Positions 1-64,000 of a stretch of DNA of 64,000 nucleotides are shown piece by piece (positions within the stretch are counted from its first letter, which is position 1; each line of letters begins with the position of its first letter). Source of the stretch: Planctomycetota bacterium (lineage in GTDB: Bacteria > Planctomycetota > E44-bin39); the NCBI GenBank assembly GCA_004376375.1, contig SOJX01000016.1, forward strand, positions 19,924-83,923, read 5' to 3'. The notes beneath the pieces were generated by a model. It saw only the letters and a list, made by a program, of their open reading frames with translations, had not been told where the DNA came from and made no database searches. The position numbers and the translations under genes are program-made.

Positions 1-1503
1 ATGGTCGAAACCCCGCTCTCGGCGGCGCCTGATGCAGAACAGGTCCTCGAACACCTCAATACAATAATAATCGGGATCGACGGCTCGGGGCTGATAACCA
101 GTTTCAACAAGTGCGCGGAAACCACTTCCGGTTACTCGCGTGAAAAAATGCTCGGCCAGCCGTTTGAAAAGCTGCTTCCGCCGCCCGAAGGCGGTAAGAC
201 GGAACACAGAGATCTGCTCAGGCTGGGCGGATCCCAGAACCTGCCTGAATTCACTCTGCCCATCCGCTGCGCCGACGGCACCGACATATCAATCCTCTGG
301 CGCCCGACTCCGTTCCTGAGCCGCGACGGCAACCCGCTCCTCCAGGTCATGATCGGATGGGACGGCAGATCGCACCATTCCCTGGCCGGCGAGATCGCGC
401 GCCAGAGCCGTTACATCGCGGACATAATCGATAACGCCCCCGAGGCCATTTTTACGACCGACACCAACGATATCATCGAAACATGGAACAAGGGCGCGGA
501 AACGGTCTTCGGCTTCTCCCGCGCCGAGGCGATTGGAAAACCCGCCTCTATCCTGTACCCGCCGCGCCTCATCAAACTCGGCGAGCACAGGTTTTTCCGT
601 AAAAAAATAATCGAGGAAGGCACCGTCAAGGAATTTGAATCGAGCCGCGTCACCAGGCAGGGACGGACCATCCTGGTCGAGATGACCCTTTCCGCCCTGA
701 AAAACGAATCAGGTGAATTCGCGGGCATCCTCACCATCCTGCGCGACATCACGGAAAAGAAAAACGTCGAGAATGCCCTGCTCCGCTCCCAGAAACTCTC
801 GACCGTCGGCCAGATGGCCGCGCACCTCGCGCACCAGGTCAGAAACCCGCTGAACTCCGTAATACTGAACCTGGACCTCATACGCGACGAGCTGAATGAG
901 TACGACGCCGAGGGCCGGATGAACATCGAGGAGGCCGCCAGGCTGCTCGACGCAATCCAGCGTGAAATCACCGGCCTGACCGAGGTTACGAACGAGTATC
1001 TCGAGTTCACAAAAACCTACGAAGACAAGGATGAGAGCGTCTCGATCAACCGCGTAATCGCGGAAATCATGCATTTCTATGAAATGGAGATCTCGGCGCG
1101 CGCGATAAGGGCCACGACCCACCTGGAAGACAACATCCCGCTCGTGCTCTGCAACCGCCACCGGATAAAACAGGCGCTTCTCAACGTGATAAAGAACTCG
1201 ATAGACGCGATGCCCAAAGGCGGCCGGCTCGAGATAATCACACGCTCATCCAAAGACCACGTGCTTGTGGCGGTCCGGGACACCGGCGGCGGCATCGACC
1301 CGGAGTCCGAAGGTGAAATCTGCCACCCGTTCTTCACGACGAAACCGGACGGAACGGGGCTGGGCCTTGCCTTCACGCTGCAGGTCGTACAGCACCATCA
1401 TGGAAAATTTCATTTCGACAACCGGCCCGGCGACGGGGTCACGTTCTTCTTCGAGCTACCCTTCACCCAGGTGCCGATGGAAGAAAAGGAAACAAGGAAA
1501 TAA
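1..1503 (+). CDS. PAS-domain sensor histidine kinase (5' end may lie outside window)
   Basis: Cytoplasmic sensor kinase that should autophosphorylate on His and pass phosphate to a receiver. Two PAS domains are visible at about residues 13-125 and 135-255, followed by a HisKA dimerisation domain with the phospho-acceptor His278 in an HQVRNPLN box. The HATPase_c domain carries an N box (NVIKNSIDAM), a DTGGGI G1 box, an FFTTK F box and a GTGLGLAF G2 box. No membrane segment or signal peptide is seen. The frame is open from the first base, so the true start may be upstream. It is followed by two response-regulator genes, its likely partners. The ligand sensed by the PAS domains cannot be told from sequence. 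Confidence 0.9.
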   Translation: MVETPLSAAPDAEQVLEHLNTIIIGIDGSGLITSFNKCAETTSGYSREKMLGQPFEKLLPPPEGGKTEHRDLLRLGGSQNLPEFTLPIRCADGTDISILWRPTPFLSRDGNPLLQVMIGWDGRSHHSLAGEIARQSRYIADIIDNAPEAIFTTDTNDIIETWNKGAETVFGFSRAEAIGKPASILYPPRLIKLGEHRFFRKKIIEEGTVKEFESSRVTRQGRTILVEMTLSALKNESGEFAGILTILRDITEKKNVENALLRSQKLSTVGQMAAHLAHQVRNPLNSVILNLDLIRDELNEYDAEGRMNIEEAARLLDAIQREITGLTEVTNEYLEFTKTYEDKDESVSINRVIAEIMHFYEMEISARAIRATTHLEDNIPLVLCNRHRIKQALLNVIKNSIDAMPKGGRLEIITRSSKDHVLVAVRDTGGGIDPESEGEICHPFFTTKPDGTGLGLAFTLQVVQHHHGKFHFDNRPGDGVTFFFELPFTQVPMEEKETRK

Positions 1504-1513
1504 GGAATATATA

Positions 1514-1583
1514 TTTAGCGGCGCCGCTTGCGGCGCGTTAATAACAAAAAAACACAACGGCGAGCAAGCTCGCCCGCTAAAAA
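1514..1583. repeat. Facing pair of GC-rich hairpin repeats
   Basis: Starts TTTAGCGGCG and ends CGCCCGCTAAAA, with each arm a small hairpin of its own and an A-rich spacer between them. Related TTAGCGGC hairpins occur at about 3240, 25422, 27270, 36385, 50825 and 52669. It could act as a terminator for the kinase gene. Confidence 0.6.
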
Positions 1584-1596
1584 AATAAAACCGATG

Positions 1597-1668
1597 AACC
1601 GAAGAACCGAACAACCGGAGAACCGAACAACCGAACAACCGGAGAACCGAACAACCGAACAACCGAAT
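1597..1668. repeat. AACCGAAN octamer tandem array
   Basis: Nine consecutive 8-bp units of the form AACCGAAC, AACCGAAG, AACCGGAG and AACCGAAT, ending 10 bp before the next start codon. The same unit recurs at five other places in the window. Confidence 0.85.
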
Positions 1669-1678
1669 TAGAGGCCTG

Positions 1679-3106
1679 ATGCAGAATCATGAAATCATTC
1701 TCGTCGTAGAAAACGACGCAAACACCCGCGACTCGCTCACGCGTGCGCTTCAGGGCGAAGCCTTCGAAGTCCTGTCCGCAGCGGATGCCGGCGCAGCCAG
1801 GGAACTTTTGATGAACAACTCGGTGGACGCCGTAGTTGCCGACATCTGGCTGCCCGGCCTGCCCGGCGCAGAGTTCGTTCGTGAAATAAAGGCCTTCAAC
1901 CCGAAATGCCAGGTCGTGGTTACGACCGAATACGGCACAATCGAGCGCGCCGTCGAAGCCGTCCGGGAAGGCGCCTGCGACTTCCTGGTCAAACCGGTTC
2001 CCTCGGCCGTGCTTATCCCCTCGTTACGACGGGCGCTTTCCAGCCGCGGGCACGCGCCGCCGCGCATCGAAAAACGCGCACCCGCGAGACCACTGCCACC
2101 GGAAACCGAAATACTGCCCGGAATCGTAGGGACGTCCGCCGCGATTCGCGACATCGCCGCGTTCATCCGCCGCGCCGCACAGTCAAATGCCCCGATTCTC
2201 CTCGTCGGCGAGTCCGGCATCGGAAAGGAAAGCTTTGCGCGCGCGCTCCACATGCTCTCCCCCAATCCCGACGGGCCGTTTGTGGCAGTCGCATGCGATT
2301 CATCTTCGCAGCCTTCGGCCGACCCGCTGAGACTCGAAGAGGAAATTTTCGGGCAGGCGGAAAACGGTTCACAGTCCGGCCGCGTCGACGACGCCCGCGG
2401 CGGCATACTCTTCCTGGACGAGCTCACTGCCATCTCGCGCCCGGCGCAGGCGCGGCTGTACAGGCTGCTCAACCGTGGAAAGTCCGAGCGCGTGGACTCG
2501 AAAAAATCCGAACCCGCCGACGTGCGCATTGTCATCGCCTCGCACACCGACCCGGCCGACGCCGTCAAAAGGGGCCTGCTCAGGAGAGACCTCTTCTACC
2601 GCCTGAGTGCGACAACGATGAAAATACCGCCGTTGCGCGAGCGCGCCGAAGACATAATTCCACTCGTCCACCGCTTCATCAACCGCTACGGGAAAGCGAA
2701 CGGCGGAGAGGTGACCGGGATAACGCCCGAAGCGCTTGCGATGTTTGTCGAATCGCCCTGGCACGGCAACGTGCGCGAACTGGAACACTCGGTCGAGCGC
2801 GCCGTCATTCTCGCCTCGTCCGAAATGCTGAAGCCCGAAAATATTCAGGAACCGTCCGTAAAGCTCGACGACAGCCCGCGGAAAATTGAAATCCCGATCG
2901 GCATGCCGCTTCAGGAAGCCGAGGGCCTTATCATAAGAGCGGTCCTCGAACACTGCGGCGGCAACAAGCGCGAGGCCGCAAAACAGCTCGGCATAGGCGT
3001 CCGCACAGTCTACCGCAAGATCGCCCCGGCACGCAAACGCCCCCGCCGACGACTGACGCGCAGGAACGCGCGCGTCCGCAAGGCTGATTCGGTTAAGAAG
3101 GGATAG
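1679..3106 (+). CDS. NtrC-family response regulator lacking the GAFTGA loop
   Basis: Response regulator with a receiver at residues 5-120 (phospho-acceptor Asp55 in VADIWLP), an AAA+ domain at about 145-370 and a Fis-type helix-turn-helix at about 410-452, followed by an Arg-rich tail. Walker A is GESGIGKES and Walker B is GGILFLDEL, and the RRDLFYRLS and PPLRERAEDI motifs are present. The loop that normally reads GAFTGA and touches sigma-54 is replaced and shortened (FGQAENGSQSGRVDDARGG). It therefore probably does not activate sigma-54 promoters in the usual way; family members without this loop act with sigma-70 or as repressors. It sits downstream of a PAS kinase and upstream of a lone receiver. 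Confidence 0.88.
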   Translation: MQNHEIILVVENDANTRDSLTRALQGEAFEVLSAADAGAARELLMNNSVDAVVADIWLPGLPGAEFVREIKAFNPKCQVVVTTEYGTIERAVEAVREGACDFLVKPVPSAVLIPSLRRALSSRGHAPPRIEKRAPARPLPPETEILPGIVGTSAAIRDIAAFIRRAAQSNAPILLVGESGIGKESFARALHMLSPNPDGPFVAVACDSSSQPSADPLRLEEEIFGQAENGSQSGRVDDARGGILFLDELTAISRPAQARLYRLLNRGKSERVDSKKSEPADVRIVIASHTDPADAVKRGLLRRDLFYRLSATTMKIPPLRERAEDIIPLVHRFINRYGKANGGEVTGITPEALAMFVESPWHGNVRELEHSVERAVILASSEMLKPENIQEPSVKLDDSPRKIEIPIGMPLQEAEGLIIRAVLEHCGGNKREAAKQLGIGVRTVYRKIAPARKRPRRRLTRRNARVRKADSVKKG

Positions 3107-3230
3107 GGGATAGGGGATACGGGATAAGGGAATAAGGGAATAAGGGAATAAGGAATTAAGGGAACAAGGTTATAATTAAAAATTCTTTTATTTTTTTACT
3201 TGTTTCCTTATCTACTTATTTCCTTATCAC
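3100..3230. repeat. Facing 7/8-bp tandem arrays around an AT core
   Basis: The left arm is built of GGGATA and AAGGGAAT units. After an AT-rich core (about 3170-3200) comes a right arm of TTTCCTTAT units, roughly complementary to the left. The transcript could fold as a long imperfect hairpin. Confidence 0.7.
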
Positions 3231-3239
3231 TTCTTCATA

Positions 3240-3307
3240 TAGCGGCGCGGCTTGCTGCGCGTGTCTTAATAAATATAACCGAAGAACCGACGAACCGAAG
3301 AACCGAG
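3240..3307. repeat. Composite element: GC hairpin, conserved core, octamer array
   Basis: A hairpin GCGGCGCGGCTTGCTGCGCG is followed by GTCTTAATAAATATAACC and then an AACCGAAG array, ending just before the Shine-Dalgarno site of the next gene. Inverted copies with the same order lie at 25357-25463 and 52539-52694. Confidence 0.8.
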
Positions 3308-3320
3308 AAAAGGAGGTAAA

Positions 3321-3716
3321 ATGACGGAATCTCCAAAAAGTGAAGAAAAGCAGCAGACGATTCTCGTGGTCGACGACGACGAGGAGCTGCGGCTTGCACT
3401 CGTCAAGTCGCTCTCCAAGGCGAACTACCGCGTCTATGCGGGCGCGAACTTCACCGACGGCATAGAGATACTGCGCACTCAGAAAATAGACCTGCTCCTT
3501 TCCGACCTCAAGATGCCGGACAAAAGCGGCCTCGATCTCCTCAAAGAGGTCAAGTCGATCTCGTCCCAGACGCGCGTGATTATCATAACGGCCTACGGCG
3601 AGATGAGCTCCTACCTCGAGGCGATGAACATCGGCGCCTTCGACTACATAAACAAACCCATCAACCGCGACGAACTGCTGGAGATGGTCAGCCGCGCTCT
3701 CGATTTGCCTGGATAG
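3321..3716 (+). CDS. Single-domain response regulator (CheY-like receiver)
   Basis: A 131-residue stand-alone receiver. The acidic pocket is VVDDDEE at residues 16-22, the phospho-acceptor Asp is in LLSDLKMP, and the switch Thr and Lys are in IITAYGE and INKPI. There is no output domain, so it probably works by protein contact or as a phosphorelay intermediate, perhaps with the PAS kinase at the start of the window. The start is well fixed by AAAGGAGG placed 6 nt upstream. The gene directly follows a composite repeat element. Confidence 0.9.
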   Translation: MTESPKSEEKQQTILVVDDDEELRLALVKSLSKANYRVYAGANFTDGIEILRTQKIDLLLSDLKMPDKSGLDLLKEVKSISSQTRVIIITAYGEMSSYLEAMNIGAFDYINKPINRDELLEMVSRALDLPG

Positions 3717-3780
3717 GAAATAAATTATGAATTATGAAGTATGAAAGTTATCCGCCGCGCTTGCACGGCGATTAATCCCG

Positions 3781-3848
3781 GCACATCAGCACTCCAGCAC
3801 CCCAGCACTCCAGCACTCCAGCACTTCAGCACTCCAGCACTCCAGCAC
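3781..3848. repeat. CACTCCAG octamer tandem array
   Basis: About eight units of CACTCCAG with few changes, just upstream of the promoter of the next gene. A short GC hairpin (CGCCGCGCTTGCACGGCG) lies just before it. Confidence 0.8.
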
Positions 3849-3858
3849 AATTTATACC

Positions 3859-3887
3859 TTGCAGCTTATATTGCATTCTGTTACAAT
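3859..3887 (+). promoter_or_regulatory. Sigma-70-like promoter
   Basis: TTGCAG, a 17-bp spacer and TACAAT, about 50 bp upstream of the MetE-like gene. Confidence 0.55.
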
Positions 3888-3936
3888 TCCCTATCTTAAG
3901 GTATTTTCCACACGAAGGTGAAAAACATAAACCCTT

Positions 3937-4995
3937 ATGCATATTGACGTTAGAAAATTCGACAGGCTCCCCCTGACATCCGGTATCGGCAGTTTACCGC
4001 ATGAATCTGCCGAAATGGCAGTCGATTTTGTGTTGAACTGCGGAGTCGATATTCCTTTCTGGCCGCAGTTGCCCGCACGCGACTGGCGCGAGTTGATGTT
4101 GCCGCAATTCGCCGAAGGACTGCCCGGCGTGATATGGAACGAGAAACGGAGATCCGTTCACGTCGACACCGGAAACGGTTTCACGGACCGGCTTGCGGAA
4201 TTCTTTGAAAAAGCACTCGCCGGTGAAGTCGACGCTTTCGCTCTTTCGGAAACGACCGCCGCCGGATACCACGCGTTTATCCGCAGGCTCGAATCAGGCG
4301 GGAAACGCTTTCCCGTCCTCAAGGGCCAGATTACCGGACCGATTACTTTCACCATCGGGATAAACGACCTGGACCGCATGGCCATCTTCTACAACGGCGA
4401 CCTGCGCGAGGCAGCCATCCGCCTGCTGATTGCAAAAGCCGTTACACAGGTAAATGCATTAAAGAAACACGCCGACCAGGTCATGATTTTTCTGGACGAG
4501 CCCGCCCTCGAAAGTTACGGCAAGCCGGGATTCGAAGGCCTTTCGCATGGTGAAGTGGTTGCCGTCCTCAAAACGGCCGTCGACGGCGTACGCGAGGCAG
4601 GCGCCGTTACAGGCATCCACGTCTGCGGAAACACGGAATGGAGCATCGTTGCCGATGCCGAACCCGATATAATGCACTTCGACTCCTTCGGCTACGGCGA
4701 CAAAATTTCCCTCTACCCCGTGGAGATGGGAAAATATCTTTCAAACGGAGGATTGCTCGCGTGGGGCGCCGTGCCGACGTTCGACGCGATAACCTTTGCC
4801 GACGCCGAGATGTGCCGCGAGCGCCTGACCGAGTACTTCGGCAACCTCAAGGAGCGGCTCGACGATAAGGCCGTAGGCGGCCAGAAGGCGCCGTTTCTCA
4901 TTACCCCGAGCTGCGGCCTCGGCTCGCGAAACCTCGAAGAGACCGAAAAAGCGTTTCAACTCCTCTCGGAGCTGAAAGAACAGCCTTTCAAATAA
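3937..4995 (+). CDS. MetE-like (short, cobalamin-independent type) zinc methyltransferase
   Basis: A 352-residue TIM-barrel protein of the MetE C-terminal/UroD superfamily. The likely zinc ligands are visible: His and Cys in IHVCGNTEW and Cys in ITPSCGLGSRN, matching the His-Cys-Glu-Cys site of MetE. The N-terminal half of full MetE, which binds polyglutamyl folate, is missing, as in the short 'core' MetE group thought to take methyl groups from corrinoid proteins. It may therefore make methionine from a methyl-corrinoid, or be another methyl-thiol transferase. It lies 20 bp upstream of the ferredoxin subunit gene of a 2-oxoacid oxidoreductase and has its own promoter. The substrate is inferred. 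Confidence 0.75.
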   Translation: MHIDVRKFDRLPLTSGIGSLPHESAEMAVDFVLNCGVDIPFWPQLPARDWRELMLPQFAEGLPGVIWNEKRRSVHVDTGNGFTDRLAEFFEKALAGEVDAFALSETTAAGYHAFIRRLESGGKRFPVLKGQITGPITFTIGINDLDRMAIFYNGDLREAAIRLLIAKAVTQVNALKKHADQVMIFLDEPALESYGKPGFEGLSHGEVVAVLKTAVDGVREAGAVTGIHVCGNTEWSIVADAEPDIMHFDSFGYGDKISLYPVEMGKYLSNGGLLAWGAVPTFDAITFADAEMCRERLTEYFGNLKERLDDKAVGGQKAPFLITPSCGLGSRNLEETEKAFQLLSELKEQPFK

Positions 4996-5015
4996 ACGGG
5001 AGCATCGCGCGGAAA

Positions 5016-5453
5016 ATGACAACCGACCCGGTAAGAATCAATCTTGGCTGGTGCAAGGCGTGCGGCATCTGCCTGCACGTCTGCCCGAAAAACGTATTCA
5101 AGTGGAGCGAAGAAATCACCGAAAAAGGCGTCAAGGTGCCCGTCGTCGCGGCGCCCGGGCAGTGCATCTACTGCAAAATCTGCGAGATAATGTGTCCCGA
5201 CTTCGCGGTTTCCGTACAGGACCGCAAAACCGGGAAGGCGAAGGCAAAAGCCGGACCGAAAGCAAAAGTAAAGGCGAAACCCAGGCCGAAAGCGGGACCG
5301 AAGAAGAAAGCCAAAGCCAAACCAAAGGCTAAAGCAAAGAAAAAAGCAAAGAAGAAACCAAAACCAAAGCGTAAACCAAAGACCGGATCGAAAGCCAGAC
5401 GCAGGGCAAAACAGAAAAAGAAGTCGAAAAAGAAATCGAAACGTAAGCGGTAG
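5016..5453 (+). CDS. korD: Ferredoxin (delta) subunit of 2-oxoacid:ferredoxin oxidoreductase with histone-H1-like tail
   Basis: The first 68 residues form a two-cluster ferredoxin with CKACGICLHVCP and CIYCKICEIMCP, each able to hold one [4Fe-4S] cluster. This is the electron outlet of KorABCD/OorDABC-type enzymes. Residues 70-145 are almost entirely Lys, Ala, Pro and Arg in irregular KAKAKPKA repeats, like the tail of eukaryotic histone H1 or bacterial AlgP. Usual KorD proteins are near 100 residues and lack this tail. The tail is read in frame with no frameshift sign. Its role is unknown; binding to nucleic acid, polyphosphate or membrane are possibilities. The order delta-alpha-beta-gamma matches oorDABC. 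Confidence 0.88.
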   Translation: MTTDPVRINLGWCKACGICLHVCPKNVFKWSEEITEKGVKVPVVAAPGQCIYCKICEIMCPDFAVSVQDRKTGKAKAKAGPKAKVKAKPRPKAGPKKKAKAKPKAKAKKKAKKKPKPKRKPKTGSKARRRAKQKKKSKKKSKRKR

Positions 5454-5488
5454 ATGAATACGAAAAAAATTTTCGGATTTCCGGTTGA

Positions 5489-5526
5489 AAGAAATCCGCA
5501 ATCCGAGATCCGAAATCCGCAATCGA
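5489..5526. repeat. AATCCGNN octamer array
   Basis: Units AATCCGCA, ATCCGAG and AATCCGCA lie just ahead of korA. They are read as open frame and give a false upstream ATG at 5485. Confidence 0.65.
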
Positions 5527-5538
5527 AATGAGGTTATC

Positions 5539-6636
5539 GTGTCTCAACTCGTAATTGGCAATCACGCCTGCGCCCGCGGGGCGATAGCCGCAGGCTGCAC
5601 CTTCTACGCGGGATACCCCATAACGCCCTCCTCCGAGGTCATGGAGGAAATGATCCGCCTCCTCCCGGACGTCGGCGGCGTCTTCATCCAGATGGAGGAC
5701 GAAATCGCGTCGCTGGGCGCATGCATCGGCGCGAGCTGGTCGGGAAAGAAAGCCATGACCGCGACAAGCGGGCCCGGGTACTCGCTCATGCAGGAAAACA
5801 TCGGTTACGCCTACATGACGGAGACGCCGCTCGTTATCGTCGACATCCAGCGCGCCGGGCCGTCGACCGGCCAGGCGACGCGCGTCGGCGCCGGCGACGT
5901 ATACCAGGCCCGGTACGGCTCGCACGGCGATTACGAGGCGATCGCGCTCTCGCCCTGGAGCGTCGAGGAAATGTTCACGATGACGGTCCGCGCATTCGAC
6001 CTCGCCGAGGAGTTCCGCGTGCCCGTTACGCTGCTTGCGGAGGAGGCAACGGGTCACCTGCGCGAAACGTTTGAACCCAAAAAGATTTCACGCTCCGCGG
6101 CAAGGAAAACGCCGCAGAAAACGATCCCGCCCTGGGGCAACCCGAAAACCGGCAGAATGACCCCCATGCCCGGTTTCGGCCAGGGGCGCAACCTCCTTGT
6201 CACGGGCTCGACCCATACGGAGGAAGGCTTCAGGAAAACCCAGGACCCGAAAGTGCAGCGCAGGCTTGTCGACAGAATCGTAAACAAGGTCCGAAGCAAA
6301 GCGGACTCGATCGCGAACGCCGAGGAGCATTACACGCGCGGCGCCTCGACCATCGTCGTCGCATACGGGTTTACGGCCCGGAGCACGCTCGCAGCCGTCG
6401 AGCGGGCAAGGGAAAAAGGGAAAAAAGTCGGGCTGCTCCGCCTGAAATCTATCTGGCCGTTCCCGGATAAAATTGTAAACCGCCTGTGCTCCAGGGTGAA
6501 AAAAGTCGTCGTGCCCGAGATGAACTCGGGCATGATCGTCCGCGAGGTCGAGCGCGCCTCGCGCCGCGACTGCATCGGATATTCGAAAACAATGGGCGAA
6601 GTAATCACCCCGGACGAAATCGCAAAGCTGTTGTAG
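5539..6636 (+). CDS. korA: 2-oxoacid (2-oxoglutarate):ferredoxin oxidoreductase alpha subunit
   Basis: The alpha subunit, containing the pyrimidine-binding and transketolase C-terminal domains, oxidises a 2-oxoacid to acyl-CoA and reduces ferredoxin. The protein has the hallmark AGYPITPSSE near residue 25, an EDEIAS segment and the GLLRLKSIWPFP C-terminal region. I start it at GTG 5539, 6 nt after a GAGG site; the ATG at 5485 would add 18 residues translated from an octamer repeat. The order D-A-B-C and the subunit sizes favour 2-oxoglutarate as substrate (reductive or oxidative TCA), but branched-chain oxoacids cannot be excluded. Confidence 0.88.
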   Translation: MSQLVIGNHACARGAIAAGCTFYAGYPITPSSEVMEEMIRLLPDVGGVFIQMEDEIASLGACIGASWSGKKAMTATSGPGYSLMQENIGYAYMTETPLVIVDIQRAGPSTGQATRVGAGDVYQARYGSHGDYEAIALSPWSVEEMFTMTVRAFDLAEEFRVPVTLLAEEATGHLRETFEPKKISRSAARKTPQKTIPPWGNPKTGRMTPMPGFGQGRNLLVTGSTHTEEGFRKTQDPKVQRRLVDRIVNKVRSKADSIANAEEHYTRGASTIVVAYGFTARSTLAAVERAREKGKKVGLLRLKSIWPFPDKIVNRLCSRVKKVVVPEMNSGMIVREVERASRRDCIGYSKTMGEVITPDEIAKLL

Positions 6637-6734
6637 GTTTTAGGTTTCAGGTTTCAGGTTTCAGGTTTCAGGATATATCTTTGTTATTTCCTAACACCTG
6701 AAACCTAACACCTGACACCTAAGACCTGACACCT
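6634..6734. repeat. Facing heptamer arrays (CAGGTTT / AAACCTG-ACACCTG)
   Basis: Five CAGGTTT-type units, an AT-rich core of about 18 bp, then about six CCTAACA/CCTGACA units complementary to the first arm. Almost the same structure appears at 63899-64000. Confidence 0.85.
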
Positions 6735-6778
6735 TGACAGAAATTGCCCCTGGCGTTACTACTCTAGGAAGGTTCACA

Positions 6779-7543
6779 ATGCCTAAGACTCTTCTCAAAC
6801 ACATACGTAAGAAAGCGATGCCGACCCCGTTCTGCGCCGGATGCGGGCTGGGCATCCTCATGCAGGCGATACTGCGCGCCATCGAGAATTCGGGCAGGTC
6901 GATGTCGGACATGGTCTTCGTCTCCGGCATCGGATGCACCGCGTGGATCCCCTCACCGCACTTCAACGCCGACACGCTGCACACGCCTCACGGCAGGCCG
7001 GTCGCGTTCGCAACGGGGGTAAAACTCGCCATGCCGGAAAAGACCGTTATGGTTATCTCCGGCGACGGCGACCTCGCGTCAATCGGCGGAAACCACCTCA
7101 TCCACGCCGCACGCCGCGACCTCGACATCACCGTCATCTGCGGAAACAATCTCCTCTACGGCATGACCGGCGGCCAGGTCGGACCGACCACGCCCATCGG
7201 CGCGAAAACAAGCACCACACCGCGCGGGAACAGGAACAGGGCGTTCGACCTTACGAAACTGGTATACGGCGCGGGCGCGTCTTACGCCGCACGCGAAAGC
7301 GTCGCATACCCGAAACGCCTCACGCGGGCGATAGAGGGCGCCATCCGGCATACCGGATTTGCATTCGTCGAATCGCTTGTATGGTGCCCGACCCAGTACG
7401 GCCGCAGAAACAGAATATCCGACCCGGTGGAAATGCTCAAGCAGAACAAGCAGGTTACCCGCTTCGGCGACCCGGGCCGTCCCGGCGGCAACAAGATCGT
7501 TCTTGGAGTCGCCGGCCAGCCGAGTAAGGGGAAGCAAAAATGA
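6779..7543 (+). CDS. korB: 2-oxoacid:ferredoxin oxidoreductase beta subunit (thiamine diphosphate binding)
   Basis: The catalytic beta subunit that binds thiamine diphosphate. It has the N-terminal CAGCGLG motif and the ThDP/Mg motif beginning GDGDLASIGG and continuing GNNLLYGMTGGQ. With the alpha, gamma and delta subunits it decarboxylates 2-oxoacids in the cytoplasm. The start chosen is ATG 6779, with GGAAGG 7 nt upstream; the frame is open back to TTG 6734 only because the repeat has no stop. It overlaps korC by 4 bp (ATGA), which indicates coupled translation. Length (254 residues) is normal for the family. Confidence 0.9.
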   Translation: MPKTLLKHIRKKAMPTPFCAGCGLGILMQAILRAIENSGRSMSDMVFVSGIGCTAWIPSPHFNADTLHTPHGRPVAFATGVKLAMPEKTVMVISGDGDLASIGGNHLIHAARRDLDITVICGNNLLYGMTGGQVGPTTPIGAKTSTTPRGNRNRAFDLTKLVYGAGASYAARESVAYPKRLTRAIEGAIRHTGFAFVESLVWCPTQYGRRNRISDPVEMLKQNKQVTRFGDPGRPGGNKIVLGVAGQPSKGKQK

Positions 7544-8139
7544 TAAAACGCGCCTCGCAGACTCATACCGCCGACCGCGACCTGTCCGAAAAGATTGAAA
7601 TCCGCATCGCGGGCCGCGGCGGACAGGGAATACTTGTCGCCTCGAACGTGCTTGCGCATGCACTCGAGGAAAACTACGAGTATGTCGCGCAGTCCGGCTC
7701 ATACGGCTCCGAGGCACGCGGCACCGTCAGCACCGCGGACGTCGTTGCGGGGCCGGAACCTTTCGCATACCCCAGGGTCGAAACCGCCGACATGCTCGCG
7801 CTTCTCACGCCCGAGGCTGCAAAGCACTTCGCATCGACCGTGGTTGCGGGCGGAATAGTACTCGCCGACCCGGACCTCGTGGCGAAGCGTTTTCTGGCCA
7901 ATCTCGAAAATGTCTCGCTATACCTCGTTCCGGCCGCGCGCAAGGCAAGCGAGCTGGGCTCGCCGCTGCATCTGAATATGCTTCTGGTGGGCGCGATATC
8001 AACCCTCCTTGGCTCGCTGCCCGGCCTCGAGATACAGCCCGGCGTCTTCCGCAACGCCGTAAAGCAGCTTCTATCGGCCAAACGGGCCGAGTCGGCACTC
8101 ACCGCATTCGAAGTCGGCAGGAGCCTCGTAAACCCATGA
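7540..8139 (+). CDS. korC: 2-oxoacid:ferredoxin oxidoreductase gamma subunit
   Basis: The 199-residue gamma subunit, which binds the CoA moiety and holds the complex together. The family signature IAGRGGQGI lies near residue 23, followed by SGSYGSEARGG-like residues (SGSYGSEARGTVS). It overlaps both neighbours by 4 bp (ATGA at each end), so korB, korC and the following sensor kinase form one translationally coupled unit. Substrate assignment follows that of korA. Confidence 0.9.
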   Translation: MIKRASQTHTADRDLSEKIEIRIAGRGGQGILVASNVLAHALEENYEYVAQSGSYGSEARGTVSTADVVAGPEPFAYPRVETADMLALLTPEAAKHFASTVVAGGIVLADPDLVAKRFLANLENVSLYLVPAARKASELGSPLHLNMLLVGAISTLLGSLPGLEIQPGVFRNAVKQLLSAKRAESALTAFEVGRSLVNP

Positions 8140-8825
8140 CCGAGCAGTCCCACCAGCCGGAAACAGATATCGCAAGAGTTATAGGCGGGCTCATCCACGA
8201 AATCAAGAACCCGCTTTCAACCCTCTCCATGAACCTGCAACTCCTCGCGGAGGATTTCGAAGGCACGGACGGGCCGAAGGAGCGCCGCGCGCGACAGAGA
8301 ATCGGAACGCTTCTCTCGGAAACCAAGCGGCTTGAAATCCTGCTGAACGATTTCCTGAAATACCTGAAGGGCGCAAAGCCGCTGCTCGAGGAAGTAGATA
8401 TAAACGCCCTTCTCGAAGAGACCATTGAGTTCATCTGCCCGGAAGCGGAAAAACAGAATATTGAAGTGAAATCCTATCTCGCCGAAGGAACAGCGGTCGT
8501 CAAGGCCGACGCAAACTTACTCCGCCAGGCGATTCTGAACCTTACGCTTAATGCATGCGAGGCGATGCCCGAAGGCGGCGAGCTCGTGCTCCGTACCGAC
8601 GCCTACGACGACGCGGTCAAGGTCCGCGTTATCGACAACGGGCGCGGCATCCCGGAAGAAGTCATGCCGCGCATATTCGACCCGTTCTTCTCCACAAAGC
8701 CGAACGGGACCGGCCTCGGCCTTCCGACCGCAAGGCGCGTCATGGAGGCCCTCGGCGGAAGAATAGACGTTGAAAGCGAACCAGAACAGGGAACCCAGGT
8801 CAGGCTGACTTTTCCGGTGGAATAA
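8136..8825 (+). CDS. Histidine kinase without sensor domain
   Basis: A compact 229-residue kinase. The HisKA domain begins almost at the N terminus, with the phospho-acceptor His in IHEIKNPLSTL near residue 24, and is followed directly by HATPase_c motifs (NLTLNACEAMPEGG, DNGRGIP, FFSTKPNGTGLGLP). There are no PAS, HAMP or membrane segments, so the signal must come from a partner protein. It resembles the kinase core of NtrB/AtoS-type proteins. It overlaps korC by 4 bp, and its stop codon overlaps the start of the sigma-54 activator gene (TAATG), so the three are co-expressed. Confidence 0.9.
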   Translation: MTEQSHQPETDIARVIGGLIHEIKNPLSTLSMNLQLLAEDFEGTDGPKERRARQRIGTLLSETKRLEILLNDFLKYLKGAKPLLEEVDINALLEETIEFICPEAEKQNIEVKSYLAEGTAVVKADANLLRQAILNLTLNACEAMPEGGELVLRTDAYDDAVKVRVIDNGRGIPEEVMPRIFDPFFSTKPNGTGLGLPTARRVMEALGGRIDVESEPEQGTQVRLTFPVE

Positions 8826-10216
8826 TGCCTTCTGCGATCCGAGTACTCGTCATCGACGACAACAAACGCCACGCCACGACCACGGCCGAGGCGCTCGAGG
8901 CGCTCGGATATGACGTCACCGTGGAGACGAACCCCCGGGTCGCACTCAAGGCGATCCGCTCGGGCGATATAGACATCGTGCTTACCGACCTCGTAATGGG
9001 CGCGCTCGGAGGAATGGACATACTGCGGGGCGCGAAGCGCCACGACCCGGACATCGAGATCGTCATGATTACCGGCCACGGCTCGATTGAAAACGCCGTC
9101 GCCGCCATGCAGGCCGGGGCCGCGACCTACCTCACCAAGCCCATCAACGTGAAAGAACTCCGCGCAGTCGTCAAACGCGCGGCAGAAGCCGTTACGCTGC
9201 GCAGGGAGAACCGAAGGCTCGCCGCAGCCCTGAAAGAACGTTCGTCGGTCAATGCGCTTATCGGTAACTCCGAGTGTATGCGTGCGCTGCGCGAGTTGAT
9301 TATCCAGATCGCGCCCACGACCGCGACCATTCTGATAACGGGCGAAAGCGGCACGGGAAAAGAGCTTGTCGCCCGGGCCACCCACGGCGGTTCGCCGCGC
9401 AAGGACAAGCCGTTCGTCGCGCTGAACACGTCCGCGCTTTCGCCCAGCCTGCTTGAATCCGAGCTGTTCGGGCATGTCAAGGGAGCGTTCACCGGCGCGG
9501 ACTCCGAACGGGTCGGTCGTTTCGCGTTCGCCGACGGCGGGACGCTGTTCCTCGACGAGATAGGCGACCTGCCGCTCGAGATGCAGATAAAACTCCTGCG
9601 CGTCCTCGACGAGAAGCAGATAACGCCGGTCGGCTCGAACGAGCCGGTCGAAATCGACGTGCGGCTGGTCGCCGCGACCAACCGCGACCTCGAGTCGCTC
9701 GTAAAGGAAGGGAAGTTCCGCGAAGACCTTTACTACCGCCTGAACGTCGTCGCGGTCGACGTGTCGCCGCTTCGCAAGCGGGCGGAAGACGTGCCGCTCC
9801 TCGCGACCGCGTTCATCGCCGAGTTCGCCGAAGAACACGCCAAACCGGTACGCGGGATCGATCCCGGCGTGAGCGCGGCCATGGCAGACTACGACTGGCC
9901 CGGCAACGTGCGCGAGCTTCGTAACGCGATAGAAAACATGGTCGTGCTCTGCAGGAGCGAAGTCCTCACCGTCGACGTCCTGCCCGCGCAGCTCAGGGCC
10001 TCTTCCGCGGCCGCGCGGAAACACGGCAGGGACGGGAGCAGGGGCGGGTCTAAGACCCGCCCCTACAACGACAGAGCAACGCTTGAGGAAGCCGAAAAAG
10101 AGCTTATCCTGGAGGCGCTCGAAACCGAAGAAGGCAACCGCCAGCGCGCAGCCAGACGCCTCGGAATCGGCGAACGCACGCTCTACCGCAAGATAAAAAA
10201 ATACGGCCTGCAATAA
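8825..10216 (+). CDS. Sigma-54-dependent response regulator (NtrC family)
   Basis: Cognate regulator of the upstream kinase. The receiver covers residues 1-120 (DDN acidic pair, Asp in LTDLVMG). The AAA+ domain at about 140-370 has Walker A GESGTGKE, an intact GAFTGA loop, Walker B GGTLFLDEIGD and NVRELRN. The Fis-type helix-turn-helix is at about 420-462. Unlike the regulator at 1679, it should open sigma-54 promoters, perhaps those controlling 2-oxoacid oxidation. Residues about 403-414 in the linker are encoded by a perfect palindrome of the GTAGGGG family inserted in frame. The start overlaps the kinase stop by one base. Confidence 0.92.
   Translation: MPSAIRVLVIDDNKRHATTTAEALEALGYDVTVETNPRVALKAIRSGDIDIVLTDLVMGALGGMDILRGAKRHDPDIEIVMITGHGSIENAVAAMQAGAATYLTKPINVKELRAVVKRAAEAVTLRRENRRLAAALKERSSVNALIGNSECMRALRELIIQIAPTTATILITGESGTGKELVARATHGGSPRKDKPFVALNTSALSPSLLESELFGHVKGAFTGADSERVGRFAFADGGTLFLDEIGDLPLEMQIKLLRVLDEKQITPVGSNEPVEIDVRLVAATNRDLESLVKEGKFREDLYYRLNVVAVDVSPLRKRAEDVPLLATAFIAEFAEEHAKPVRGIDPGVSAAMADYDWPGNVRELRNAIENMVVLCRSEVLTVDVLPAQLRASSAAARKHGRDGSRGGSKTRPYNDRATLEEAEKELILEALETEEGNRQRAARRLGIGERTLYRKIKKYGLQ
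10041..10063. repeat. GTAGGGG-family palindrome inside a coding region
   Basis: Two 11-bp arms (GGGGCGGGTCT and AGACCCGCCCC) around one A, followed by TAC. The sequence is nearly the same as the palindromes at 44860-44942. It is in frame and codes for the AAA+/HTH linker. Confidence 0.85.
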
Positions 10217-10307
10217 AATAAAAGCCGGCCGGGACAACCGCCACGCAGAAAAAATCCCCGGGATTCACATACAATCGCCTGTCACCCTTTTCCAGCGACA
10301 GATTTCC

Positions 10308-10336
10308 TTGGAGTTAACCGTTGGTTATGGTATTAT
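10308..10336 (+). promoter_or_regulatory. Sigma-70-like promoter
   Basis: TTGGAG, a 17-bp spacer and TATTAT. Transcription would begin near 10343 and give a leader of about 130 nt ahead of the ATP-grasp gene, with a GCGCGTC...GACGACGCGC hairpin near its 5' end. Confidence 0.5.
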
Positions 10337-10475
10337 ATGATATTGCGCGTCTATGGACGACGCGCGTGAACCGGGGTGATAGACATGGGGCAGGCAGGCG
10401 GGTGTACTGACAAGCCTGGAGCAACGGCACCGGGATTCATAACATATAAGGAGCATAGGTCGAGGGTTAGGTATT

Positions 10476-11528
10476 ATGCACAGAACACTACTGGCGCTTG
10501 GAGACGAGAAAGATCTCCTATTCAGGAAGTATTTCGCAAAGAATATCGGCATCTTGAAAAATGCCGGATATGTCATAAAAGCATTTTCTTACATGGAGGT
10601 ACTGGAAAATCCCCAGGTGCTGAATGACCCGGGCAGTGGAGACGTCACTGTCCTTTTCTTTTTTCCGGTTGACTACTGGGACACAAAAATAGAGATCGGG
10701 CATGAGATATACGGCAGCAGGAAGATGGGGGGGAAATTCGAAGCCTTTTTCAATAAGGTAGAATCCGTAATACGATCAGCATGCAAATCAAAAGTCACTT
10801 TCGTCAACGACCCCGCTTCAATCGCATTGGTCAGAGACAAGAAGCGCTCCCATGAGGCCCTGGTGGCAAATAACGTTGCATGCGCATCGTCTTACGGAAT
10901 CGAAACCGCCCGGGAACTGATAAAACTGGTGGATAAGGGTACAGACCTGATTCTCAAAGTGAGATACGGCTCGCTGGGCAAAGGTGTTTCACTAATCAGC
11001 AGAAACAAGTGGTATACCAATTTTAAAATGAGGAACGGCAGTATTCTGAACCACTCCAACGACAAGGGGTGGAAAATGAAGGAGATATCCAAACGTCTGA
11101 GTTTTATAGGTCAGTTGCTCGAGCAGGACGTTCATATCGAGAAGGAAATCAAAACGCCGATAATCAATAACCAGAAGCTTGACTTGAGAGTCTTCGTTAT
11201 CTTCGGCGAACCCGTCCTTACTTACGTGAGAACCGCAAAGATCAACAATATTATCACGAATTGGCACCAGGGCGGGAGAATAGAACCGCTTTCGTTCCTG
11301 AATAATCTGCCTGAAAAAGCCATCGAGATGGCCGAGGAAGTCGCCGTCAATGCCGCAAATGCATATGGCTTGAATTACGCCGGGATCGACGTGATTTTCT
11401 CGGAGAATTATGAAAAGGTATTCGTTCTCGAAGGAAATGCTTTTCCAGGATCACCTTCTCCGGAAATCCCGCCAACGGTCTTCGACCCCATGAGAACGTT
11501 GTTTGAGATGATACTGCAACACGACTGA
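10476..11528 (+). CDS. ATP-grasp ligase-like protein (RimK-related)
   Basis: A 350-residue cytoplasmic protein with the ATP-grasp fold. The central region has ILKVRYGSLGKGVSLIS (ATP-binding loop), LLEQDVHIEKEI and LDLRVFVIFGEPV, and the C-terminal metal site is in YAGIDVIF...VLEGNAFPGSP. Such enzymes join a carboxylate to an amine or thiol through an acyl phosphate; the substrates here are unknown. The start has only a weak ribosome site (TAGG), and AAGGAG lies 21 nt upstream. Base composition is lower in GC than the kor operon. In the same frame, directly beyond the stop codon, lies a remnant of a Fis-type DNA-binding domain. Confidence 0.75.
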   Translation: MHRTLLALGDEKDLLFRKYFAKNIGILKNAGYVIKAFSYMEVLENPQVLNDPGSGDVTVLFFFPVDYWDTKIEIGHEIYGSRKMGGKFEAFFNKVESVIRSACKSKVTFVNDPASIALVRDKKRSHEALVANNVACASSYGIETARELIKLVDKGTDLILKVRYGSLGKGVSLISRNKWYTNFKMRNGSILNHSNDKGWKMKEISKRLSFIGQLLEQDVHIEKEIKTPIINNQKLDLRVFVIFGEPVLTYVRTAKINNIITNWHQGGRIEPLSFLNNLPEKAIEMAEEVAVNAANAYGLNYAGIDVIFSENYEKVFVLEGNAFPGSPSPEIPPTVFDPMRTLFEMILQHD

Positions 11529-11651
11529 CCCGGGAAAAGCCTGCTTGAAGAATACCCGTTCCGTCATTGCGGCAACCGCCACCGCGCCGCCAAACGCCTC
11601 GGAATCAGCGAGCGTACACTACACCACAAAATCAGGAAGTACGGTCCCTAA
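11529..11651 (+). pseudogene. Remnant of a Fis-type HTH domain from an NtrC-like regulator
   Basis: Reading in the frame of the preceding gene, past its TGA, the sequence encodes CGNRHRAAKRLGISERTL followed by HHKIRKYGP and a stop. This closely matches the C terminus of the regulator ending at 10216 (GNRQRAARRLGIGERTLYRK...). There is no start codon and no receiver or AAA+ domain. It looks like the 3' end of a lost or duplicated regulator gene left behind when the ATP-grasp gene arrived or by recombination. Confidence 0.75.
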
Positions 11652-11797
11652 TATCCCGGACAAATTGGGTGGGTTTTTCAACGACTGTTTCACGGCAGGC
11701 AAGTCAGCGAACCTGGAAGATTTATATTGCATTATCTTAATATTATGCTAAAAATGTAAATATTCATTATTAGCTCTCTAGCTATCGAGGTCGCAGT

Positions 11798-12598
11798 ATG
11801 GGGTTGTGGGGCAACCACATTATTACGCTGGCACTGGCAGTTTTCCTGCTGGGCCATCTGATATATTCTCTTCGGTTGCGTTACCGTGCCAAAAAGCGAA
11901 GTGAATCACTGGAATGTGAAGCAATGCTCGGCAGGTCAAGCGCTCAACTGATCCACGATATTTCAGGAATAATCGGAATTATCTGTGGAACAATGAACCT
12001 GATTGAAGACGATATTAAGAATAACAAACTCGACTCGAAAGAAATCAAGAACCTCAGAGAGTTTGTTGATTTCTTGTCTCAGTATACGAATAATTTCAGA
12101 AACGTTGCCGGAGATCTAAATAGCAACGCATGCGAACCGATTGAGCTGGCAAGAACACTTAAACTCATAGTAGATACCCAGGCTCGAGCATGCTTCAGAA
12201 ATCAAAATATTGAAATCATTGAAGAGTATCAAGCCGCGGATGTTCGTATTGCAGCCACTCTTATGGAAGCGTTTTTCAATATTATTAGAAATGCCTGTGA
12301 AGCAATGCAAGACGTGAGCATGCGGCGTCTTTCCGTCCGAACTTATAAACAAAACGGTGAAGTCATTGTAAGCATTTCAGACACGGGTACGGGGATTCCC
12401 GCAAATATACTGTCCAAGATCTATAAATACGGTTTTACGACAAAATCCAACGGAACCGGACAGGGCATGTACATATCGAAAAAGGCAATCGATAACGCTG
12501 GCGGAAAAATTAACATAGAGTCCACCGAAGGCAAAGGCACAACGGTCAATATCCTGCTTCCGACGTTTGGATATGAAGCAGCAGACGAAAAAACATAG
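11798..12598 (+). CDS. Membrane-anchored histidine kinase-like protein
   Basis: A 266-residue protein with one N-terminal transmembrane segment (about residues 6-25) and almost no sensor part. The likely phospho-acceptor is His53 in LIHDISGIIG, where the usual HE is HD, so the H box is atypical. The HATPase_c domain is clear (NIIRNACEAM, DTGTGIP, GFTTKSNGTGQGMYIS). GAGG lies 8 nt before the start. It has no adjacent full regulator, only the HTH remnant upstream. GC is low for the window (about 35% in a hand-counted 60-bp stretch near 12001), which suggests recent acquisition. Confidence 0.82.
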   Translation: MGLWGNHIITLALAVFLLGHLIYSLRLRYRAKKRSESLECEAMLGRSSAQLIHDISGIIGIICGTMNLIEDDIKNNKLDSKEIKNLREFVDFLSQYTNNFRNVAGDLNSNACEPIELARTLKLIVDTQARACFRNQNIEIIEEYQAADVRIAATLMEAFFNIIRNACEAMQDVSMRRLSVRTYKQNGEVIVSISDTGTGIPANILSKIYKYGFTTKSNGTGQGMYISKKAIDNAGGKINIESTEGKGTTVNILLPTFGYEAADEKT

Positions 12599-12787
12599 AT
12601 CACGCAGCCCGGGTAAAGCGCTCGAAAACGGGCCGGCAATTCAACCGGCCAGGCAGGTTACCGCACTCGAAAACCGATTTGCCTTCCATCCACTCCCCTG
12701 CCAGAATGGCCTGAAACAACGGAATAACCGCGCGAACATGTCATTTCGACACGGTAAAAAAAGCAATTTTGTTTTTAACTTTTTCCG

Positions 12788-12816
12788 TTGTCTACTATAA
12801 CACATTGCATTATAAT
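12788..12816 (+). promoter_or_regulatory. Promoter of dnaK
   Basis: TTGTCT, a 17-bp spacer and TATAAT, about 100 bp upstream of dnaK. No CIRCE element or sigma-32-like site is visible between here and the start codon. Confidence 0.7.
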
Positions 12817-12865
12817 TGTTTGGCTCAACCGCCCCCTCCAGCGGTACACCTTTTGCATTACATAA

Positions 12866-14842
<1,977 letters not shown>

Positions 14843-14864
14843 AGCGCCCGGTAATAAAAAATCC

Positions 14865-14905
14865 AGGCAGGGCTTGCCGGTCCGGGAAGTCCTGCCTTCT
14901 CTTTT
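14865..14905 (+). terminator. Rho-independent terminator of dnaK
   Basis: The stem AGGCAGG...CCTGCCT with further CTT/AAG pairing is followed by TCTCTTTT. Confidence 0.75.
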
Positions 14906-14922
14906 AAGAAAACAAGTTGACA

Positions 14923-15043
14923 TGAAAACACGCGAACAAGTTGACAAGTAATAATTAATATCTTATCCTTGTTTCCTTGTTTCCTTGTTTCCTTGTTTCC
15001 TTGTTTCCTTGTTCCCTTGTTACCTTGTTACCTTGTTCCTTTA
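14923..15043. repeat. Facing tandem arrays (AACAAGTTGACA / CCTTGTTT)
   Basis: A short left arm of ACAAGTTG units, the AT-rich core TAATAATTAATATC, then about eleven CCTTGTTT-type octamers running to the next start codon. The frame through the octamers is open and gives false upstream starts at 14969 and 14977. Confidence 0.8.
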
Positions 15044-15048
15044 TTACG

Positions 15049-16770
15049 ATGCCCAAAGCCGACTTCATACTGCTGCACGCGCCCGCGATTTACGACTTCC
15101 GCGACGGAGACGTCGCCTTCGGCGCGACGTCGAACGTCATCCCCTCCTCCGGCGTTTTTGAAATGTATCCTGCGGGATGGATATCGATGGCGGGCCATCT
15201 CGGCCGGCGCGGCATCAGGGTCAGAATCGTCAACCTCGCCTACAGGATGATGCGCTCGCGGAAGTTTTCGGTCGAGGACTTTATAAGGAAAAACAGACCG
15301 CGTATCGCGTTCGGCATCGACCTGCACTGGCTGCCGCACGTCAGCGGCTCCATCGAGGTCGCCGGAATCTGCAAAAAGCTTCACCCGGACACGCCCGTCA
15401 TCATGGGCGGTCTTTCCGCAAGCCATTTCCACGAAGATCTGCTCCGGGATTACCCGGTCGACTTCGTCGTCCGCGGCGATTGTACGGAAAAACCTCTCGA
15501 ACAACTGTTACGTTCGATACGGAGCGGACGAAAACCGGAAAACATTCCCAACGTAAGCTGGAAAAACGAAACAGGAAAAATCGTTTCAAATCCGCTCTCG
15601 CACGTGCCGGACGACCTGTCGGAAATGGTCCTCGATTACCGCGAGATGATGCGGATGGTCATCCGCTACCGCGACATCTTTTCGGTCGTGCCGTTTTCCG
15701 GCTGGCTGAAATACCCGATTGCGATTGCCGTCTCCGTGCACGGGTGCAGGCACGCGTGCAAAACCTGCGGCGGTTCCGCCCGCTTCTATCACCGGACGAT
15801 GTGCCGGAAAGGCGTGGCGCTCCGCCCGCCGGGGAAACTCGCCCGCGACCTCGCAAGGATTAAGCGGAATATGAACGGTCCCATATTCCTGCTCGGCGAC
15901 CTGAACCAGGGCGGCGCGGATTACGTCCGCGAATGTTTCAGAGAAATCGGCCGAAGGAAAATCAGGAACGCGGTCGTGCTCGAACTCTTCAAACCGCCCG
16001 GCGAGGAATTTTTCAAACTTGCGCACGAAGCGCTGCCGAACTGGAACATGCAGATTTCGCCCGAATCCCACGACGAGAAGGTGCGGCGCGCGTTCGGAAG
16101 ACCGTACGGAAACGGGGAGTTTGTCGAAACTCTCGACTGCGCCCACCGCTACGGCGCGGGGCGCATCGACCAGTTCCACATGATAGGCCTGCCGCACCAG
16201 GACGCCGAATCCGTGCGCGAAACCGTCAGATGGTGCGGCGAGCTGCTCGAGCGTTTCGGAAAACACAAAGTGCTCCATCCGTTTATCGGCCCGCTCGCGC
16301 CGTTCGTCGACCCCGGCAGCGAGGTGTGGGATAACCCGAAGAAATTCGGTTACACGATGAAATTCAAAACGCTTGAAGCGCACCGGCTGGCCATGAAGTC
16401 GCCCTCGTGGAAATACATGATCAACTACGAAACCGAATGGATGACCTGCGGCGAAATCGTCGAGTCAGCCTACGAATCCGTACTCGAGCTCGAGAAGATT
16501 AAAGCTAAGCACGGCGTCATCACAGCCGGGCAACTCGCCGAAACGGAGAAAGCCATAAACATCGAGAAGAAGCTGATGGACGAAGTCGACGGAATTATGG
16601 ATATCAAGGACGAATCGGAGCGGGAGAATGCGCTGGCCGATTTCCGCGCCCGGCGGCGAAGCGAAAATATTCTCTCTATCGCAGACAAGTCCGAGCTCGA
16701 ATGGCCAAGCGGCCTCCTGCACTTCAACCCCCTGCGCGCGCTCATACTCGGCCTGGAAGAAATTCTTTAA
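15049..16770 (+). CDS. B12-binding domain / radical SAM protein
   Basis: A 573-residue enzyme with an N-terminal cobalamin-binding Rossmann domain (about residues 1-170) and a radical SAM domain (about 210-460). The cluster motif is CRHACKTC (CxxxCxxC) and a helical C-terminal part follows. It resembles the archaeal and bacterial Ta0216-like group of B12-radical SAM proteins; the reaction is unknown, and methylation or rearrangement of an unreactive carbon is typical of the class. ATG 15049 is chosen because the upstream 24 codons are repeat sequence. It stands between dnaK and a tRNA gene without evident partners. Confidence 0.82.
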   Translation: MPKADFILLHAPAIYDFRDGDVAFGATSNVIPSSGVFEMYPAGWISMAGHLGRRGIRVRIVNLAYRMMRSRKFSVEDFIRKNRPRIAFGIDLHWLPHVSGSIEVAGICKKLHPDTPVIMGGLSASHFHEDLLRDYPVDFVVRGDCTEKPLEQLLRSIRSGRKPENIPNVSWKNETGKIVSNPLSHVPDDLSEMVLDYREMMRMVIRYRDIFSVVPFSGWLKYPIAIAVSVHGCRHACKTCGGSARFYHRTMCRKGVALRPPGKLARDLARIKRNMNGPIFLLGDLNQGGADYVRECFREIGRRKIRNAVVLELFKPPGEEFFKLAHEALPNWNMQISPESHDEKVRRAFGRPYGNGEFVETLDCAHRYGAGRIDQFHMIGLPHQDAESVRETVRWCGELLERFGKHKVLHPFIGPLAPFVDPGSEVWDNPKKFGYTMKFKTLEAHRLAMKSPSWKYMINYETEWMTCGEIVESAYESVLELEKIKAKHGVITAGQLAETEKAINIEKKLMDEVDGIMDIKDESERENALADFRARRRSENILSIADKSELEWPSGLLHFNPLRALILGLEEIL

Positions 16771-16824
16771 TTTGCAGAACCTGAACATCTATTTCCGATA
16801 TATGCAGATTTTTCTTTGCCGGCC

Positions 16825-16853
16825 TTGATTCTTTTGCATCCGGCTGGTATCAT
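16825..16853 (+). promoter_or_regulatory. Promoter of the tRNA gene
   Basis: TTGATT, a 17-bp spacer and TATCAT, ending 18 bp before the mature tRNA. Confidence 0.65.
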
Positions 16854-16871
16854 AATGACGTCTGTAATAGA

Positions 16872-16943
16872 GGGCTCGTAGCTCAATGGTAGAGCAGGGG
16901 ACTCATAATCCCTGTGTTCCAGGTTCAAGTCCTGGCGGGCCCA
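16872..16943 (+). tRNA. tRNA with CAU anticodon (elongator Met or Ile2)
   Basis: All four stems pair: acceptor GGGCTCG/CGGGCCC with one T-G pair, D arm GCTC/GAGC, anticodon stem GGGGA/TCCCT with loop CTCATAA (anticodon CAT at 16904-16906), T stem CCAGG/CCTGG with loop TTCAAGT. The discriminator is A and no CCA is encoded. The G1-C72 pair and the A-T pair closing the anticodon loop argue against initiator tRNA. Whether it carries methionine, or isoleucine after lysidine modification, cannot be decided from sequence alone. Confidence 0.95.
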
Positions 16944-16949
16944 CGGAGA

Positions 16950-16977
16950 GCCTCATCTTTTTGATGAGGCTTTTTTT
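16950..16977 (+). terminator. Rho-independent terminator of the tRNA gene
   Basis: Perfect 8-bp stem GCCTCATC/GATGAGGC with a TTTTT loop, followed by seven Ts. Confidence 0.95.
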
Positions 16978-17000
16978 GTGCACCGTCGTGCGTAAAATAC

Positions 17001-17028
17001 TTTACATTCCTGTTCCTTCCGGTATTAT
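17001..17028 (+). promoter_or_regulatory. Promoter suggesting a leaderless mRNA
   Basis: TTTACA, a 16-bp spacer and TATTAT ending 7 bp before the start ATG at 17036, so transcription would begin at or next to the start codon. No Shine-Dalgarno site is present. Confidence 0.6.
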
Positions 17029-17035
17029 CGATTAA

Positions 17036-18094
17036 ATGGCAAGAATAATCTACGGCATTTCCGGCGACGGGTTCGGCCATACCGGCCGCAGCAAGGAAGT
17101 CCTCAGACATCTCAAAGACAAGGGCCATGACATCCTTGTCTTCGGCTATCTCAAGTCGTTCAGTTTCCTGAAAGATTATTACGAAGCTCACGACACAAAA
17201 GGCTGTAATATAGTTACCGAAGAAAACAAGGTCAAGAACCTGAAAACCCTGAGAAAAAACCTGAGAAAAACTCCGGAAAAGCTCAAAGCCTTGAGAAACC
17301 TCGACAGGATTTTCAGGAGTTTCAAACCGGATGCCGTTATCAGCGACTTCGAGGCCCTGACCGGTTATCTCGCAAACCATCACAGAGTCCCCCTGATTTC
17401 CATAGACAACCAGGCGGCGCTGGCGAGGGCGAAACTGGAGTTTCCCCGGAAATACATGCTCGCCTCGGCTTCCGCGAAGGTCGTTGTAAAATCCTTCATG
17501 CCGGTCGCAAAGGAGTACATCATAACGACATTCTTCACGGCGCCCGTGAAGAACAGGTACAAGAGGAATACCCGCTTTTCTCCTCCGATTCTGCGGTCCG
17601 AGGTTCTCGAGCTGGAGCCCGCCGACGACCGGCATATCCTCGTGTACCAGACCTATGATTCAAATGAAAAACTCCCGGAGATTCTGAAAGCCGTCGGCGA
17701 TGAAAAGTTCATCGTGTATGGATTCAACGTCGCCAAAACGGACGGGAACATGACCTACAAGGAGTTCAGCGCGACCGGTTTTCTCGACGATCTGAAGGGC
17801 TCGAGGGCGGTTATCTGCAACGGCGGCCTGACCCTGATCACGGAAGCCCTGTATCTCGGCAAACCCGTCTTATCAGAGCCGATAAAAAAACACTTTGAAC
17901 AGATAATTAATGCGGTTTACCTGGGAAAATGCGGTTATGGAAGGCATGTAGAATCCCTGACCCCGGAAGCGGTAAGAGAATTTATCGAATCGGCTTCATT
18001 GTATGAGAAAAACCTTCAGGATTATCCGAAAAAAGGCAATGATGAAATTCTGAAAACAATCGACGGGATGGTCGAAAAATACGCCCGGCAATAG
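17036..18094 (+). CDS. GT-B glycosyltransferase-like protein (MJ1255 family)
   Basis: A 352-residue protein with a GT-B glycosyltransferase fold. The N-terminal GISGDGFGHTGRS nucleotide-fold loop is typical of the MJ1255/VC2487 group, and the C-terminal donor-site region reads ICNGGLTLITEALYLGKPVL, as in MurG-like enzymes. It probably moves a sugar from a nucleotide donor; the acceptor is unknown. It lies alone after the tRNA terminator, with its own promoter and apparently no leader. GC is a little lower than neighbouring genes. Confidence 0.8.
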   Translation: MARIIYGISGDGFGHTGRSKEVLRHLKDKGHDILVFGYLKSFSFLKDYYEAHDTKGCNIVTEENKVKNLKTLRKNLRKTPEKLKALRNLDRIFRSFKPDAVISDFEALTGYLANHHRVPLISIDNQAALARAKLEFPRKYMLASASAKVVVKSFMPVAKEYIITTFFTAPVKNRYKRNTRFSPPILRSEVLELEPADDRHILVYQTYDSNEKLPEILKAVGDEKFIVYGFNVAKTDGNMTYKEFSATGFLDDLKGSRAVICNGGLTLITEALYLGKPVLSEPIKKHFEQIINAVYLGKCGYGRHVESLTPEAVREFIESASLYEKNLQDYPKKGNDEILKTIDGMVEKYARQ

Positions 18095-18174
18095 CGGTCA
18101 TGCAACGCGGGGGAACAGATATAATATTTACATGAACCGGCCCCGGCAGATCCCGGCACTTCCCGCAAATCCGC

Positions 18175-19125
18175 TTATTCCTTTTTAACTTCCTCAAACC
18201 GGATTACAAACACATTCGCCTGGCCGAATGGAATATCTATCATTTTACCGGAGCGCGCCTTCCCGACGTCGATCTTATGCGAGCACTCGCCGATAAGGTC
18301 GTTGACGACGCCGTCCTCGTCGTAAAGCTCGATATTGATTCTTGAATTCCTGTACAATGCAAAATTCTCGGTCGTCAGGTTCCATTCGGGGTTATAGTCG
18401 TTCTCAACCGTGCCGGTTTCCTTCATGAAGGTTCCGTCGATCCACACCTTGGCGAAACAGTCGGGCTTGCCGCCCCAGGCGTCCCAGGAACCGCCGTCCT
18501 GATTTATCCCGAGGATTTCCGCGCGGCAGATCACGAGGCGGAACTGGCCCATCGACTCGCTTTTGTCCACCGCTTCCTCCGGCTCCTTCTCGCTCCACGG
18601 GGTTATCTGCCTTATCGCCTCCTTGCTGAGATCTCTTGCGAATTTTTCCTGGCGCCTGTCCAGGTCGCCGAAGCCTTCTATTATGTAGTCCGCAAACTTC
18701 TTCATTCGCCTGTCGAGCTCGTCGGGCTTTACGGTCCCGGGTATGGTCGCGCCCTCCTCCAGAAGAGGCCCCGGCTCCTCCGGCACGTCCATGCACAGGC
18801 ACTTGGTGAACGGAAAGGTCTGGCTGGTGCCGACGTAGAACTCGGAGTTGTTTCTTATCTTCCCGCGGTACTCGGGCCTGATCAGTATGCTGACGAAAGC
18901 CAGGCGTTTCCTGTCTTCGGAATAATCGAAGTCGACCGCGCTGACGGTGCCGATATCGACGCCCATGTGCAGGACCTGGTTGCCGCGCCCGAGCCCTCCC
19001 CCGTCGAGAAGCGTAACGCGGAAAAGAACGCCCCGGTTGAAGCAGGGCGCGAGAAACACGCCCGCAACAACTACCGCCACGACGAGCCAGACGATTACGG
19101 ACCAGATGATCTGTGCTTTGGACAT
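18175..19125 (-). CDS. MCE/MlaD-domain protein with C-terminal C2-like domain
   Basis: A 316-residue envelope protein. One transmembrane segment (about residues 7-29) anchors it in the inner membrane, followed by an MCE domain (about 33-115, with GLGRGNQVLHMGVDIGTVSAV) as in MlaD, which forms rings that carry phospholipids. Residues about 195-316 resemble a C2 domain: a strand pattern with DCFAKVWIDG, YNPEWN and INIELYDEDG followed by ECSHKI. C2 domains bind lipid head groups, often through calcium, and are rare in bacteria. It follows the ATPase-permease gene by one base, so it belongs to the same operon; AAGGG lies 8 nt upstream. Confidence 0.82.
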   Translation of the reverse strand: MSKAQIIWSVIVWLVVAVVVAGVFLAPCFNRGVLFRVTLLDGGGLGRGNQVLHMGVDIGTVSAVDFDYSEDRKRLAFVSILIRPEYRGKIRNNSEFYVGTSQTFPFTKCLCMDVPEEPGPLLEEGATIPGTVKPDELDRRMKKFADYIIEGFGDLDRRQEKFARDLSKEAIRQITPWSEKEPEEAVDKSESMGQFRLVICRAEILGINQDGGSWDAWGGKPDCFAKVWIDGTFMKETGTVENDYNPEWNLTTENFALYRNSRINIELYDEDGVVNDLIGECSHKIDVGKARSGKMIDIPFGQANVFVIRFEEVKKE

Positions 19126-19126
19126 A

Positions 19127-20698
19127 TCACAACCCTTTTATGAAGTTCGCTGCAACGCTTATGATGAAATCGAGCGCGATAACTGCCATCAGCGACCACA
19201 CGACGGCGCTGGTGGTGTCGTAGCCGACTTTCTCGCTGTCCGGCTTTTCCCTTATTCCCAGCCTGTATGAAATAATTGCGACCGCGGCACCGAAAAACAG
19301 GGCCTTTATTATCCCGGTAAGCCACATGTCGAACCGGACGTCCGCGAGAAAAGTGCTGGAATAAACGAAGAACTTCTGGTGAAAAACTTCGGTGAAGATT
19401 ATCAGGCCGCCTATGTAGGCGAAAACCTCGAAAAGAAAAGTCATTACCGCAAACGTGATAAGTGAAACGTAAAAGACGGGCGCAAGCCACAACCGCTCGG
19501 GGCTGAGTCCGAAAGACAGGAGCGCGTCGTGCTGGCGGGTAAGCCGCTTGGCGCCGAACTCGCTCGCGATCGACGCGCCAATTCTTCCGGCGAGAAACAG
19601 GCCCGTAAAAAGCGCGCCGACGTGGTGACACAGCGCCACCCCGACGATGCGGGGCAGGAGGTCGTAGCCCCACATCCTTATCGCAAGGCCGCTCTGCCAC
19701 GTGCTCACGATTCCGACGACGAGCCCGGCAACCATGATAAGCCCGACGGACAGGGTCGTAAGCTGGTAGAAGCGCCTGAGAGGCTCGCCCAATCCGGGCC
19801 AGGAAAAGGCCCTGCCGGCAGTCACCGCCCAGGAGGGGATGCTCCGGAAAAATTTCCCGACAAGCGGTCCGAATCGTGCTTCCGGTTTTCCATCCTCAAC
19901 GGCATCCCGCGATTGCTCCCGGAAACGCGCTTCAACCTTTTCCTCGAGCCGGTGGCGAAGTTCGAGGGCATAGGCCTCTTCACCCGCGCTTTCACTGCGA
20001 AGCTTCCCGAGCTCGTCGGCGTCGTAGATTTTCTCGAGCGCCCCGTCGACCCGGAGAAAATAGATGGCGGTCGCAAGGCGCGCGGCAAGCAGATAATCGT
20101 GCGTAATCGTTACGCTTGTCCGGTCCGGTTTCTCACCCAGGTAATTCAGGACGCACACGCACACGTGCTCGGAAAGGGCGGGGTCCAGCCCGGTCGTGGG
20201 CTCGTCGAGCACAAGCAGCTCCGGCCCGCCCGCAAACGCCCTTGCGAGCGCGGCGCGCTTCCTCATGCCGCCTGAAAGCTCTCCGGTCTTCTTGGAAAGG
20301 TCCTGTGCGGCAAGGCCCACGCTTTCTATCAGCCTGGAAAGTTTTTCCGGATGTGATGCGAAATCTTTTCGGTCTTTTTTCCCGAGCGGGTATAGAAGAT
20401 TTTCTCCGGCCGTCAACGCGTCGAACAGTGCCGGTTCCTGAAAAACCACGCCCATGCGGCGGCGGTCGGCAGCCGTCAGGTCGGACGGGCGTTTCCCGAG
20501 AATACGCACGTCCCCTTCGTCCGGCTCGAGAAAACCGAGGATGTGGTTGGCGAGTACGGTTTTGCCGCTGCCGGAAAACCCGATTATTACGGCCTGCTCT
20601 CCCCTCCCGAGGGAGAAGTCCAGGCCGGAAAGAACGGGTTTACCGTCGAAAGACTTCCCGAGGCGCCGGATACTGATTATTTCGTCTTTTGCGGTCAT
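19127..20698 (-). CDS. Fused MlaF-MlaE: lipid-transport ABC ATPase and permease
   Basis: One polypeptide joins the two cytoplasmic-face parts of a Mla-type phospholipid transporter. Residues about 3-245 are an ABC ATPase (Walker A GFSGSGKT, signature LSGGMRKRAALARA, Walker B ELLVLDEPTTGLDP, ITHDY switch). After a charged linker (about 245-305), residues about 315-523 form an MlaE permease with several transmembrane helices and the ASIASEFGAKRL segment. These are normally separate genes. The MCE gene follows by one base. I take ATG 20698; TTG 20704 is also possible. No substrate-binding MlaB or MlaC is seen nearby. Confidence 0.9.
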   Translation of the reverse strand: MTAKDEIISIRRLGKSFDGKPVLSGLDFSLGRGEQAVIIGFSGSGKTVLANHILGFLEPDEGDVRILGKRPSDLTAADRRRMGVVFQEPALFDALTAGENLLYPLGKKDRKDFASHPEKLSRLIESVGLAAQDLSKKTGELSGGMRKRAALARAFAGGPELLVLDEPTTGLDPALSEHVCVCVLNYLGEKPDRTSVTITHDYLLAARLATAIYFLRVDGALEKIYDADELGKLRSESAGEEAYALELRHRLEEKVEARFREQSRDAVEDGKPEARFGPLVGKFFRSIPSWAVTAGRAFSWPGLGEPLRRFYQLTTLSVGLIMVAGLVVGIVSTWQSGLAIRMWGYDLLPRIVGVALCHHVGALFTGLFLAGRIGASIASEFGAKRLTRQHDALLSFGLSPERLWLAPVFYVSLITFAVMTFLFEVFAYIGGLIIFTEVFHQKFFVYSSTFLADVRFDMWLTGIIKALFFGAAVAIISYRLGIREKPDSEKVGYDTTSAVVWSLMAVIALDFIISVAANFIKGL

Positions 20699-20733
20699 AA
20701 GCAATCAGCGCCGGCGCTCCCGTTTGGAAAAGA

Positions 20734-23700
20734 CTATGGGTTTGTGGGCAAATGCCCGCGGAGGCGGCGCAGGATTAATAGCGCATCCAGAATATCAACA
20801 TCCCCGTCGCTTGTGAGGTCTGAAACATAAAGCTGCCTGGGCGTAAGCGACAGGAGCCCGTGCCCGGCTCTCGAGCACACAACGGCATCATCCTCCGTCA
20901 CCGTTCCGTCGAGGTCGGAGTCGCCCAGCAGCATGGCCTCAATCTGTTTCGCGGTCAGCATAAACTGGCGCGTGTCCTGTCCGCTTGCAGTATAATCATA
21001 AGTCTCGTGCTCAGTCAAGTCCCTTGTAACGCCCGAGGCCTCGTCCAGCAGCCTGAACTCCCATCCGCCGCGCAGTTCCTCCGGCACATCCCAGAATAAC
21101 TCAATCTTCCCGGCCGCGTTTGTCGCATAGACCGTCATTTTCCACGTCAGGATTTCACCGCCGACGGGAAACGGCTGTATATCGAAAGCGTAGGGACCGG
21201 AATTACGGCCCCAGTCGCGATGACTGAAAAACGGTCGTATATAATCAATCGCATATGAGCGTATTTTCATTATATCATACTGGTCGTGGGCGTTGGATGC
21301 CCCTTCGCGCGCACCGATATAGGTCTGCGTATCAAGCAAAGGTCCGCTCTGTGCCGTAAAGCGTATATACCAGTGCAAAGCCGGGGGCGGCAGGGGATGC
21401 GGCGCACCGCCGGGCCTGTATATCGTTACACTCGAGTTGGAGCCGTTTGCCTGGACCCAGAAACTCGCGCCTGCAGGAATAATGTCCGAGCCGCACCCGT
21501 CGTTGACTGCGCTGTCCCACAGCAGGTATTCGGTTCCCGTCCACGGATACCAGTGGGTCGTCTTGCAGTTCTGCAGGTCGCAGCTCGACCACGAAATGTC
21601 GTGGGAATAGGGGTTGCGGATCAGGTTCCAGCCGTAGTTTTCGAGGTCGCCCGGATTCGAGCACACAAGATCAATCTTGAAGTTCGAGGCTTCGGCGGAT
21701 ACGTTATCGCCGCTGAAGCCGACGGCTCCGTTCGGCCTGTCATTCCAGATAAAGTATCCGACGTTATTTTCAAATGTTTCGTGCCCGAACACCTGAATCC
21801 ACTCCCGGTTCGCCTCGTCGTATTTGAAAATCCAGATAATCCCCAGGTCGTCCTTGAGGAGGTCGCCTATCGTCCTCGTGCCGGTGTAACATGAAATATT
21901 GAGGAGGTAATAACCTTCATCTCCAAACGTCTGGTAGTAGAGAGACCGGACAAATCCCGCGGGCTCGGTGGACCAGGCGCCTTCCTGCAAAAGCGAGTTT
22001 TTGAATTTTACTCTCCAGTAGTAGGTGACTCCGCGTGCAAGCGCAGAAAGGTCAATTGGCACGGCCTGGCAGCGTTTGTCCCGGGCAGTCGGAAAAATTC
22101 CAAACCATCCGGTATCTCCAATCGGGGTGGCGAAACCCGGGTCGTCGTCAAACTCCATTATCATTTCGTTGGCGTAATTCCACGGGCCCTCGTCGCGGTA
22201 AACGGCGGAAAAGTATGCGGTATCGTTTCCGAGTGATACCGGGTTTACGATGCCGTTTATCCGGAGGCCATCGGGAGGCAGCGGCGGCGGGTCGGTTTCG
22301 TAACAACCCATATCAACGACCTTGGCCATGATCCGCGGCAATCCGTCGAGGTCGATTAACAACTCCGGCGGGACATAGGAATTACATCCCGCGTTAACGG
22401 CCGGTGAAGAATACAATAAGCGGAAATCCAGGTTTGTTGCGTCAATAAACTGCGGGTCTTTTGTGTCGCAGAAGGCGTCCGGAGATATTCCGCCGGGACC
22501 CTGAATATCGCCTGCGGAGTTATTCTCGTAATTGCAGTAACTCATACTTACAAAAGTACCGGTATCAAGATAAAATTGCTCGCCTCCTGAGACGGCGTAG
22601 TTGGCCCAGATAATCATATTCGTCATCGATGAGGCTACGTCGCCGGTTACTGTGAAGCCGCCACCGCTTCCGGCTGAAAAGTTCTTCGCTATTGTACAAC
22701 CCTGCATATAGATATCGGATTCGTTTATTACTATACCGCCTCCCACGCCCCCGCCGTCAGTAACGGAGTTGTTCGCAATCATACAACCGATGATCACCGC
22801 AGCAGGCTCTCCGTAACAGTAGACTCCGCCGCCGCCGCTGCTGCCGCCGATTGCGGTGTTATATGCTATGGCGCTGAGGGCCACCACGGCGCCGCTGTTG
22901 GAAAAGACTATCCCGCCGCCGTCCGACGTCACCTGGTTGTATCCAATCTGGCATAAGTAGACTGATGCGTTGCTCTGGTCGCAGAAAATACCGCCGCCGC
23001 TTGCGGCCGTATTGACTACAATCGTACATACGTCAATACTTGCCCTGGCATTGTTCGCGCAGTAAACGCCTCCACCGTAGACGACTGCGGAATTATTTGA
23101 AAGCATGCACCCCTCGAGCACCGGCGCGCAGTTATTCTTGAAGCTGCACGCACCGCCGGACCCGTCGGCTGTATTGTTGTCAAACACGCAATCCCTGAAT
23201 ACCGGGCTGGCCGCGACGCATGAAACAGCGCCGCCGTCCGCACCGGCCGCATAGCCGTTCCTGACGGTAAATCCCTCGACCAAGGCCTCGTTTGTCTCGC
23301 CGTTTGCGAAGAGAAACAACTGGCCCAGGGCTTGCGCGTCGAGGATGCAGTTCGCCGCACCGTTTACTGATTTCAACTCTATTACTCTTCCAGTGAAGTT
23401 GATATTCCTGTTGCTTACGCCCGTATATGTTCCGTCGGCGACGAATATTCTGCAACCGTACGCATCTGAAACATCTACAGCCTTCTGGATGGTTTTATAG
23501 GGTGCGCCAAGACTGCCGTTACCGGCAGAATCATTACCGCCGGCGTCGTTTACGTAAATATTTCGCCATCTTGTAGTCTCAAAAGCATTCGGGCTGTAAG
23601 CCGACCATATGCCGCTCCAGTTCTGCGCCCGCGCCCTGAACCAGTAGCTCTGGTGCGGGTTCAGCCCGCCGAGCTCCCACGTGTATCCCGAATTCTTCAG

Positions 23701-24717
23701 CCCCTGCGAAGCCCACGCCCCCGGCACGCCGTCGACGTCAATCGCCCCCTCGAGCTCAACAACCGTCCCGACCGGGTTGCCGTTCAGAAATACCCGGACG
23801 GTAATAGAATTTGAGTTCCTGAACGTGAAGGTAAGCGCCGAATTCGTCAAAATCGGCACCGCCGCAAGCGTGCAGGCGGAAACCATGTTGGAATTATCCG
23901 AATAAGGGTCTGCGTAAGTCACTTCAAGCCTTGGCTGCCATTCAACAGTTGCAAAATCCCAGTTCAACAGCGACATCCAATTGTCGATAGCGAGTGCGCC
24001 CTCATGCCCCATTCCGAGAGAGCAGCAGTCAGCCCCGCTGCTGATAGCATTCTCCACCCACACCTCTGCGGCAGCGTACAAATCCACTACCTTGGCTCCG
24101 CCGGTGTGGCCAATATTTGATGAGTTCAGTAAAAAGACCGTGCTGCCGACATAGTCGTTGACGAGATCCGGTCCGGTAGACGTCAGCGGGTCAATGCTGA
24201 TTTTTCTGAAGTTTGAATCGACGTCAGCGTCGTAATCCCAGCAATACGCGAACAGCCGAACGTTCGTAACGTCCGTTACATGTGACAGGTTCTCCAGGCC
24301 GAACTTTGCGTAACCACGCGCTATCCAGTTGCTGGGATGCACGCCACCATACATCGCGCCGTTCTGCCTGGTTCCGTCAAACGTGGTTGTCGTAAAAAGA
24401 GCGGCGCAGTTTTCGACCGAAGTAGAAGTAATTGTATAATTATAAGCCCGGACCTGACGGGAATAAGTAGTATTGGGTAAAAGACCGGTTTCAATCGTAG
24501 TTAGTGTGTCAACGGGAATGTTGATTATTACCGCAGTCTGGGTTACATTATCGAGAATTTCATAACCTTCTTCGCCCGCGACGTCGTCCCATGCCCAGGT
24601 TATCGAATCGCTGGAAGAGTCGGTCACGCGGAAATTACCGGGCGCGTCGAGCGCCCAGGATGGAAACGAAACAAAGATGGTGAAAGCAAGCGCCAGCGCA
24701 AAAACAACCTTCCGCAT
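20734..24717 (-). CDS. Large secreted beta-helix protein with fibronectin-like and dockerin domains
   Basis: A 1327-residue exported protein. In order: signal peptide (1-22, ending SFPSWA), a fibronectin type III-like domain (about 23-100), a DNRLRE/CBM96-like jelly-roll region (about 105-270), another FN3-like domain (about 275-385), a right-handed parallel beta-helix rich in NN, GGG and C repeats (about 390-800), further beta-sandwich regions, and a type I dockerin (1263-1327). The dockerin has two calcium loops, DSDLDGTVTEDD and DLTSDGDVDILD. Likely roles are binding or cutting a polysaccharide, or surface attachment through a cohesin partner, none of which is seen here. GGGAG lies 6 nt upstream of the start. 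Confidence 0.85.
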   Translation of the reverse strand: MRKVVFALALAFTIFVSFPSWALDAPGNFRVTDSSSDSITWAWDDVAGEEGYEILDNVTQTAVIINIPVDTLTTIETGLLPNTTYSRQVRAYNYTITSTSVENCAALFTTTTFDGTRQNGAMYGGVHPSNWIARGYAKFGLENLSHVTDVTNVRLFAYCWDYDADVDSNFRKISIDPLTSTGPDLVNDYVGSTVFLLNSSNIGHTGGAKVVDLYAAAEVWVENAISSGADCCSLGMGHEGALAIDNWMSLLNWDFATVEWQPRLEVTYADPYSDNSNMVSACTLAAVPILTNSALTFTFRNSNSITVRVFLNGNPVGTVVELEGAIDVDGVPGAWASQGLKNSGYTWELGGLNPHQSYWFRARAQNWSGIWSAYSPNAFETTRWRNIYVNDAGGNDSAGNGSLGAPYKTIQKAVDVSDAYGCRIFVADGTYTGVSNRNINFTGRVIELKSVNGAANCILDAQALGQLFLFANGETNEALVEGFTVRNGYAAGADGGAVSCVAASPVFRDCVFDNNTADGSGGACSFKNNCAPVLEGCMLSNNSAVVYGGGVYCANNARASIDVCTIVVNTAASGGGIFCDQSNASVYLCQIGYNQVTSDGGGIVFSNSGAVVALSAIAYNTAIGGSSGGGGVYCYGEPAAVIIGCMIANNSVTDGGGVGGGIVINESDIYMQGCTIAKNFSAGSGGGFTVTGDVASSMTNMIIWANYAVSGGEQFYLDTGTFVSMSYCNYENNSAGDIQGPGGISPDAFCDTKDPQFIDATNLDFRLLYSSPAVNAGCNSYVPPELLIDLDGLPRIMAKVVDMGCYETDPPPLPPDGLRINGIVNPVSLGNDTAYFSAVYRDEGPWNYANEMIMEFDDDPGFATPIGDTGWFGIFPTARDKRCQAVPIDLSALARGVTYYWRVKFKNSLLQEGAWSTEPAGFVRSLYYQTFGDEGYYLLNISCYTGTRTIGDLLKDDLGIIWIFKYDEANREWIQVFGHETFENNVGYFIWNDRPNGAVGFSGDNVSAEASNFKIDLVCSNPGDLENYGWNLIRNPYSHDISWSSCDLQNCKTTHWYPWTGTEYLLWDSAVNDGCGSDIIPAGASFWVQANGSNSSVTIYRPGGAPHPLPPPALHWYIRFTAQSGPLLDTQTYIGAREGASNAHDQYDIMKIRSYAIDYIRPFFSHRDWGRNSGPYAFDIQPFPVGGEILTWKMTVYATNAAGKIELFWDVPEELRGGWEFRLLDEASGVTRDLTEHETYDYTASGQDTRQFMLTAKQIEAMLLGDSDLDGTVTEDDAVVCSRAGHGLLSLTPRQLYVSDLTSDGDVDILDALLILRRLRGHLPTNP

Positions 24718-24795
24718 GTCGTACTCCCGGTCGATGTGAACGCGTGAAAACTACGATAAGAATTACGCGCGATCCGAAACTTACGTATATTTTTA

Positions 24796-24825
24796 AGTAT
24801 AACATCTGCTGCACGGTTTTTTCAA
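24796..24825 (-). promoter_or_regulatory. Promoter of the dockerin protein gene
   Basis: On the minus strand: TTGAAA, an 18-bp spacer and TATACT, about 80 bp before the start codon. Confidence 0.55.
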
Positions 24826-24891
24826 ACATAAGGCGCTTTTTGCCGTTTATTTCTTACATAATCAACTTCGCACTTTCTTAATATTCCTTTC

Positions 24892-24963
24892 CATATCCCT
24901 TATCTCTTATCCCTTATCCCTTATCCCTTATCCCTTATCCCCTATCCCGTATCCCGTATCCCG
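24892..24963. repeat. TTATCCC heptamer array
   Basis: About nine units of CTTATCC/CTATCCC/GTATCCC. The rest of the 24718-25171 gap holds the promoter above and no recognisable gene. Confidence 0.8.
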
Positions 24964-25171
24964 CTGTAAATCGTGTTTAGCCAACCTGCCATTTTTACAC
25001 CATAAGCAGCGAGTTTTGCCATACCGGTGGCTTTAGGCATATGTTGGGGAAAAGCTGTAACATCTTTGAAGCAAAGAAGTTGCGCTCTTTTGTGATAGTT
25101 TCTTTAATTTAATCACATACGGCCCGTTATTTGCTTATATTATTTGTAGAATGGGGGTCAAGAGGTGATTT

Positions 25172-25351
25172 ATGGAACACAAACCATGCGAAAGATGCGG
25201 CAGCGAGATAAACAACCGGCAGGACGGCTATATAAAGTTCGATCTGAAGGAACGCCATCTCTGCGAGCGTTGCATATCTTTTCTCAGAGACTGGATTTCG
25301 AACTGTCGGCCGTATGAGAAAAGTCCCAATACGGGAAAACGGGCAGGATAG
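25172..25351 (+). CDS. Small zinc-ribbon-like protein (59 residues)
   Basis: Encodes a short protein with two Cys pairs, CERCGSE near the N terminus and CERC in the middle, spaced 22 residues apart as in a treble-clef or zinc-ribbon knuckle; a third Cys lies near residue 45. The start is supported by AGAGGTGAT 4 nt upstream. It is convergent with the downstream lipoprotein gene and is followed by a composite repeat. Function is unknown; small proteins of this kind often bind nucleic acid or other proteins. Confidence 0.65.
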   Translation: MEHKPCERCGSEINNRQDGYIKFDLKERHLCERCISFLRDWISNCRPYEKSPNTGKRAG

Positions 25352-25356
25352 GAAAT

Positions 25357-25463
25357 CGGTTGTTCGGTTGTTCGGTTGGTCGGTCATTCGGTTGTTCGGT
25401 TGGTCGGTTATATTTATTAAGACACGCGCCGCAGACCACACCGGCCACGCGGCGCGGCTAAAT
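25357..25463. repeat. Composite element (inverted copy): octamer array, core, GC hairpin
   Basis: Six GGTTGTTC-type octamers, then GGTTATATTTATTAAGAC, then a GC-rich hairpin ending GCGGCTAAAT. A 25-bp stretch across the core is identical to the reverse complement of the copy at 3240-3307. Confidence 0.85.
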
Positions 25464-25489
25464 GTATATTTCTTTCTTCCTGTTTTCTC

Positions 25490-25525
25490 TTAACTTTTAA
25501 CTTTAAACTTATAACTTTAAACTTC
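25490..25525. repeat. AACTTTA heptamer array
   Basis: Five units of AACTTTT/AACTTTA/AACTTAT, a single arm between a composite element and the lipoprotein stop codon. Confidence 0.6.
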
Positions 25526-25526
25526 T

Positions 25527-25919
25527 TCACTTCTTTTTAATCTTCACCCCCATCCCGCTGACCGTCGTCGATGTGTACCAGTTCAGAAGGCACCATGGGA
25601 AAGAAGCTTTATAAGTTTCAAACCGGATGTGGACCACGGCGTCCGCGCCGATCTTGCTCCCCTCCTCGGCCAGCGTGCCCACGGTGTCGCGCAATGTCGC
25701 GGCCCCGACGGGAATAACGCCCAGAATACGCATCCCCCATTTTTCAACACGGACCAGGCTCAGCGGTTCGTACTCGAGCGGCTTTCCTTCGAGTATGACT
25801 TCGTCCGCCATCGTCAGATGGATGCCGTGTTCCTTGAAATCGATTTCCGCCACGTAGCGGGTAGTGCAGCCGCTTACCAGCAGTATCACTACGGACAATA
25901 TAACCGCCGTTCTAAGCAC
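25527..25919 (-). CDS. Small lipoprotein of unknown function
   Basis: A 130-residue protein with a lipoprotein signal: a hydrophobic stretch and the lipobox LVSGC with Cys18. The mature part includes GADAVVHIRFETY, a strand-turn pattern reminiscent of YbjQ/DUF4156-like lipoproteins, but I cannot name the family. Translation probably begins at GTG, two bases after the stop of the exchanger gene, with a G-rich site upstream, so the two are co-transcribed. It should be attached to a membrane by lipid. Confidence 0.7.
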   Translation of the reverse strand: MLRTAVILSVVILLVSGCTTRYVAEIDFKEHGIHLTMADEVILEGKPLEYEPLSLVRVEKWGMRILGVIPVGAATLRDTVGTLAEEGSKIGADAVVHIRFETYKASFPWCLLNWYTSTTVSGMGVKIKKK

Positions 25920-25921
25920 CC

Positions 25922-27034
25922 CTAGCCCCCCTTCATGAAAAATATGAGATAAACACCGATAAAGTAGACAACTATCATCGCTATCACGTCCATGCCTACG
26001 CGGCCGATTTTGCGTTTCGTGCGGTAGGTAAGTCCGACGATACAGAGCGATGAAAGTACAAGCACGAATATTCCCGTAACCAGGTGCTTGGAGCTTACCG
26101 GATGGAAAACCGTGGCAGGCACGTAGAGAAAATCCGCAAGCGCGAGTATCATCAGGTTGAAAATATTCGAGCCGAAAATGGAGCCGACCGCCATGTCGTA
26201 AAGGAAAAGCCGCGCAGCGCCCAGAGCCGTAACAAGCTCCGGAAGGCTGGAGACGATTGCGAAGAAAAGCGTTCCGACAAGGGACGCGTCAAGGTTATGG
26301 TAATTCTTGAGGTCGTCTCCGGTATAGGTGAGAAACACGCCCGCAAACACGATGGCACCCGCGGCGATAAGCGCCTTGAAAACGGTCCAGCCCGTGGACC
26401 GGTCGGCGTATTGCGGCCCGCCCTCGGGCTCGGGAGAGGGGCCCTCCCCTTCCAGGCGCATATGGCGGTCGTGCCGGAAAACAAGGACGGAAAAAGTAAA
26501 ATACATCCCGAAAATGATAAATGCGAAAATTGAGACATGATAACCGCTGCCGCCCAGCGGGTCCCACATCCTCGTGTAACCCGGAAAAACCGTCGGCGCA
26601 ATCAGCGCCAGCATGGCCGTAAGTATCATGATCATGGAGAGCGCGCACGAAAGTACGAGGTTCCGGTCTACTTTGGAGAAAAAAGGCCCAACGCCGAATA
26701 CGGCCGCCACTAGCGCGATTATGAACAGGTTGAAATAACAGGAACCGAAGATGTTGCCTACCGCATAATTCGGGTTCGCGATTTCGGGATCGCTGATGCT
26801 TGCGATCGTAATCACCATCTCCGGCAGCGAGGTCGCCCAACCGATGAAAATGAAGCCCACAAAGCCGTGGGAAAGGTTGAACTTCTCCGTAAAAACGTCG
26901 CCGTAGCGGGTAAGCTTGAGTCCGGCTATGATAATCACGCCGGCCAGCAGAACGAACTTTATCCACGTCCAGGCAATCGCACCCGCCCCGGCGGACGCGG
27001 CAAGCGGCAGAAAAATCGTGGCTGTGATATCCAA
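25922..27034 (-). CDS. Calcium/sodium:cation antiporter (CaCA family)
   Basis: A 370-residue inner-membrane exchanger of the Ca2+/cation superfamily. The two alpha repeats are plain: FIGWATSLPEMV...GNIFGSCYFNLF in the first half and FAIVSSLPELVTA...GSIFGSNIFNLM in the second. These form the ion path. About ten hydrophobic segments are present, with a charged cytoplasmic loop (about residues 190-210) between halves. The start is TTG with AGGGACGG upstream. It probably exports Ca2+ in exchange for Na+ or H+. A lipoprotein gene follows in the same transcript. Confidence 0.88.
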   Translation of the reverse strand: MDITATIFLPLAASAGAGAIAWTWIKFVLLAGVIIIAGLKLTRYGDVFTEKFNLSHGFVGFIFIGWATSLPEMVITIASISDPEIANPNYAVGNIFGSCYFNLFIIALVAAVFGVGPFFSKVDRNLVLSCALSMIMILTAMLALIAPTVFPGYTRMWDPLGGSGYHVSIFAFIIFGMYFTFSVLVFRHDRHMRLEGEGPSPEPEGGPQYADRSTGWTVFKALIAAGAIVFAGVFLTYTGDDLKNYHNLDASLVGTLFFAIVSSLPELVTALGAARLFLYDMAVGSIFGSNIFNLMILALADFLYVPATVFHPVSSKHLVTGIFVLVLSSLCIVGLTYRTKRKIGRVGMDVIAMIVVYFIGVYLIFFMKGG

Positions 27035-27072
27035 GATACCGTCCCTTCGGTCTGTCTTCCGGTCTTCGGCGC

Positions 27073-27101
27073 ATTATAGCGTCGGGGAACTTCCCGGGCA
27101 A
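27073..27101 (-). promoter_or_regulatory. Promoter of the antiporter gene
   Basis: On the minus strand: TTGCCC, a 17-bp spacer and TATAAT, about 40 bp before the TTG start. Confidence 0.65.
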
Positions 27102-27102
27102 G

Positions 27103-27226
27103 AGGAATTCGGAATTCAGATTGCGGATTTCGGATTGCGGATTGAGTATTGAGAATTGAATATTGAGAATTGAGAATTGGAATAAATCAATTTTCAATTT
27201 ACAATTCTCAATTAACAATTGAACGA
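27103..27226. repeat. Facing arrays (GGATTGC / AATTGAG versus CAATTCT)
   Basis: The left arm has GGAATTC, GGATTGC and AATTGAG units; after AATAAATC the right arm has CAATTTA and CAATTCT units complementary to it. The arms pair over much of their length. Confidence 0.75.
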
Positions 27227-27230
27227 CTCA

Positions 27231-27288
27231 GACCAAAGAACCGAGGAACCAAAGAACCAATGAACCATCCGCACAGCTTGCTGCGCGG
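27231..27288. repeat. AACCAAAG octamer array with GC hairpin
   Basis: Five AACCAAAG/AACCGAGG units followed by the hairpin CGCACAGCTTGCTGCGCGG. A divergent copy of the composite element without the AT core. Confidence 0.65.
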
Positions 27289-27352
27289 TCCTGGAAAAAT
27301 GTTTTATAACTCACAAATGTCTGATATAATTCACACATTCCAAGAGGGGCAT

Positions 27353-28660
27353 ATGTCCGAAACAAAGCTCGACTCCCTTATCAAGGCCGTGCGGGAAGAC
27401 CGTTTTAACGCCTTTCGCTACCTCGTTCTTGCCTCCGCGTTCGAGGATGAGGGCAAAACGCGCTGCGGGCGCAACCAGCATGATATAACAAGCGATTTCT
27501 GCTGCGCCGAGTGGGCGTACATGCGGGCATGGGTGCTGTGGCCGCGGGAAATAGAAAAAGACGATTCTGTTGTCGTAAGCAAAGGGAGCGAAACAGGCAA
27601 AATCCAAATCACGGCGCTGGACGACATAGAGGACGGAATCGCTGAAGACGAAATGCTCGAGTCGCGTTCATCAATCCCCGCGCTGGAGCTTAACCGTATC
27701 CGTAAATCGGACTCCAAGACGCGCCTCCTCGAAGCGCGCCTCCAGGAACTGGACGCACCCGAGGACCGCTTCGTAACCGAGATAATAGAAGAACTCGCCG
27801 TACTCGGACACCCGGATGCCGTCGGCCCGTTGCTTGTCCAGTTCAGCCGGCCCGATGTCGAGGTACATATCCGCGCCGCCGCTGCAAAAGCCCTGGCCGC
27901 AATCGGAGACCCGGTCGTAATTCCAACGCTTATCCGCCACGTCGCCCAGAGCGGCAGCCTGCGCATAACCTCGGACCAGATTTACAGGACTTCCCTCTCC
28001 GACCTGCTCTCCGGCGATCATGAGCAGAAGCAGGCGTACCTGCTCGCCGAGGTCATCCTGGCGCTCGGAACTTTTGGCGACCCGAAGGCTGTTCGGTCAA
28101 TTCGTAGTGCAATGCAGTCGCAATACACCGCGGTCCGCGAGGCTGCAACGATTGCACTCGGACGCATAGGCGGTGAAGAAGCCGAGCAAACGCTTGCCCG
28201 CCGAACCGGCGACCGCAAAACCCGGGTGGTAAGGGCCGCGCAGGCTGCGCTTTCACAATTGGAAAACCCGGAAGCGCACGCAAGCATGATAATCGCCGAA
28301 TTCCTGAAAGACCCGACCCGAAGCCCGGATGCAACCGCCCGCGTGCTGCTCGAATGCGGATCGGTCGCGATAACGATGATTCTAGAGCTGCTGCCCGGCG
28401 CCGAGGGCAAGCTGCTCGAGCTCGGGAAAAAGGTGCTTTCCAACATAAGCGAGCCGGACGCGCTCGAAGAGATGCTGGCCGCGCTTGAAGACCCCGATCC
28501 GGCCGTACGCGCCCTGGTGGCGGAATTAATCGCAGGCAATCCGCATCGCCTGGGCAGGGCCGTAGCCGTACTGAAACACCTGCGGGAATCCGACTCAGAA
28601 GAAAGCGTCCGCGAAGCAGCCGACGCGGCTATTGAAAAAATCATGAAAGGAATGTTTTAG
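27353..28660 (+). CDS. HEAT-repeat protein
   Basis: A 435-residue cytoplasmic protein. After an N-terminal region of about 110 residues with a Cys/Trp-containing segment (FCCAEWAYMRAW), residues about 120-435 form repeated helix pairs with the HEAT/PBS-lyase pattern (for example DPKAVRSIRSAMQ, VREAATIALGRIGGEEA, DPDPAVRALVAELI). These superhelices bind other proteins; the partner is unknown. ATG 27353 is preceded by AGAGGGG. The frame is open upstream to 27170, but that part is repeat-derived and crosses the hairpin. Confidence 0.82.
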   Translation: MSETKLDSLIKAVREDRFNAFRYLVLASAFEDEGKTRCGRNQHDITSDFCCAEWAYMRAWVLWPREIEKDDSVVVSKGSETGKIQITALDDIEDGIAEDEMLESRSSIPALELNRIRKSDSKTRLLEARLQELDAPEDRFVTEIIEELAVLGHPDAVGPLLVQFSRPDVEVHIRAAAAKALAAIGDPVVIPTLIRHVAQSGSLRITSDQIYRTSLSDLLSGDHEQKQAYLLAEVILALGTFGDPKAVRSIRSAMQSQYTAVREAATIALGRIGGEEAEQTLARRTGDRKTRVVRAAQAALSQLENPEAHASMIIAEFLKDPTRSPDATARVLLECGSVAITMILELLPGAEGKLLELGKKVLSNISEPDALEEMLAALEDPDPAVRALVAELIAGNPHRLGRAVAVLKHLRESDSEESVREAADAAIEKIMKGMF

Positions 28661-28661
28661 C

Positions 28662-28796
28662 AGGTTCGAAGGTTCAAAAGTTATAAGGTTCGAAAGTTCG
28701 CGGGTTCGCAGGTTTGCAAGTTTGTAGGTTCCAGGTGGGTAGGTATGTAGGTTTAAACTTTTGAACCTTCGAACTTTTGAACTTTCGAACCTTATA
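28662..28796. repeat. Facing octamer arrays (GTTCGAAG / CTTCGAAC)
   Basis: About nine GTTCGAAG-type units, a spacer, then five complementary TTTTGAAC/CTTCGAAC units. The right arm ends at the promoter of the next gene. Confidence 0.85.
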
Positions 28797-28802
28797 ATAG
28801 TG

Positions 28803-28831
28803 TTGCATTTCTTTCAAAAATGTAGTATAAT
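28803..28831 (+). promoter_or_regulatory. Promoter of the CAP-domain gene
   Basis: TTGCAT, a 17-bp spacer and TATAAT. The transcript would begin near 28838, which rules out the open-frame start at 28761. Confidence 0.75.
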
Positions 28832-28856
28832 ACTAACCCAAATGGAGGCTATAGGC

Positions 28857-29363
28857 GTGGTTAGGTTGTTTGGTACAAAAGCGAATATAGTATTTCTGCT
28901 CGCCCTTGCTCTGGCGACTGCTGCCGGATGTGCCGATTCCTCCTCTTCCGGCAAAAACGCCCCGCCCACCGCCAATAGTGCAGACGAACAGACCCTTGCG
29001 ACCGCCGCGCTGCGAATTATAAACCGTGAACGCGAGGCAGGCCTTATCAGACCGCTTGAATGGGATGACACGCTCGCCGGAGTTGCGCGCGAATACGCCA
29101 TGTCAATGGCTAACAACAACTTTCTCAAACGCTTTGACGAGACCGGCCGCGGCCTGGCGCAGCGCCTTGTGGATGCCCAGATTGTCTACATCTACGCCGG
29201 TGAAAACGTCGCCTGCGGCTTCACCTCGGCCGAAGAAGTGGTAAACGGATGGATGAAGTCGAACGAACACTGTAAAAACATCCTCTGCCCCGAATATTCC
29301 CGCACCGGGATAGCGCTCGCCGGTCCCGGCCAGTACTGGGTCCAGATCTTCGCGGGGCCATAG
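28857..29363 (+). CDS. CAP/SCP-domain lipoprotein
   Basis: A 168-residue exported protein. The N terminus is a lipoprotein signal ending LATAAGC, followed by a Ser/Asn-rich linker and a CAP domain of about 120 residues. Typical CAP residues are present: INREREAGL, LAGVAREYAMSMA, YAGENVACG and GIALAGPGQYWVQIFAG. The second His of the eukaryotic type site is not evident. GTG 28857 is supported by GGAGG 8 nt upstream and a promoter that starts just before it. Bacterial CAP proteins are envelope-associated; biochemical roles are mostly unknown. Confidence 0.85.
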   Translation: MVRLFGTKANIVFLLALALATAAGCADSSSSGKNAPPTANSADEQTLATAALRIINREREAGLIRPLEWDDTLAGVAREYAMSMANNNFLKRFDETGRGLAQRLVDAQIVYIYAGENVACGFTSAEEVVNGWMKSNEHCKNILCPEYSRTGIALAGPGQYWVQIFAGP

Positions 29364-29373
29364 CGTCAAACAT

Positions 29374-29446
29374 CAGGCCTTTATTCCCTTATTCCCTTAT
29401 TTCCTTGTTTCCTTGTTTCCTTGTTTCCTTGTTTCCCTATCCGATT
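29374..29446. repeat. TTATTCCC / CCTTGTTT octamer array
   Basis: Three TTCCCTTA units merging into five CCTTGTTT units, on one strand only. Confidence 0.75.
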
Positions 29447-29540
29447 TTGTATTAAAAGTCTGGCGAAAGCGGCAGCATGCAGTTATTATTAATCCCTGAA
29501 TACAACTGCCGGGAAAACGTTTAAACAGAGAGGACTATCA

Positions 29541-30287
29541 ATGGCGCGGCCGATGATCGGAATCACCACAGGCACAACCATCCTCAAGAATACCGGGGAA
29601 GGGTTGACATCGAATACGTTCAACGGCGCTCCCGAGGCGTACGGGCACTGTGTCGAGGACGCGGGGGGAACGCCGATTCTGTTGCCTACGCTTAAATACA
29701 ATAATCAGGCACTTGCCCTTGACTGGCTTGACCGTATAGACGGACTCATGCTCTCAGGCGGGGCCGATTTCAACCCCATCCTCACGGGCGGGGAGCCCGA
29801 GCCGGAATTGGAGCGCATCGACCCTGAGCGCGACAGAGTCGAGCTGGAGCTTACCCGCGCCGCATTCGACCGCGACATGCCGATACTGGGCATTTGCCGC
29901 GGCATTCAGACAATCGCCGTCGCCCTCGGCGGCAGCATCCACCAGGACATCAAGGATCTTGAAGGGATCCTGAAGCATTCGCAGAACGCCCCGAGGTGGT
30001 GCGCGACCCACACGGTGAAACTGGAGGAGAAGAGCACAGTCGCCGCCATCCTCGGTGAAATAAAACTGGAAGTGAACACCTTTCACCACCAGGTCGTCTA
30101 CGAACCGCCGACGGGCTTTATAATAACCGGCCGGAGCCCGGACGGAATCATTGAGGCAATCGAACACCCCGGGAAGCACTTTGTCCTCGGCGTCCAATGG
30201 CATCCTGAAAACATGACCGGGCATTATGAACATGCAAGGCGCCTCTTTGAAGGATTCGTGAAAGCGGTTATACATAAAATGTCTTGA
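29541..30287 (+). CDS. Class I glutamine amidotransferase-like hydrolase (gamma-glutamyl-GABA hydrolase, C26 family)
   Basis: A 248-residue cytoplasmic hydrolase. The nucleophile Cys lies in LGICRGIQ and the catalytic His and Glu in GVQWHPEN, as in PuuD and other peptidase C26 proteins. It should cut gamma-glutamyl amide bonds, for instance in polyamine or folate breakdown. AGAGAGGA precedes the start. No other puu genes are adjacent, so the natural substrate is open. The promoter of the next gene overlaps its stop codon. Confidence 0.85.
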   Translation: MARPMIGITTGTTILKNTGEGLTSNTFNGAPEAYGHCVEDAGGTPILLPTLKYNNQALALDWLDRIDGLMLSGGADFNPILTGGEPEPELERIDPERDRVELELTRAAFDRDMPILGICRGIQTIAVALGGSIHQDIKDLEGILKHSQNAPRWCATHTVKLEEKSTVAAILGEIKLEVNTFHHQVVYEPPTGFIITGRSPDGIIEAIEHPGKHFVLGVQWHPENMTGHYEHARRLFEGFVKAVIHKMS

Positions 30288-30312
30288 TTGACGGGACAGA
30301 TTCGGATATAAT
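30284..30312 (+). promoter_or_regulatory. Promoter of the YXWGXW protein gene
   Basis: TTGATT, a 17-bp spacer and TATAAT, overlapping the previous stop codon. Confidence 0.65.
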
Positions 30313-30383
30313 TCTGTTTCGCGGTAATATCCGGAACTCTTCAGCCAACGGCTGGCAAACATTCAGAGCGAAAGGAGTATGCA

Positions 30384-31106
30384 ATGCGTTATTTTGCTAT
30401 TGCAGTCGCACTTGTTGCCGTTTTTCTTCTGGCCACCGGAGGGTGTTCAATCTTCATAAGCGACCGCGGACACGGTGGCGGTCAGGTAAAAGTAAGAGTA
30501 TGGTCTGACCGGGCCCATTATCCGTCGACGCCGCCACCTACACGTGTAAGGCTTGCCGCAAAACGCGGCTATGTTATCATTGAAGGCTATTGGGAATGGC
30601 GGGTAAACCGCTGGCACTGGCATGCTCCCCGCTATGAAAGCGTGAGAGCAGGTCAGATCTGGGTCCCGGGCCGCCAGGAGCGGGTTGGTGGATTCATCAT
30701 CTGGAGGCCGGCTCATTATAAAGTTTCCGGATCTTCCGGCCACCGAACCCCGAAGAGGCCCAGCGTCCCGAGGGCAAGACCGAAAGTTCCGAAAGTTCCG
30801 AAGATAAGCATATACAAGAACCGTTCGCGCTACCCCGCCCCTCCGTCAAGCTATAGAAGGCCGTCTCCCCGCTCGGGACATATCTGGATCGAAGGCTATT
30901 ATTCATGGCGCGGCCTGCAGTGGACCTGGCACGCGGGCAGATGGGAAAAGACAAGACCTGGTTACATCTGGACCCCGGGAAAATCCGTCAAGACAAGCGG
31001 ACGCGTGAAGTGGGTGCCCGGCAGCTGGAAAGCGGCCGGCCACCGCAGCACGAAGAAACCCAAGGCTCCGGCGCCGAAAAAGAAAGTAAGGAAATTCAGG
31101 AAATAG
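30384..31106 (+). CDS. YXWGXW-repeat lipoprotein
   Basis: A 240-residue envelope protein with a lipobox (LATGGC, Cys21). Two repeat blocks rich in Trp and Tyr follow, each with GYW/GYY-W...W-WH...IW-PG (GYWEWRVNRWHWHAPRYES and GYYSWRGLQWTWHAGRWEK), the pattern of the YXWGXW family. The region between them is Pro/Arg/Lys-rich and the C terminus is strongly basic (KKPKAPAPKKKVRKFRK). AAGGAG precedes the start. Function is unknown; such proteins sit on the outer membrane or periplasmic face. Confidence 0.8.
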   Translation: MRYFAIAVALVAVFLLATGGCSIFISDRGHGGGQVKVRVWSDRAHYPSTPPPTRVRLAAKRGYVIIEGYWEWRVNRWHWHAPRYESVRAGQIWVPGRQERVGGFIIWRPAHYKVSGSSGHRTPKRPSVPRARPKVPKVPKISIYKNRSRYPAPPSSYRRPSPRSGHIWIEGYYSWRGLQWTWHAGRWEKTRPGYIWTPGKSVKTSGRVKWVPGSWKAAGHRSTKKPKAPAPKKKVRKFRK

Positions 31107-31130
31107 CAAATCCCCGATTGAACGACATAC

Positions 31131-31162
31131 CGGGAGCAACCGTCGGTTGCTCCCGTTTTTTT
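31131..31162 (+). terminator. Rho-independent terminator
   Basis: Perfect 11-bp stem CGGGAGCAACC/GGTTGCTCCCG with a 3-nt loop and a run of seven Ts. Confidence 0.95.
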
Positions 31163-31193
31163 ATTGCGGGAACTGAGGGCGCAACCGGGAGTA

Positions 31194-31222
31194 TTGACTT
31201 ACGGGCTTGAAACTGATAGCAT
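31194..31222 (+). promoter_or_regulatory. Promoter of the hem operon
   Basis: TTGACT, a 17-bp spacer and TAGCAT, 18 bp before the first gene. Confidence 0.6.
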
Positions 31223-31240
31223 AGCGTTTGGAAAACACTT

Positions 31241-32134
31241 ATGGCAAAAACAGCCTTGATTCATGCCTTTATGCTGGTCTGCCTGTGCACCCACGCCGCG
31301 ACAACGTTCTGGGCGCTGGCCCACCTTTTTTCCCGGCGTGCGTTCGGCACAAAAGTATTGCGCATACTGGCTGTAGTCGGCGCGGTCCTTACCTTTATTT
31401 TCCTTGTGGTTTTTTCATGGTGGCGGGGGCACCTGCCGCTCACAAATCTCCCGGAGGCCCTGTTTCTGCTGAGTTGGTTTATTCTCATACCGTTTCTGAT
31501 TATGGACTATAAGTACGGCATGACGGGCCTTGCGCCTCTGGTTATGCCGATGGTCTTCCTCCTGTTCCTTGCGGCAAGCGTTATGGTCGGACACCAGGAA
31601 GGCCTTCGCAAAGAATATTATTCCGGCCTCATTATTACTCACATTGCCTTCGCCTTCGCCTCGTACGCCTGCTTCACACTGGCGCTCGCGGCGAGCCTTG
31701 CATATCTTATACGCGACCACGAATTGAAATCGAAGCGGCAGTTCCGTGTCACCCGGGTACTGCCGCCTCTGGAAAAACTGGACTTTATCGCACACCGCGC
31801 TTTGCTTGTCGGTTTTCCTCTTCTCACGGTTGCGCTGGTGCTGGGAGGCATCGGCCAGGCCGTTTTCAATCTCCTGGGAGAAAGCTGGTATACGGACCCG
31901 CGCGTCGTGACTGCAGGCATAACCTGGATTGTCTATTCAATCCTGATTGCATTAAGACTGGCCCTTGACCGCCGCGGACGCGGCATCGCCATTATGACCG
32001 TCGCGGCGTTCTGCATAATCGTCATCGGCTTCGTCGTCTTCCGCACGATGCAGTCGGGACACCGGACGGGCACAACGCCGCAAGTGTCAATCGCTACGAC
32101 TGCAACGCCGGGTCCGGATGAAGGAGCGAGCTGA
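31241..32134 (+). CDS. CcsA/HemX-like membrane protein
   Basis: A 297-residue inner-membrane protein with eight hydrophobic segments, of the cytochrome c assembly CcsA/CcmC/HemX superfamily. The Trp-rich WWD haem motif is degenerate: GESWYTDPRVVTAGITW stands where CcsA has WGxxWxWDxxE. This fits the HemX type, encoded before hemA in many bacteria and thought to affect the level of glutamyl-tRNA reductase. hemA begins two bases after its stop. A c-type cytochrome role is less likely because no ResB/Ccs1 gene is near. Confidence 0.8.
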   Translation: MAKTALIHAFMLVCLCTHAATTFWALAHLFSRRAFGTKVLRILAVVGAVLTFIFLVVFSWWRGHLPLTNLPEALFLLSWFILIPFLIMDYKYGMTGLAPLVMPMVFLLFLAASVMVGHQEGLRKEYYSGLIITHIAFAFASYACFTLALAASLAYLIRDHELKSKRQFRVTRVLPPLEKLDFIAHRALLVGFPLLTVALVLGGIGQAVFNLLGESWYTDPRVVTAGITWIVYSILIALRLALDRRGRGIAIMTVAAFCIIVIGFVVFRTMQSGHRTGTTPQVSIATTATPGPDEGAS

Positions 32135-32136
32135 CC

Positions 32137-33432
32137 GTGGAAGTGTTTATCGCCGGGATAAACCACAAGTCTGCGTCACTCGACGTGCGCGAGTGTCTTG
32201 CGCTCTCATACGAGGATATCCCCCCCGTGCTCCACGCTTTGCGGAAGACCGCAGAGTTGGAAGAAGCGGTCATCGTCTCCACCTGCAACCGCGTCGAGAT
32301 TTACGGTGCGGCGGCCGTCGAACCGGACTCGGCGCCCGAGCGCGCACAGCGCTTCCTGGCGGAACTGCGGGGACTCGATTACGGCGCTCTCGAACCGATG
32401 TTCTACTCGCACCTCGGCGAAGACACGGTCAGCCACCTCTTCAACGTCGCAAGCTCGCTTGACTCTCTTGTCGTCGGCGAGACCCAGATACTCGCCCAGG
32501 TCCGCCGGTCGTTCCTCGTCGCCGTCCAGGAGCACTGCGTCGGCAGGACGCTCAGGCCGCTTTTCGAACGCGCCTTCACCGTGGCCAAAGAAGTCCACAC
32601 GGCAACCGGCATCGGGGAAACCCGGGTCTCCGTCAGCTCCGTCGCGGTAGACCTCGCGGAAAGAATATTCGGCGACCTTTCGGGCCACACCGTATTCGTC
32701 ACCGGCGCCGGAGCGACCGCGACGCTGGCGATGACCCATTTCCACGACCGCGGCGTCAGAAACTTTATCGTCGCCAACCGCACTTCCAAACACGGCGAAA
32801 ACCTTGCCAAAGAATTCGGCGGCGAAGCCATACAATTCGACAGCATCGCCGCGCGGCTCCATGAAGCGGACGTCCTCCTTACCGCAACCGGCTCGTATAA
32901 ACCCATTTTCGACGCCGACATGCTCAACGCCGCACTCAAAAAACGCCGCTACCGCCCGATGTACGTGCTCGACATCGCGGTCCCGCGGGACGTGCATCCC
33001 GAGGTGAACCGCATCGCGAACATTTACCTCTACGACGTGGACGACCTGGAAGCGGTCGTGCGGGAAAACCTCGCCGAGCGGGAGGAAAAGGTCGCACACG
33101 CGCTCGACATTATCGGGACCGAGGTCGGCAAGTTCCGCGCATACCGCCGACAGCTCGCCGCCGAGCCGGTCATTCGGGCGTGGCGTGAGGCCGCACACGC
33201 CGTCCGGCAGGCCGAGTTCGAGCGCCTGAAAAACAAGCTCGGAGAAAACCTGACGAAAGAACAGCTCGAAGAAATTGAATACGCAACGGAGCGCGTGGTA
33301 AACAGGTTTCTCGGCGGCGCCATAGACAAACTCAAAGAGTTTTCCCGAAACGGCACCGGCGCCTTATATATGGAAGCCGTGGCCGACCTTTTCGAGATCG
33401 AGAAAAACCTGCCCCCGCCCGGCGAGGGCTAG
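32137..33432 (+). CDS. hemA: Glutamyl-tRNA reductase
   Basis: First step of C5 tetrapyrrole synthesis: reduces glutamyl-tRNA to glutamate-1-semialdehyde with NADPH. The 431-residue protein has the catalytic Cys50 in STCNRVEIYG, the essential His in FNVASSLDSLVVGE, the NADP-binding region VTGAGATATLA and a C-terminal dimerisation domain. The start is GTG, two bases after the HemX-like gene. The 3' end is followed by repeats, then hemC and hemD, giving an operon-like block. Confidence 0.96.
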   Translation: MEVFIAGINHKSASLDVRECLALSYEDIPPVLHALRKTAELEEAVIVSTCNRVEIYGAAAVEPDSAPERAQRFLAELRGLDYGALEPMFYSHLGEDTVSHLFNVASSLDSLVVGETQILAQVRRSFLVAVQEHCVGRTLRPLFERAFTVAKEVHTATGIGETRVSVSSVAVDLAERIFGDLSGHTVFVTGAGATATLAMTHFHDRGVRNFIVANRTSKHGENLAKEFGGEAIQFDSIAARLHEADVLLTATGSYKPIFDADMLNAALKKRRYRPMYVLDIAVPRDVHPEVNRIANIYLYDVDDLEAVVRENLAEREEKVAHALDIIGTEVGKFRAYRRQLAAEPVIRAWREAAHAVRQAEFERLKNKLGENLTKEQLEEIEYATERVVNRFLGGAIDKLKEFSRNGTGALYMEAVADLFEIEKNLPPPGEG

Positions 33433-33435
33433 GAG

Positions 33436-33490
33436 GAAAGTATGAAGGATGAAGGAAGAAAGGATGAAGTATGAAGGCTGAAGGCTGAAA
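33436..33490. repeat. GAAGGAT heptamer array
   Basis: About seven degenerate ATGAAGG/GAAGGCT units directly after the hemA stop. Confidence 0.6.
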
Positions 33491-33534
33491 TAAAGAACTT
33501 AAGTTGACTGCGTTTTGACAAGAACGCGGAAAAG

Positions 33535-33643
33535 AGTTCAAAGGTTCGAAGGTTCAAAGGTTTAAAGGTTCAAAGGTCATAACTTTCGAACTTTTGAACC
33601 TTCGAACTTTTGAACCTTCGAACTTTTGAACCTTCGAACTTTT
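33535..33643. repeat. Facing octamer arrays (GGTTCAAA / TTTTGAAC-CTTCGAAC)
   Basis: Left arm of five GTTCAAAG/GTTCGAAG units, a short spacer and a right arm of eight complementary units. Very similar in unit sequence to 28662-28796. The frame is open and gives a false hemC start at 33610. Confidence 0.85.
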
Positions 33644-33663
33644 CTGATAGATGTCGGGGAATT

Positions 33664-34611
33664 ATGCAAAAGTCAGTCAACTTGAGGATAATAATCGGCA
33701 CCCGCGGAAGCGCGCTCGCGATGTGGCAGGCCAAACACGTCAAAAGCCTTCTCGAAGAAACCCATGAAAACCTTTCCTGCGAACTGCAGATTATTAAGAC
33801 CACCGGCGATAAAATAACGGACGCGCCCCTCTCCCGCATCGGCGGCAAAGGCCTTTTCACAAAGGAAATCGAGGAAGCACTGCTTCGCGGCGAAATCGAC
33901 ATGGCCGTCCATTCGATGAAAGACCTCCCCACCGCGCTCCCCGACGGCCTTACGGTCGGGGCCGTGCTCGAGCGCGCGCACCCGGGCGACGCTTTTGTTT
34001 CAAAAAAATATGATTCCCTTGCCGCGCTGCCCGAAGGCACCGAGGTCGGAACGTCTTCGCTTCGCCGCAGGGCGCAGCTCCTTGCATACCGGCCCGACCT
34101 CGACGTTGTCGACCTGCGCGGAAACCTCGACACGAGGCTGCGCAAAGTCGCCGAAGAAAACCCGCCCGCGGCAATCCTCGCCGTTGCAGGTATCCGCCGC
34201 CTGGGGCGGGAAAATGAAATAACGGAAATCATCGATACGGAAATAATGCTCCCTGCCGTTGCGCAGGGCGCGATTGCAGTCGAAATCAGGGAAAACGACG
34301 ACGCGGTCAGAAAAATACTTGCGCCCCTCCATTACGAGGACACGGCCGCATGCTGCGAAGCCGAGCGCGCCTTCCTTCGCGAGCTCGAAGGCGGCTGCCA
34401 GGTCCCGATAGGCGCCCGCGCCGTCGTCACGGACGGGAAGTTGCTCCTCGAGGGCGTTATTGCGTCGCTTGACGGGAAACAGATCGTTCGCGATTCCTTC
34501 GGCGGCCCGGTCTCGGACGCGAAATCAATCGGCACCGCGCTGGCCATGCGCGCCCGCAAGGCCGGCGGCGATGAAATTCTTGCATCCGTACGCAGACAGC
34601 TAAGCGATTAA
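33664..34611 (+). CDS. hemC: Porphobilinogen deaminase (hydroxymethylbilane synthase)
   Basis: Joins four porphobilinogens into hydroxymethylbilane. The 315-residue protein has IIGTRGSALAMWQ near the N terminus, the KDLPTALPDG segment, SSLRRRAQL and RGNLDTRLRK, and the dipyrromethane-cofactor Cys in LEGGCQVPIGA. ATG 33664 is used because the frame upstream to 33610 is repeat sequence; its first residues match the false N terminus of the CAP gene for the same reason. It is followed by a repeat and hemD. Confidence 0.95.
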   Translation: MQKSVNLRIIIGTRGSALAMWQAKHVKSLLEETHENLSCELQIIKTTGDKITDAPLSRIGGKGLFTKEIEEALLRGEIDMAVHSMKDLPTALPDGLTVGAVLERAHPGDAFVSKKYDSLAALPEGTEVGTSSLRRRAQLLAYRPDLDVVDLRGNLDTRLRKVAEENPPAAILAVAGIRRLGRENEITEIIDTEIMLPAVAQGAIAVEIRENDDAVRKILAPLHYEDTAACCEAERAFLRELEGGCQVPIGARAVVTDGKLLLEGVIASLDGKQIVRDSFGGPVSDAKSIGTALAMRARKAGGDEILASVRRQLSD

Positions 34612-34653
34612 AAATCTGTAGCGAAATTATAAATTTGTCATTACGAGGAGGAG

Positions 34654-34759
34654 GAGGCAGTCAGCTTTCAGCAGTCAGCTATCAGCTATCAGCTTATTAT
34701 TTTTATTAATATTCAATTCTTAAGCTGAATGCTGATAGCTGATAGCTGAAGGCTAAAAG
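34654..34759. repeat. Facing heptamer arrays (ATCAGCT / AGCTGAT)
   Basis: Five CAGCTAT/CAGTCAG units, an AT-rich core of about 27 bp, then four complementary GCTGATA units, ending 7 bp before the hemD start. Confidence 0.85.
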
Positions 34760-34765
34760 GTTTCA

Positions 34766-35578
34766 ATGAGCGGAATAACCGGCAAAAATATCGTAATCAC
34801 CCGCCCGCTGCAGGACATGAAGCGCTTTATCGATCTTCTTCTCGGCCGCGGCGCCGCGCCCGTGAAGTTCCCGACAATCCGCATCGAGCGCCCCGAGGAC
34901 GATGCCCCGGTCAAGAACGCCTGCCGGGAAATCGAGTCCTACGACTGGATCGTCTTCAGCAGTTCAAACGGCTTTCGCGCGTTCATGGAGCATCTCCGCT
35001 CGGTCGGCCGCTCGGCCGAGAATCTGAAATCCGTGCGCATATGCGCGGTCGGGTCTTCAACGCGCAGGTATATTGAAAAGCGCAGACTGCGCGTAGACCT
35101 GATGCCTGCAAAACATACCGGCATGGCTGCGGCGCGCTCCCTGATCGCATCCCACGACATGGCCGGAAAGCGCGTGCTTGTCCCGACTTCCCAGATCGGC
35201 CAGAAAGAGCTCCCCGAAGAACTCACCGAAGCGGGCGCGAAAGTCGACGTCGTAATCGCCTACGGGACGATGATAGAGACCAGGCATTCGTCGAGATCAA
35301 GAAACGCGCTGATGAACGGACCGGTAGACGCAATCACCTTCACAAGCCGTTCATGCGTGGAGAACCTCGTCGAAATACTGGGCAAAGCCGATTTCACCAT
35401 ACTCGCCATGCGGGCGCCTTTTTTCTCCATCGGCCCGACGACTACGAAATACCTGGAGTCGATCGGGACGCCGCCCGCGGCCGAAGCGAACCCGCACACT
35501 ATCGAGGGCCTTATCGAAGCGCTCGAAAAATATTTCGAAAAGGAGCAGGAAAATGGCGCGAATCCGAAAAGCCCATAA
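34766..35578 (+). CDS. hemD: Uroporphyrinogen-III synthase
   Basis: Closes hydroxymethylbilane to uroporphyrinogen III with inversion of ring D. The 270-residue protein shows the weakly conserved HemD pattern: an early ITRP motif, YDWIVFSSSNGFRAF, ICAVGSSTRRYIE, VLVPTSQIG and DAITFTSRSCVENLVE. Its place right after hemC supports the call. The 3' end overlaps the MEMO-family gene by 26 bp. Confidence 0.88.
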   Translation: MSGITGKNIVITRPLQDMKRFIDLLLGRGAAPVKFPTIRIERPEDDAPVKNACREIESYDWIVFSSSNGFRAFMEHLRSVGRSAENLKSVRICAVGSSTRRYIEKRRLRVDLMPAKHTGMAAARSLIASHDMAGKRVLVPTSQIGQKELPEELTEAGAKVDVVIAYGTMIETRHSSRSRNALMNGPVDAITFTSRSCVENLVEILGKADFTILAMRAPFFSIGPTTTKYLESIGTPPAAEANPHTIEGLIEALEKYFEKEQENGANPKSP

Positions 35579-36380
35579 CGCCGGCTCATGGTACAGCGGA
35601 ACCGAAGCCGCGCTCCGAAAAGACATGGAGGAATTCATCGCACGCGACCGGAAGCCCGAGCCCGCGCTCGCGGTAACATGCCCCCACGCGGGCCACCAGT
35701 ACAGCGGGCCCGTCGCCGGCGCCGTCCTCGGCGCAACGGTAATCCCCGCGCGGGTCGTCATCCTCGCGGTAAACCACGGCCATCCCGGCGGGCCGTCATA
35801 CGGGGTATGGCCCGACGGAGCATGGGAAACGCCGCTCGGCGAAATCCCCGTCGACGAAGCCCTGACCGCGGCCGTCCTGGAGAAATGCCCGGGCGCGGAA
35901 GCACATGCCGAGATGCACGAGGGCGGTCGCTCGGAGCATTCCGCTGAAATCCTCACGCCTTTCTTCAAATACCTGAACCCGGAAGTGAAAGGCGTATTCA
36001 TCGGCTGCTCGGCCGGCCGTCTCGAAGACATGCAGGCTTTCGGAAAAGGCCTTGCCGATGCGATAGAATCCGTCGGCGGCGACACCCTTATCGCGATTTC
36101 GATGGACTTCTCGCACGAGGACAACAAACTCGAACGTCTGAAGAAAAACGACAAACGCGCCATCGACCGGATACTGGCGCTCGATGAGGCCGGCTTTTAC
36201 GAAGACGTGGGCAAATATGAAATCACCACCTGCGGCCGCTGCACCCTTCCAAGCGGTCTTTCCGCCGCGAAAGCTCTCGGCGCTAAAAACGCCGAGCTTG
36301 TAAGATACACGAATTCAGCGGAAGTAACCGGCAAGACCGGCGGCTACGCCGTCGGTTACGCAGGCATAAGAATTTTTTAA
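35553..36380 (+). CDS. MEMO-family protein (AmmeMemoRadiSam system protein B)
   Basis: A 275-residue protein of the MEMO1 group, related to nonhaem-iron extradiol dioxygenases. Family residues visible are AGSWYSG near the N terminus, CPHAGHQYSGPVAG, AVNHGHP, the HSAEILTPFFKYL segment, SMDFSHE and TTCGRCTLPSGL. In bacteria it is usually encoded with an AMMECR1 protein and a radical SAM enzyme, neither of which is adjacent here. It begins inside hemD (26-bp overlap), with AGGAG upstream in the hemD coding sequence, so expression is coupled. The reaction is unknown. Confidence 0.85.
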   Translation: MARIRKAHNAGSWYSGTEAALRKDMEEFIARDRKPEPALAVTCPHAGHQYSGPVAGAVLGATVIPARVVILAVNHGHPGGPSYGVWPDGAWETPLGEIPVDEALTAAVLEKCPGAEAHAEMHEGGRSEHSAEILTPFFKYLNPEVKGVFIGCSAGRLEDMQAFGKGLADAIESVGGDTLIAISMDFSHEDNKLERLKKNDKRAIDRILALDEAGFYEDVGKYEITTCGRCTLPSGLSAAKALGAKNAELVRYTNSAEVTGKTGGYAVGYAGIRIF

Positions 36381-36384
36381 AAAC

Positions 36385-36482
36385 AGTTAGCGGCCGCACT
36401 TGCGCGGCGTATTGTAGGGGCAAGGCATGCGCGTGTTCCTTGCCCCTACAAATTCAACGCGCAGCAAGCTGCGCCGCTAAAT
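36385..36482. repeat. Nested palindromes: TTAGCGGC pair enclosing a GTAGGGG palindrome
   Basis: Outer arms TTAGCGGCCGCACTTGCGCG and its counterpart GCAGCAAGCTGCGCCGCTAA enclose GTAGGGGCAAGG...CCTTGCCCCTAC at 36414-36449. The order suggests one element inserted into another. Confidence 0.8.
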
Positions 36483-36494
36483 ACTAATGATTAA

Positions 36495-36522
36495 TTGACA
36501 TATCGCCGAACTCCGTTATAAT
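36495..36522 (+). promoter_or_regulatory. Promoter of hisS
   Basis: Consensus TTGACA, a 16-bp spacer and consensus TATAAT, about 40 bp before the start codon. Confidence 0.8.
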
Positions 36523-36563
36523 GCTCGCCAGTTGAAAGTACCGCCCGAAAGGACCATCGCGAA

Positions 36564-37967
36564 ATGGCGAAGGAAAAAAAGAAATTCGCGCCGCCGAAGG
36601 GGACGCGGGATTTCATGCCCGAAGAGATGAGGGCGCGAAGGCTCGTTATAAACGTGCTGCGCGAGACCTTCGAGTCCTTCGGTTACGGCGAGCTCGACAC
36701 GCCCGCGTTCGAGCCGTTCGAGATGCTTGCCGCGAAGTCGGGCGAAGAAGTCGAGAAACAGATATACGCCTTCGACGACAAGGGCGGCAGGCGCCTCGGC
36801 CTGCGGTTCGAGTTCACCGCTTCCCTTGCGCGGGTCGTCGCGAGCAACCCGAACCTGCGGATGCCTTTCCGCCGCTACCAGATGGGAAAAGTCTGGCGCT
36901 ACGAAAGCCCGCAGGCAGGCCGCTACCGCGAATTCTTCCAGGCCGACGTCGACATCATCGGCAGCGACTCAATGGCATGCGAAGCTGAATTGCTCACCAT
37001 CTATAACACTGTCTGCAACAAATTAGGTATAAAGAACTATCTAGTGTTCTATAACCACAAAAAAGCGCTCTTTGCACAACTGAATACAATCGGAATTGAG
37101 GAATCTAAATATTCAATAGCGCTAAGAATCCTTGATAAATGGCGCAAAATCGGAAGGAATGAAATATTGAGGGAGTTCCGCGATGCGGGCCTTTACGAAG
37201 AAGGAAAAAAAATTACAGAAGAGTTCAAAAGAATTGTTCAGTTTTCAGCTGGAGGATTTCAACCTTGGCAATTAGGAGAAAAAGCTGGTGATTGGATAAA
37301 TCACCCCGTCGGTAAAAGTGCTCTTGAAGAAATGAAATGTATGTTTGAACTTGCTAAAAATTCAGGAGTACCGGAAGAAGTAATGCGTTTTGATCCAACT
37401 CTTGTTCGTGGCTTGGATTATTATACGGGGCCAATGATTGAATTTCAAACATATGATAAAATCAAATCAGATGATGACATGTTTATAATTCCTCCCGAAG
37501 CAAAACCAATAAAAATCAATCAGTCCTTCGGCGGCGGGGGGCGTTACGACAACCTCGTGGAGGCCTTCGGCGGCCCGCCCAAGCCTGCAACCGGATTCGC
37601 CTTCGGCGTCGACCGGCTGGTGCACGTATATCTTGCTCAAAACCCGGAAAGTGCCGCCATGCCGCCGGCCGATGTGTATATAATCCCCGAAGGCGCAGGA
37701 GCAGTAAATCCGGCAATGGCCCTGGCCGTGGAGCTTCGCGGGACCGGGGTGACAACTCTTGTCGCTCTGGACCCCAAAAAGGCGAAAAAGGAATTCCAGT
37801 TCGCTGCAAAGGAAGGATTCCCGTTCACAGTATTTGTCACCGAACAGGAAGCGGCGGACGGCAAGGCGCAGTTACGGGAAATGAAACAGGACGCCGAAGC
37901 ACAATCCGAAACACTGCCGATACCGCAGATAAAAACACGCCTCACCGGATGGGCGGTGGAGAAATAA
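36564..37967 (+). CDS. hisS: Histidyl-tRNA synthetase
   Basis: Class II synthetase that charges tRNA-His. Motif 2 is visible in RYQMGKVWRYESPQAGRYREF, the HisA motif in LVRGLDYYTGP, and motif 3 in GGGGRYDNLVEAFGG...GFAFGVDRL; the C-terminal anticodon-binding domain ends the 467 residues. Between the HisA motif and GGGGRYDNL lies an insertion of about 30 residues not typical of the short bacterial form. Base composition changes inside the gene: 5' and 3' parts are GC-rich like the neighbours (73% in 36781-36840) while about 37000-37510 is AT-rich (32% in 37201-37260, 28% in 37441-37500). This looks like a recombinant gene. AAGGA precedes the start. Confidence 0.93.
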   Translation: MAKEKKKFAPPKGTRDFMPEEMRARRLVINVLRETFESFGYGELDTPAFEPFEMLAAKSGEEVEKQIYAFDDKGGRRLGLRFEFTASLARVVASNPNLRMPFRRYQMGKVWRYESPQAGRYREFFQADVDIIGSDSMACEAELLTIYNTVCNKLGIKNYLVFYNHKKALFAQLNTIGIEESKYSIALRILDKWRKIGRNEILREFRDAGLYEEGKKITEEFKRIVQFSAGGFQPWQLGEKAGDWINHPVGKSALEEMKCMFELAKNSGVPEEVMRFDPTLVRGLDYYTGPMIEFQTYDKIKSDDDMFIIPPEAKPIKINQSFGGGGRYDNLVEAFGGPPKPATGFAFGVDRLVHVYLAQNPESAAMPPADVYIIPEGAGAVNPAMALAVELRGTGVTTLVALDPKKAKKEFQFAAKEGFPFTVFVTEQEAADGKAQLREMKQDAEAQSETLPIPQIKTRLTGWAVEK

Positions 37968-37972
37968 CAATT

Positions 37973-38000
37973 GTAGGGGCAAGGCATGCCTTGCCCCTAC
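37973..38000. repeat. Perfect 28-bp GTAGGGG palindrome
   Basis: GTAGGGGCAAGGCA followed by its exact reverse complement. Identical to the copy inside the EndoQ gene at 46041-46068. It may also terminate hisS transcription. Confidence 0.9.
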
Positions 38001-38023
38001 GGGCTATTTTTTTGGAAAAGGGC

Positions 38024-38052
38024 TTGACAGAACGGCTTATATCGGCTAAACT
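38024..38052 (+). promoter_or_regulatory. Promoter upstream of polA
   Basis: TTGACA, a 17-bp spacer and TAAACT. Transcription would start near 38059, about 258 nt before polA. Confidence 0.65.
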
Positions 38053-38058
38053 TTCTAT

Positions 38059-38200
38059 TGAATAAACGATGTCCTCTCTGGAAACAGACCTCCAGCGAAA
38101 AACCCCAAAAGTTATGATTTCCGGCCCTAACATGCCTTGTACGGAATAACTGTCAAATGTTCGCCGGGCACGAGATGCACGGCGCGGGGTTTTGGCACAG
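38059..38200 (+). ncRNA. Candidate structured RNA (polA leader or independent small RNA)
   Basis: Several nested pairings are visible: an outer stem AAAACCCC (38099-38106) with GGGGTTTT (38186-38193), an inner hairpin AGTTAT...TCCG with CGGAATAACT (38142-38151) and a third, CGCCG/CGGCG (38162-38184), plus CTGGA/TCCAG near the 5' end. It follows a strong promoter. I do not recognise the family, and there is no T-rich terminator behind it, so it may be the 5' leader of polA. Confidence 0.35.
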
Positions 38201-38268
38201 ACAATAATTATCCTGCATGTCGGCACACATTGCCAAGCCGCAATTCAGATGCCGGCACCGCATAAATA

Positions 38269-38308
38269 TAACCGAAGAACCGAACAACCTGACAACCGAA
38301 CAACCGAG
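38269..38308. repeat. AACCGAAC octamer array before polA
   Basis: Five AACCGAAG/AACCGAAC/AACCTGAC units preceded by ATAAATAT, a shortened copy of the composite element. It ends 8 bp before the polA start. Confidence 0.75.
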
Positions 38309-38316
38309 CTTTACCA

Positions 38317-41031
38317 GTGGCTGAAACGCTTTTCATTATCGACGCATTCTCGTTCCTGTACCAGAACCATTACGCCATCAAGAACCTCACAGGCCCTGAT
38401 GGCGCGCCGGTCGGCGCGACCTTCGGCCTGGCTGCGCTTCTTTTCCGGCTCAGGAAGGAAATGAAGCCCGAATATATCGCAATCGTCTTCGATTCCGACA
38501 AGCCGACTTTCAGGCATGAAGCATATCCCGAGTACAAGGCGGGACGCAAGCCGATGCCGGACGAGCTGCGCATGCAGTTACCCTGGGTGAACGAGCTTAT
38601 CGAAGGTTTTGCCCTACCGCGGCTGGAAGCGCCCGGCTTCGAGGCGGACGATATTATCGGCACGCTCGCGGCGCGGGCCGGGGAAAAAGGCATTGATGCA
38701 AGAATTGTCAGCCGCGACAAAGACCTCAGGCAGGTCTTGAACGACCACGTTGCGATATTCGACACGAAAAACGGAAAAGTGTACGGTGCGGCCGAATTCG
38801 AAAAAGAATTCGGCTTCGAGCCGCGCCTGTTCGTGGACTATCTGGCCATAATGGGCGATTCGGTGGACAATATCCCGGGCGTAAAAGGAATCGGTAAGAA
38901 AACCGCCCGTGAACTTGTCGCCCAATTCGGCGATATTGAAACAATATATAAAGAACGCGAAAAAATCAGCAGGGAGCGCACCCGCACCCTTCTTGAAGAC
39001 GGTATCGATTCCGCAAAACAGTCAAGAGAGCTCGTCACGCTGGACCTCGAAACGCCGATAAAGGAATCGCTCGACAATCTTCGTGTCCAGCCGGTCGACG
39101 TGGACAGGCTTTTTGCCCTTTTCCGCAAGCTCGGCTTCCGCCGCTTCATCGGCGACCTGAAAGACATGGTAAAAAAAAGCGGGGATTCCCTCGAATCGGC
39201 TGCCTCGGCAGCCAAGGCGCCGGAGGTCGAGAAGAAAGATTACCGTTGCATCGGCACTGCAGATGAGTTTAAGGATTTCTTCCTTGAACTCAAGAAACAG
39301 AAGCGTTTCGCGTTCGACACCGAGGCGACGTCGGCCCAGCCCATGCGTGCGGACCTCGTCGGCATGAGCTTCGCCTGGGAGCCGGGCGTCGCGTACTATC
39401 TTCCTCTGCGCGCGCCGCTGGGCTCGAAGACGCTGCCGCTGAAAGAAACACTCGAGCAGATCAGGCCGATCCTGGAAGACGCCTCAATCGGCAAAATAAT
39501 CCAGAACGGCAAATACGATATACTCATAATGCGCGGCGTCGGGATAACCCTGCGGGGGCTTCAGTTCGACCCCATGATCGCCTCGTACCTTCTCAACCCC
39601 GGCGGCAGAGGCCACGGACTCGACACCCTTTCCCTCGAACATCTCGGTCACAACAACATCCGCCTCAAAGACCTCATCGGCACCGGAAAAAAGCAGATAG
39701 GCATCGACGAAGTCCCGCTCGAACAGACGACCGAATACGCGGCCGAAGACGCGGATATGGCGCTTCGCCTTGCGGACATGCTCGCGCCGATGGTCAAGGA
39801 AAAAGGCCTTGAAGAGCTTTATCGCGCGATAGAATTGCCATTGGTTTACGTGCTTTCAGAAATGGAATACAACGGCGTTGCGCTTGACGAAGAAGTCCTC
39901 GCGAAGATGCAGGAGGATATCGAAAAAGAACTCGAAGGCATCGCGAAGGCAATTTATGAAGAAGTTGGAAGAGAATTCAACATCGCGAGCCCGAAACAGC
40001 TCCGCAAAATCCTGTTCGACGACCTCGGCTTCCGGGTAATAAAGAAAACCAAGACCGGCCCGTCGACCGACCAGGCCGTGCTCGAAGAACTTGCCGAGGG
40101 CGACAACCTGCCTGCGAAGCTGCTCGAACACCGCACGCTTTCGAAACTGCTCACGACCTACGTAAGGACGCTTCCGGAGCTTGTCAACCCCCGCACGAAA
40201 CGGATACACACCTCTTTCAACCAGGCGGTGACCGCGACCGGGCGGCTTTCATCGAGCGGCCCAAACCTGCAGAATATCCCCGTGCGCACCGGGCTTGGCC
40301 GCAAGATCCGCGCAGCCTTCGTGCCCGGCTCGAGCGACGCGAAAATTCTGGCAGCCGACTACAGCCAGATCGAGCTCAGAATGCTTGCCCACCTGTCACG
40401 CGACGAGCGTCTGCTAAAAGCCTTCACCGAGGGGGAAGACATTCACACCTCGGTCGCGGCGAACCTGTTCGGCGTTTCCCAGGACGAAGTCACGCCCGAG
40501 CAGCGCGACATGGCAAAGACATTCAACTTTTCGGTCATCTATGGCAAGACCGCTTTCGGGCTTTCGAAAACTCTCGGCATTTCGCCGAAAGAAGCCAAAT
40601 CAATAATCGACTCATACTGGGAGAATTATCCGAAAGTCCTCGAATACCGCGAGAAAATCCTCGAGGGCGCGCGGGAAAAGGGCTACGTCACGACGATTGA
40701 GAACCGCCGCCGCTATCTCTCGGGTATTAATGCCCCCAATGCAACGGAACGCGGCTTCGCCATGCGGGCGGCGTTTAATGCAGTCGTGCAGGGCTCCGCG
40801 GCCGACCTCATCAAGGTCGCAATGATCGACATACACAACCGCCTCGGGGAGTCGGACGGCGGTACAAAAATGATAATGCAGATTCACGACGAACTGGTCT
40901 TCGAGGTGCCGGAGAAACGGCTTAACGAAGACCGTGCAATGATAGAGAGCGCGATGGTAAACGCGAGAAAGTTGGACGTCCCGCTGGTCGCCAACATCGG
41001 CGTCGGCGACAACTGGCTGGAGGCCAAGTGA
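38317..41031 (+). CDS. polA: DNA polymerase I
   Basis: Repair and primer-removal polymerase, 904 residues. The N-terminal 5' nuclease (about 1-285) has FDSDKPTFRHE, DDIIGTLA and DSVDNIPGVKGIGKKTA. The 3'-5' exonuclease (about 305-490) keeps the DxE motif in FAFDTEATS and the final YAAEDADMAL. The polymerase domain has motif A DYSQIELRMLAHLS, motif B RDMAKTFNFSVIYG and motif C IMQIHDELVFEV. All three activities look intact. The start is GTG with no clear ribosome site. The stop overlaps the coaE start (GTGA). Confidence 0.97.
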   Translation: MAETLFIIDAFSFLYQNHYAIKNLTGPDGAPVGATFGLAALLFRLRKEMKPEYIAIVFDSDKPTFRHEAYPEYKAGRKPMPDELRMQLPWVNELIEGFALPRLEAPGFEADDIIGTLAARAGEKGIDARIVSRDKDLRQVLNDHVAIFDTKNGKVYGAAEFEKEFGFEPRLFVDYLAIMGDSVDNIPGVKGIGKKTARELVAQFGDIETIYKEREKISRERTRTLLEDGIDSAKQSRELVTLDLETPIKESLDNLRVQPVDVDRLFALFRKLGFRRFIGDLKDMVKKSGDSLESAASAAKAPEVEKKDYRCIGTADEFKDFFLELKKQKRFAFDTEATSAQPMRADLVGMSFAWEPGVAYYLPLRAPLGSKTLPLKETLEQIRPILEDASIGKIIQNGKYDILIMRGVGITLRGLQFDPMIASYLLNPGGRGHGLDTLSLEHLGHNNIRLKDLIGTGKKQIGIDEVPLEQTTEYAAEDADMALRLADMLAPMVKEKGLEELYRAIELPLVYVLSEMEYNGVALDEEVLAKMQEDIEKELEGIAKAIYEEVGREFNIASPKQLRKILFDDLGFRVIKKTKTGPSTDQAVLEELAEGDNLPAKLLEHRTLSKLLTTYVRTLPELVNPRTKRIHTSFNQAVTATGRLSSSGPNLQNIPVRTGLGRKIRAAFVPGSSDAKILAADYSQIELRMLAHLSRDERLLKAFTEGEDIHTSVAANLFGVSQDEVTPEQRDMAKTFNFSVIYGKTAFGLSKTLGISPKEAKSIIDSYWENYPKVLEYREKILEGAREKGYVTTIENRRRYLSGINAPNATERGFAMRAAFNAVVQGSAADLIKVAMIDIHNRLGESDGGTKMIMQIHDELVFEVPEKRLNEDRAMIESAMVNARKLDVPLVANIGVGDNWLEAK

Positions 41032-41636
41032 GCGGCGAAGCCGAAAAGAACGGCCTTTTCGTCATCGGCCTCCTGGGAGGAATAGGCAGCGGAAAATCAA
41101 CCGTCGCCCGGATTATCGAAGCGCGCGGCGGCGGCCGCATCGATTGCGACGATATCGTTCATGAATTATACAAAATCGAGTCCGTGATCGAATCGGTTGC
41201 CCGAGAGTTCGGAGACCAGGTCAGGGGGCCGGACGGAATCGACCGCTCCACCCTCGGGAAAGTGGCGCTCGCTTCCGAGGAGGCAATCAAGCGGTTGATG
41301 TCTATCGTGCACCCTCTGGTAGTCCGCGCGGTACAGGGCGGTCTTTCGGAGCTTGAAAAGGTCGACGCCAGGTTCGCCGTAATCGAGGCCGCGTTTCTTA
41401 TCGAAGCCGGGCTCGACAAATTCTGCGACACGATCTGGTTCATCGACGTCGACGCTGAAGAATGCAGAAAACGGGTCGTATCCGACCGCGGATGGTCGGA
41501 AGAGGAAATCATAAAACGAGATCAGTATCAGATGACGCCTGAAGAGAAACGCGCCCATGCGGACGCGGTAATAGAAAATCGTTCAGACCTTGCCGCCCTC
41601 GAGGCACAGGTCGACAAACTTCTTGATAGGAATTAG
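41028..41636 (+). CDS. coaE: Dephospho-CoA kinase
   Basis: Last step of coenzyme A synthesis: phosphorylates the ribose 3' hydroxyl of dephospho-CoA. The 202-residue protein has a P-loop GLLGGIGSGKST, the DCDDIVHELY acceptor-site region and the HPLVV segment, with a CoA-domain lid around VVSDRGWSEEEI. It starts at GTG within the polA stop (GTGA overlap), so the pair is co-translated. polA-coaE linkage is common in bacteria. Confidence 0.95.
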   Translation: MSGEAEKNGLFVIGLLGGIGSGKSTVARIIEARGGGRIDCDDIVHELYKIESVIESVAREFGDQVRGPDGIDRSTLGKVALASEEAIKRLMSIVHPLVVRAVQGGLSELEKVDARFAVIEAAFLIEAGLDKFCDTIWFIDVDAEECRKRVVSDRGWSEEEIIKRDQYQMTPEEKRAHADAVIENRSDLAALEAQVDKLLDRN

Positions 41637-41678
41637 TCAAATCTCAACCCACCGACTGAAAGAACATGGAGGAGGCGC

Positions 41679-43256
41679 ATGCCACCGAAAAAAAAGCGCG
41701 AAGTAGAAAAGCGCAACATTCGTGTCCGTAAGACTCCCGCACCGAAGCGGCCCACATTCGACGAGGATATCCTCGAAGATGACATCATCGAAAACGATAT
41801 CGTCGACGACGATTCCCTGGAAAACGACATCATTGAGGACGATATCCTCGATGTTGACATCGTGGAGGAAGAAATAAAGGAGGAAGCTCCCCCTAAAAGG
41901 AGGAAGCTGAAACCGTCAGCCAAGGAGCCGCCTGCCGAGCCGCGTGCCGAGCCGCGTGCCGAGCCGCCCGCCGAGCCGCGTGCCGAAAAGAAGCGCGGGC
42001 CCGACCTTCACATCTCGCAGCTGCAGAGAATGACTATCCAGGAGCTGATCCTGCTCGCGCGGGACGAGGGGGTCGTCGACATCGCCGGCCTCAAGAAGCA
42101 GGACCTGATATTCCGCATCGTCAAGGAGCAGTCGGCCAAGAACGGCGCCATGTTCGGCGAGGGCGTGCTCGAAATACTGCCCGACGGGTTCGGTTTCCTC
42201 AGGAGCCCGCAGTATAATTACCTGCCCTGCCCCGACGACATCTACGTGTCGCCAAGCCAGATCAGGCGCTTCGGCCTGAAGACCGGCGCCACCGTTACCG
42301 GACAGATAAGGCCGCCCAAGGAAGGCGAGCGGTATTTTGCGCTGCTCAGGGTCGAAGCCATAAACCACGAAGACCCGGAAAAGCTGCAGGACAAGGTCGT
42401 ATTCGAAGACCTTACGCCGCTTTATCCCGAGGAGCGCTTCGTAATGGAAACCGACCCGGAAGGCCTTGAAATGCGAATCCTTGACCTTATCTCGCCCATC
42501 GGAAAGGGCCAGCGCGGGCTTATCGTTTCACCGCCGCGCGCCGGGAAAACGGTCATCCTTCAGAAAATCGCAAACTCCATCGTCAGAAACGACCCGGATA
42601 CCTATCTCATCGTCCTCCTCATAGACGAGCGCCCGGAAGAGGTTACCGACTTTCAGCGCGCCGTCAAGGCCGAAGTCGTAAGCTCGACGTTCGACGAGCC
42701 CGCCTCGCGCCACTGCCAGGTTGCGGAGATGGTTATCGAGAAAGCCAAGCGAATGGTCGAATACGGGAGAGACGTCGTCATACTTCTGGACTCGATAACG
42801 CGCCTCGGCCGCGCCTACAATACCGAGCAGCCGCATTCCGGCAAGATACTCACCGGCGGCGTCGACGCGAACGCACTCCAGAAACCGAAGCGCTTCTTCG
42901 GCGCGGCGCGGAATATAGAGGAAGGCGGCTCGCTGACCATCCTCGCCACGGCACTCATCGATACGGGCAGCCGAATGGACGAAGTGATTTTTGAAGAGTT
43001 CAAAGGTACCGGCAACATGGAACTGGACCTCGACCGCCGCCTCGCCGACAGGCACATCTATCCCGCGATCGACATTATCAAAAGTGGCACGCGCAAGGAA
43101 GAGTTGCTGATGCACGAAGACGAATTGAAACGGGTATGGATGATACGCCGCGTGCTGCACGAGATGAATCCGATGGAGGCGATGGAGCTCCTCAAAACCA
43201 AGATGAGAAAGACCAAGACCAACGTGGAATTCCTGATGTCGCTCAGAGACGTCTAA
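41679..43256 (+). CDS. rho: Transcription termination factor Rho with acidic N-terminal extension
   Basis: Hexameric RNA-dependent ATPase that ends transcription. Of 525 residues, about the first 110 are an added region: a basic start, then about 50 residues of Asp/Glu/Ile repeats ([16 protein letters not shown]), then [12 protein letters not shown] repeats. The Rho N-domain follows with the RNA-binding strand GFGFLRSP and [13 protein letters not shown], then the ATPase core with Walker [18 protein letters not shown] and the [11 protein letters not shown]alker B region. GGAGGAGG precedes the ATG. Insertions at this position occur in several phyla and can alter RNA binding or phase behaviour. 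Confidence 0.96.
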
Positions 43257-43301
43257 AACCGCACTTTGCGGCCTTTTTTACACAATTTTTCCAAAAAAAA
43301 T

Positions 43302-43327
43302 CGCCTCCGGCGGAGGCGGTTTTTTTC
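43302..43327 (+). terminator. Rho-independent terminator after rho
   Basis: Stem CGCCTCC/GGAGGCG with a GGC loop, followed by a run of seven Ts. Confidence 0.9.
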
Positions 43328-43618
43328 TGCCCGAAATCAGCTTAAAACAGCCCGAAACAGCCAGGATACGGCTTATGGCCACAGAAGGCATTCTCAAGGC
43401 CGAATTAGAGCACGTTTAGCCGCCGCCACAACATATATAGCTGCAAGATGTTACGCAGAAACTCCGAAATGCGCTTTTCAGCAATAACTCGTATTAACTC
43501 AAATAGCATTTTTATTATACACCTTGATCCAAACGGCGCGCAATTCTCAAAAGGCCGCCAGACGGCTTATAAAGGCCGAATTCGGCAAAAAAAACCCATG
43601 AAAAAAAGATTTTATTTC
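43328..43618. other. Intergenic stretch without recognised gene
   Basis: AT-richer sequence with two weakly similar pieces (CGGCTTATGGCC...GGCCGAATT at about 43370 and CGGCTTATAAAGGCCGAATT at about 43564). Short open frames here have no ribosome site or family resemblance, so I see no gene. Confidence 0.5.
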
Positions 43619-43646
43619 TTGCGCGCGGGGGGCGGTCTGCTATAAT
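43619..43646 (+). promoter_or_regulatory. Promoter of the histone gene
   Basis: TTGCGC, a 16-bp spacer and consensus TATAAT, about 75 bp before the start codon. Confidence 0.65.
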
Positions 43647-43722
43647 GCGGCTGTTTGCTGTCGTTTGACCTGTTTCGGGCATATGGGCCCTTTACCGTTC
43701 AATTTTTTGAAAGGAGTGAGAC

Positions 43723-43908
43723 ATGCCGAAGAAAAGAGACGTATTGGTTGTCAGCTCGAAAGTAAAGAAGTACATCAAGAGCAAAAGGATGAAAAGCTCG
43801 GGCTCCCTCGCCGAAGCTCTTTCGGATGAGCTTTACGGGCTGATCGACAGGGCGATGAAGCGCACAAAGGAGAACAGGCGCGGCACCGTTCAGCCCCGCG
43901 ACCTCTAG
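43723..43908 (+). CDS. Bacterial histone-fold protein (61 residues)
   Basis: A small basic protein whose whole length fits a single histone fold. A first helix covers SSKVKKYIKSK, a long central helix covers SLAEALSDELYGLIDRAMKRTKENRR, and the loop and short last helix read GTVQPRDL. The R-x-T-V-x-x-x-D pattern at the end is the hallmark R-T pair and Asp of archaeal and eukaryotic histones. Size, the N-terminal VLVVSSKVKK and the very short third helix match the bacterial singlet histones described from Bdellovibrio and Leptospira. AAGGAG precedes the start, and the gene has its own promoter and terminator. It probably binds DNA as a dimer; a packaging role is inferred. Confidence 0.8.
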   Translation: MPKKRDVLVVSSKVKKYIKSKRMKSSGSLAEALSDELYGLIDRAMKRTKENRRGTVQPRDL

Positions 43909-43931
43909 GCTTGATCGAGAACACAAATGCA

Positions 43932-43962
43932 ACCGGGCGCCGTAAGGCGCCCGGTCGTGTTT
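43932..43962 (+). terminator. Terminator hairpin after the histone gene
   Basis: Perfect 10-bp stem ACCGGGCGCC/GGCGCCCGGT with a GTAA loop; the T run is weak (CGTGTTT). Confidence 0.7.
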
Positions 43963-43994
43963 AATGGCCGATAACCCGGCAATGAGTCCGATAA

Positions 43995-44774
43995 TCAGAA
44001 TCCTCCCCCGATGGCTAAATATCCGTTCGGCTCGGCGCCGACGCTGTATGTCTTGTCAGGGATTAAATCTGAAACATCTATTGGGCCTAACTTAGCCTTA
44101 TATTCAAATTCAAATTTCATCCAGGAATACCCCGCACCGATTTCTACACGAAACCAGTCGAAGGCAAACGTCATCCCAAGGCCCAATCCTACCCCGAATC
44201 CCAAAGCCTCTCCCTTATAGGACAGCGGTCCCAGGATTAATGGATCGACCATCTCCAACCGGGTTAGCTGCACCCTTGCACCGGCACGAGCGAACGGCCA
44301 GAACCAGTCCGTAACGTAAAGCTGGTATCTCACTCCGAACTGCAGTTCCAGCGCGTCCACTTTTTCTTCGCCTGGGTCTACACTGCCGTCAGTCGGGTCG
44401 ACGACCAAACCGTCCCAGTCACTTCTTAATGAAAGCAGCGCCCAGTTGATGCCGATCCCGGAGTCGGATATGATATGTACGCCCATGACTCCAAGTTCGT
44501 CCCACTCATCTTCGTACCAGTCGTCTTTTTCAACTCTCCGTATACCTAAGCCGGCCATCAGCATTGTCTGCTGTGCGACAGCTCCCGCACCGCCGTAGCC
44601 GTCGTCTTCCCCGAAATCGTCATAGCCGTTATAAACAAACGGGCCGGCGGCGGGCAACGGCCCCGGCGATTCCGGCACCAGCAGATCGCCTGCCGGAAAA
44701 CTCTTCGTCCCCGCGCAACCGAGGCAAAAGGACAGCAGCATGAACTGAAAAATAATCAGAGCCCTGACCGACAT
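43995..44774 (-). CDS. Predicted outer-membrane beta-barrel lipoprotein-like protein
   Basis: A 259-residue exported protein. The N terminus is hydrophobic and ends in a lipobox-like LSFCLGC. The mature part has alternating strands with aromatic ends (GVRYQLYVTDWFWPFARAGARV, GFGVGLGLGMTFAFDWFRVEIGAGY) and finishes in Phe, as outer-membrane barrels do. About eight strands can be drawn. No enzyme motif is seen. GGGAGG lies 7 nt before the start. Its role, transport or structural, is unknown; it is convergent with the histone gene. Confidence 0.65.
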   Translation of the reverse strand: MSVRALIIFQFMLLSFCLGCAGTKSFPAGDLLVPESPGPLPAAGPFVYNGYDDFGEDDGYGGAGAVAQQTMLMAGLGIRRVEKDDWYEDEWDELGVMGVHIISDSGIGINWALLSLRSDWDGLVVDPTDGSVDPGEEKVDALELQFGVRYQLYVTDWFWPFARAGARVQLTRLEMVDPLILGPLSYKGEALGFGVGLGLGMTFAFDWFRVEIGAGYSWMKFEFEYKAKLGPIDVSDLIPDKTYSVGAEPNGYLAIGGGF

Positions 44775-44859
44775 GTTTATCCTCCCGTGACCTTATCCCC
44801 TTATTATCCGTACGCCGTTAATGATAATTTATTCAGAAATAGACCGCAATGTAAAATCT

Positions 44860-44942
44860 GTAGGGGTGGGTCTTAGACCCACCCGAATATGGGCGGGTCT
44901 TAGACCCACCCGAATATGGGCGGGTCTGAGACCCGCCCCTAC
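44860..44942. repeat. Three tandem GTAGGGG-family palindromes
   Basis: GTAGGGGTGGGTCT-TAGACCCACCC, then two GGGCGGGTCT-NAGACCC units spaced by GAATAT, closing with CCCCTAC. The last one supplies the stop codon of the EndoQ gene. The chance open frame across it repeats AGLRPTRIW. Confidence 0.85.
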
Positions 44943-46270
44943 AACGCTGCGGTCAAACCGCTGGGGCAGTTGGTGGAAAACCAGTCGCTTGTCCTGCCGA
45001 TAACAAGCTTCCCGTAGGAGCCGTCAAAGCCGAGCGGCTCGAAAGTGAAGTTGCCGCGCTTGACTTCGAGTATATTTTCAAGATGTTCTTCCGGCAGAAC
45101 GTCCGCGAGCGTTTTTTCCACCTCGCCCGCGCTTTGCTCCCAGAATTTAATCTCCGCGCCGAAAGCATCCAGTATCAGTTCGTACTGGGCCATTGCCTTT
45201 TTCGACGCCGGGTTGCTCACCCCCAGGTTGTACGCGCAGATTTCCGAAAGCGGAACCGTATGAATATACCCCTGAGCCGCGCTCAGGGTTTCAAGTTTTC
45301 GGCCGCCGCCCTGGACGCGGGAAAGCTCGAGCGTCCTCTCGAGCACGCCGACCGTCAGCTTTTTGCCGCAGATCGGGCACTTCCGGTCTCCCGGCGTAAA
45401 GTCGGGGGAAAAGCAGCACGCGACCCCGTCGTGCCCTTTTTTATCGCCGCGGTGGCCGGTGAGAAAATACCGCCCTTCCGCGGGGTTGAATTCGGCCGTA
45501 CGCACAACCGCCCGGTTCCTTATCGCGCGGATAATGCCGGCAAAGGATTTCTCCGAAACTTCGAGCGTAGTGAACTCGCGCCCAAGCCTGTGGCTTGCGC
45601 CGGAGTGGCAGTCGGAATTCGAGACAAGTGTGAACCGGTCAAGCTCGGGAATCATCCCGAGCAGTATCGGGTCGGCTGAAAGCCCGGTCTCTACCGCATG
45701 CAGGCGTGCGGTCGCCCTGCCGAAGAACTCTTCCATAGAATCGAGGTGCGGCAGGCAGCCGTAGATTCCCTGCGGCGTCATCACGTGCGCGGGAACCGCT
45801 TCGACGTTTTCATCAATATCGAGAATCGACTCGAGGCGGTCGCCGACTTCGCCCGGGTCTTTGCATTTAAGGAAAGGCCGCCCCAGTCCGAGTTTTACTC
45901 CCCAGGCCTCCAGCTTTTGGAACGCTTCCTCTGCCGAGGCAAATGAGGGAAAAAGAATGACAAGGTGAACGGAGTTTCGCCCCTTGCGGCCCGGCACGGC
46001 TGCGGTAACGATAATCTCAGTCTGGAGCGCAAAGCGCACCGTAGGGGCAAGGCATGCCTTGCCCCTACATATACTCAGGGAAAACAGGCCCGGCTCCTCT
46101 TCGCTCAGGACTTCCCGAAGATGGTTTCGCCACTCCGCATGAAGGCAGTCGCCCGTTCCGAAGACGTCGATGCCTTTCCGCTGCATCGCCTTTGCGATAT
46201 CTTCCAGCCGGATGGCGCCGACGCCGCCGGCGTGCCCGGAATGAGAATGAAGGTCTACGGAAAGGCGCAA
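44939..46270 (-). CDS. Endonuclease Q-like protein (PHP domain)
   Basis: Resembles EndoQ (TIGR00375 group), which nicks DNA 5' of deaminated bases such as uracil and hypoxanthine. The N-terminal PHP domain has DLHSHSG, DVFGTGDCLHAEW, VPAHVMTP and LVSNSDCHS, supplying the metal ligands. A zinc site CPICGKK follows near residue 320, then a helical C-terminal part. Length is 443 residues. Residues near 88-97 (RGKACLAPT) are encoded by a perfect 28-bp palindrome inserted in frame, in a region that varies in the family. The stop codon lies within another palindrome, so the C terminus may be changed. The upstream unknown gene ends two bases before its start. Confidence 0.78.
   Translation of the reverse strand: MRLSVDLHSHSGHAGGVGAIRLEDIAKAMQRKGIDVFGTGDCLHAEWRNHLREVLSEEEPGLFSLSICRGKACLAPTVRFALQTEIIVTAAVPGRKGRNSVHLVILFPSFASAEEAFQKLEAWGVKLGLGRPFLKCKDPGEVGDRLESILDIDENVEAVPAHVMTPQGIYGCLPHLDSMEEFFGRATARLHAVETGLSADPILLGMIPELDRFTLVSNSDCHSGASHRLGREFTTLEVSEKSFAGIIRAIRNRAVVRTAEFNPAEGRYFLTGHRGDKKGHDGVACCFSPDFTPGDRKCPICGKKLTVGVLERTLELSRVQGGGRKLETLSAAQGYIHTVPLSEICAYNLGVSNPASKKAMAQYELILDAFGAEIKFWEQSAGEVEKTLADVLPEEHLENILEVKRGNFTFEPLGFDGSYGKLVIGRTSDWFSTNCPSGLTAAL
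46041..46068. repeat. Perfect 28-bp GTAGGGG palindrome inside the EndoQ gene
   Basis: Identical to 37973-38000. Here it is coding and keeps the reading frame open. Confidence 0.92.
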
Positions 46271-46272
46271 GA

Positions 46273-47367
46273 CTATCCCCTCGGGTAGCTCGATTCGGGA
46301 AAAAGGAAATCTTCCAACGGAGGCGGCTCTACGACAAGGTCAAGCATGGCGCCGTACTCGGTCGTGGCGAACGCCGGGTACTCATCCGGGTGACTGGCCG
46401 GCAGGATAATTGTAAGCTCTCCCCTGTCCCGCCGCCTGCACGGCTTCAGGCCGTGGGCGACCAGAACGGGCTCAACAATCTCGGTCCGCACGCGCACGCG
46501 GGGCGGAACAGCCTTCGCCAGTCTGAAAAAGCCGCCTTTCACTTTCGGAAGCGGCTTGCGCCCGAAAAACAGATACAGCATCCCTTCCCGCCGGGAAACC
46601 GCGGCGAACGCGGGCAGCTCGCGTGACTCGAATTTCAGGTCCTCTACGGCCTCGCGCATCGCGTCCGCCTGGCCAATTTCATCGCCGAACGGGTAATCCC
46701 TGATTGAATAATCCTCCCGCAACTGCTCGCGCAGGGCCTTCATGGCGATTGCCGCTTTCGCCGCCTCGCCCTCGTAGCCGCAGGTCGCGTCAAACCGGGT
46801 CCCCAGCGAATACCAGTTCGCAAGCGCCACCATGACCGGTCCGTCCGGCGTCTTTGCAGGCACGGGAAAATACCAGCTATGCTCGCGAAGCGTGCCGCGG
46901 ACCATCTCAACCGCCGGCCCGCGGATGGGTACAACGCGCAATTTCATCGCCATCTCGTCCGACTTTTTTCTTAGTATCGCATCGTCGCTGTGACGCGGCT
47001 CCAGAAGCGGTCTCAGCGTCTCGGCCCTGTCATGGTATATACCGCGGAGTGTACGCGGCAAACGCATGCGGCGCGCGCCCTCGCTTCGGCCGTGGGCGCC
47101 GGCGACGTTTTCAATTACCACGCACTTCCTGTCGCTTCTCAGGTCAGGGACAAATCCGAGGATTTCATATCGCGTCCTGCGCTCGCCCAGACCGTCGACG
47201 TAATCCGTCTCAATGCGAAAAAGGGCTTCGCCTTTATCACGCACAAGAAATTCGCCGGCATATGCGCGGGAAAGGGAAACTCCCGTGAGCGCCTCCGGAA
47301 AACCGGCCGAAGCGGTAAGAAGCTTTTCAGTAGGAAAACAGGCGATAAACGGCTGAAGCTCAGGCAT
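46273..47367 (-). CDS. Conserved-looking protein of unknown function
   Basis: A 364-residue soluble protein that I cannot assign. It starts MPELQPFIACFPTEK and has no signal peptide or membrane segment. The middle carries IENVAGAHGRSEGARR and ETLRPLLEPRHSDDAIL, faintly like DUF1015 proteins, and the C-terminal half is rich in Arg and Glu. ATG 47367 is chosen over 47499 because a minus-strand promoter lies at 47394-47422 and GAGGGG precedes this ATG. It probably forms an operon with the EndoQ-like gene, so a link to DNA repair is possible but unproven. Confidence 0.6.
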   Translation of the reverse strand: MPELQPFIACFPTEKLLTASAGFPEALTGVSLSRAYAGEFLVRDKGEALFRIETDYVDGLGERRTRYEILGFVPDLRSDRKCVVIENVAGAHGRSEGARRMRLPRTLRGIYHDRAETLRPLLEPRHSDDAILRKKSDEMAMKLRVVPIRGPAVEMVRGTLREHSWYFPVPAKTPDGPVMVALANWYSLGTRFDATCGYEGEAAKAAIAMKALREQLREDYSIRDYPFGDEIGQADAMREAVEDLKFESRELPAFAAVSRREGMLYLFFGRKPLPKVKGGFFRLAKAVPPRVRVRTEIVEPVLVAHGLKPCRRRDRGELTIILPASHPDEYPAFATTEYGAMLDLVVEPPPLEDFLFPESSYPRG

Positions 47368-47393
47368 GGACCCCTCTTTATCGGGTGGTCCAT

Positions 47394-47422
47394 AATATAC
47401 CTTTGGAAAAACCAACCCGCAA
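47394..47422 (-). promoter_or_regulatory. Promoter of the unknown gene / EndoQ operon
   Basis: On the minus strand: TTGCGG, a 17-bp spacer and TATATT, about 27 bp before the start at 47367. Confidence 0.6.
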
Positions 47423-47481
47423 GGCTTTTCACGTAATTTGCACCCGCCGAACAGCATATATTGCCTGAATCGGAACAATGC

Positions 47482-47510
47482 TTGCTTTTTAGATACCAAC
47501 GCTGTAAAAT
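47482..47510 (+). promoter_or_regulatory. Promoter of the MoxR gene
   Basis: TTGCTT, a 17-bp spacer and TAAAAT, divergent from the promoter at 47394-47422. Confidence 0.6.
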
Positions 47511-47557
47511 CTCAAACGTATGTAAATACAGGAAAAACGACTTCGGGAAGGAATCCG

Positions 47558-48634
47558 ATGACGACAATCACCGCGGACGAAAAAGCGCTTGTGAAGAAAA
47601 TCGAAGGCGCCTACAACGCGCTCAGGGAAGCGCTTTCGACGAAAATCGTCGGCCAGGAAGCCGTACTCGAGGAGCTTTTAATCGCGCTCTTCTCGGGCGG
47701 GCACTGCCTCCTCGTCGGCGTGCCGGGGCTTGCCAAGACGCTCATGATAAGGTCGACGGCGGAGCTTCTCGACCTCGATTTCCGCCGCATTCAGTTCACG
47801 CCCGACCTCATGCCGTCCGACATCACCGGCACCGAGGTCATCGGCGAAGACCCGGAGACGGGCGAGCGCGGCTTTCACTTCCTGGACGGCCCGATATTTT
47901 CAAACATCATTCTCGCGGACGAGATCAACCGCTCCACCCCGAAGACGCAGGCCGCGCTCATGGAGGCGATGGAGGAAGCGCAGGTAACCGTAGGCGGCGT
48001 GCGCCACGTCCTCGCACAGCCGTTTTTCGTGCTCGCGACGCAGAACCCGATCGAGCAGGAAGGCACCTACCCCCTGCCGACCGCGCAGCTCGACCGGTTC
48101 ATGTTCAACGTCTATGTCGACTACCCCGACTTCGAGGAAGAGCGCCGCATTATAAAACTCACGACGACGAACTACGACGCGGACCTGAAGATCCTGCTGT
48201 CAAGGGATGAAATAAACGAGGCAATCGCGCTTATCCGCCGCCTTTCCGTGCCGGAAGATATAATGAAGTACGCCACCCACTTCGCACGGTTTACGCGCAC
48301 GAAAGAGCCCGGCAGTCCGTCATTCACCAAGGAATGGGTCAAGTGGGGGGCCAGCCCGCGCGCGGCCCAGGCGCTTATCTTCGGCGGAAAAGCGCGCGCG
48401 ATGCTCAGCGGACGCATGACGCCGAATCACGCGGACGTTCGCGCGCTTGCGCCGGCCGTGCTGAGGCACCGGATCATAACAAGCTTCCACGCCGACGCCG
48501 AAGGGGTGACGACCGACGACATCGTCGATCAGCTGATACAGTTCATCCCCGCGCCCGACTTCGAACCGATGCCGGAAAGCAAGCAGAAAACTTTTATGGA
48601 AAAGGTTATCGCGTTCTTCAGGAAAAGTGATTAG
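47558..48634 (+). CDS. MoxR-family AAA+ ATPase
   Basis: A 358-residue AAA+ ATPase. Walker A is GVPGLAKT, Walker B is IILADEINR, sensor 1 lies in LATQNPIEQEGTYPLP, and a C-terminal lid follows. MoxR proteins act as chaperones that insert metal or assemble complexes, usually next to genes for von Willebrand A or DUF58 proteins; none is adjacent here. ATG 47558 has GGAAGGAA upstream; the longer frame from 47438 crosses the promoter. Confidence 0.92.
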   Translation: MTTITADEKALVKKIEGAYNALREALSTKIVGQEAVLEELLIALFSGGHCLLVGVPGLAKTLMIRSTAELLDLDFRRIQFTPDLMPSDITGTEVIGEDPETGERGFHFLDGPIFSNIILADEINRSTPKTQAALMEAMEEAQVTVGGVRHVLAQPFFVLATQNPIEQEGTYPLPTAQLDRFMFNVYVDYPDFEEERRIIKLTTTNYDADLKILLSRDEINEAIALIRRLSVPEDIMKYATHFARFTRTKEPGSPSFTKEWVKWGASPRAAQALIFGGKARAMLSGRMTPNHADVRALAPAVLRHRIITSFHADAEGVTTDDIVDQLIQFIPAPDFEPMPESKQKTFMEKVIAFFRKSD

Positions 48635-48653
48635 GCTGTAAACTGGAGTCGGT

Positions 48654-48747
48654 AGTTAAAAGTTAAAAGTTTTAAGTAATAAGTTAATAAAAACATAATC
48701 AAAACTGCTTTTTAACTTTTAACTTACAACTTATAACTTTAAACTTT
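48654..48747. repeat. Facing heptamer arrays (AAAAGTT / AACTTTT)
   Basis: Left arm AGTTAAA/AGTTTTA units, an AT-rich core and a right arm of five TTTTAACT/TATAACTT units. Confidence 0.8.
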
Positions 48748-48791
48748 TGCCAAGTTCCTTCTCCTTATTTTTCTTTTCTTCCTTTCATACT

Positions 48792-49793
48792 TCAGCCTTC
48801 ATCCTTTTTACTTTCTTCTTCTTCTTCCGCTGTACCGCTTGTCTCGTTGTTTTTTGCCTTTGCCAGCCAGTCGTCGACGCGCGAATCGGTGCCTTCGAGC
48901 GACTTGTACTTGTTGTAGTGGAATATCGCCTGCTTGAAATCTTTTTTGAAATCCTGGTAGACCAGTCCTATTTCCAGGTGGGTTTCGAGGTTCTCCCCGT
49001 CCACCAGGAGGACTTTCTTGAAATGGCGTAGAGCCTTTGGAAACTGCTTGCGCAGAACCGCGACCCGGCCCATAAGGTAGTTCGCCTCCACATGGTCGGG
49101 CTCGATGCGCAGCGCCTGGACAAGCTGCTCGGCCGCTTTCGTGTACCTGCCGTCCTCGATGTAAACGTCGGCCAGCGCCGCGTAAGCGTCCGTATAGTCC
49201 GAATCGAGCCGAATACTCTCCTCGAAAGCCTTGACGGCGTCTTTGAAGCGGCTGCGGCCGAGCCCGAGGCATGCCATACCGCGCAGGAATTCAAGCTCCG
49301 CGGTCGCGCCCGCCGTTTTCTTGCCGTTCAGCAGAGTATTTTCCGCTTCCTTGTATTCTTCTTTCAGAATCTGCGCGCGGCCGAGCGCGGCATAGGCTTC
49401 CGGCATATCGGGTTTCGCCTTCTTCAGCGCCTCGAACTCCTTGACGGCATCGTCCAGGCGTTCCTGTGAAATATAGAACTCGCCCAGGTGGAGCCTCGCC
49501 TTGTGAAACTTGGAGTCGCATTCAATAGCTTTTTTATAAGCCTTTTCAGCCGCGTCGGGGTCCTCGTTCAGCTCCGCTATGAAACCGCTGAGGTCATGCG
49601 CCTTCGCGTTGTTCGGGTCCGCCTTCAACGCTTTCACGATTTCGGCCGCGGCCGCGCTCACCTTTTCATCGATAAGGTACTGCTCTGCGGCATCGATGTA
49701 TTTCTGGGCGTCGGCGGCGTACGCGCGAACACCATTCAAAAGAACAAATGTGAATACGGCCAATACGGCAATCAACCGGCACATCGTATTCAT
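48792..49793 (-). CDS. Exported TPR-repeat protein
   Basis: A 333-residue protein with a signal peptide (MNTMCRLIAVLAVFTFVLLNGVRAYA) and about eight tetratricopeptide repeats, for instance AEQYLIDEKVSAAAAEIVKA, KAHDLSGFIAELNEDPDAAE and HFKKVLLVDGENLETHLEIG. TPR superhelices hold protein partners, probably periplasmic here. The C terminus is acidic (EEEEESKKDEG). I use the ATG at 49793 because the longer frame adds 26 charged residues before the signal peptide. Its partner is unknown. Confidence 0.85.
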   Translation of the reverse strand: MNTMCRLIAVLAVFTFVLLNGVRAYAADAQKYIDAAEQYLIDEKVSAAAAEIVKALKADPNNAKAHDLSGFIAELNEDPDAAEKAYKKAIECDSKFHKARLHLGEFYISQERLDDAVKEFEALKKAKPDMPEAYAALGRAQILKEEYKEAENTLLNGKKTAGATAELEFLRGMACLGLGRSRFKDAVKAFEESIRLDSDYTDAYAALADVYIEDGRYTKAAEQLVQALRIEPDHVEANYLMGRVAVLRKQFPKALRHFKKVLLVDGENLETHLEIGLVYQDFKKDFKQAIFHYNKYKSLEGTDSRVDDWLAKAKNNETSGTAEEEEESKKDEG

Positions 49794-49900
49794 TATCCTG
49801 CTCCGTTTGCGTCGATGCCATAAAAGAAGAACAGAGAAGTTCGACTTCTCTTTTCTATCAGGTTTGCACATAATTGCAACAATTTTTCCCGGGTTTTCCT

Positions 49901-50563
49901 CTAACGCTGGCGCTCGCGGTCGCCTCTCTGGCGCTGCCCGGAAAAGCGCTGGCGGCGGTGGCGCTTCATGCGCTCTCTCAGCAGTCGGCGGATTCGCTTG
50001 AGCCGCCGCTTGAGCTTGTCCAGGTCCGCGTCTCCACGCGAACGCAGGTAACGGCGCAGGCGTTCCCGAAACGGGTTATCACGCCCGGTTTTCGGACGCT
50101 GCCGGTCATCGCCGACGTTCGGCCGCCTTACGCGCCTGCGGATTCTGTCGCGGACCTTTTCCCGCCATTTGCGTGCGTCTTCCGCGAGTCTCTCGCGGCG
50201 CTCGCGCAGTCTTTCTTCCATCGCCTTTTTACGCTCATCGGCGCGCGCCCTAGATTCTTCCCGCTTACGCTCGCGCTCGGCCTCGCGATCGAGCTTTGCT
50301 CTCTCTTTCTCGGATTCGCGCTGGCGTTTTTCTTCTTCTTCCGCCTTGCGCCTACGTTCACGCGGGCTTTCTTCGCCGCGGGGCCTTTCTCTAGTACCCT
50401 CACGCCTGCCGCCGCGGCCGCCGCCGCCGCGGTCTCCGCGGCCCATGCCTCCGCGGCCACCACGACCGCCGCCGTCGCCTTCATCGCCGGCAAATGCAAC
50501 ATCCAGCCCCGGCATCCAGAGCATGGCTGCAATAACAACGGTCAGGAAATATATGCATTTCAT
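49901..50563 (-). CDS. Exported Arg/Glu-rich protein with RGG-like region
   Basis: A 220-residue protein with a clear signal peptide ending DVAFA. Residues about 26-58 are GGRGGRGGMGRGDRGGG-type repeats like RNA-binding RGG boxes. The rest is a highly charged Arg/Glu/Lys region of long predicted helix or coiled coil, Arg-rich at the C terminus. GGAGG lies 6 nt upstream of the ATG, and a run of in-frame codons without stop supports coding. I do not know the family. Such a polycationic exported protein might bind envelope polyanions. Confidence 0.65.
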   Translation of the reverse strand: MKCIYFLTVVIAAMLWMPGLDVAFAGDEGDGGGRGGRGGMGRGDRGGGGRGGRREGTRERPRGEESPRERRRKAEEEEKRQRESEKERAKLDREAERERKREESRARADERKKAMEERLRERRERLAEDARKWREKVRDRIRRRVRRPNVGDDRQRPKTGRDNPFRERLRRYLRSRGDADLDKLKRRLKRIRRLLRERMKRHRRQRFSGQRQRGDRERQR

Positions 50564-50749
50564 AGAGTCCTCCGTATACTTTCATTGCATAATCTATCCA
50601 GTATTCTATCTTGCAAAACGCATTCCCTGCAAGAATAATTTCACCTCAGCCCACAACTGTCTTACAGTAAGGGAGATAGAACAGCCGGCCTTTTCAGCAC
50701 ATGAACAAGCAATGTCAACAAGATTTACGTTTGTCAAACCTTATTTCCT

Positions 50750-51035
50750 CTTTCCCTCTTCCCCTCTTCCCCTATTCTCCTCTTCTCTTGTTCCCTCGTT
50801 ACCTTGTTACCTTGTCACCTTTTATCGCCCGCCGGTCAAGCCCGGCGGCTAAATGACAGGCATGAATGACCTATTTACTTTTTTTCTTTTTTTCTTTTCC
50901 TCTTTTCTTCTTTTCATCCTTTCCTCTCTTCCTCTTTTCCCCTCTTCCCCTCTTCTCTTTTCATCCTTCATCCTTCATCCTTCATACTTTCTTCCCTTGT
51001 TCCCTTGTTCCCTTGTTACCTTATCCCCTTTTGAT
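50750..51035. repeat. Pyrimidine-rich degenerate array (TTCCTCTT / TTCCCCTC / CATCCTT)
   Basis: Almost 290 bp of C/T-rich 7-8-bp units, including CCTTGTTA and CATCCTT blocks, interrupted at about 50825-50855 by a TTTAGCCGCCG-type hairpin. The remaining part of the gap (50564-50749) shows no gene. Confidence 0.7.
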
Positions 51036-52533
51036 GGATGAATTGTGCAATCATATCTGAGATAAGCATGGCGCCTTTATCGCTATGGTGGCAGCAATCG
51101 ATAAAATAGACAGCTTTACGCGGCATCAGTTTTTCCAGGTCCAGCAAAGGAGTCCCGGTTTCCTTTGCAAGTTTTCTCCGATCTTTATTTAAATCGGCAA
51201 TAGCCTGAGCGGCATTCTCGGCCGAAACGCCGGGAGCATATCCATGCAAGAGGCCGTCAATCTTTTCCGAGATTTCCTGCGGGTATTCCCCTCCCCGTGC
51301 AAGCGCGAACGTGCATAGCACCGGCCGCCCGCCGGCCTCGCGAACAGCGCTCAGAAGCTTTCTCATATGACCCTTTGCGGTCTCTCTGGCTTCTTTACTC
51401 AGTTCAGGCTCCCACTTCCGGCGCGCTTGCGGCCTGGCCAGGATTCGCATTGCCGCAAGGTTCAGAAAACGCACAACGGCAAGCTTCCGGCAGAGAGCAT
51501 ATACGCCGCGCTCATCTTTCTTCTCCACCCACGGCAGACCGAGATGCGAGTAGTCTTCACGCAGGTCTGGAGAAAAAAGATACTTCAACTCGTTAATACC
51601 GTGATATATCACGACAACGTCGGGTCTGGAAGCAGACACGCGCGATGAAAAATTCAGATATGAAGTATAACCGGTATAGCCCGGCACCGCCGCGTCAATA
51701 ACTTCGAAATCCTTCGCCGGATAATACTTCTTCAGCGCAGGCCCCAGGAAGCGCGGGAAACCGCGAAAAGCCGCTGACCCGCCGAGGCATACGACGCGCG
51801 TTTTTCCGGCAGGAGCGAGCCCGGAATGCCTTAGCGGATCGAAAACAATGGGATAGTCGGGGAACGCCTCCGGGTTGAGAATAAAACCGACCTGAGGGTG
51901 CCGCAGACGGCCCGGGGCCCGGTTTTCAAGGCGGCGGTGCGCCCATTTCTCATGGCGGAGGCGCTCTTCCTCTTCGACGAAAAAAGTGTGGCGGAAATGG
52001 CCGCGCAGGAGCATTTCGGGTGAATCCGGAAAAATCGAGCCGGCAAATATGCGGAGTAAAATCTCGGCGGCTGCAAAGGCGACTACCAGGGAAAAAACTA
52101 TTTTATGGCGCAGGCGAATCCTCCCGCCGTCACGGCTGCGGTCCACCAGACCGAGCATCCTGAAGCCGAGAAACGCCGTCACCACGGCGGCGACAAGAGC
52201 CGGGTCGCCATTAAGAAAAGGCAGCCCGTCGAAAACCGCGGCAAAGAAAAAACCAAACGACCATGCGAAACAGTTAACTGTAAAAAGAATCAACAACACA
52301 CTCGCGGGCCGTTCGAGTTCGAAAATGGTTCGGGAAATACGCCCGGCAAGGAAAAACAGGAGAAGTGCAAAACCGGCGCTTGCGGCACACGCCGCGGCGA
52401 CAAGCGCGCGCCCGGGGAAAAAGCCGCCCGGGCCCGCCGGTCTTGTTAAAAAGAAAATCAGAAATGCGGCCAAAGCCACTGCGGCTGCCGCAAACATGAT
52501 TCGCAGACTTCGCGCGGATGGGTTTTTATTCAC
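51016..52533 (-). CDS. Membrane-anchored SGNH/GDSL hydrolase-like protein
   Basis: A 505-residue protein. Four hydrophobic segments occupy the N-terminal 155 residues. The extracytoplasmic SGNH hydrolase domain follows: the nucleophile Ser is in VCLGGSAAF, the block III residues in YHGINELKY, and the catalytic Asp-His pair in IDCCHHSDKG. This fits an esterase or acyltransferase-type enzyme acting on a cell-envelope glycan or lipid. The C terminus runs into the pyrimidine-rich repeat. No neighbouring polysaccharide genes define the substrate. Confidence 0.8.
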   Translation of the reverse strand: MNKNPSARSLRIMFAAAAVALAAFLIFFLTRPAGPGGFFPGRALVAAACAASAGFALLLFFLAGRISRTIFELERPASVLLILFTVNCFAWSFGFFFAAVFDGLPFLNGDPALVAAVVTAFLGFRMLGLVDRSRDGGRIRLRHKIVFSLVVAFAAAEILLRIFAGSIFPDSPEMLLRGHFRHTFFVEEEERLRHEKWAHRRLENRAPGRLRHPQVGFILNPEAFPDYPIVFDPLRHSGLAPAGKTRVVCLGGSAAFRGFPRFLGPALKKYYPAKDFEVIDAAVPGYTGYTSYLNFSSRVSASRPDVVVIYHGINELKYLFSPDLREDYSHLGLPWVEKKDERGVYALCRKLAVVRFLNLAAMRILARPQARRKWEPELSKEARETAKGHMRKLLSAVREAGGRPVLCTFALARGGEYPQEISEKIDGLLHGYAPGVSAENAAQAIADLNKDRRKLAKETGTPLLDLEKLMPRKAVYFIDCCHHSDKGAMLISDMIAQFIHQKGIR

Positions 52534-52538
52534 TTCAG

Positions 52539-52694
52539 TTATTCGGTTCTTCGGTTCTTCGGTTCTTTGGTTCTTTGGTTCGTCGGTTCTTCGGTTCGTC
52601 GGTTCGTCGGTTGTTCGGTTGTTCGGTTATTCGGTTATTCGGTTATTCGGTTATATTTATTAAGACTCGCGCAGCAAGCTGCGCCGCTAAATAT
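52539..52694. repeat. Composite element (longest copy): octamer array, core, GC hairpin
   Basis: About fourteen GGTTCTTC/GGTTCGTC/GGTTATTC units, then GGTTATATTTATTAAGAC, then GCGCAGC-AA-GCTGCGC followed by CGCTAAAT. A short array (CATACTT, CCTTGTTT) follows to about 52785. Confidence 0.9.
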
Positions 52695-52787
52695 ATTTTT
52701 CCCATTCCTTATCCTTGTTTTTCTTTTCTTCCTTTCAGCCTTTATCCTTCATACTTCATACTTGTTTCCTTGTTCCCCTATCCCTCA

Positions 52788-53909
52788 TTAATTGGTATGT
52801 TTCTTATAGCTTTCGACCAGGCGTTCCTCGGCTGCATCAATTATACGAAGCACCTCATCCGACCGCGACCGCCACTCTTCAACCGTCACCGGCCAGGGAG
52901 CCGCTTCGGACAGGGGTTCGGCGACGATTTCGAAAAAGCGCCGAATCCCACCGCGCATCACTTCGCGATATCCCGCGGCCCAGTCCGACGCCGCAATCGA
53001 CTTCAGTGCCTCCGACGGATCGAGGTCGCCCGAGCGCCTGGCAAAGGCGGGTCCGTCCTCGAAACCGGACATGGCGGATACGAACCACGAGAAACGATAC
53101 TTGACGAGCAGCCTCTCCCAGTAAAGCGTGGTGGACTTATCCTTCGCGATGCGATAGCCGATAACGCAGCCGAGCGCACCGAGGATGCGATGTATCTGAT
53201 TGCGGTCCTGGAGGAGTTTTTCAGGCGCGACGTCTGCAGACTCCCGCAGGCGCGTCTCTATTTCGGCCGGGACATCGGGCGAGAAGGAGCATAAGGCGGG
53301 CACCGGGTCGTATGCAAGCGCAAAACATCCGTAGAGATATGCCCTGAAATTCCGCCATGCCGCATCATCCGGTTTTCTCAGAAACCGCGGGAGCGCGGAA
53401 AGCCAGCCAAGCCTTTCCCTGAGGCTGCCGGGATGCGCCGAATAGCAATCGCACACCCCGGCCTTCAGGAAGTAATATTTCACGGCCCCCGCGAAAAACG
53501 CTTCCCAGTTTTCTTTCCCCGCGAGCCCTCCCAGGTATTCCCGGAATTTTTCATCGGCAAGGTCGAGCCGCCTGAAGATTGCCGCCGCGCGGTCCTGCAG
53601 CTCATACGGCGCGGCCTTGTTGGAAAAGGCGCTGTAGCGCCGCCGCCCCGTAACCTTCGACCACACTTCACCGGATATGAAGGTCCCGAACGCCACGCCG
53701 TTCCTGCGCAGAAACGTATCGGTTTCGAGATCGGAGTTATAAAAAAGTACGCGCTTTACATCGTGCGCGGTCCGGTCTTTTCCGGCCACCATTTCGGAAG
53801 GGAAATCCGCCTGCGCCATTGCCGCGCAATGGCGCCAGTAAGCGCATTTGACGAGCTGGAAAAGGTGCTCCAGTTTACGCATAACCATCCATTGAAGCAG
53901 TAACTGCAC
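52788..53909 (-). CDS. Protein of unknown function
   Basis: A 373-residue soluble, mainly helical protein that I do not recognise. It is rich in Trp, Arg and Glu, with Cys residues around VCDCYSAHPG. No signal peptide, membrane segment or enzyme motif is evident. Possible starts are GTG 53909, ATG 53888 and ATG 53882, none with a good ribosome site; a TATAAT box about 20 bp upstream supports a short leader. Codon use matches neighbours, so it is probably real and native. Confidence 0.6.
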   Translation of the reverse strand: MQLLLQWMVMRKLEHLFQLVKCAYWRHCAAMAQADFPSEMVAGKDRTAHDVKRVLFYNSDLETDTFLRRNGVAFGTFISGEVWSKVTGRRRYSAFSNKAAPYELQDRAAAIFRRLDLADEKFREYLGGLAGKENWEAFFAGAVKYYFLKAGVCDCYSAHPGSLRERLGWLSALPRFLRKPDDAAWRNFRAYLYGCFALAYDPVPALCSFSPDVPAEIETRLRESADVAPEKLLQDRNQIHRILGALGCVIGYRIAKDKSTTLYWERLLVKYRFSWFVSAMSGFEDGPAFARRSGDLDPSEALKSIAASDWAAGYREVMRGGIRRFFEIVAEPLSEAAPWPVTVEEWRSRSDEVLRIIDAAEERLVESYKKHTN

Positions 53910-53987
53910 TTATATTGATTCTATTATAACCCGGCCTTAGCGCCAACAAAAAACCCCGCCGTAATCGCCCAAAAGTATTGAAAACCC

Positions 53988-54016
53988 TTGAAAACACTCC
54001 CAAATCATTCTATTAT
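53988..54016 (+). promoter_or_regulatory. Promoter of the DUF4234-DUF2752 pair
   Basis: TTGAAA, a 17-bp spacer and TATTAT. It starts transcription after the false upstream start at 53978. Confidence 0.65.
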
Positions 54017-54070
54017 ATGCGCGTTATTTACGTGGGTCTGACGGAGCGCAAAATTATAAAGGAGATACAG

Positions 54071-54430
54071 ATGGTGGAGCGAAGCGAAATACCGGTATTC
54101 AGAAACGACCCAATAGTTGTACTCATCCTCGGATTCATTACCTGCGGCCTGTACCTTATATACTGGAACATAAAGGTGGCCCTTGTACTGAACAAGGTTT
54201 CAGGAAAAGAAGCAATATCGCCGGCTGTCGCGATTATTGCGGGTTGCTGCATTCCGGTGAACGTATATTTCTATTATCTTTGCGGCCAGACCCTGAAGGA
54301 CCTCGGAGACCTGATCGGAAAACCCGACCTCAAGGGCAACGCGACCCTTCTGCTTATCCTGGGATTCTTTCTCCCGTTCGTGGCAGCGATGATCGTGCAG
54401 GGGCATATCAACGAGATATATGAAAACTAA
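54071..54430 (+). CDS. DUF4234-type small membrane protein
   Basis: A 119-residue membrane protein with three hydrophobic segments. The pattern RNDPIVVLILGFITCGLYLIYW is typical of DUF4234, a family of unknown function. AAGGAG 6 nt before ATG 54071 and the promoter at 53988-54016 fix the start. The 3' end overlaps the DUF2752 gene by 11 bp, so the two membrane proteins are made together. Confidence 0.82.
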   Translation: MVERSEIPVFRNDPIVVLILGFITCGLYLIYWNIKVALVLNKVSGKEAISPAVAIIAGCCIPVNVYFYYLCGQTLKDLGDLIGKPDLKGNATLLLILGFFLPFVAAMIVQGHINEIYEN

Positions 54431-54899
54431 CAAAGAAAATCTCTCTCAGGGGCCTGCGTTTTTCAAGAACAGGATACTCATAATCCTTGTCACCGTCGGG
54501 ATCCTGTCTGTTTCCTTTTTCCTGTCAGGGGTAGTCCTGCGCGGTCCGGTAATATGCATGTCGCACGGTCTTGCCGGCCTCCCGTGCCCGGCATGCGGAC
54601 TCACGCGCGGTTTCTGCGCCCTGGCCGACCTGGATATTGTCGGCGCGATAGAATCCAACGCCCTCTGCATTCCCCTCTTTCTCCTGTTCATCATCGCCCC
54701 GCTGGTGGCGGCATGGGAAATGATTTCGCGCCGGCGGCTGAAATTCTACAGGTTCATGTACTCGATGAAACTGGCATACATCCTGGGCGGCGCCCTCGCC
54801 CTCTACCATATCGGCCGATGCGCCTGCTGGATTGCAAACGGCAGCTTCGTAAACCAGTACATCAAGACTTCATGGACATACAGCCTGTTCTTCCAGTAG
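54420..54899 (+). CDS. DUF2752 membrane protein
   Basis: A 159-residue membrane protein with about four hydrophobic segments. It has the DUF2752 hallmark GLPCPACGLTRGF, whose two Cys could bind metal or form a disulphide at the outer face. Function is unknown. DUF2752 genes often accompany small DUF4234 or related membrane genes, as here. A strong hairpin follows its stop codon. Confidence 0.85.
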   Translation: MKTNKENLSQGPAFFKNRILIILVTVGILSVSFFLSGVVLRGPVICMSHGLAGLPCPACGLTRGFCALADLDIVGAIESNALCIPLFLLFIIAPLVAAWEMISRRRLKFYRFMYSMKLAYILGGALALYHIGRCACWIANGSFVNQYIKTSWTYSLFFQ

Positions 54900-54925
54900 A
54901 ATTTCTCGTAAGAAACCGGGCTACA

Positions 54926-54962
54926 TTAAAAAACACCGCGGATGAAAACCATCCGCGGTGTT
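54926..54962 (-). terminator. Terminator of the nuo operon (also usable from the plus side)
   Basis: Perfect 13-bp stem AACACCGCGGATG/CATCCGCGGTGTT with an AAAAC loop. On the minus strand it runs into TTTTTTAATG, a good rho-independent terminator after nuoN. On the plus strand the T run is short. Confidence 0.9.
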
Positions 54963-54986
54963 GAGATATCAGGTCTGTTTTATCGC

Positions 54987-56615
54987 CTAGCCGAAGAAAA
55001 GCGCTTTCGCGCCTTCGAGCGCGCGGGAGAGAAATCCTTTCGGCATGACCCCTATCCAGAGGACGAAAATAGTTGAAATCAGAATCGAAGCCGACATGAG
55101 CGGACGGAGCTCGACTTTGTGTTCCCGCTCTGCGGAGACGAAGTACATATTGCGCAATGGGTAGAGATAGTAATAGACGGAAATAATGGAATTCAGGACC
55201 CCGATTATTGCGAGTGAATAGAAGTACAGTCCATAACCCTCAACCGTCCCCGCGGAAACGGCAGCGGAGAATATGTAGAACTTGCCCACGAACCCGGCCG
55301 TCGGGGGAATACCGGCCAGCGAGAACATGAAAACCGCCATCGCGGCTGCGACAAGGGGCCTGTACGACGCCAGGCCGTTGTAATCATGCAGGTGCTCGCC
55401 TTCGTCGTTTCCGCGGTTCATCATGATTACGACCCCGAACGCGCCGAGGTTCATGAACATGTACGCGAGCAGGTAGAACATCACGGCGCCGACCGCGGCA
55501 TCGCGGTCGTCGCCGCTGAGCCGAAGCGCGACTGAAACGCCGACAAGCGCATAGCCGGCGTGCGCTATGGACGAAAACGCGAGCATCCGCTTGAGGTTCG
55601 TCTGAATCAGGGCCGACAGGTTGCCGAGCGTCATCGTCAGCACGGCAACCAGCCAGATAACGCCGAGCAGAACGTCCTTGAGGTCCATCAGGGGCTGATA
55701 CGCAATCGCATTGCTCGAATAAAGGTCGCCGAAATCGACAATTCCCAGGAAAACGCGGATAAGTGCCGCGAACGCGGCAGCCTTTACGCCGACGGCCATG
55801 AAGCCGGTAACGCTTGTCGGCGCCCCCTGGTAAACGTCCGGCGTCCACATATGGAAGGGAACGGCGCCTATCTTGAAGGCAAAACCGAGAAAGACGAACG
55901 CGACTCCAAGAATGAAGAAATACTGCGCCGCCGTCTCGGCGAACTGGTATGCTCCGGTGTCCCACTGGTATTCTTTTATGCCGGAAATACCGTATAGAAC
56001 GCCGCCGCTGTTTATCAGCGCTTCAATGTTGGTCGTGCCGGTGGCGCCGTAGATGAGGGCGATGCCGAAAAGCAGGAACGCGCTCGCGAACGCGCCCAGA
56101 AGCAGGTACTTGAGCGAGCTCTCGTTGGATTTTTCCGCGTCCACTCTGATGCCGCAGAGGATATACATCGCAATCGACATCGTCTCGATGCCGAGGAAAA
56201 GAACGATGAGGTCGTTGCCGATGGCCATCAGAATCATGCCGCAGACGGCCAGCAGCACGAGCGCGTGGAATTCGCCGGTGTCCGACTTTATCTTCGGCAG
56301 ATAGTTGGCGGAAAGCAGCAGTGTAAGCGAGCCCGCGGCCAGTGCGATAACGGTGAAGAACTGGGCGAACGCATCGGTGCGCACCATGCCGTAAAAAGAC
56401 GACTGCTTCGCCCCCGGGAAATTAAAGAGTGTAAGAAGCAGCGCGACGCCGAGACCGACAAGCGAAACGGCCGTCAGGAAGGTGCGGCTTTTCCCCCTGA
56501 TGGTCGCCTCGAGCAGCAGAACGAGCAACGCAGTCGCCGCAACCACGATAAGCGGCATCACGGTCTGGATGTCGAAGTTCTGCTTCAAGAAAAGTTGTAT
56601 CCCGGACGGATTCAT
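54987..56615 (-). CDS. nuoN: NADH-quinone oxidoreductase subunit N
   Basis: One of the three antiporter-like proton-pumping subunits of complex I. The 542-residue protein has about fourteen membrane helices. The Lys and His of the proton path lie in regions such as VFLGFAFKIGAVPFHMWTPDVYQGAPT, and the loop LKRMLAFSSIAHAGY is typical. It is the last gene of the operon, overlaps nuoM by 4 bp (ATGA) and is followed by the terminator at 54926-54962. Confidence 0.96.
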   Translation of the reverse strand: MNPSGIQLFLKQNFDIQTVMPLIVVAATALLVLLLEATIRGKSRTFLTAVSLVGLGVALLLTLFNFPGAKQSSFYGMVRTDAFAQFFTVIALAAGSLTLLLSANYLPKIKSDTGEFHALVLLAVCGMILMAIGNDLIVLFLGIETMSIAMYILCGIRVDAEKSNESSLKYLLLGAFASAFLLFGIALIYGATGTTNIEALINSGGVLYGISGIKEYQWDTGAYQFAETAAQYFFILGVAFVFLGFAFKIGAVPFHMWTPDVYQGAPTSVTGFMAVGVKAAAFAALIRVFLGIVDFGDLYSSNAIAYQPLMDLKDVLLGVIWLVAVLTMTLGNLSALIQTNLKRMLAFSSIAHAGYALVGVSVALRLSGDDRDAAVGAVMFYLLAYMFMNLGAFGVVIMMNRGNDEGEHLHDYNGLASYRPLVAAAMAVFMFSLAGIPPTAGFVGKFYIFSAAVSAGTVEGYGLYFYSLAIIGVLNSIISVYYYLYPLRNMYFVSAEREHKVELRPLMSASILISTIFVLWIGVMPKGFLSRALEGAKALFFG

Positions 56616-58390
56616 TTCAACTCCGGTAGGCGCGGCACTCCTGCCGCGCGTTTTTTCATGCCCGACTTGAGAGCCGGGCCTGCCCCCGGCCTCGAAGGAG
56701 CATTGTTAATATCTGCATCTTTTTTCACAGCGACCGCTTCGCGGGCGCGGGCGAAAGCCCTGCCGGGTTTTTCCGAAGTCACGGCCGCCTGCTTTGCCTT
56801 CTCCGGCGCATCAGTTGACGCTGTCTCCGCATTCACGTCGGTGAATTGCTTCGCGTAATGATTGTTGAAATACTTTACCGACGCCTCCATCCTGCGCAGA
56901 AACGGCGTCGGGAAAATACCCATGATAAAGATGAAAAGGATTATCGGGGCAAGCACCACGAACTCGCGAAGCGACAGGTCTTTAAGGTTCTCGTTCTTCG
57001 GGTTGGTCACCTTTCCGTACATGACCCGCTGGAACATCCAGAGCATGTAGACCGCGCCGAAGATGACTCCCAGCGCCGCGATAATCGCGAACCAGTACGC
57101 ACCCGGGCCGCATGCCGAACTCAGTGCGCCATTCGTGCCGGAAGTGAACGCGCCGATAAGAATCAGGAACTCGCCGACAAACCCGTTGGTCGACGGCAGA
57201 CCGATGGACGAAAGCGTTACTATGAGAAAACAGGCGGCAAATACGGGCATAACCTTCGCCAGGCCGCCGAACTCGGATATCATCCGCGTATGCCGCCGCT
57301 CGTATATCATGCCGACGATTAAGAACAGCGCGCCGGTCGAGAGGCCGTGGCTTATCATCTGGAAGATACCGCCCTGGACCCCCATTGCGTTCAGCGCAAA
57401 GAGGCCGAGCATGACGTACCCGAGGTGCGACACCGAGGAGAAGGCGACGAGCCGCTTCACGTCCGGCTGCACCATCGCCACGAGCGCGCCGTAGATAATG
57501 CCGATAACGGCAAGGACCGCGAGCGCCGGCATGAAGAACCGCACGCCGTCGGGGAAAAGCGGCATCGCAAAACGCACGAAGCCGTATGTCCCCATCTTCA
57601 GCAGGATGCCGGCAAGGATGACGGAGCCCCCGGTCGGCGCCTCGGTGTGGGCGTCCGGGAGCCACGTGTGGAACGGGAACATCGGGACTTTGATGGCAAA
57701 CGTAACGGCAAACGCCAGGAACAGCCACATCTGAGGATAAACGTCGATTCCGGCGTCAAGGATCGCGGGATAGCTGAACGTATATCCGCCGTACTTTGCG
57801 CCGAGGTAGATTATGCCGATAAGCATGAAGACGCTGCCGACCATCGTGAATATGAAGAACTTGATGGCGGCGTAGCGCCTGCGCTCCGGGTTTGAGCCGT
57901 AGATTCCGATGAGGAAGTACATCGGGATGAGCATCAGTTCCCAGAAGACGTAGAAAAGGAAAAGGTCGAGCGAGACCAGCGCCCCGAGCATCGCCGTCTC
58001 GAGGAGCAGCATGAAAATCATGTATTCTTTTACTTTTTCCTGCACCGCCTTCCACGCCGAGAGGACCACGATCGGAGTGAGGAACGTAGTCAACAGCACG
58101 ATAAGCAGGCTGATGCCGTCAACGCCGAGGAAGTACTGTACTTTCCATTTTCCGAAAGTTATCCAGTCGCACTGCTCCACGAACTGGAACTGCGGCGTCC
58201 CGAGTTCAAAGCCGAACCACAATTTCAGCGAAACAAGGAAAGTCACAACGGCGAAAAGCAGCGCCACCCACCGGGCGCTGTTCTTTTCCGACCTGGGCAG
58301 GAACAGCAGAACGAACGCGCCCACGAGCGGCAGAAACGTGATAACGCTCAGCCAGTAGCTCGGAGCTATGTTTGTCGGAATCAGTTCCAT
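56612..58390 (-). CDS. nuoM: NADH-quinone oxidoreductase subunit M with C-terminal extension
   Basis: Antiporter-like proton-pumping subunit of complex I. The first 505 residues match the usual length, with FLAFAVTFAIKVPMFPFHTW and DVKRLVAFSSVSHLGYV, the Lys-containing helices and the Glu of helix 5. About 85 further residues form a charged soluble tail. The last 25 are encoded across a hairpin (56630-56649) and a GCCCG...CGGGC palindrome, so the tail looks repeat-derived. nuoN starts within its stop codon. The start at 58390 follows a heptamer array. Confidence 0.95.
   Translation of the reverse strand: MELIPTNIAPSYWLSVITFLPLVGAFVLLFLPRSEKNSARWVALLFAVVTFLVSLKLWFGFELGTPQFQFVEQCDWITFGKWKVQYFLGVDGISLLIVLLTTFLTPIVVLSAWKAVQEKVKEYMIFMLLLETAMLGALVSLDLFLFYVFWELMLIPMYFLIGIYGSNPERRRYAAIKFFIFTMVGSVFMLIGIIYLGAKYGGYTFSYPAILDAGIDVYPQMWLFLAFAVTFAIKVPMFPFHTWLPDAHTEAPTGGSVILAGILLKMGTYGFVRFAMPLFPDGVRFFMPALAVLAVIGIIYGALVAMVQPDVKRLVAFSSVSHLGYVMLGLFALNAMGVQGGIFQMISHGLSTGALFLIVGMIYERRHTRMISEFGGLAKVMPVFAACFLIVTLSSIGLPSTNGFVGEFLILIGAFTSGTNGALSSACGPGAYWFAIIAALGVIFGAVYMLWMFQRVMYGKVTNPKNENLKDLSLREFVVLAPIILFIFIMGIFPTPFLRRMEASVKYFNNHYAKQFTDVNAETASTDAPEKAKQAAVTSEKPGRAFARAREAVAVKKDADINNAPSRPGAGPALKSGMKKRAAGVPRLPELK
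56630..56649. repeat. GC hairpin within the 3' end of nuoM
   Basis: GCGCGGCA/TGCCGCGC with a CTCC loop, followed by GTTTTTTC on the plus strand. It encodes part of the NuoM tail. Confidence 0.7.
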
Positions 58391-58402
58391 CAGTTCGTCC
58401 TA

Positions 58403-58470
58403 TAATCAGGTTCGTAGGTTCCTAGCTACCCACTTACAAACCTACCCACCTACAAACCTACAAACCTTAT
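58403..58470. repeat. Facing octamer arrays (GGTTCGTA / ACCTACAA)
   Basis: A short left arm of AGGTTCGT/AGGTTCCT units, then six CCTACAAA/CCTACCC units, between nuoL and nuoM. Confidence 0.75.
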
Positions 58471-58472
58471 AA

Positions 58473-60809
58473 CTATTTTCCGCCGCCTTTAATGAAGAAG
58501 GTCGGCATCTCCAGAATCCCGTATGCGAAGAAGTAAATCAGCATGGCAACCAGCCCGGCAACCATAAATATAACGTAAACGGGTATGAGGCCCGTCTGCA
58601 GGCGGCGCACCCATGCGCCGATCCTGAGCGTAAACCAGGCGAGCCCGTCCACGAACGCGTCGATTATGAATACGTCGATACCCTGCCACAAAACATACTT
58701 GCTGCCCGCGTGGATCGGGTCCACAAGAGTTCCTTCGTACAACTCATCTATCCAGTACTTGTTCTTTATCATCGCGTGCAGCGGGGTGAGCTTCTCGCCC
58801 TCGGCAGGCGGGACGGCACCCGTCTTCTTAACGCCGTACTTCGCCATGCCCGCCGCCACGCCGATAACCGCAACGCCGACGGAAAGGAGCGTCAGCAGAA
58901 ACGCGAGCATCCCCAGGCTCATGCCCTCGTGCACTTCCGAGCCTTCCTTGTGCGGCTTCTCGGCCGCTTCCTTGTCGCCGTCGTTTTGCGCCTTCCCGTC
59001 GTCCCCGGCCTTCTCGTCGTGCCCGGCTTTTTCGTCGTGCGCCGCACCGCCGTGCTGGACGAAATGGCGCTCCTCTGCTACTTTGTCCTTGGTCCAGTGC
59101 TGGACCCAGGTGACGAAATACTGACCGCCCTTGTGGTCGGAAGACCACCACGCGGGAATGTTTATATAACCGCCGATAATTGCAAGAAAAGCCAGAATAA
59201 CAAGCGCCGCCTTCATTGTTCCAGGAGGTTTTTTAAACGTTGCCAGCTTCTCTTCAGGAATCCGCGGCGTACCCCAGAACGTGAGCGCGGTGACGCGCGT
59301 CATGTAGAACGCGGTCAGTATCGCACCCGCGAGGCCCATCCCGAAGACCGCGTACCCGAACCAGTGCATCCCGTGGGGCGCGAACTCGAACGCTTTCTCG
59401 AGAATCGCGTCCTTGGAGTAAAACCCGGACAGGAACGGCAGGCCCGCGATGGCATAAGCCGCGATGACCCACGTTATGTGAGTTATGGGAAGGTATTTCC
59501 TCAAGCCCCCGTAACCGCGGATATCCTGCTTGTGGTGCATGAAATCGATAACCGCGCCCGAGCCGAGGAACAGGCAGGCCTTGAAAAACGCGTGCGTCAT
59601 CAGGTGGAAAATGCCGAACGCATACGCGCCGACGCCCACGGCGATGAACATGTAGCCGAGCTGGGACACGGTCGAATATGCGAGCACTTTCTTTATATCG
59701 TTCTGCGCAAGGCCGATCGTCGCCGCGAACAGGGCCGTCAGTGCACCTATCCCGGCGACCACCATCATGGCGGTCGGCGCCTCGACGTAGATAAAACTCA
59801 TTCGCGCAACCATGTAGACGCCGGCGGTAACCATCGTCGCCGCGTGTATGAGCGCGGATACCGGCGTCGGGCCCGCCATCGCGTCGGGAAGCCAGACGTA
59901 AAGCGGAATCTGCGCCGACTTGCCCGCGGCGCCGACGAAAAGGAATATCCCGATCAGAGTCAGCACCATGACCGGAAGGTGAGAGCCCTCGGGCCAGCTT
60001 TCAATAATCGCTTTCAGGTGGGAAAACTTGAGCGGGGTGATCTGCTCTACATCCGTAACGTGAAGCTGCTTCGCAGCGCCTGCATATGCTTTCTGCAGCT
60101 CTGCCGAATCATTCGTCATCAGCGAGAAGGTGACAAAAATAAAGAATATGCCGAGAACGAAACCGAAGTCGCCGATGCGGTTTACGATAAACGCTTTCTT
60201 TCCGGCAATCGCGTTGCCGGTGCCCTGTTCGTTGGTCTCCGCCGGGTGGTTGCGGTCATCGTACCAGAAGCCGATAAGGAGATACGAGCAGAGCCCCACG
60301 CCCTCCCATCCGACGAACATCATGAGAAGGTTGTCGCCCAGGACGAGCATGAGCATGAAGAAGACGAACAGGTTCAGATAGCAGAAGAAGCGCCAGTAGG
60401 CGTGGTCGTGGCGCATGTAGCCGATGGAATAAATATGTATAACGGTGCTCACGCCCGTTACCACAAGCGCCATGACCGCGGACAGGTGGTCGAACCGCAG
60501 CCCGAAAGGAATGCTGAACCACTTGCCGGCGGCTATCCACGTGTAATAGGTATACGTATAGGCGCCGTGCCCTTCTCTGACCAGCATCGCCAGGAAAAAG
60601 CCCAGCGAAAAAATGAACGAAAGCCCGATGGCAAGCGACGCGAGGGTGCCGACGGTCTCGCGGCGCAGACGCTTGCCGAGGATGCCCCAGATCGTCATCC
60701 CGATGAGCGGAAACAGCAGTATCCAGATCAGCATCCTGCCGGTCGGCAGCCCGCTGCCGGCGGCCGTCTGTGAAGCGGTTGCTGCAAGTTGTAGAAGCTC
60801 AAGCGGCAT
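58473..60809 (-). CDS. nuoL: NADH-quinone oxidoreductase subunit L with charged insertion
   Basis: The largest antiporter-like subunit of complex I, 778 residues, against about 610-650 usually. The core has VGWEGVGLCSYLLIGFW, KSAQIPLYVWLPDAMAGPTPVSALIHAATMVTAG and NDIKKVLAYSTVSQLGYM. A hydrophilic insertion of about 50 residues rich in His, Asp, Glu and Lys (repeats of HDEKAG) lies near residues 580-635, ahead of the last helices that include the long lateral helix. The insertion is in frame and may face either side of the membrane. It lies between nuoK and nuoM, separated from each by a repeat. Confidence 0.95.
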   Translation of the reverse strand: MPLELLQLAATASQTAAGSGLPTGRMLIWILLFPLIGMTIWGILGKRLRRETVGTLASLAIGLSFIFSLGFFLAMLVREGHGAYTYTYYTWIAAGKWFSIPFGLRFDHLSAVMALVVTGVSTVIHIYSIGYMRHDHAYWRFFCYLNLFVFFMLMLVLGDNLLMMFVGWEGVGLCSYLLIGFWYDDRNHPAETNEQGTGNAIAGKKAFIVNRIGDFGFVLGIFFIFVTFSLMTNDSAELQKAYAGAAKQLHVTDVEQITPLKFSHLKAIIESWPEGSHLPVMVLTLIGIFLFVGAAGKSAQIPLYVWLPDAMAGPTPVSALIHAATMVTAGVYMVARMSFIYVEAPTAMMVVAGIGALTALFAATIGLAQNDIKKVLAYSTVSQLGYMFIAVGVGAYAFGIFHLMTHAFFKACLFLGSGAVIDFMHHKQDIRGYGGLRKYLPITHITWVIAAYAIAGLPFLSGFYSKDAILEKAFEFAPHGMHWFGYAVFGMGLAGAILTAFYMTRVTALTFWGTPRIPEEKLATFKKPPGTMKAALVILAFLAIIGGYINIPAWWSSDHKGGQYFVTWVQHWTKDKVAEERHFVQHGGAAHDEKAGHDEKAGDDGKAQNDGDKEAAEKPHKEGSEVHEGMSLGMLAFLLTLLSVGVAVIGVAAGMAKYGVKKTGAVPPAEGEKLTPLHAMIKNKYWIDELYEGTLVDPIHAGSKYVLWQGIDVFIIDAFVDGLAWFTLRIGAWVRRLQTGLIPVYVIFMVAGLVAMLIYFFAYGILEMPTFFIKGGGK

Positions 60810-60821
60810 TTCCGTCCTCTA

Positions 60822-60942
60822 AGAAGTTTCGAGTTTCGAGTTTCGAGTTTCGAGTTTCGAGCAAAAAATAATCAAGGATTCTTCACTCGAAACTCGATAC
60901 TCGGTACTCGGTACCCGGTATCCGGTACCCGGTACTTCTTCT
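60822..60942. repeat. Facing heptamer arrays (GAGTTTC / CTCGAAA-GGTACTC)
   Basis: Six GAGTTTC units, an AT-rich core, then about nine ACTCGAA/TACTCGG/TACCCGG units. The first of these pair with the left arm. Confidence 0.88.
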
Positions 60943-61273
60943 ATCCCTTAAGCAGGTTCATATCGTCGACGTCGATCGTCTTCTTGTTTCTGAATATCAC
61001 CACGATAATCGCCAGTCCGACCGCGACCTCGCAGGCCGCGACCACCATCGACATGAACGCAAACATGTGCCCCTGCATCGCGACGTAGCCGTCAGGGTGG
61101 CTGGCCATGAACCGCGAAAAAGTCACAAACACGAGATTGGCCGCGTTCAGCATAAGCTCAATCGACATGAAAACAATTATCGCGTTCTTGCGCCAGAGCA
61201 CGCCGAACACGCCCAGTATGAACAGCACGCCGGCAAGCGACAGATATTGAAACAGCCCGGCGTTGTACATCAT
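60941..61273 (-). CDS. nuoK: NADH-quinone oxidoreductase subunit K
   Basis: A small complex I membrane subunit, 110 residues with three membrane helices. The two conserved Glu residues of the proton path are in [15 protein letters not shown] and [13 protein letters not shown]. It overlaps nuoJ by 4 bp (ATGA). Confidence 0.96.
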
Positions 61274-61992
61274 GATGCACCCTCCTCGTCAATCACCTCG
61301 CCGGGAGGTCGGCGCCTGCGGCGGCGGCGGGAAATCACCACCACGCCGATAATGCCGACCAGCAGCAGGAGAGATGCAACTTCGAACGGAAAGAGGTATT
61401 CCCTGAAAAGATGCTTGCTGACACGCCGCGTGGTTCCGAACCTGGCGGCTTCAATCCTGCTGCCGTCGATCTGGTCGGCGGATTCCTGGATTGCGGGGAA
61501 CTTCGCCGCGTCCGGTGCTTCCTGGTCCGTCCCGGACTTTACCGCGACTTCCACGTTCTGCGACAGCCTGAACGAGGCAACCATGAGCACAACCAGGGCG
61601 ATTCCGACGACAAAACCGACGGCCCCGAGCAGCCAGTGGCGCTTCTCGATAAGCTCTTCCTTACGCAAGTCAAGCAGCATTATCACGAACAGGAACAGAA
61701 CCATGATCGCGCCCGCGTAGACAAGCACCTGGATCACGGCAAGGAAATGCGCGGATAAAAGCGCGTATATCGCAGCCATCGCGAAAAACGTCACCACCAG
61801 GAACAGCGCACTGGAAATCGGGCTTTCAGCCGTCACAACCATGAACGCGGAAAATACCGCGATTACGGCAAACAGGTAGAAGAAGAAGTCCCCCGCCCCG
61901 AAATTCATTTCCGATGCACCGGTCTTGACGGCATCTGCAGCCGCTTCCGCCAGAAAAGCAAGTGCCGGGATGTAGCTTTCCAGGGAAATCAT
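61270..61992 (-). CDS. nuoJ: NADH-quinone oxidoreductase subunit J
   Basis: Complex I membrane subunit with five hydrophobic segments, 240 residues. The conserved helix 3 segment [19 protein letters not shown], with its pi-bulge Gly/Tyr, is present. A soluble loop (about residues 130-180) separates the last two helices, making it a little longer than many homologues. It overlaps both nuoI and nuoK by 4 bp. Confidence 0.95.
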
Positions 61993-62549
61993 TTCTCTCC
62001 TCCCGGCGGTCGGGTCAGCTTATCGATATCATAAATAAAATCCTGCCGCTTCTCTTCGCAGGTCTCGTAGTAATCGGTCATCGTGATCGCGTCGAGCGGG
62101 CACGCCTCGACGCAGTAGCCGCAGTATATGCAGCGAAGCTCGTCGATTTCATACTTCGCCGGATACTTCTCGACGCTCGGGTCTTCGTGCTCGCCCGCTT
62201 CGATAGTAATGGCGTTTGCCGGGCAGGCTGTCGCGCACATGAAGCAGGCGACGCACTTTACCTCGCCCTCACGCGGATCGGGCGCTTCCTTGAGAAGAAG
62301 CTTGTGCAGGCCCCGGAAGCCGATGGGGATATAGCGCTTCTTTTCCGGGTACTCGATAATCGGCATCCGCTTGCGGTTGAAAATATTCCTCAGGAAATGC
62401 CGGATAGTTATTCCCAGCCCCTTGGCGATCTCGACAAGGTAAAGCCGGGTAATTACGGACCTTTCCCGGGTCTCCGGCACCATCACGGTAACGGTTTCGA
62501 CCTTGCCGTCGTCGGCTGTCTTTGAATCAGTGTTCGAGGTTTCAGCCAT
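61989..62549 (-). CDS. nuoI: NADH-quinone oxidoreductase subunit I (two [4Fe-4S] clusters)
   Basis: The peripheral-arm subunit that holds clusters N6a and N6b and passes electrons to the quinone site. It has CVACFMCATACP and CIYCGYCVEACP, each able to bind a [4Fe-4S] cluster. The 186-residue protein has a short N-terminal extension before the LVEIAKGLGITIRHF amphipathic part. It overlaps nuoJ by 4 bp and lies 110 bp after nuoH. Confidence 0.96.
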   Translation of the reverse strand: MAETSNTDSKTADDGKVETVTVMVPETRERSVITRLYLVEIAKGLGITIRHFLRNIFNRKRMPIIEYPEKKRYIPIGFRGLHKLLLKEAPDPREGEVKCVACFMCATACPANAITIEAGEHEDPSVEKYPAKYEIDELRCIYCGYCVEACPLDAITMTDYYETCEEKRQDFIYDIDKLTRPPGGEK

Positions 62550-62564
62550 TTATCAACCCAATTC

Positions 62565-62655
62565 AAGTCGCAGGTCACAAGTCGCAGGTTGCAGGTCTTA
62601 ATAAATAAATGTTTTTCCTTATGACGTTTGACGCTCGACCTTTGACTTTCGACCC
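62565..62655. repeat. Facing arrays (AGTCGCAGGT / TTTGACG-CTCGACC)
   Basis: Left arm of CAAGTCGCAGGT units, an AT-rich core, then TTTGACG/CTCGACC/TTTGACT/TTCGACC units. The arms pair only partly. Confidence 0.65.
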
Positions 62656-62659
62656 ATTA

Positions 62660-63856
62660 CTACATCCCGTAAAACAACAACAACAGCGCGGTTATCGCCA
62701 CGTTGACAAGCCCGAGCGGGAGCAGCACTTTCCATCCCAGCGCCTGGAGCTGGTCGTAACGGAAACGCGGCAGCGTCCACCGAACCCAGATAAAAAGCCA
62801 GAGGAAAAAACCGGTCTTAGCCATGAAGACGGCGAAATGTATTACCGTCGTCAGGATGCTTGCCCATAAGAGCGACATGTCGAAGCCCCGGAACCAGTCT
62901 ATCAGGTACGAACCGGGATTCTCCGGGGTAATTATCGGAATATGCCAGCCGCCGAAAAACAGGATCACGATAAGCGCGCTCATGGTCACCATGCTGGCGT
63001 ACTCGGCCATGAAGAAAAGCGCGAATTTAAAGCCCGAATAGTCGGTATGAAAGCCGGCGACCAATTCGCTGTCGCTCTCGACCACGTCGAACGGCGCCCG
63101 GTTCGTCTCGGCGAACGCGCAGACCAGGAACAGGATAAATCCCAGCGGCTGCACGAATATTCCCCAGTGCGGCAGCCACGAAATCCCGAGCAGGCCGCCT
63201 CCGGTCTGGTGGGCGACCATTCCCTGAAGCGAAAGCGTCTGGTAAACCATGAGAATGCCGATGACCGAAAGCGTCAGCGGGATCTCGTAAGAAATCATTT
63301 GCGCGCAGGCGCGCATCGAGCCCAGGAACGAATACTTCGAGCCGCCCGACCAGCCGCCCACGATAATTCCGTACGTCCCAAGCGACGCGATGGCGAAAAC
63401 GAAAAGCAATCCAACGCCCAGGTTGGGGGCAATCTGGATGGAGAAAATATATCTGGTAATTGCCCCGTCGTCGGCAACGCTTTCGTGCATTATCGGTGAC
63501 GAAAACGGAACGACCGCGTATACAATGAACGCCGGTATCATTATCATCATGGGCGCGAGCGTGTAGAGGATTTTCTCGGCCTTCTCCGGGAGAAAGTCCT
63601 CTTTGAACAAGAACTTCAGGCCGTCGGCCATCGGGAACAGAAGGCCCGCGTTCTTGATGCCGAAAACGGTGATCCGGTTCGGGCCGACCCGGTCCTGTAT
63701 GAAAGCGCTTCCCCGCCGCTCGACCCACGTCATTACGGGCACGATCGTAAGGAATATCCCCACGAAGGCGATGGCCTTAATCAGCGCCCAGAGCCAGTCG
63801 CCGTCGAGCGACTCGACGTGTGTTGATGTTGCGAGTAGCGTGAAAATGCCGTGCAT
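62660..63856 (-). CDS. nuoH: NADH-quinone oxidoreductase subunit H
   Basis: Complex I subunit at the membrane heel, part of the quinone-binding chamber. The 398-residue protein has about nine membrane helices, with the conserved VERRGSAFIQDRVGPNRI, the E-rich loop ETNRAPFDVVESDSELVAGFHTDYSGF and the RWTLPRFRYDQL C-terminal segment. It is the first nuo gene in the window; nuoA-G would lie upstream on the minus strand outside it, or elsewhere. Confidence 0.96.
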   Translation of the reverse strand: MHGIFTLLATSTHVESLDGDWLWALIKAIAFVGIFLTIVPVMTWVERRGSAFIQDRVGPNRITVFGIKNAGLLFPMADGLKFLFKEDFLPEKAEKILYTLAPMMIMIPAFIVYAVVPFSSPIMHESVADDGAITRYIFSIQIAPNLGVGLLFVFAIASLGTYGIIVGGWSGGSKYSFLGSMRACAQMISYEIPLTLSVIGILMVYQTLSLQGMVAHQTGGGLLGISWLPHWGIFVQPLGFILFLVCAFAETNRAPFDVVESDSELVAGFHTDYSGFKFALFFMAEYASMVTMSALIVILFFGGWHIPIITPENPGSYLIDWFRGFDMSLLWASILTTVIHFAVFMAKTGFFLWLFIWVRWTLPRFRYDQLQALGWKVLLPLGLVNVAITALLLLFYGM

Positions 63857-63898
63857 TAACCCTCTCGACTTAGTACTCTGTTACGCCTCAAATGATAG

Positions 63899-64000
63899 GT
63901 ATCAGGTTTCAGGTTTCAGGAGTATATTTTTTAATATTATTTCCTGACACCTGACACCTAAAACCTGACACCTTTAATCTGACACCTGACACCTGACACC
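63899..64000. repeat. Facing heptamer arrays (CAGGTTT / ACACCTG)
   Basis: Three CAGGTTT-type units, an AT-rich core and at least eight CCTGACA units running off the window end. Unit sequence and layout are nearly the same as at 6634-6734. Confidence 0.85.

What the first reader, a model, noticed from the sequence alone, without database searches (positions are those of the whole stretch)
43723..43908. Bacterial singlet histone with its own promoter and terminator
The 61-residue protein reads as one histone fold, ending in the R-x-T-V-x-x-x-D pattern typical of histones. Bacterial histones are known from few groups (for example Bdellovibrio and Leptospira). Its separate transcription unit next to rho suggests strong independent expression.
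Basis: partly seen in the sequence, partly recalled or inferred. Interest (0 to 1): 0.7.

Follow-up and report, generated by a model that had tools for sequence, protein, structure and literature searches.

The report
Planctomycete DNA-wrapping (face-to-face type) histone
This bacterial genome, from the phylum Planctomycetota, carries one gene for a tiny 61-residue histone relative that is 53-54% identical to the Leptospira histone HLp, and it is therefore predicted to form a four-part ring that would wrap DNA; histones of this class were already reported from this phylum, so it is a new member of a known kind.

Summary
The open reading frame is real and lies exactly where reported. It encodes a 61-residue basic protein. 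Its closest solved relative is HLp of Leptospira perolatii (PDB 9QT0; E 7.8e-15, 53-54% identity), not Bdellovibrio Bd0055/HBb (E 3.3e-4) or archaeal HMfB. AlphaFold2 gives a histone-fold monomer (mean pLDDT 90.7) that superposes on HLp at 0.7-0.8 A. The HLp tetramer residues R49, N53 and R55 are all present (R47, N51, R53); HBb lacks the first two. It is best filed as a bacterial face-to-face (FtF) alpha3 histone, predicted to tetramerise and wrap about 60 bp. Against full equivalence, two HLp DNA contacts differ (T56 to G54, R59 to Q57). The genome lies in Planctomycetota, a phylum already named for FtF histones in print; 164 of 392 sampled genomes (this one included) hold a match to the histone profile. 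A separate transcription unit is plausible: exact -10, weak -35, 10-bp hairpin, terminator-like site after rho. Strong expression is not shown: codon usage is unremarkable and the genome has six HU/IHF-family places. Adjacency to rho does not recur in the relatives examined. Well supported, but ordinary.

The parts
41679..43256 (+). rho (transcription termination factor), upstream neighbour, not part of the unit
   Evidence: ORF 525 aa; Rho_RNA_bind E 3.8e-34, Rho_N and ATP-synt_ab over cut-off
43259..43271 (+). terminator-like hairpin (5 pairs) plus T run after rho, probably separating rho from the histone gene
43580..43618 (+). A/T-rich tract (74% A+T, two A runs) just upstream of the -35, possibly an UP-like element
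   Evidence: function inferred
43619..43646 (+). promoter-like TTGCGC-16-TATAAT
   Evidence: exact -10, weak -35; does not meet the scan's rule
43712..43716 (+). Shine-Dalgarno AGGAG
43723..43908 (+). FtF-type single histone-fold protein, 61 aa; tetramer residues R47, N51, R53; R53-D60 clamp; DNA-facing S12, K13, K15, K19
43932..43955 (+). perfect 10-bp hairpin, likely terminator, possibly shared with the convergent gene on the - strand; weak T tail on this strand
43995..44774 (-). convergent neighbour, 259-aa ORF, weakly outer-membrane beta-barrel-like; not part of the unit
   Evidence: PF13505 25.8 bits, under its cut-off of 28.7

Best explanation
The gene encodes a 61-residue relative of the Leptospira histone HLp that carries HLp's tetramer-forming residues and is predicted to fold as a single histone domain, likely pair into dimers and then face-to-face tetramers, and would wrap roughly 60 bp of DNA around the ring without sequence specificity. 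Shown here: the homology, the residue conservation, one copy found in the genome, and occurrence in many genomes of the phylum. Predicted: the monomer fold. Inferred from HLp: dimer, tetramer, wrapping and a role in compacting the nucleoid. It would act beside HU/IHF-family proteins, which this genome also encodes, rather than instead of them as suggested for Leptospira. The gene likely has its own promoter and terminator.
For: phmmer to PDB: HLp 57.7 bits against HBb 24.6 and HTkC 23.2 bits; 30 of 57 aligned residues identical to HLp. AlphaFold2 monomer, mean pLDDT 90.7, helices 11-20 and 29-50 and a short helix 58-60. Foldseek and VIA-align both rank HLp first (rmsd 0.7-0.8 A over 56-57 residues, 53-54% identity). 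HLp tetramer residues R49/N53/R55 (PMC12701072) correspond to R47/N51/R53. R47 plus N51 are present in 40 of 41 distinct homologous segments, and R53 and D60 in 41 of 41. HBb has S and D at the first two places. A short basic N-terminus (PKKR) fits the report that most bacterial FtF tails are positively charged (PMC11390915); 29 of the 41 segments have a tail of net charge +2 or more. pI 10.4.
Confidence: 0.78

Rival explanations
1. It is a bacterial dimer histone like HBb/Bd0055 that bends or coats DNA as a dimer and does not tetramerise.
Against: Sequence score favours HLp by 33 bits; R47 and N51, which bacterial dimers are reported to lack (PMC11390915), are both present.
Confidence: 0.12
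2. It forms the FtF tetramer but is a minor or specialised DNA-binding protein (local regulation or stress) rather than a general nucleoid packager, with HU/IHF doing the bulk packing. This is compatible with the structural part of the best explanation and differs in role.
For: Six HU/IHF-family places over the Pfam cut-off in the same genome; HU/IHF in 383 of 392 genomes of the phylum; ordinary codon usage; G54 and Q57 replace two HLp DNA contacts. In Thermococcus the FtF histone HTkC is expressed 34 times lower than HTkA (PMC11390915).
Against: A profile match in 164 of 392 genomes of the phylum argues for a durable role; the L. interrogans homologue ranked second of 2,433 quantified proteins (PMC10627809).
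Confidence: 0.35
3. It is a histone-fold protein that no longer binds DNA (DUF1931-like or TAF-like).
For: Changed L2-loop contacts (G54, Q57); histone folds with roles off DNA exist (PMC10627809). The PDB molecule name of HLp itself is 'DUF1931 domain-containing protein', but HLp binds DNA.
Against: No match to DUF1931 (PF09123) in Pfam (one search lists PF00125 only); 17 K/R against 7 D/E, pI 10.4; S12, K13, K15, K19, four of HLp's five main DNA-binding residues, are kept.
Confidence: 0.04

Closest known systems
HLp, FtF histone of Leptospira perolatii (PDB 9QT0/9QT1/9QT2)
   Same: 53-54% identity over 56-57 residues, near-equal length, tetramer residues R49/N53/R55, R-D clamp, alpha1 lysines
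   Different: T56 to G54, R59 to Q57, M26 to K24, S52 to E50, T61 to R59, F63 to L61; host also has HU/IHF, whereas L. interrogans and L. perolatii are reported to lack HU and Dps (PMC12701072); neighbours differ (rho here; smc and map genes in many Leptospira)
FtF-type histones of other genomes of the phylum (e.g. L002/L019, L004/L021, L006/L022)
   Same: 43-57% identity for the eleven aligned in A1, same signature; many with short basic tails
   Different: S, K or Q at the G54 place; no rho beside them in the flanks held
HBb/Bd0055, bacterial dimer histone of Bdellovibrio bacteriovorus (PDB 8CMP, 8FVX)
   Same: singlet histone fold with truncated last helix, R-x-T-V-x-x-x-D
   Different: lacks the R and N of the tetramer interface; 24.6 bits against 57.7 for HLp
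HTkC, archaeal FtF histone of Thermococcus kodakarensis (PDB 9F2C)
   Same: torus tetramer class (PMC11390915), R at position 47
   Different: E at the N51 place; 33-34% identity
HMfA/HMfB, archaeal nucleosomal histones
   Same: histone fold

Membership tests
Bacterial face-to-face (FtF) alpha3 histone | Single histone fold with short alpha2 and truncated alpha3 | tested here: met
   Model helices 11-20, 29-50, short 58-60; best matches HLp, HTkC, HBb
Bacterial face-to-face (FtF) alpha3 histone | Dimer-dimer residues R48 and N52 of the FtF profile (HLp R49, N53, R55) | tested here: met
   R47, N51, R53
Bacterial face-to-face (FtF) alpha3 histone | R-x-T-x-x-x-x-D motif | tested here: met
   R53, T55, D60
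Bacterial face-to-face (FtF) alpha3 histone | Torus-shaped homotetramer (the defining feature in PMC11390915) | not testable with these tools
   Only single chains can be predicted here
Bacterial face-to-face (FtF) alpha3 histone | Wraps about 60 bp of DNA (shown for HLp) | not testable with these tools
   Needs purified protein; S12, K13, K15, K19 kept, T56 and R59 of HLp not kept
Bacterial dimer histone (HBb) | Lacks the FtF residues R48 and N52 | tested here: not met
   Both residues present; much higher sequence score to HLp
Bacterial dimer histone (HBb) | Falls in the HBb sequence cluster (CLANS) | not tested
   No cluster map was made; only pairwise scores to one HBb sequence
DUF1931 pseudodimeric histone | Two histone folds in one chain, PF09123 | tested here: not met
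   61 aa, one fold; Pfam scan with limit E 10 lists only PF00125
Archaeal nucleosomal histone | Full-length alpha3 helix (about 10 residues) | tested here: not met
   Last helix about 3 residues in the model and the chain ends at 61
Pfam PF00125 core histone | Score over the gathering cut-off | tested here: not met
   16.7 bits against 26.4

The most novel reading that the evidence does not exclude
Planctomycetota are a bacterial phylum in which a nucleosome-like, DNA-wrapping FtF histone is an old, long-kept chromatin protein that works side by side with HU/IHF proteins, so that wrapping and bending share one bacterial nucleoid; in the lineage of this window the L1-L2 contact of the dimer has been retuned (K24, G54) to loosen or redirect the wrap.
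Probability: 0.25. Interest if true: 0.55.

Novelty: new member of a known kind. Interest (0 to 1): 0.3.

Why it matters
Few bacterial histones have been characterised structurally; HBb and HLp are the two in the papers I saw. This one adds a clear FtF-type member from a phylum for which my two literature searches listed no characterised histone (the listings were partial, 30 of 108 and 12 of 24 papers). In the sample, 161 of the 164 genomes with a histone match also have an HU/IHF match, which makes the phylum a good setting to ask how the two share a nucleoid. It does not change the known picture by itself.

Tried and rejected
Rejected: Bd0055-like dimer histone as first choice; DUF1931; nucleosomal archaeal histone. 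Looked for conserved synteny with the window's rho, coaE, polA and two downstream ORFs: rho was found only in the window's own locus (flanks about 1.5 kb for L002-L015 and up to 4 kb for L019-L026, shorter where the contig ends; loci L027-L053 were fetched later and not tested). A polA match lies about 2.4 kb from the histone in L019, on the opposite strand; I treat it as probably coincidence. Looked for high expression by codon adaptation against 12 ribosomal ORFs of the same genome: histone 0.719, ribosomal 0.625-0.779 (leave-one-out), 16 of 37 window ORFs lower, and 23% of simulated genes of the same protein score as high; ribosomal genes do not stand out here, so the test says little. It used 37 of the 46 ORFs; 9 were dropped by eye as doubtful. 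No RNA family lies near the gene (one tRNA at 16872-16943 only). NCBIfam has no model for it. The plasmid search with rho found nothing. The antisense ORF has no Pfam match.

The terminator check: a perfect hairpin of 8 or more pairs followed by at least 5 T in 10 bases lies within 100 bases after the histone stop in 4 of 11 relatives (L002-L012) and in the window, against 34 of 4286 windows of 100 bases from the same relatives (overlapping windows, the real terminators not removed). Seven of the 11 have none. Relatives L013-L015 were left out of this check and of alignment A1 because they scored lower. Promoter-like sites upstream of relatives were found in 5 of 11 and had no chance control.

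Full report
What is there. The ORF at 43723-43908 (+) encodes 61 residues, MPKKRDVLVV...RGTVQPRDL, behind a good Shine-Dalgarno. An antisense ORF of 77 aa overlaps it and has no Pfam match. Pfam gives the protein only a sub-threshold PF00125 match (16.7 bits, cut-off 26.4) and NCBIfam nothing, so routine annotation would probably call it hypothetical.

Which class. Schwab et al. (PMC11390915; sections 6 and 7 and passages seen) divide bacterial alpha3 histones into FtF, bacterial dimers and smaller classes, and say that the dimers lack R48 and N52. Hu et al. (PMC12701072; parts 1-3 of 9 and passages seen) show R49, N53 and R55 at the HLp tetramer interface. The corresponding residues here are R47, N51 and R53. 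Of 41 distinct homologous segments from the loci fetched (51 hits before merging identical ones; HU loci left out), 40 have both R47 and N51, and all 41 have R53 and D60; the exception, L013, lacks both. This count is partly circular, since the profile was built from sequences that have these residues. HBb has S and D there; HTkC has R and E.

What differs. Of the five residues that a simulation in PMC12701072 credits with 52% of HLp's DNA-binding energy (R59, K21, K15, S14, K17), four are kept (S12, K13, K15, K19) and R59 is Q57. T56, a contact of HLp loop 2 with DNA, is G54 here; the other 40 segments have S, K or Q, though P0003 and P0004 share the G. M26, which meets T56 across the HLp dimer, is K24, so both ends of that contact have changed. 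K54, another loop-2 contact, is R52. Wrapping is a fair inference; its strength is open.

Where it lives. The genome (G000, 5.68 Mb, 157 contigs, 94% complete) has no close relatives in the set searched: the 39 other genomes share only the phylum. Three of them (G019, G005, G036) hold a contig of the same length and with the same histone as a named Planctomycetota MAG (JAPUJT010000176.1, JASMLP010000123.1, JACQVV010000404.1), so the phylum is Planctomycetota. One histone was found in the genome. With the profile A1, 164 of 392 sampled genomes of the phylum, this one included, have a match at E <= 0.001, and 98 of 217 among the more complete ones; weak matches may include other histone classes. 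HU/IHF (PF00216) is in 383 of 392 of the sample; of the nine without it, three (G178, G289, G331) have a histone match, and all three are under 90% complete. In this genome PF00216 has six places over the cut-off, one of them a short fragment-like match, whereas L. interrogans and L. perolatii are reported to lack HU (PMC12701072).

The transcription unit. rho (by Pfam) ends at 43256 and is followed by a short terminator-like hairpin with a T run. An exact TATAAT at 43641 with a weak TTGCGC 16 bases upstream and an A-rich tract before it would start the message about 70 bases before the ATG. A perfect 10-bp hairpin with a poor T tail follows the stop and faces a convergent gene. TATAAT occurs 35 times in the window on both strands, so one in the 466-base gap is not strong by itself. 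Terminators right after the histone gene recur in 4 of 11 relatives, which supports a stand-alone gene in part of them. Adjacency to rho was not seen elsewhere. Codon adaptation does not single the gene out.

What is known. FtF histones in Planctomycetota are stated in PMC11390915 and PMC12701072, and persistence of histone genes in Planctomycetota in PMC10627809 (passages seen). Two literature searches listed no paper on a characterised planctomycete histone; they cover only the open-licence library and those terms, and the listings were partial. The finding is a real, well-supported new member of a known kind.

Noticed in passing
L026:3995-4360 (MAG labelled archaeon DeMMO3_27, JAGVOD010000097.1): A 121-aa ORF holds two FtF-like histone folds in tandem, both with the R...N.R.T....D signature. 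Pfam gives PF00808 over its cut-off and DUF1931 just under its cut-off (20.9 against 21.8 bits): a tandem histone that may sit between FtF and DUF1931 types.
   Followed up: partly
L023 and L025 (MAGs labelled Candidatus Melainabacteria, nzgw190 and nzgw193): FtF-type histones with the R/N signature (L025:3986-4165, 59 aa) in a group not named for FtF histones in the passages I saw; mislabelled or contaminated bins not excluded.
   Followed up: partly
G000, e.g. G000:C51:80440-80703, G000:C140:49676-49939, G000:C151:8758-9039: Six places over the cut-off for the HU/IHF family in the genome that also has the histone.
   Followed up: no
window 36417-36431, 37976-37997, 46044-46065: Palindromic repeat built on GGGGCAAGGCATGCC between genes; 5 matches with up to 2 mismatches against 0.14 expected.
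   Followed up: partly
window 44861-44945: A few tandem inverted units of the GGGCGGGTCTTAGACCCACCC type in the stretch between 44774 and the next gene, seen by eye.
   Followed up: no
L013 and L015 (both from genome G034): One genome of the phylum holds two different histones, one without the R/N signature and one with it.
   Followed up: no
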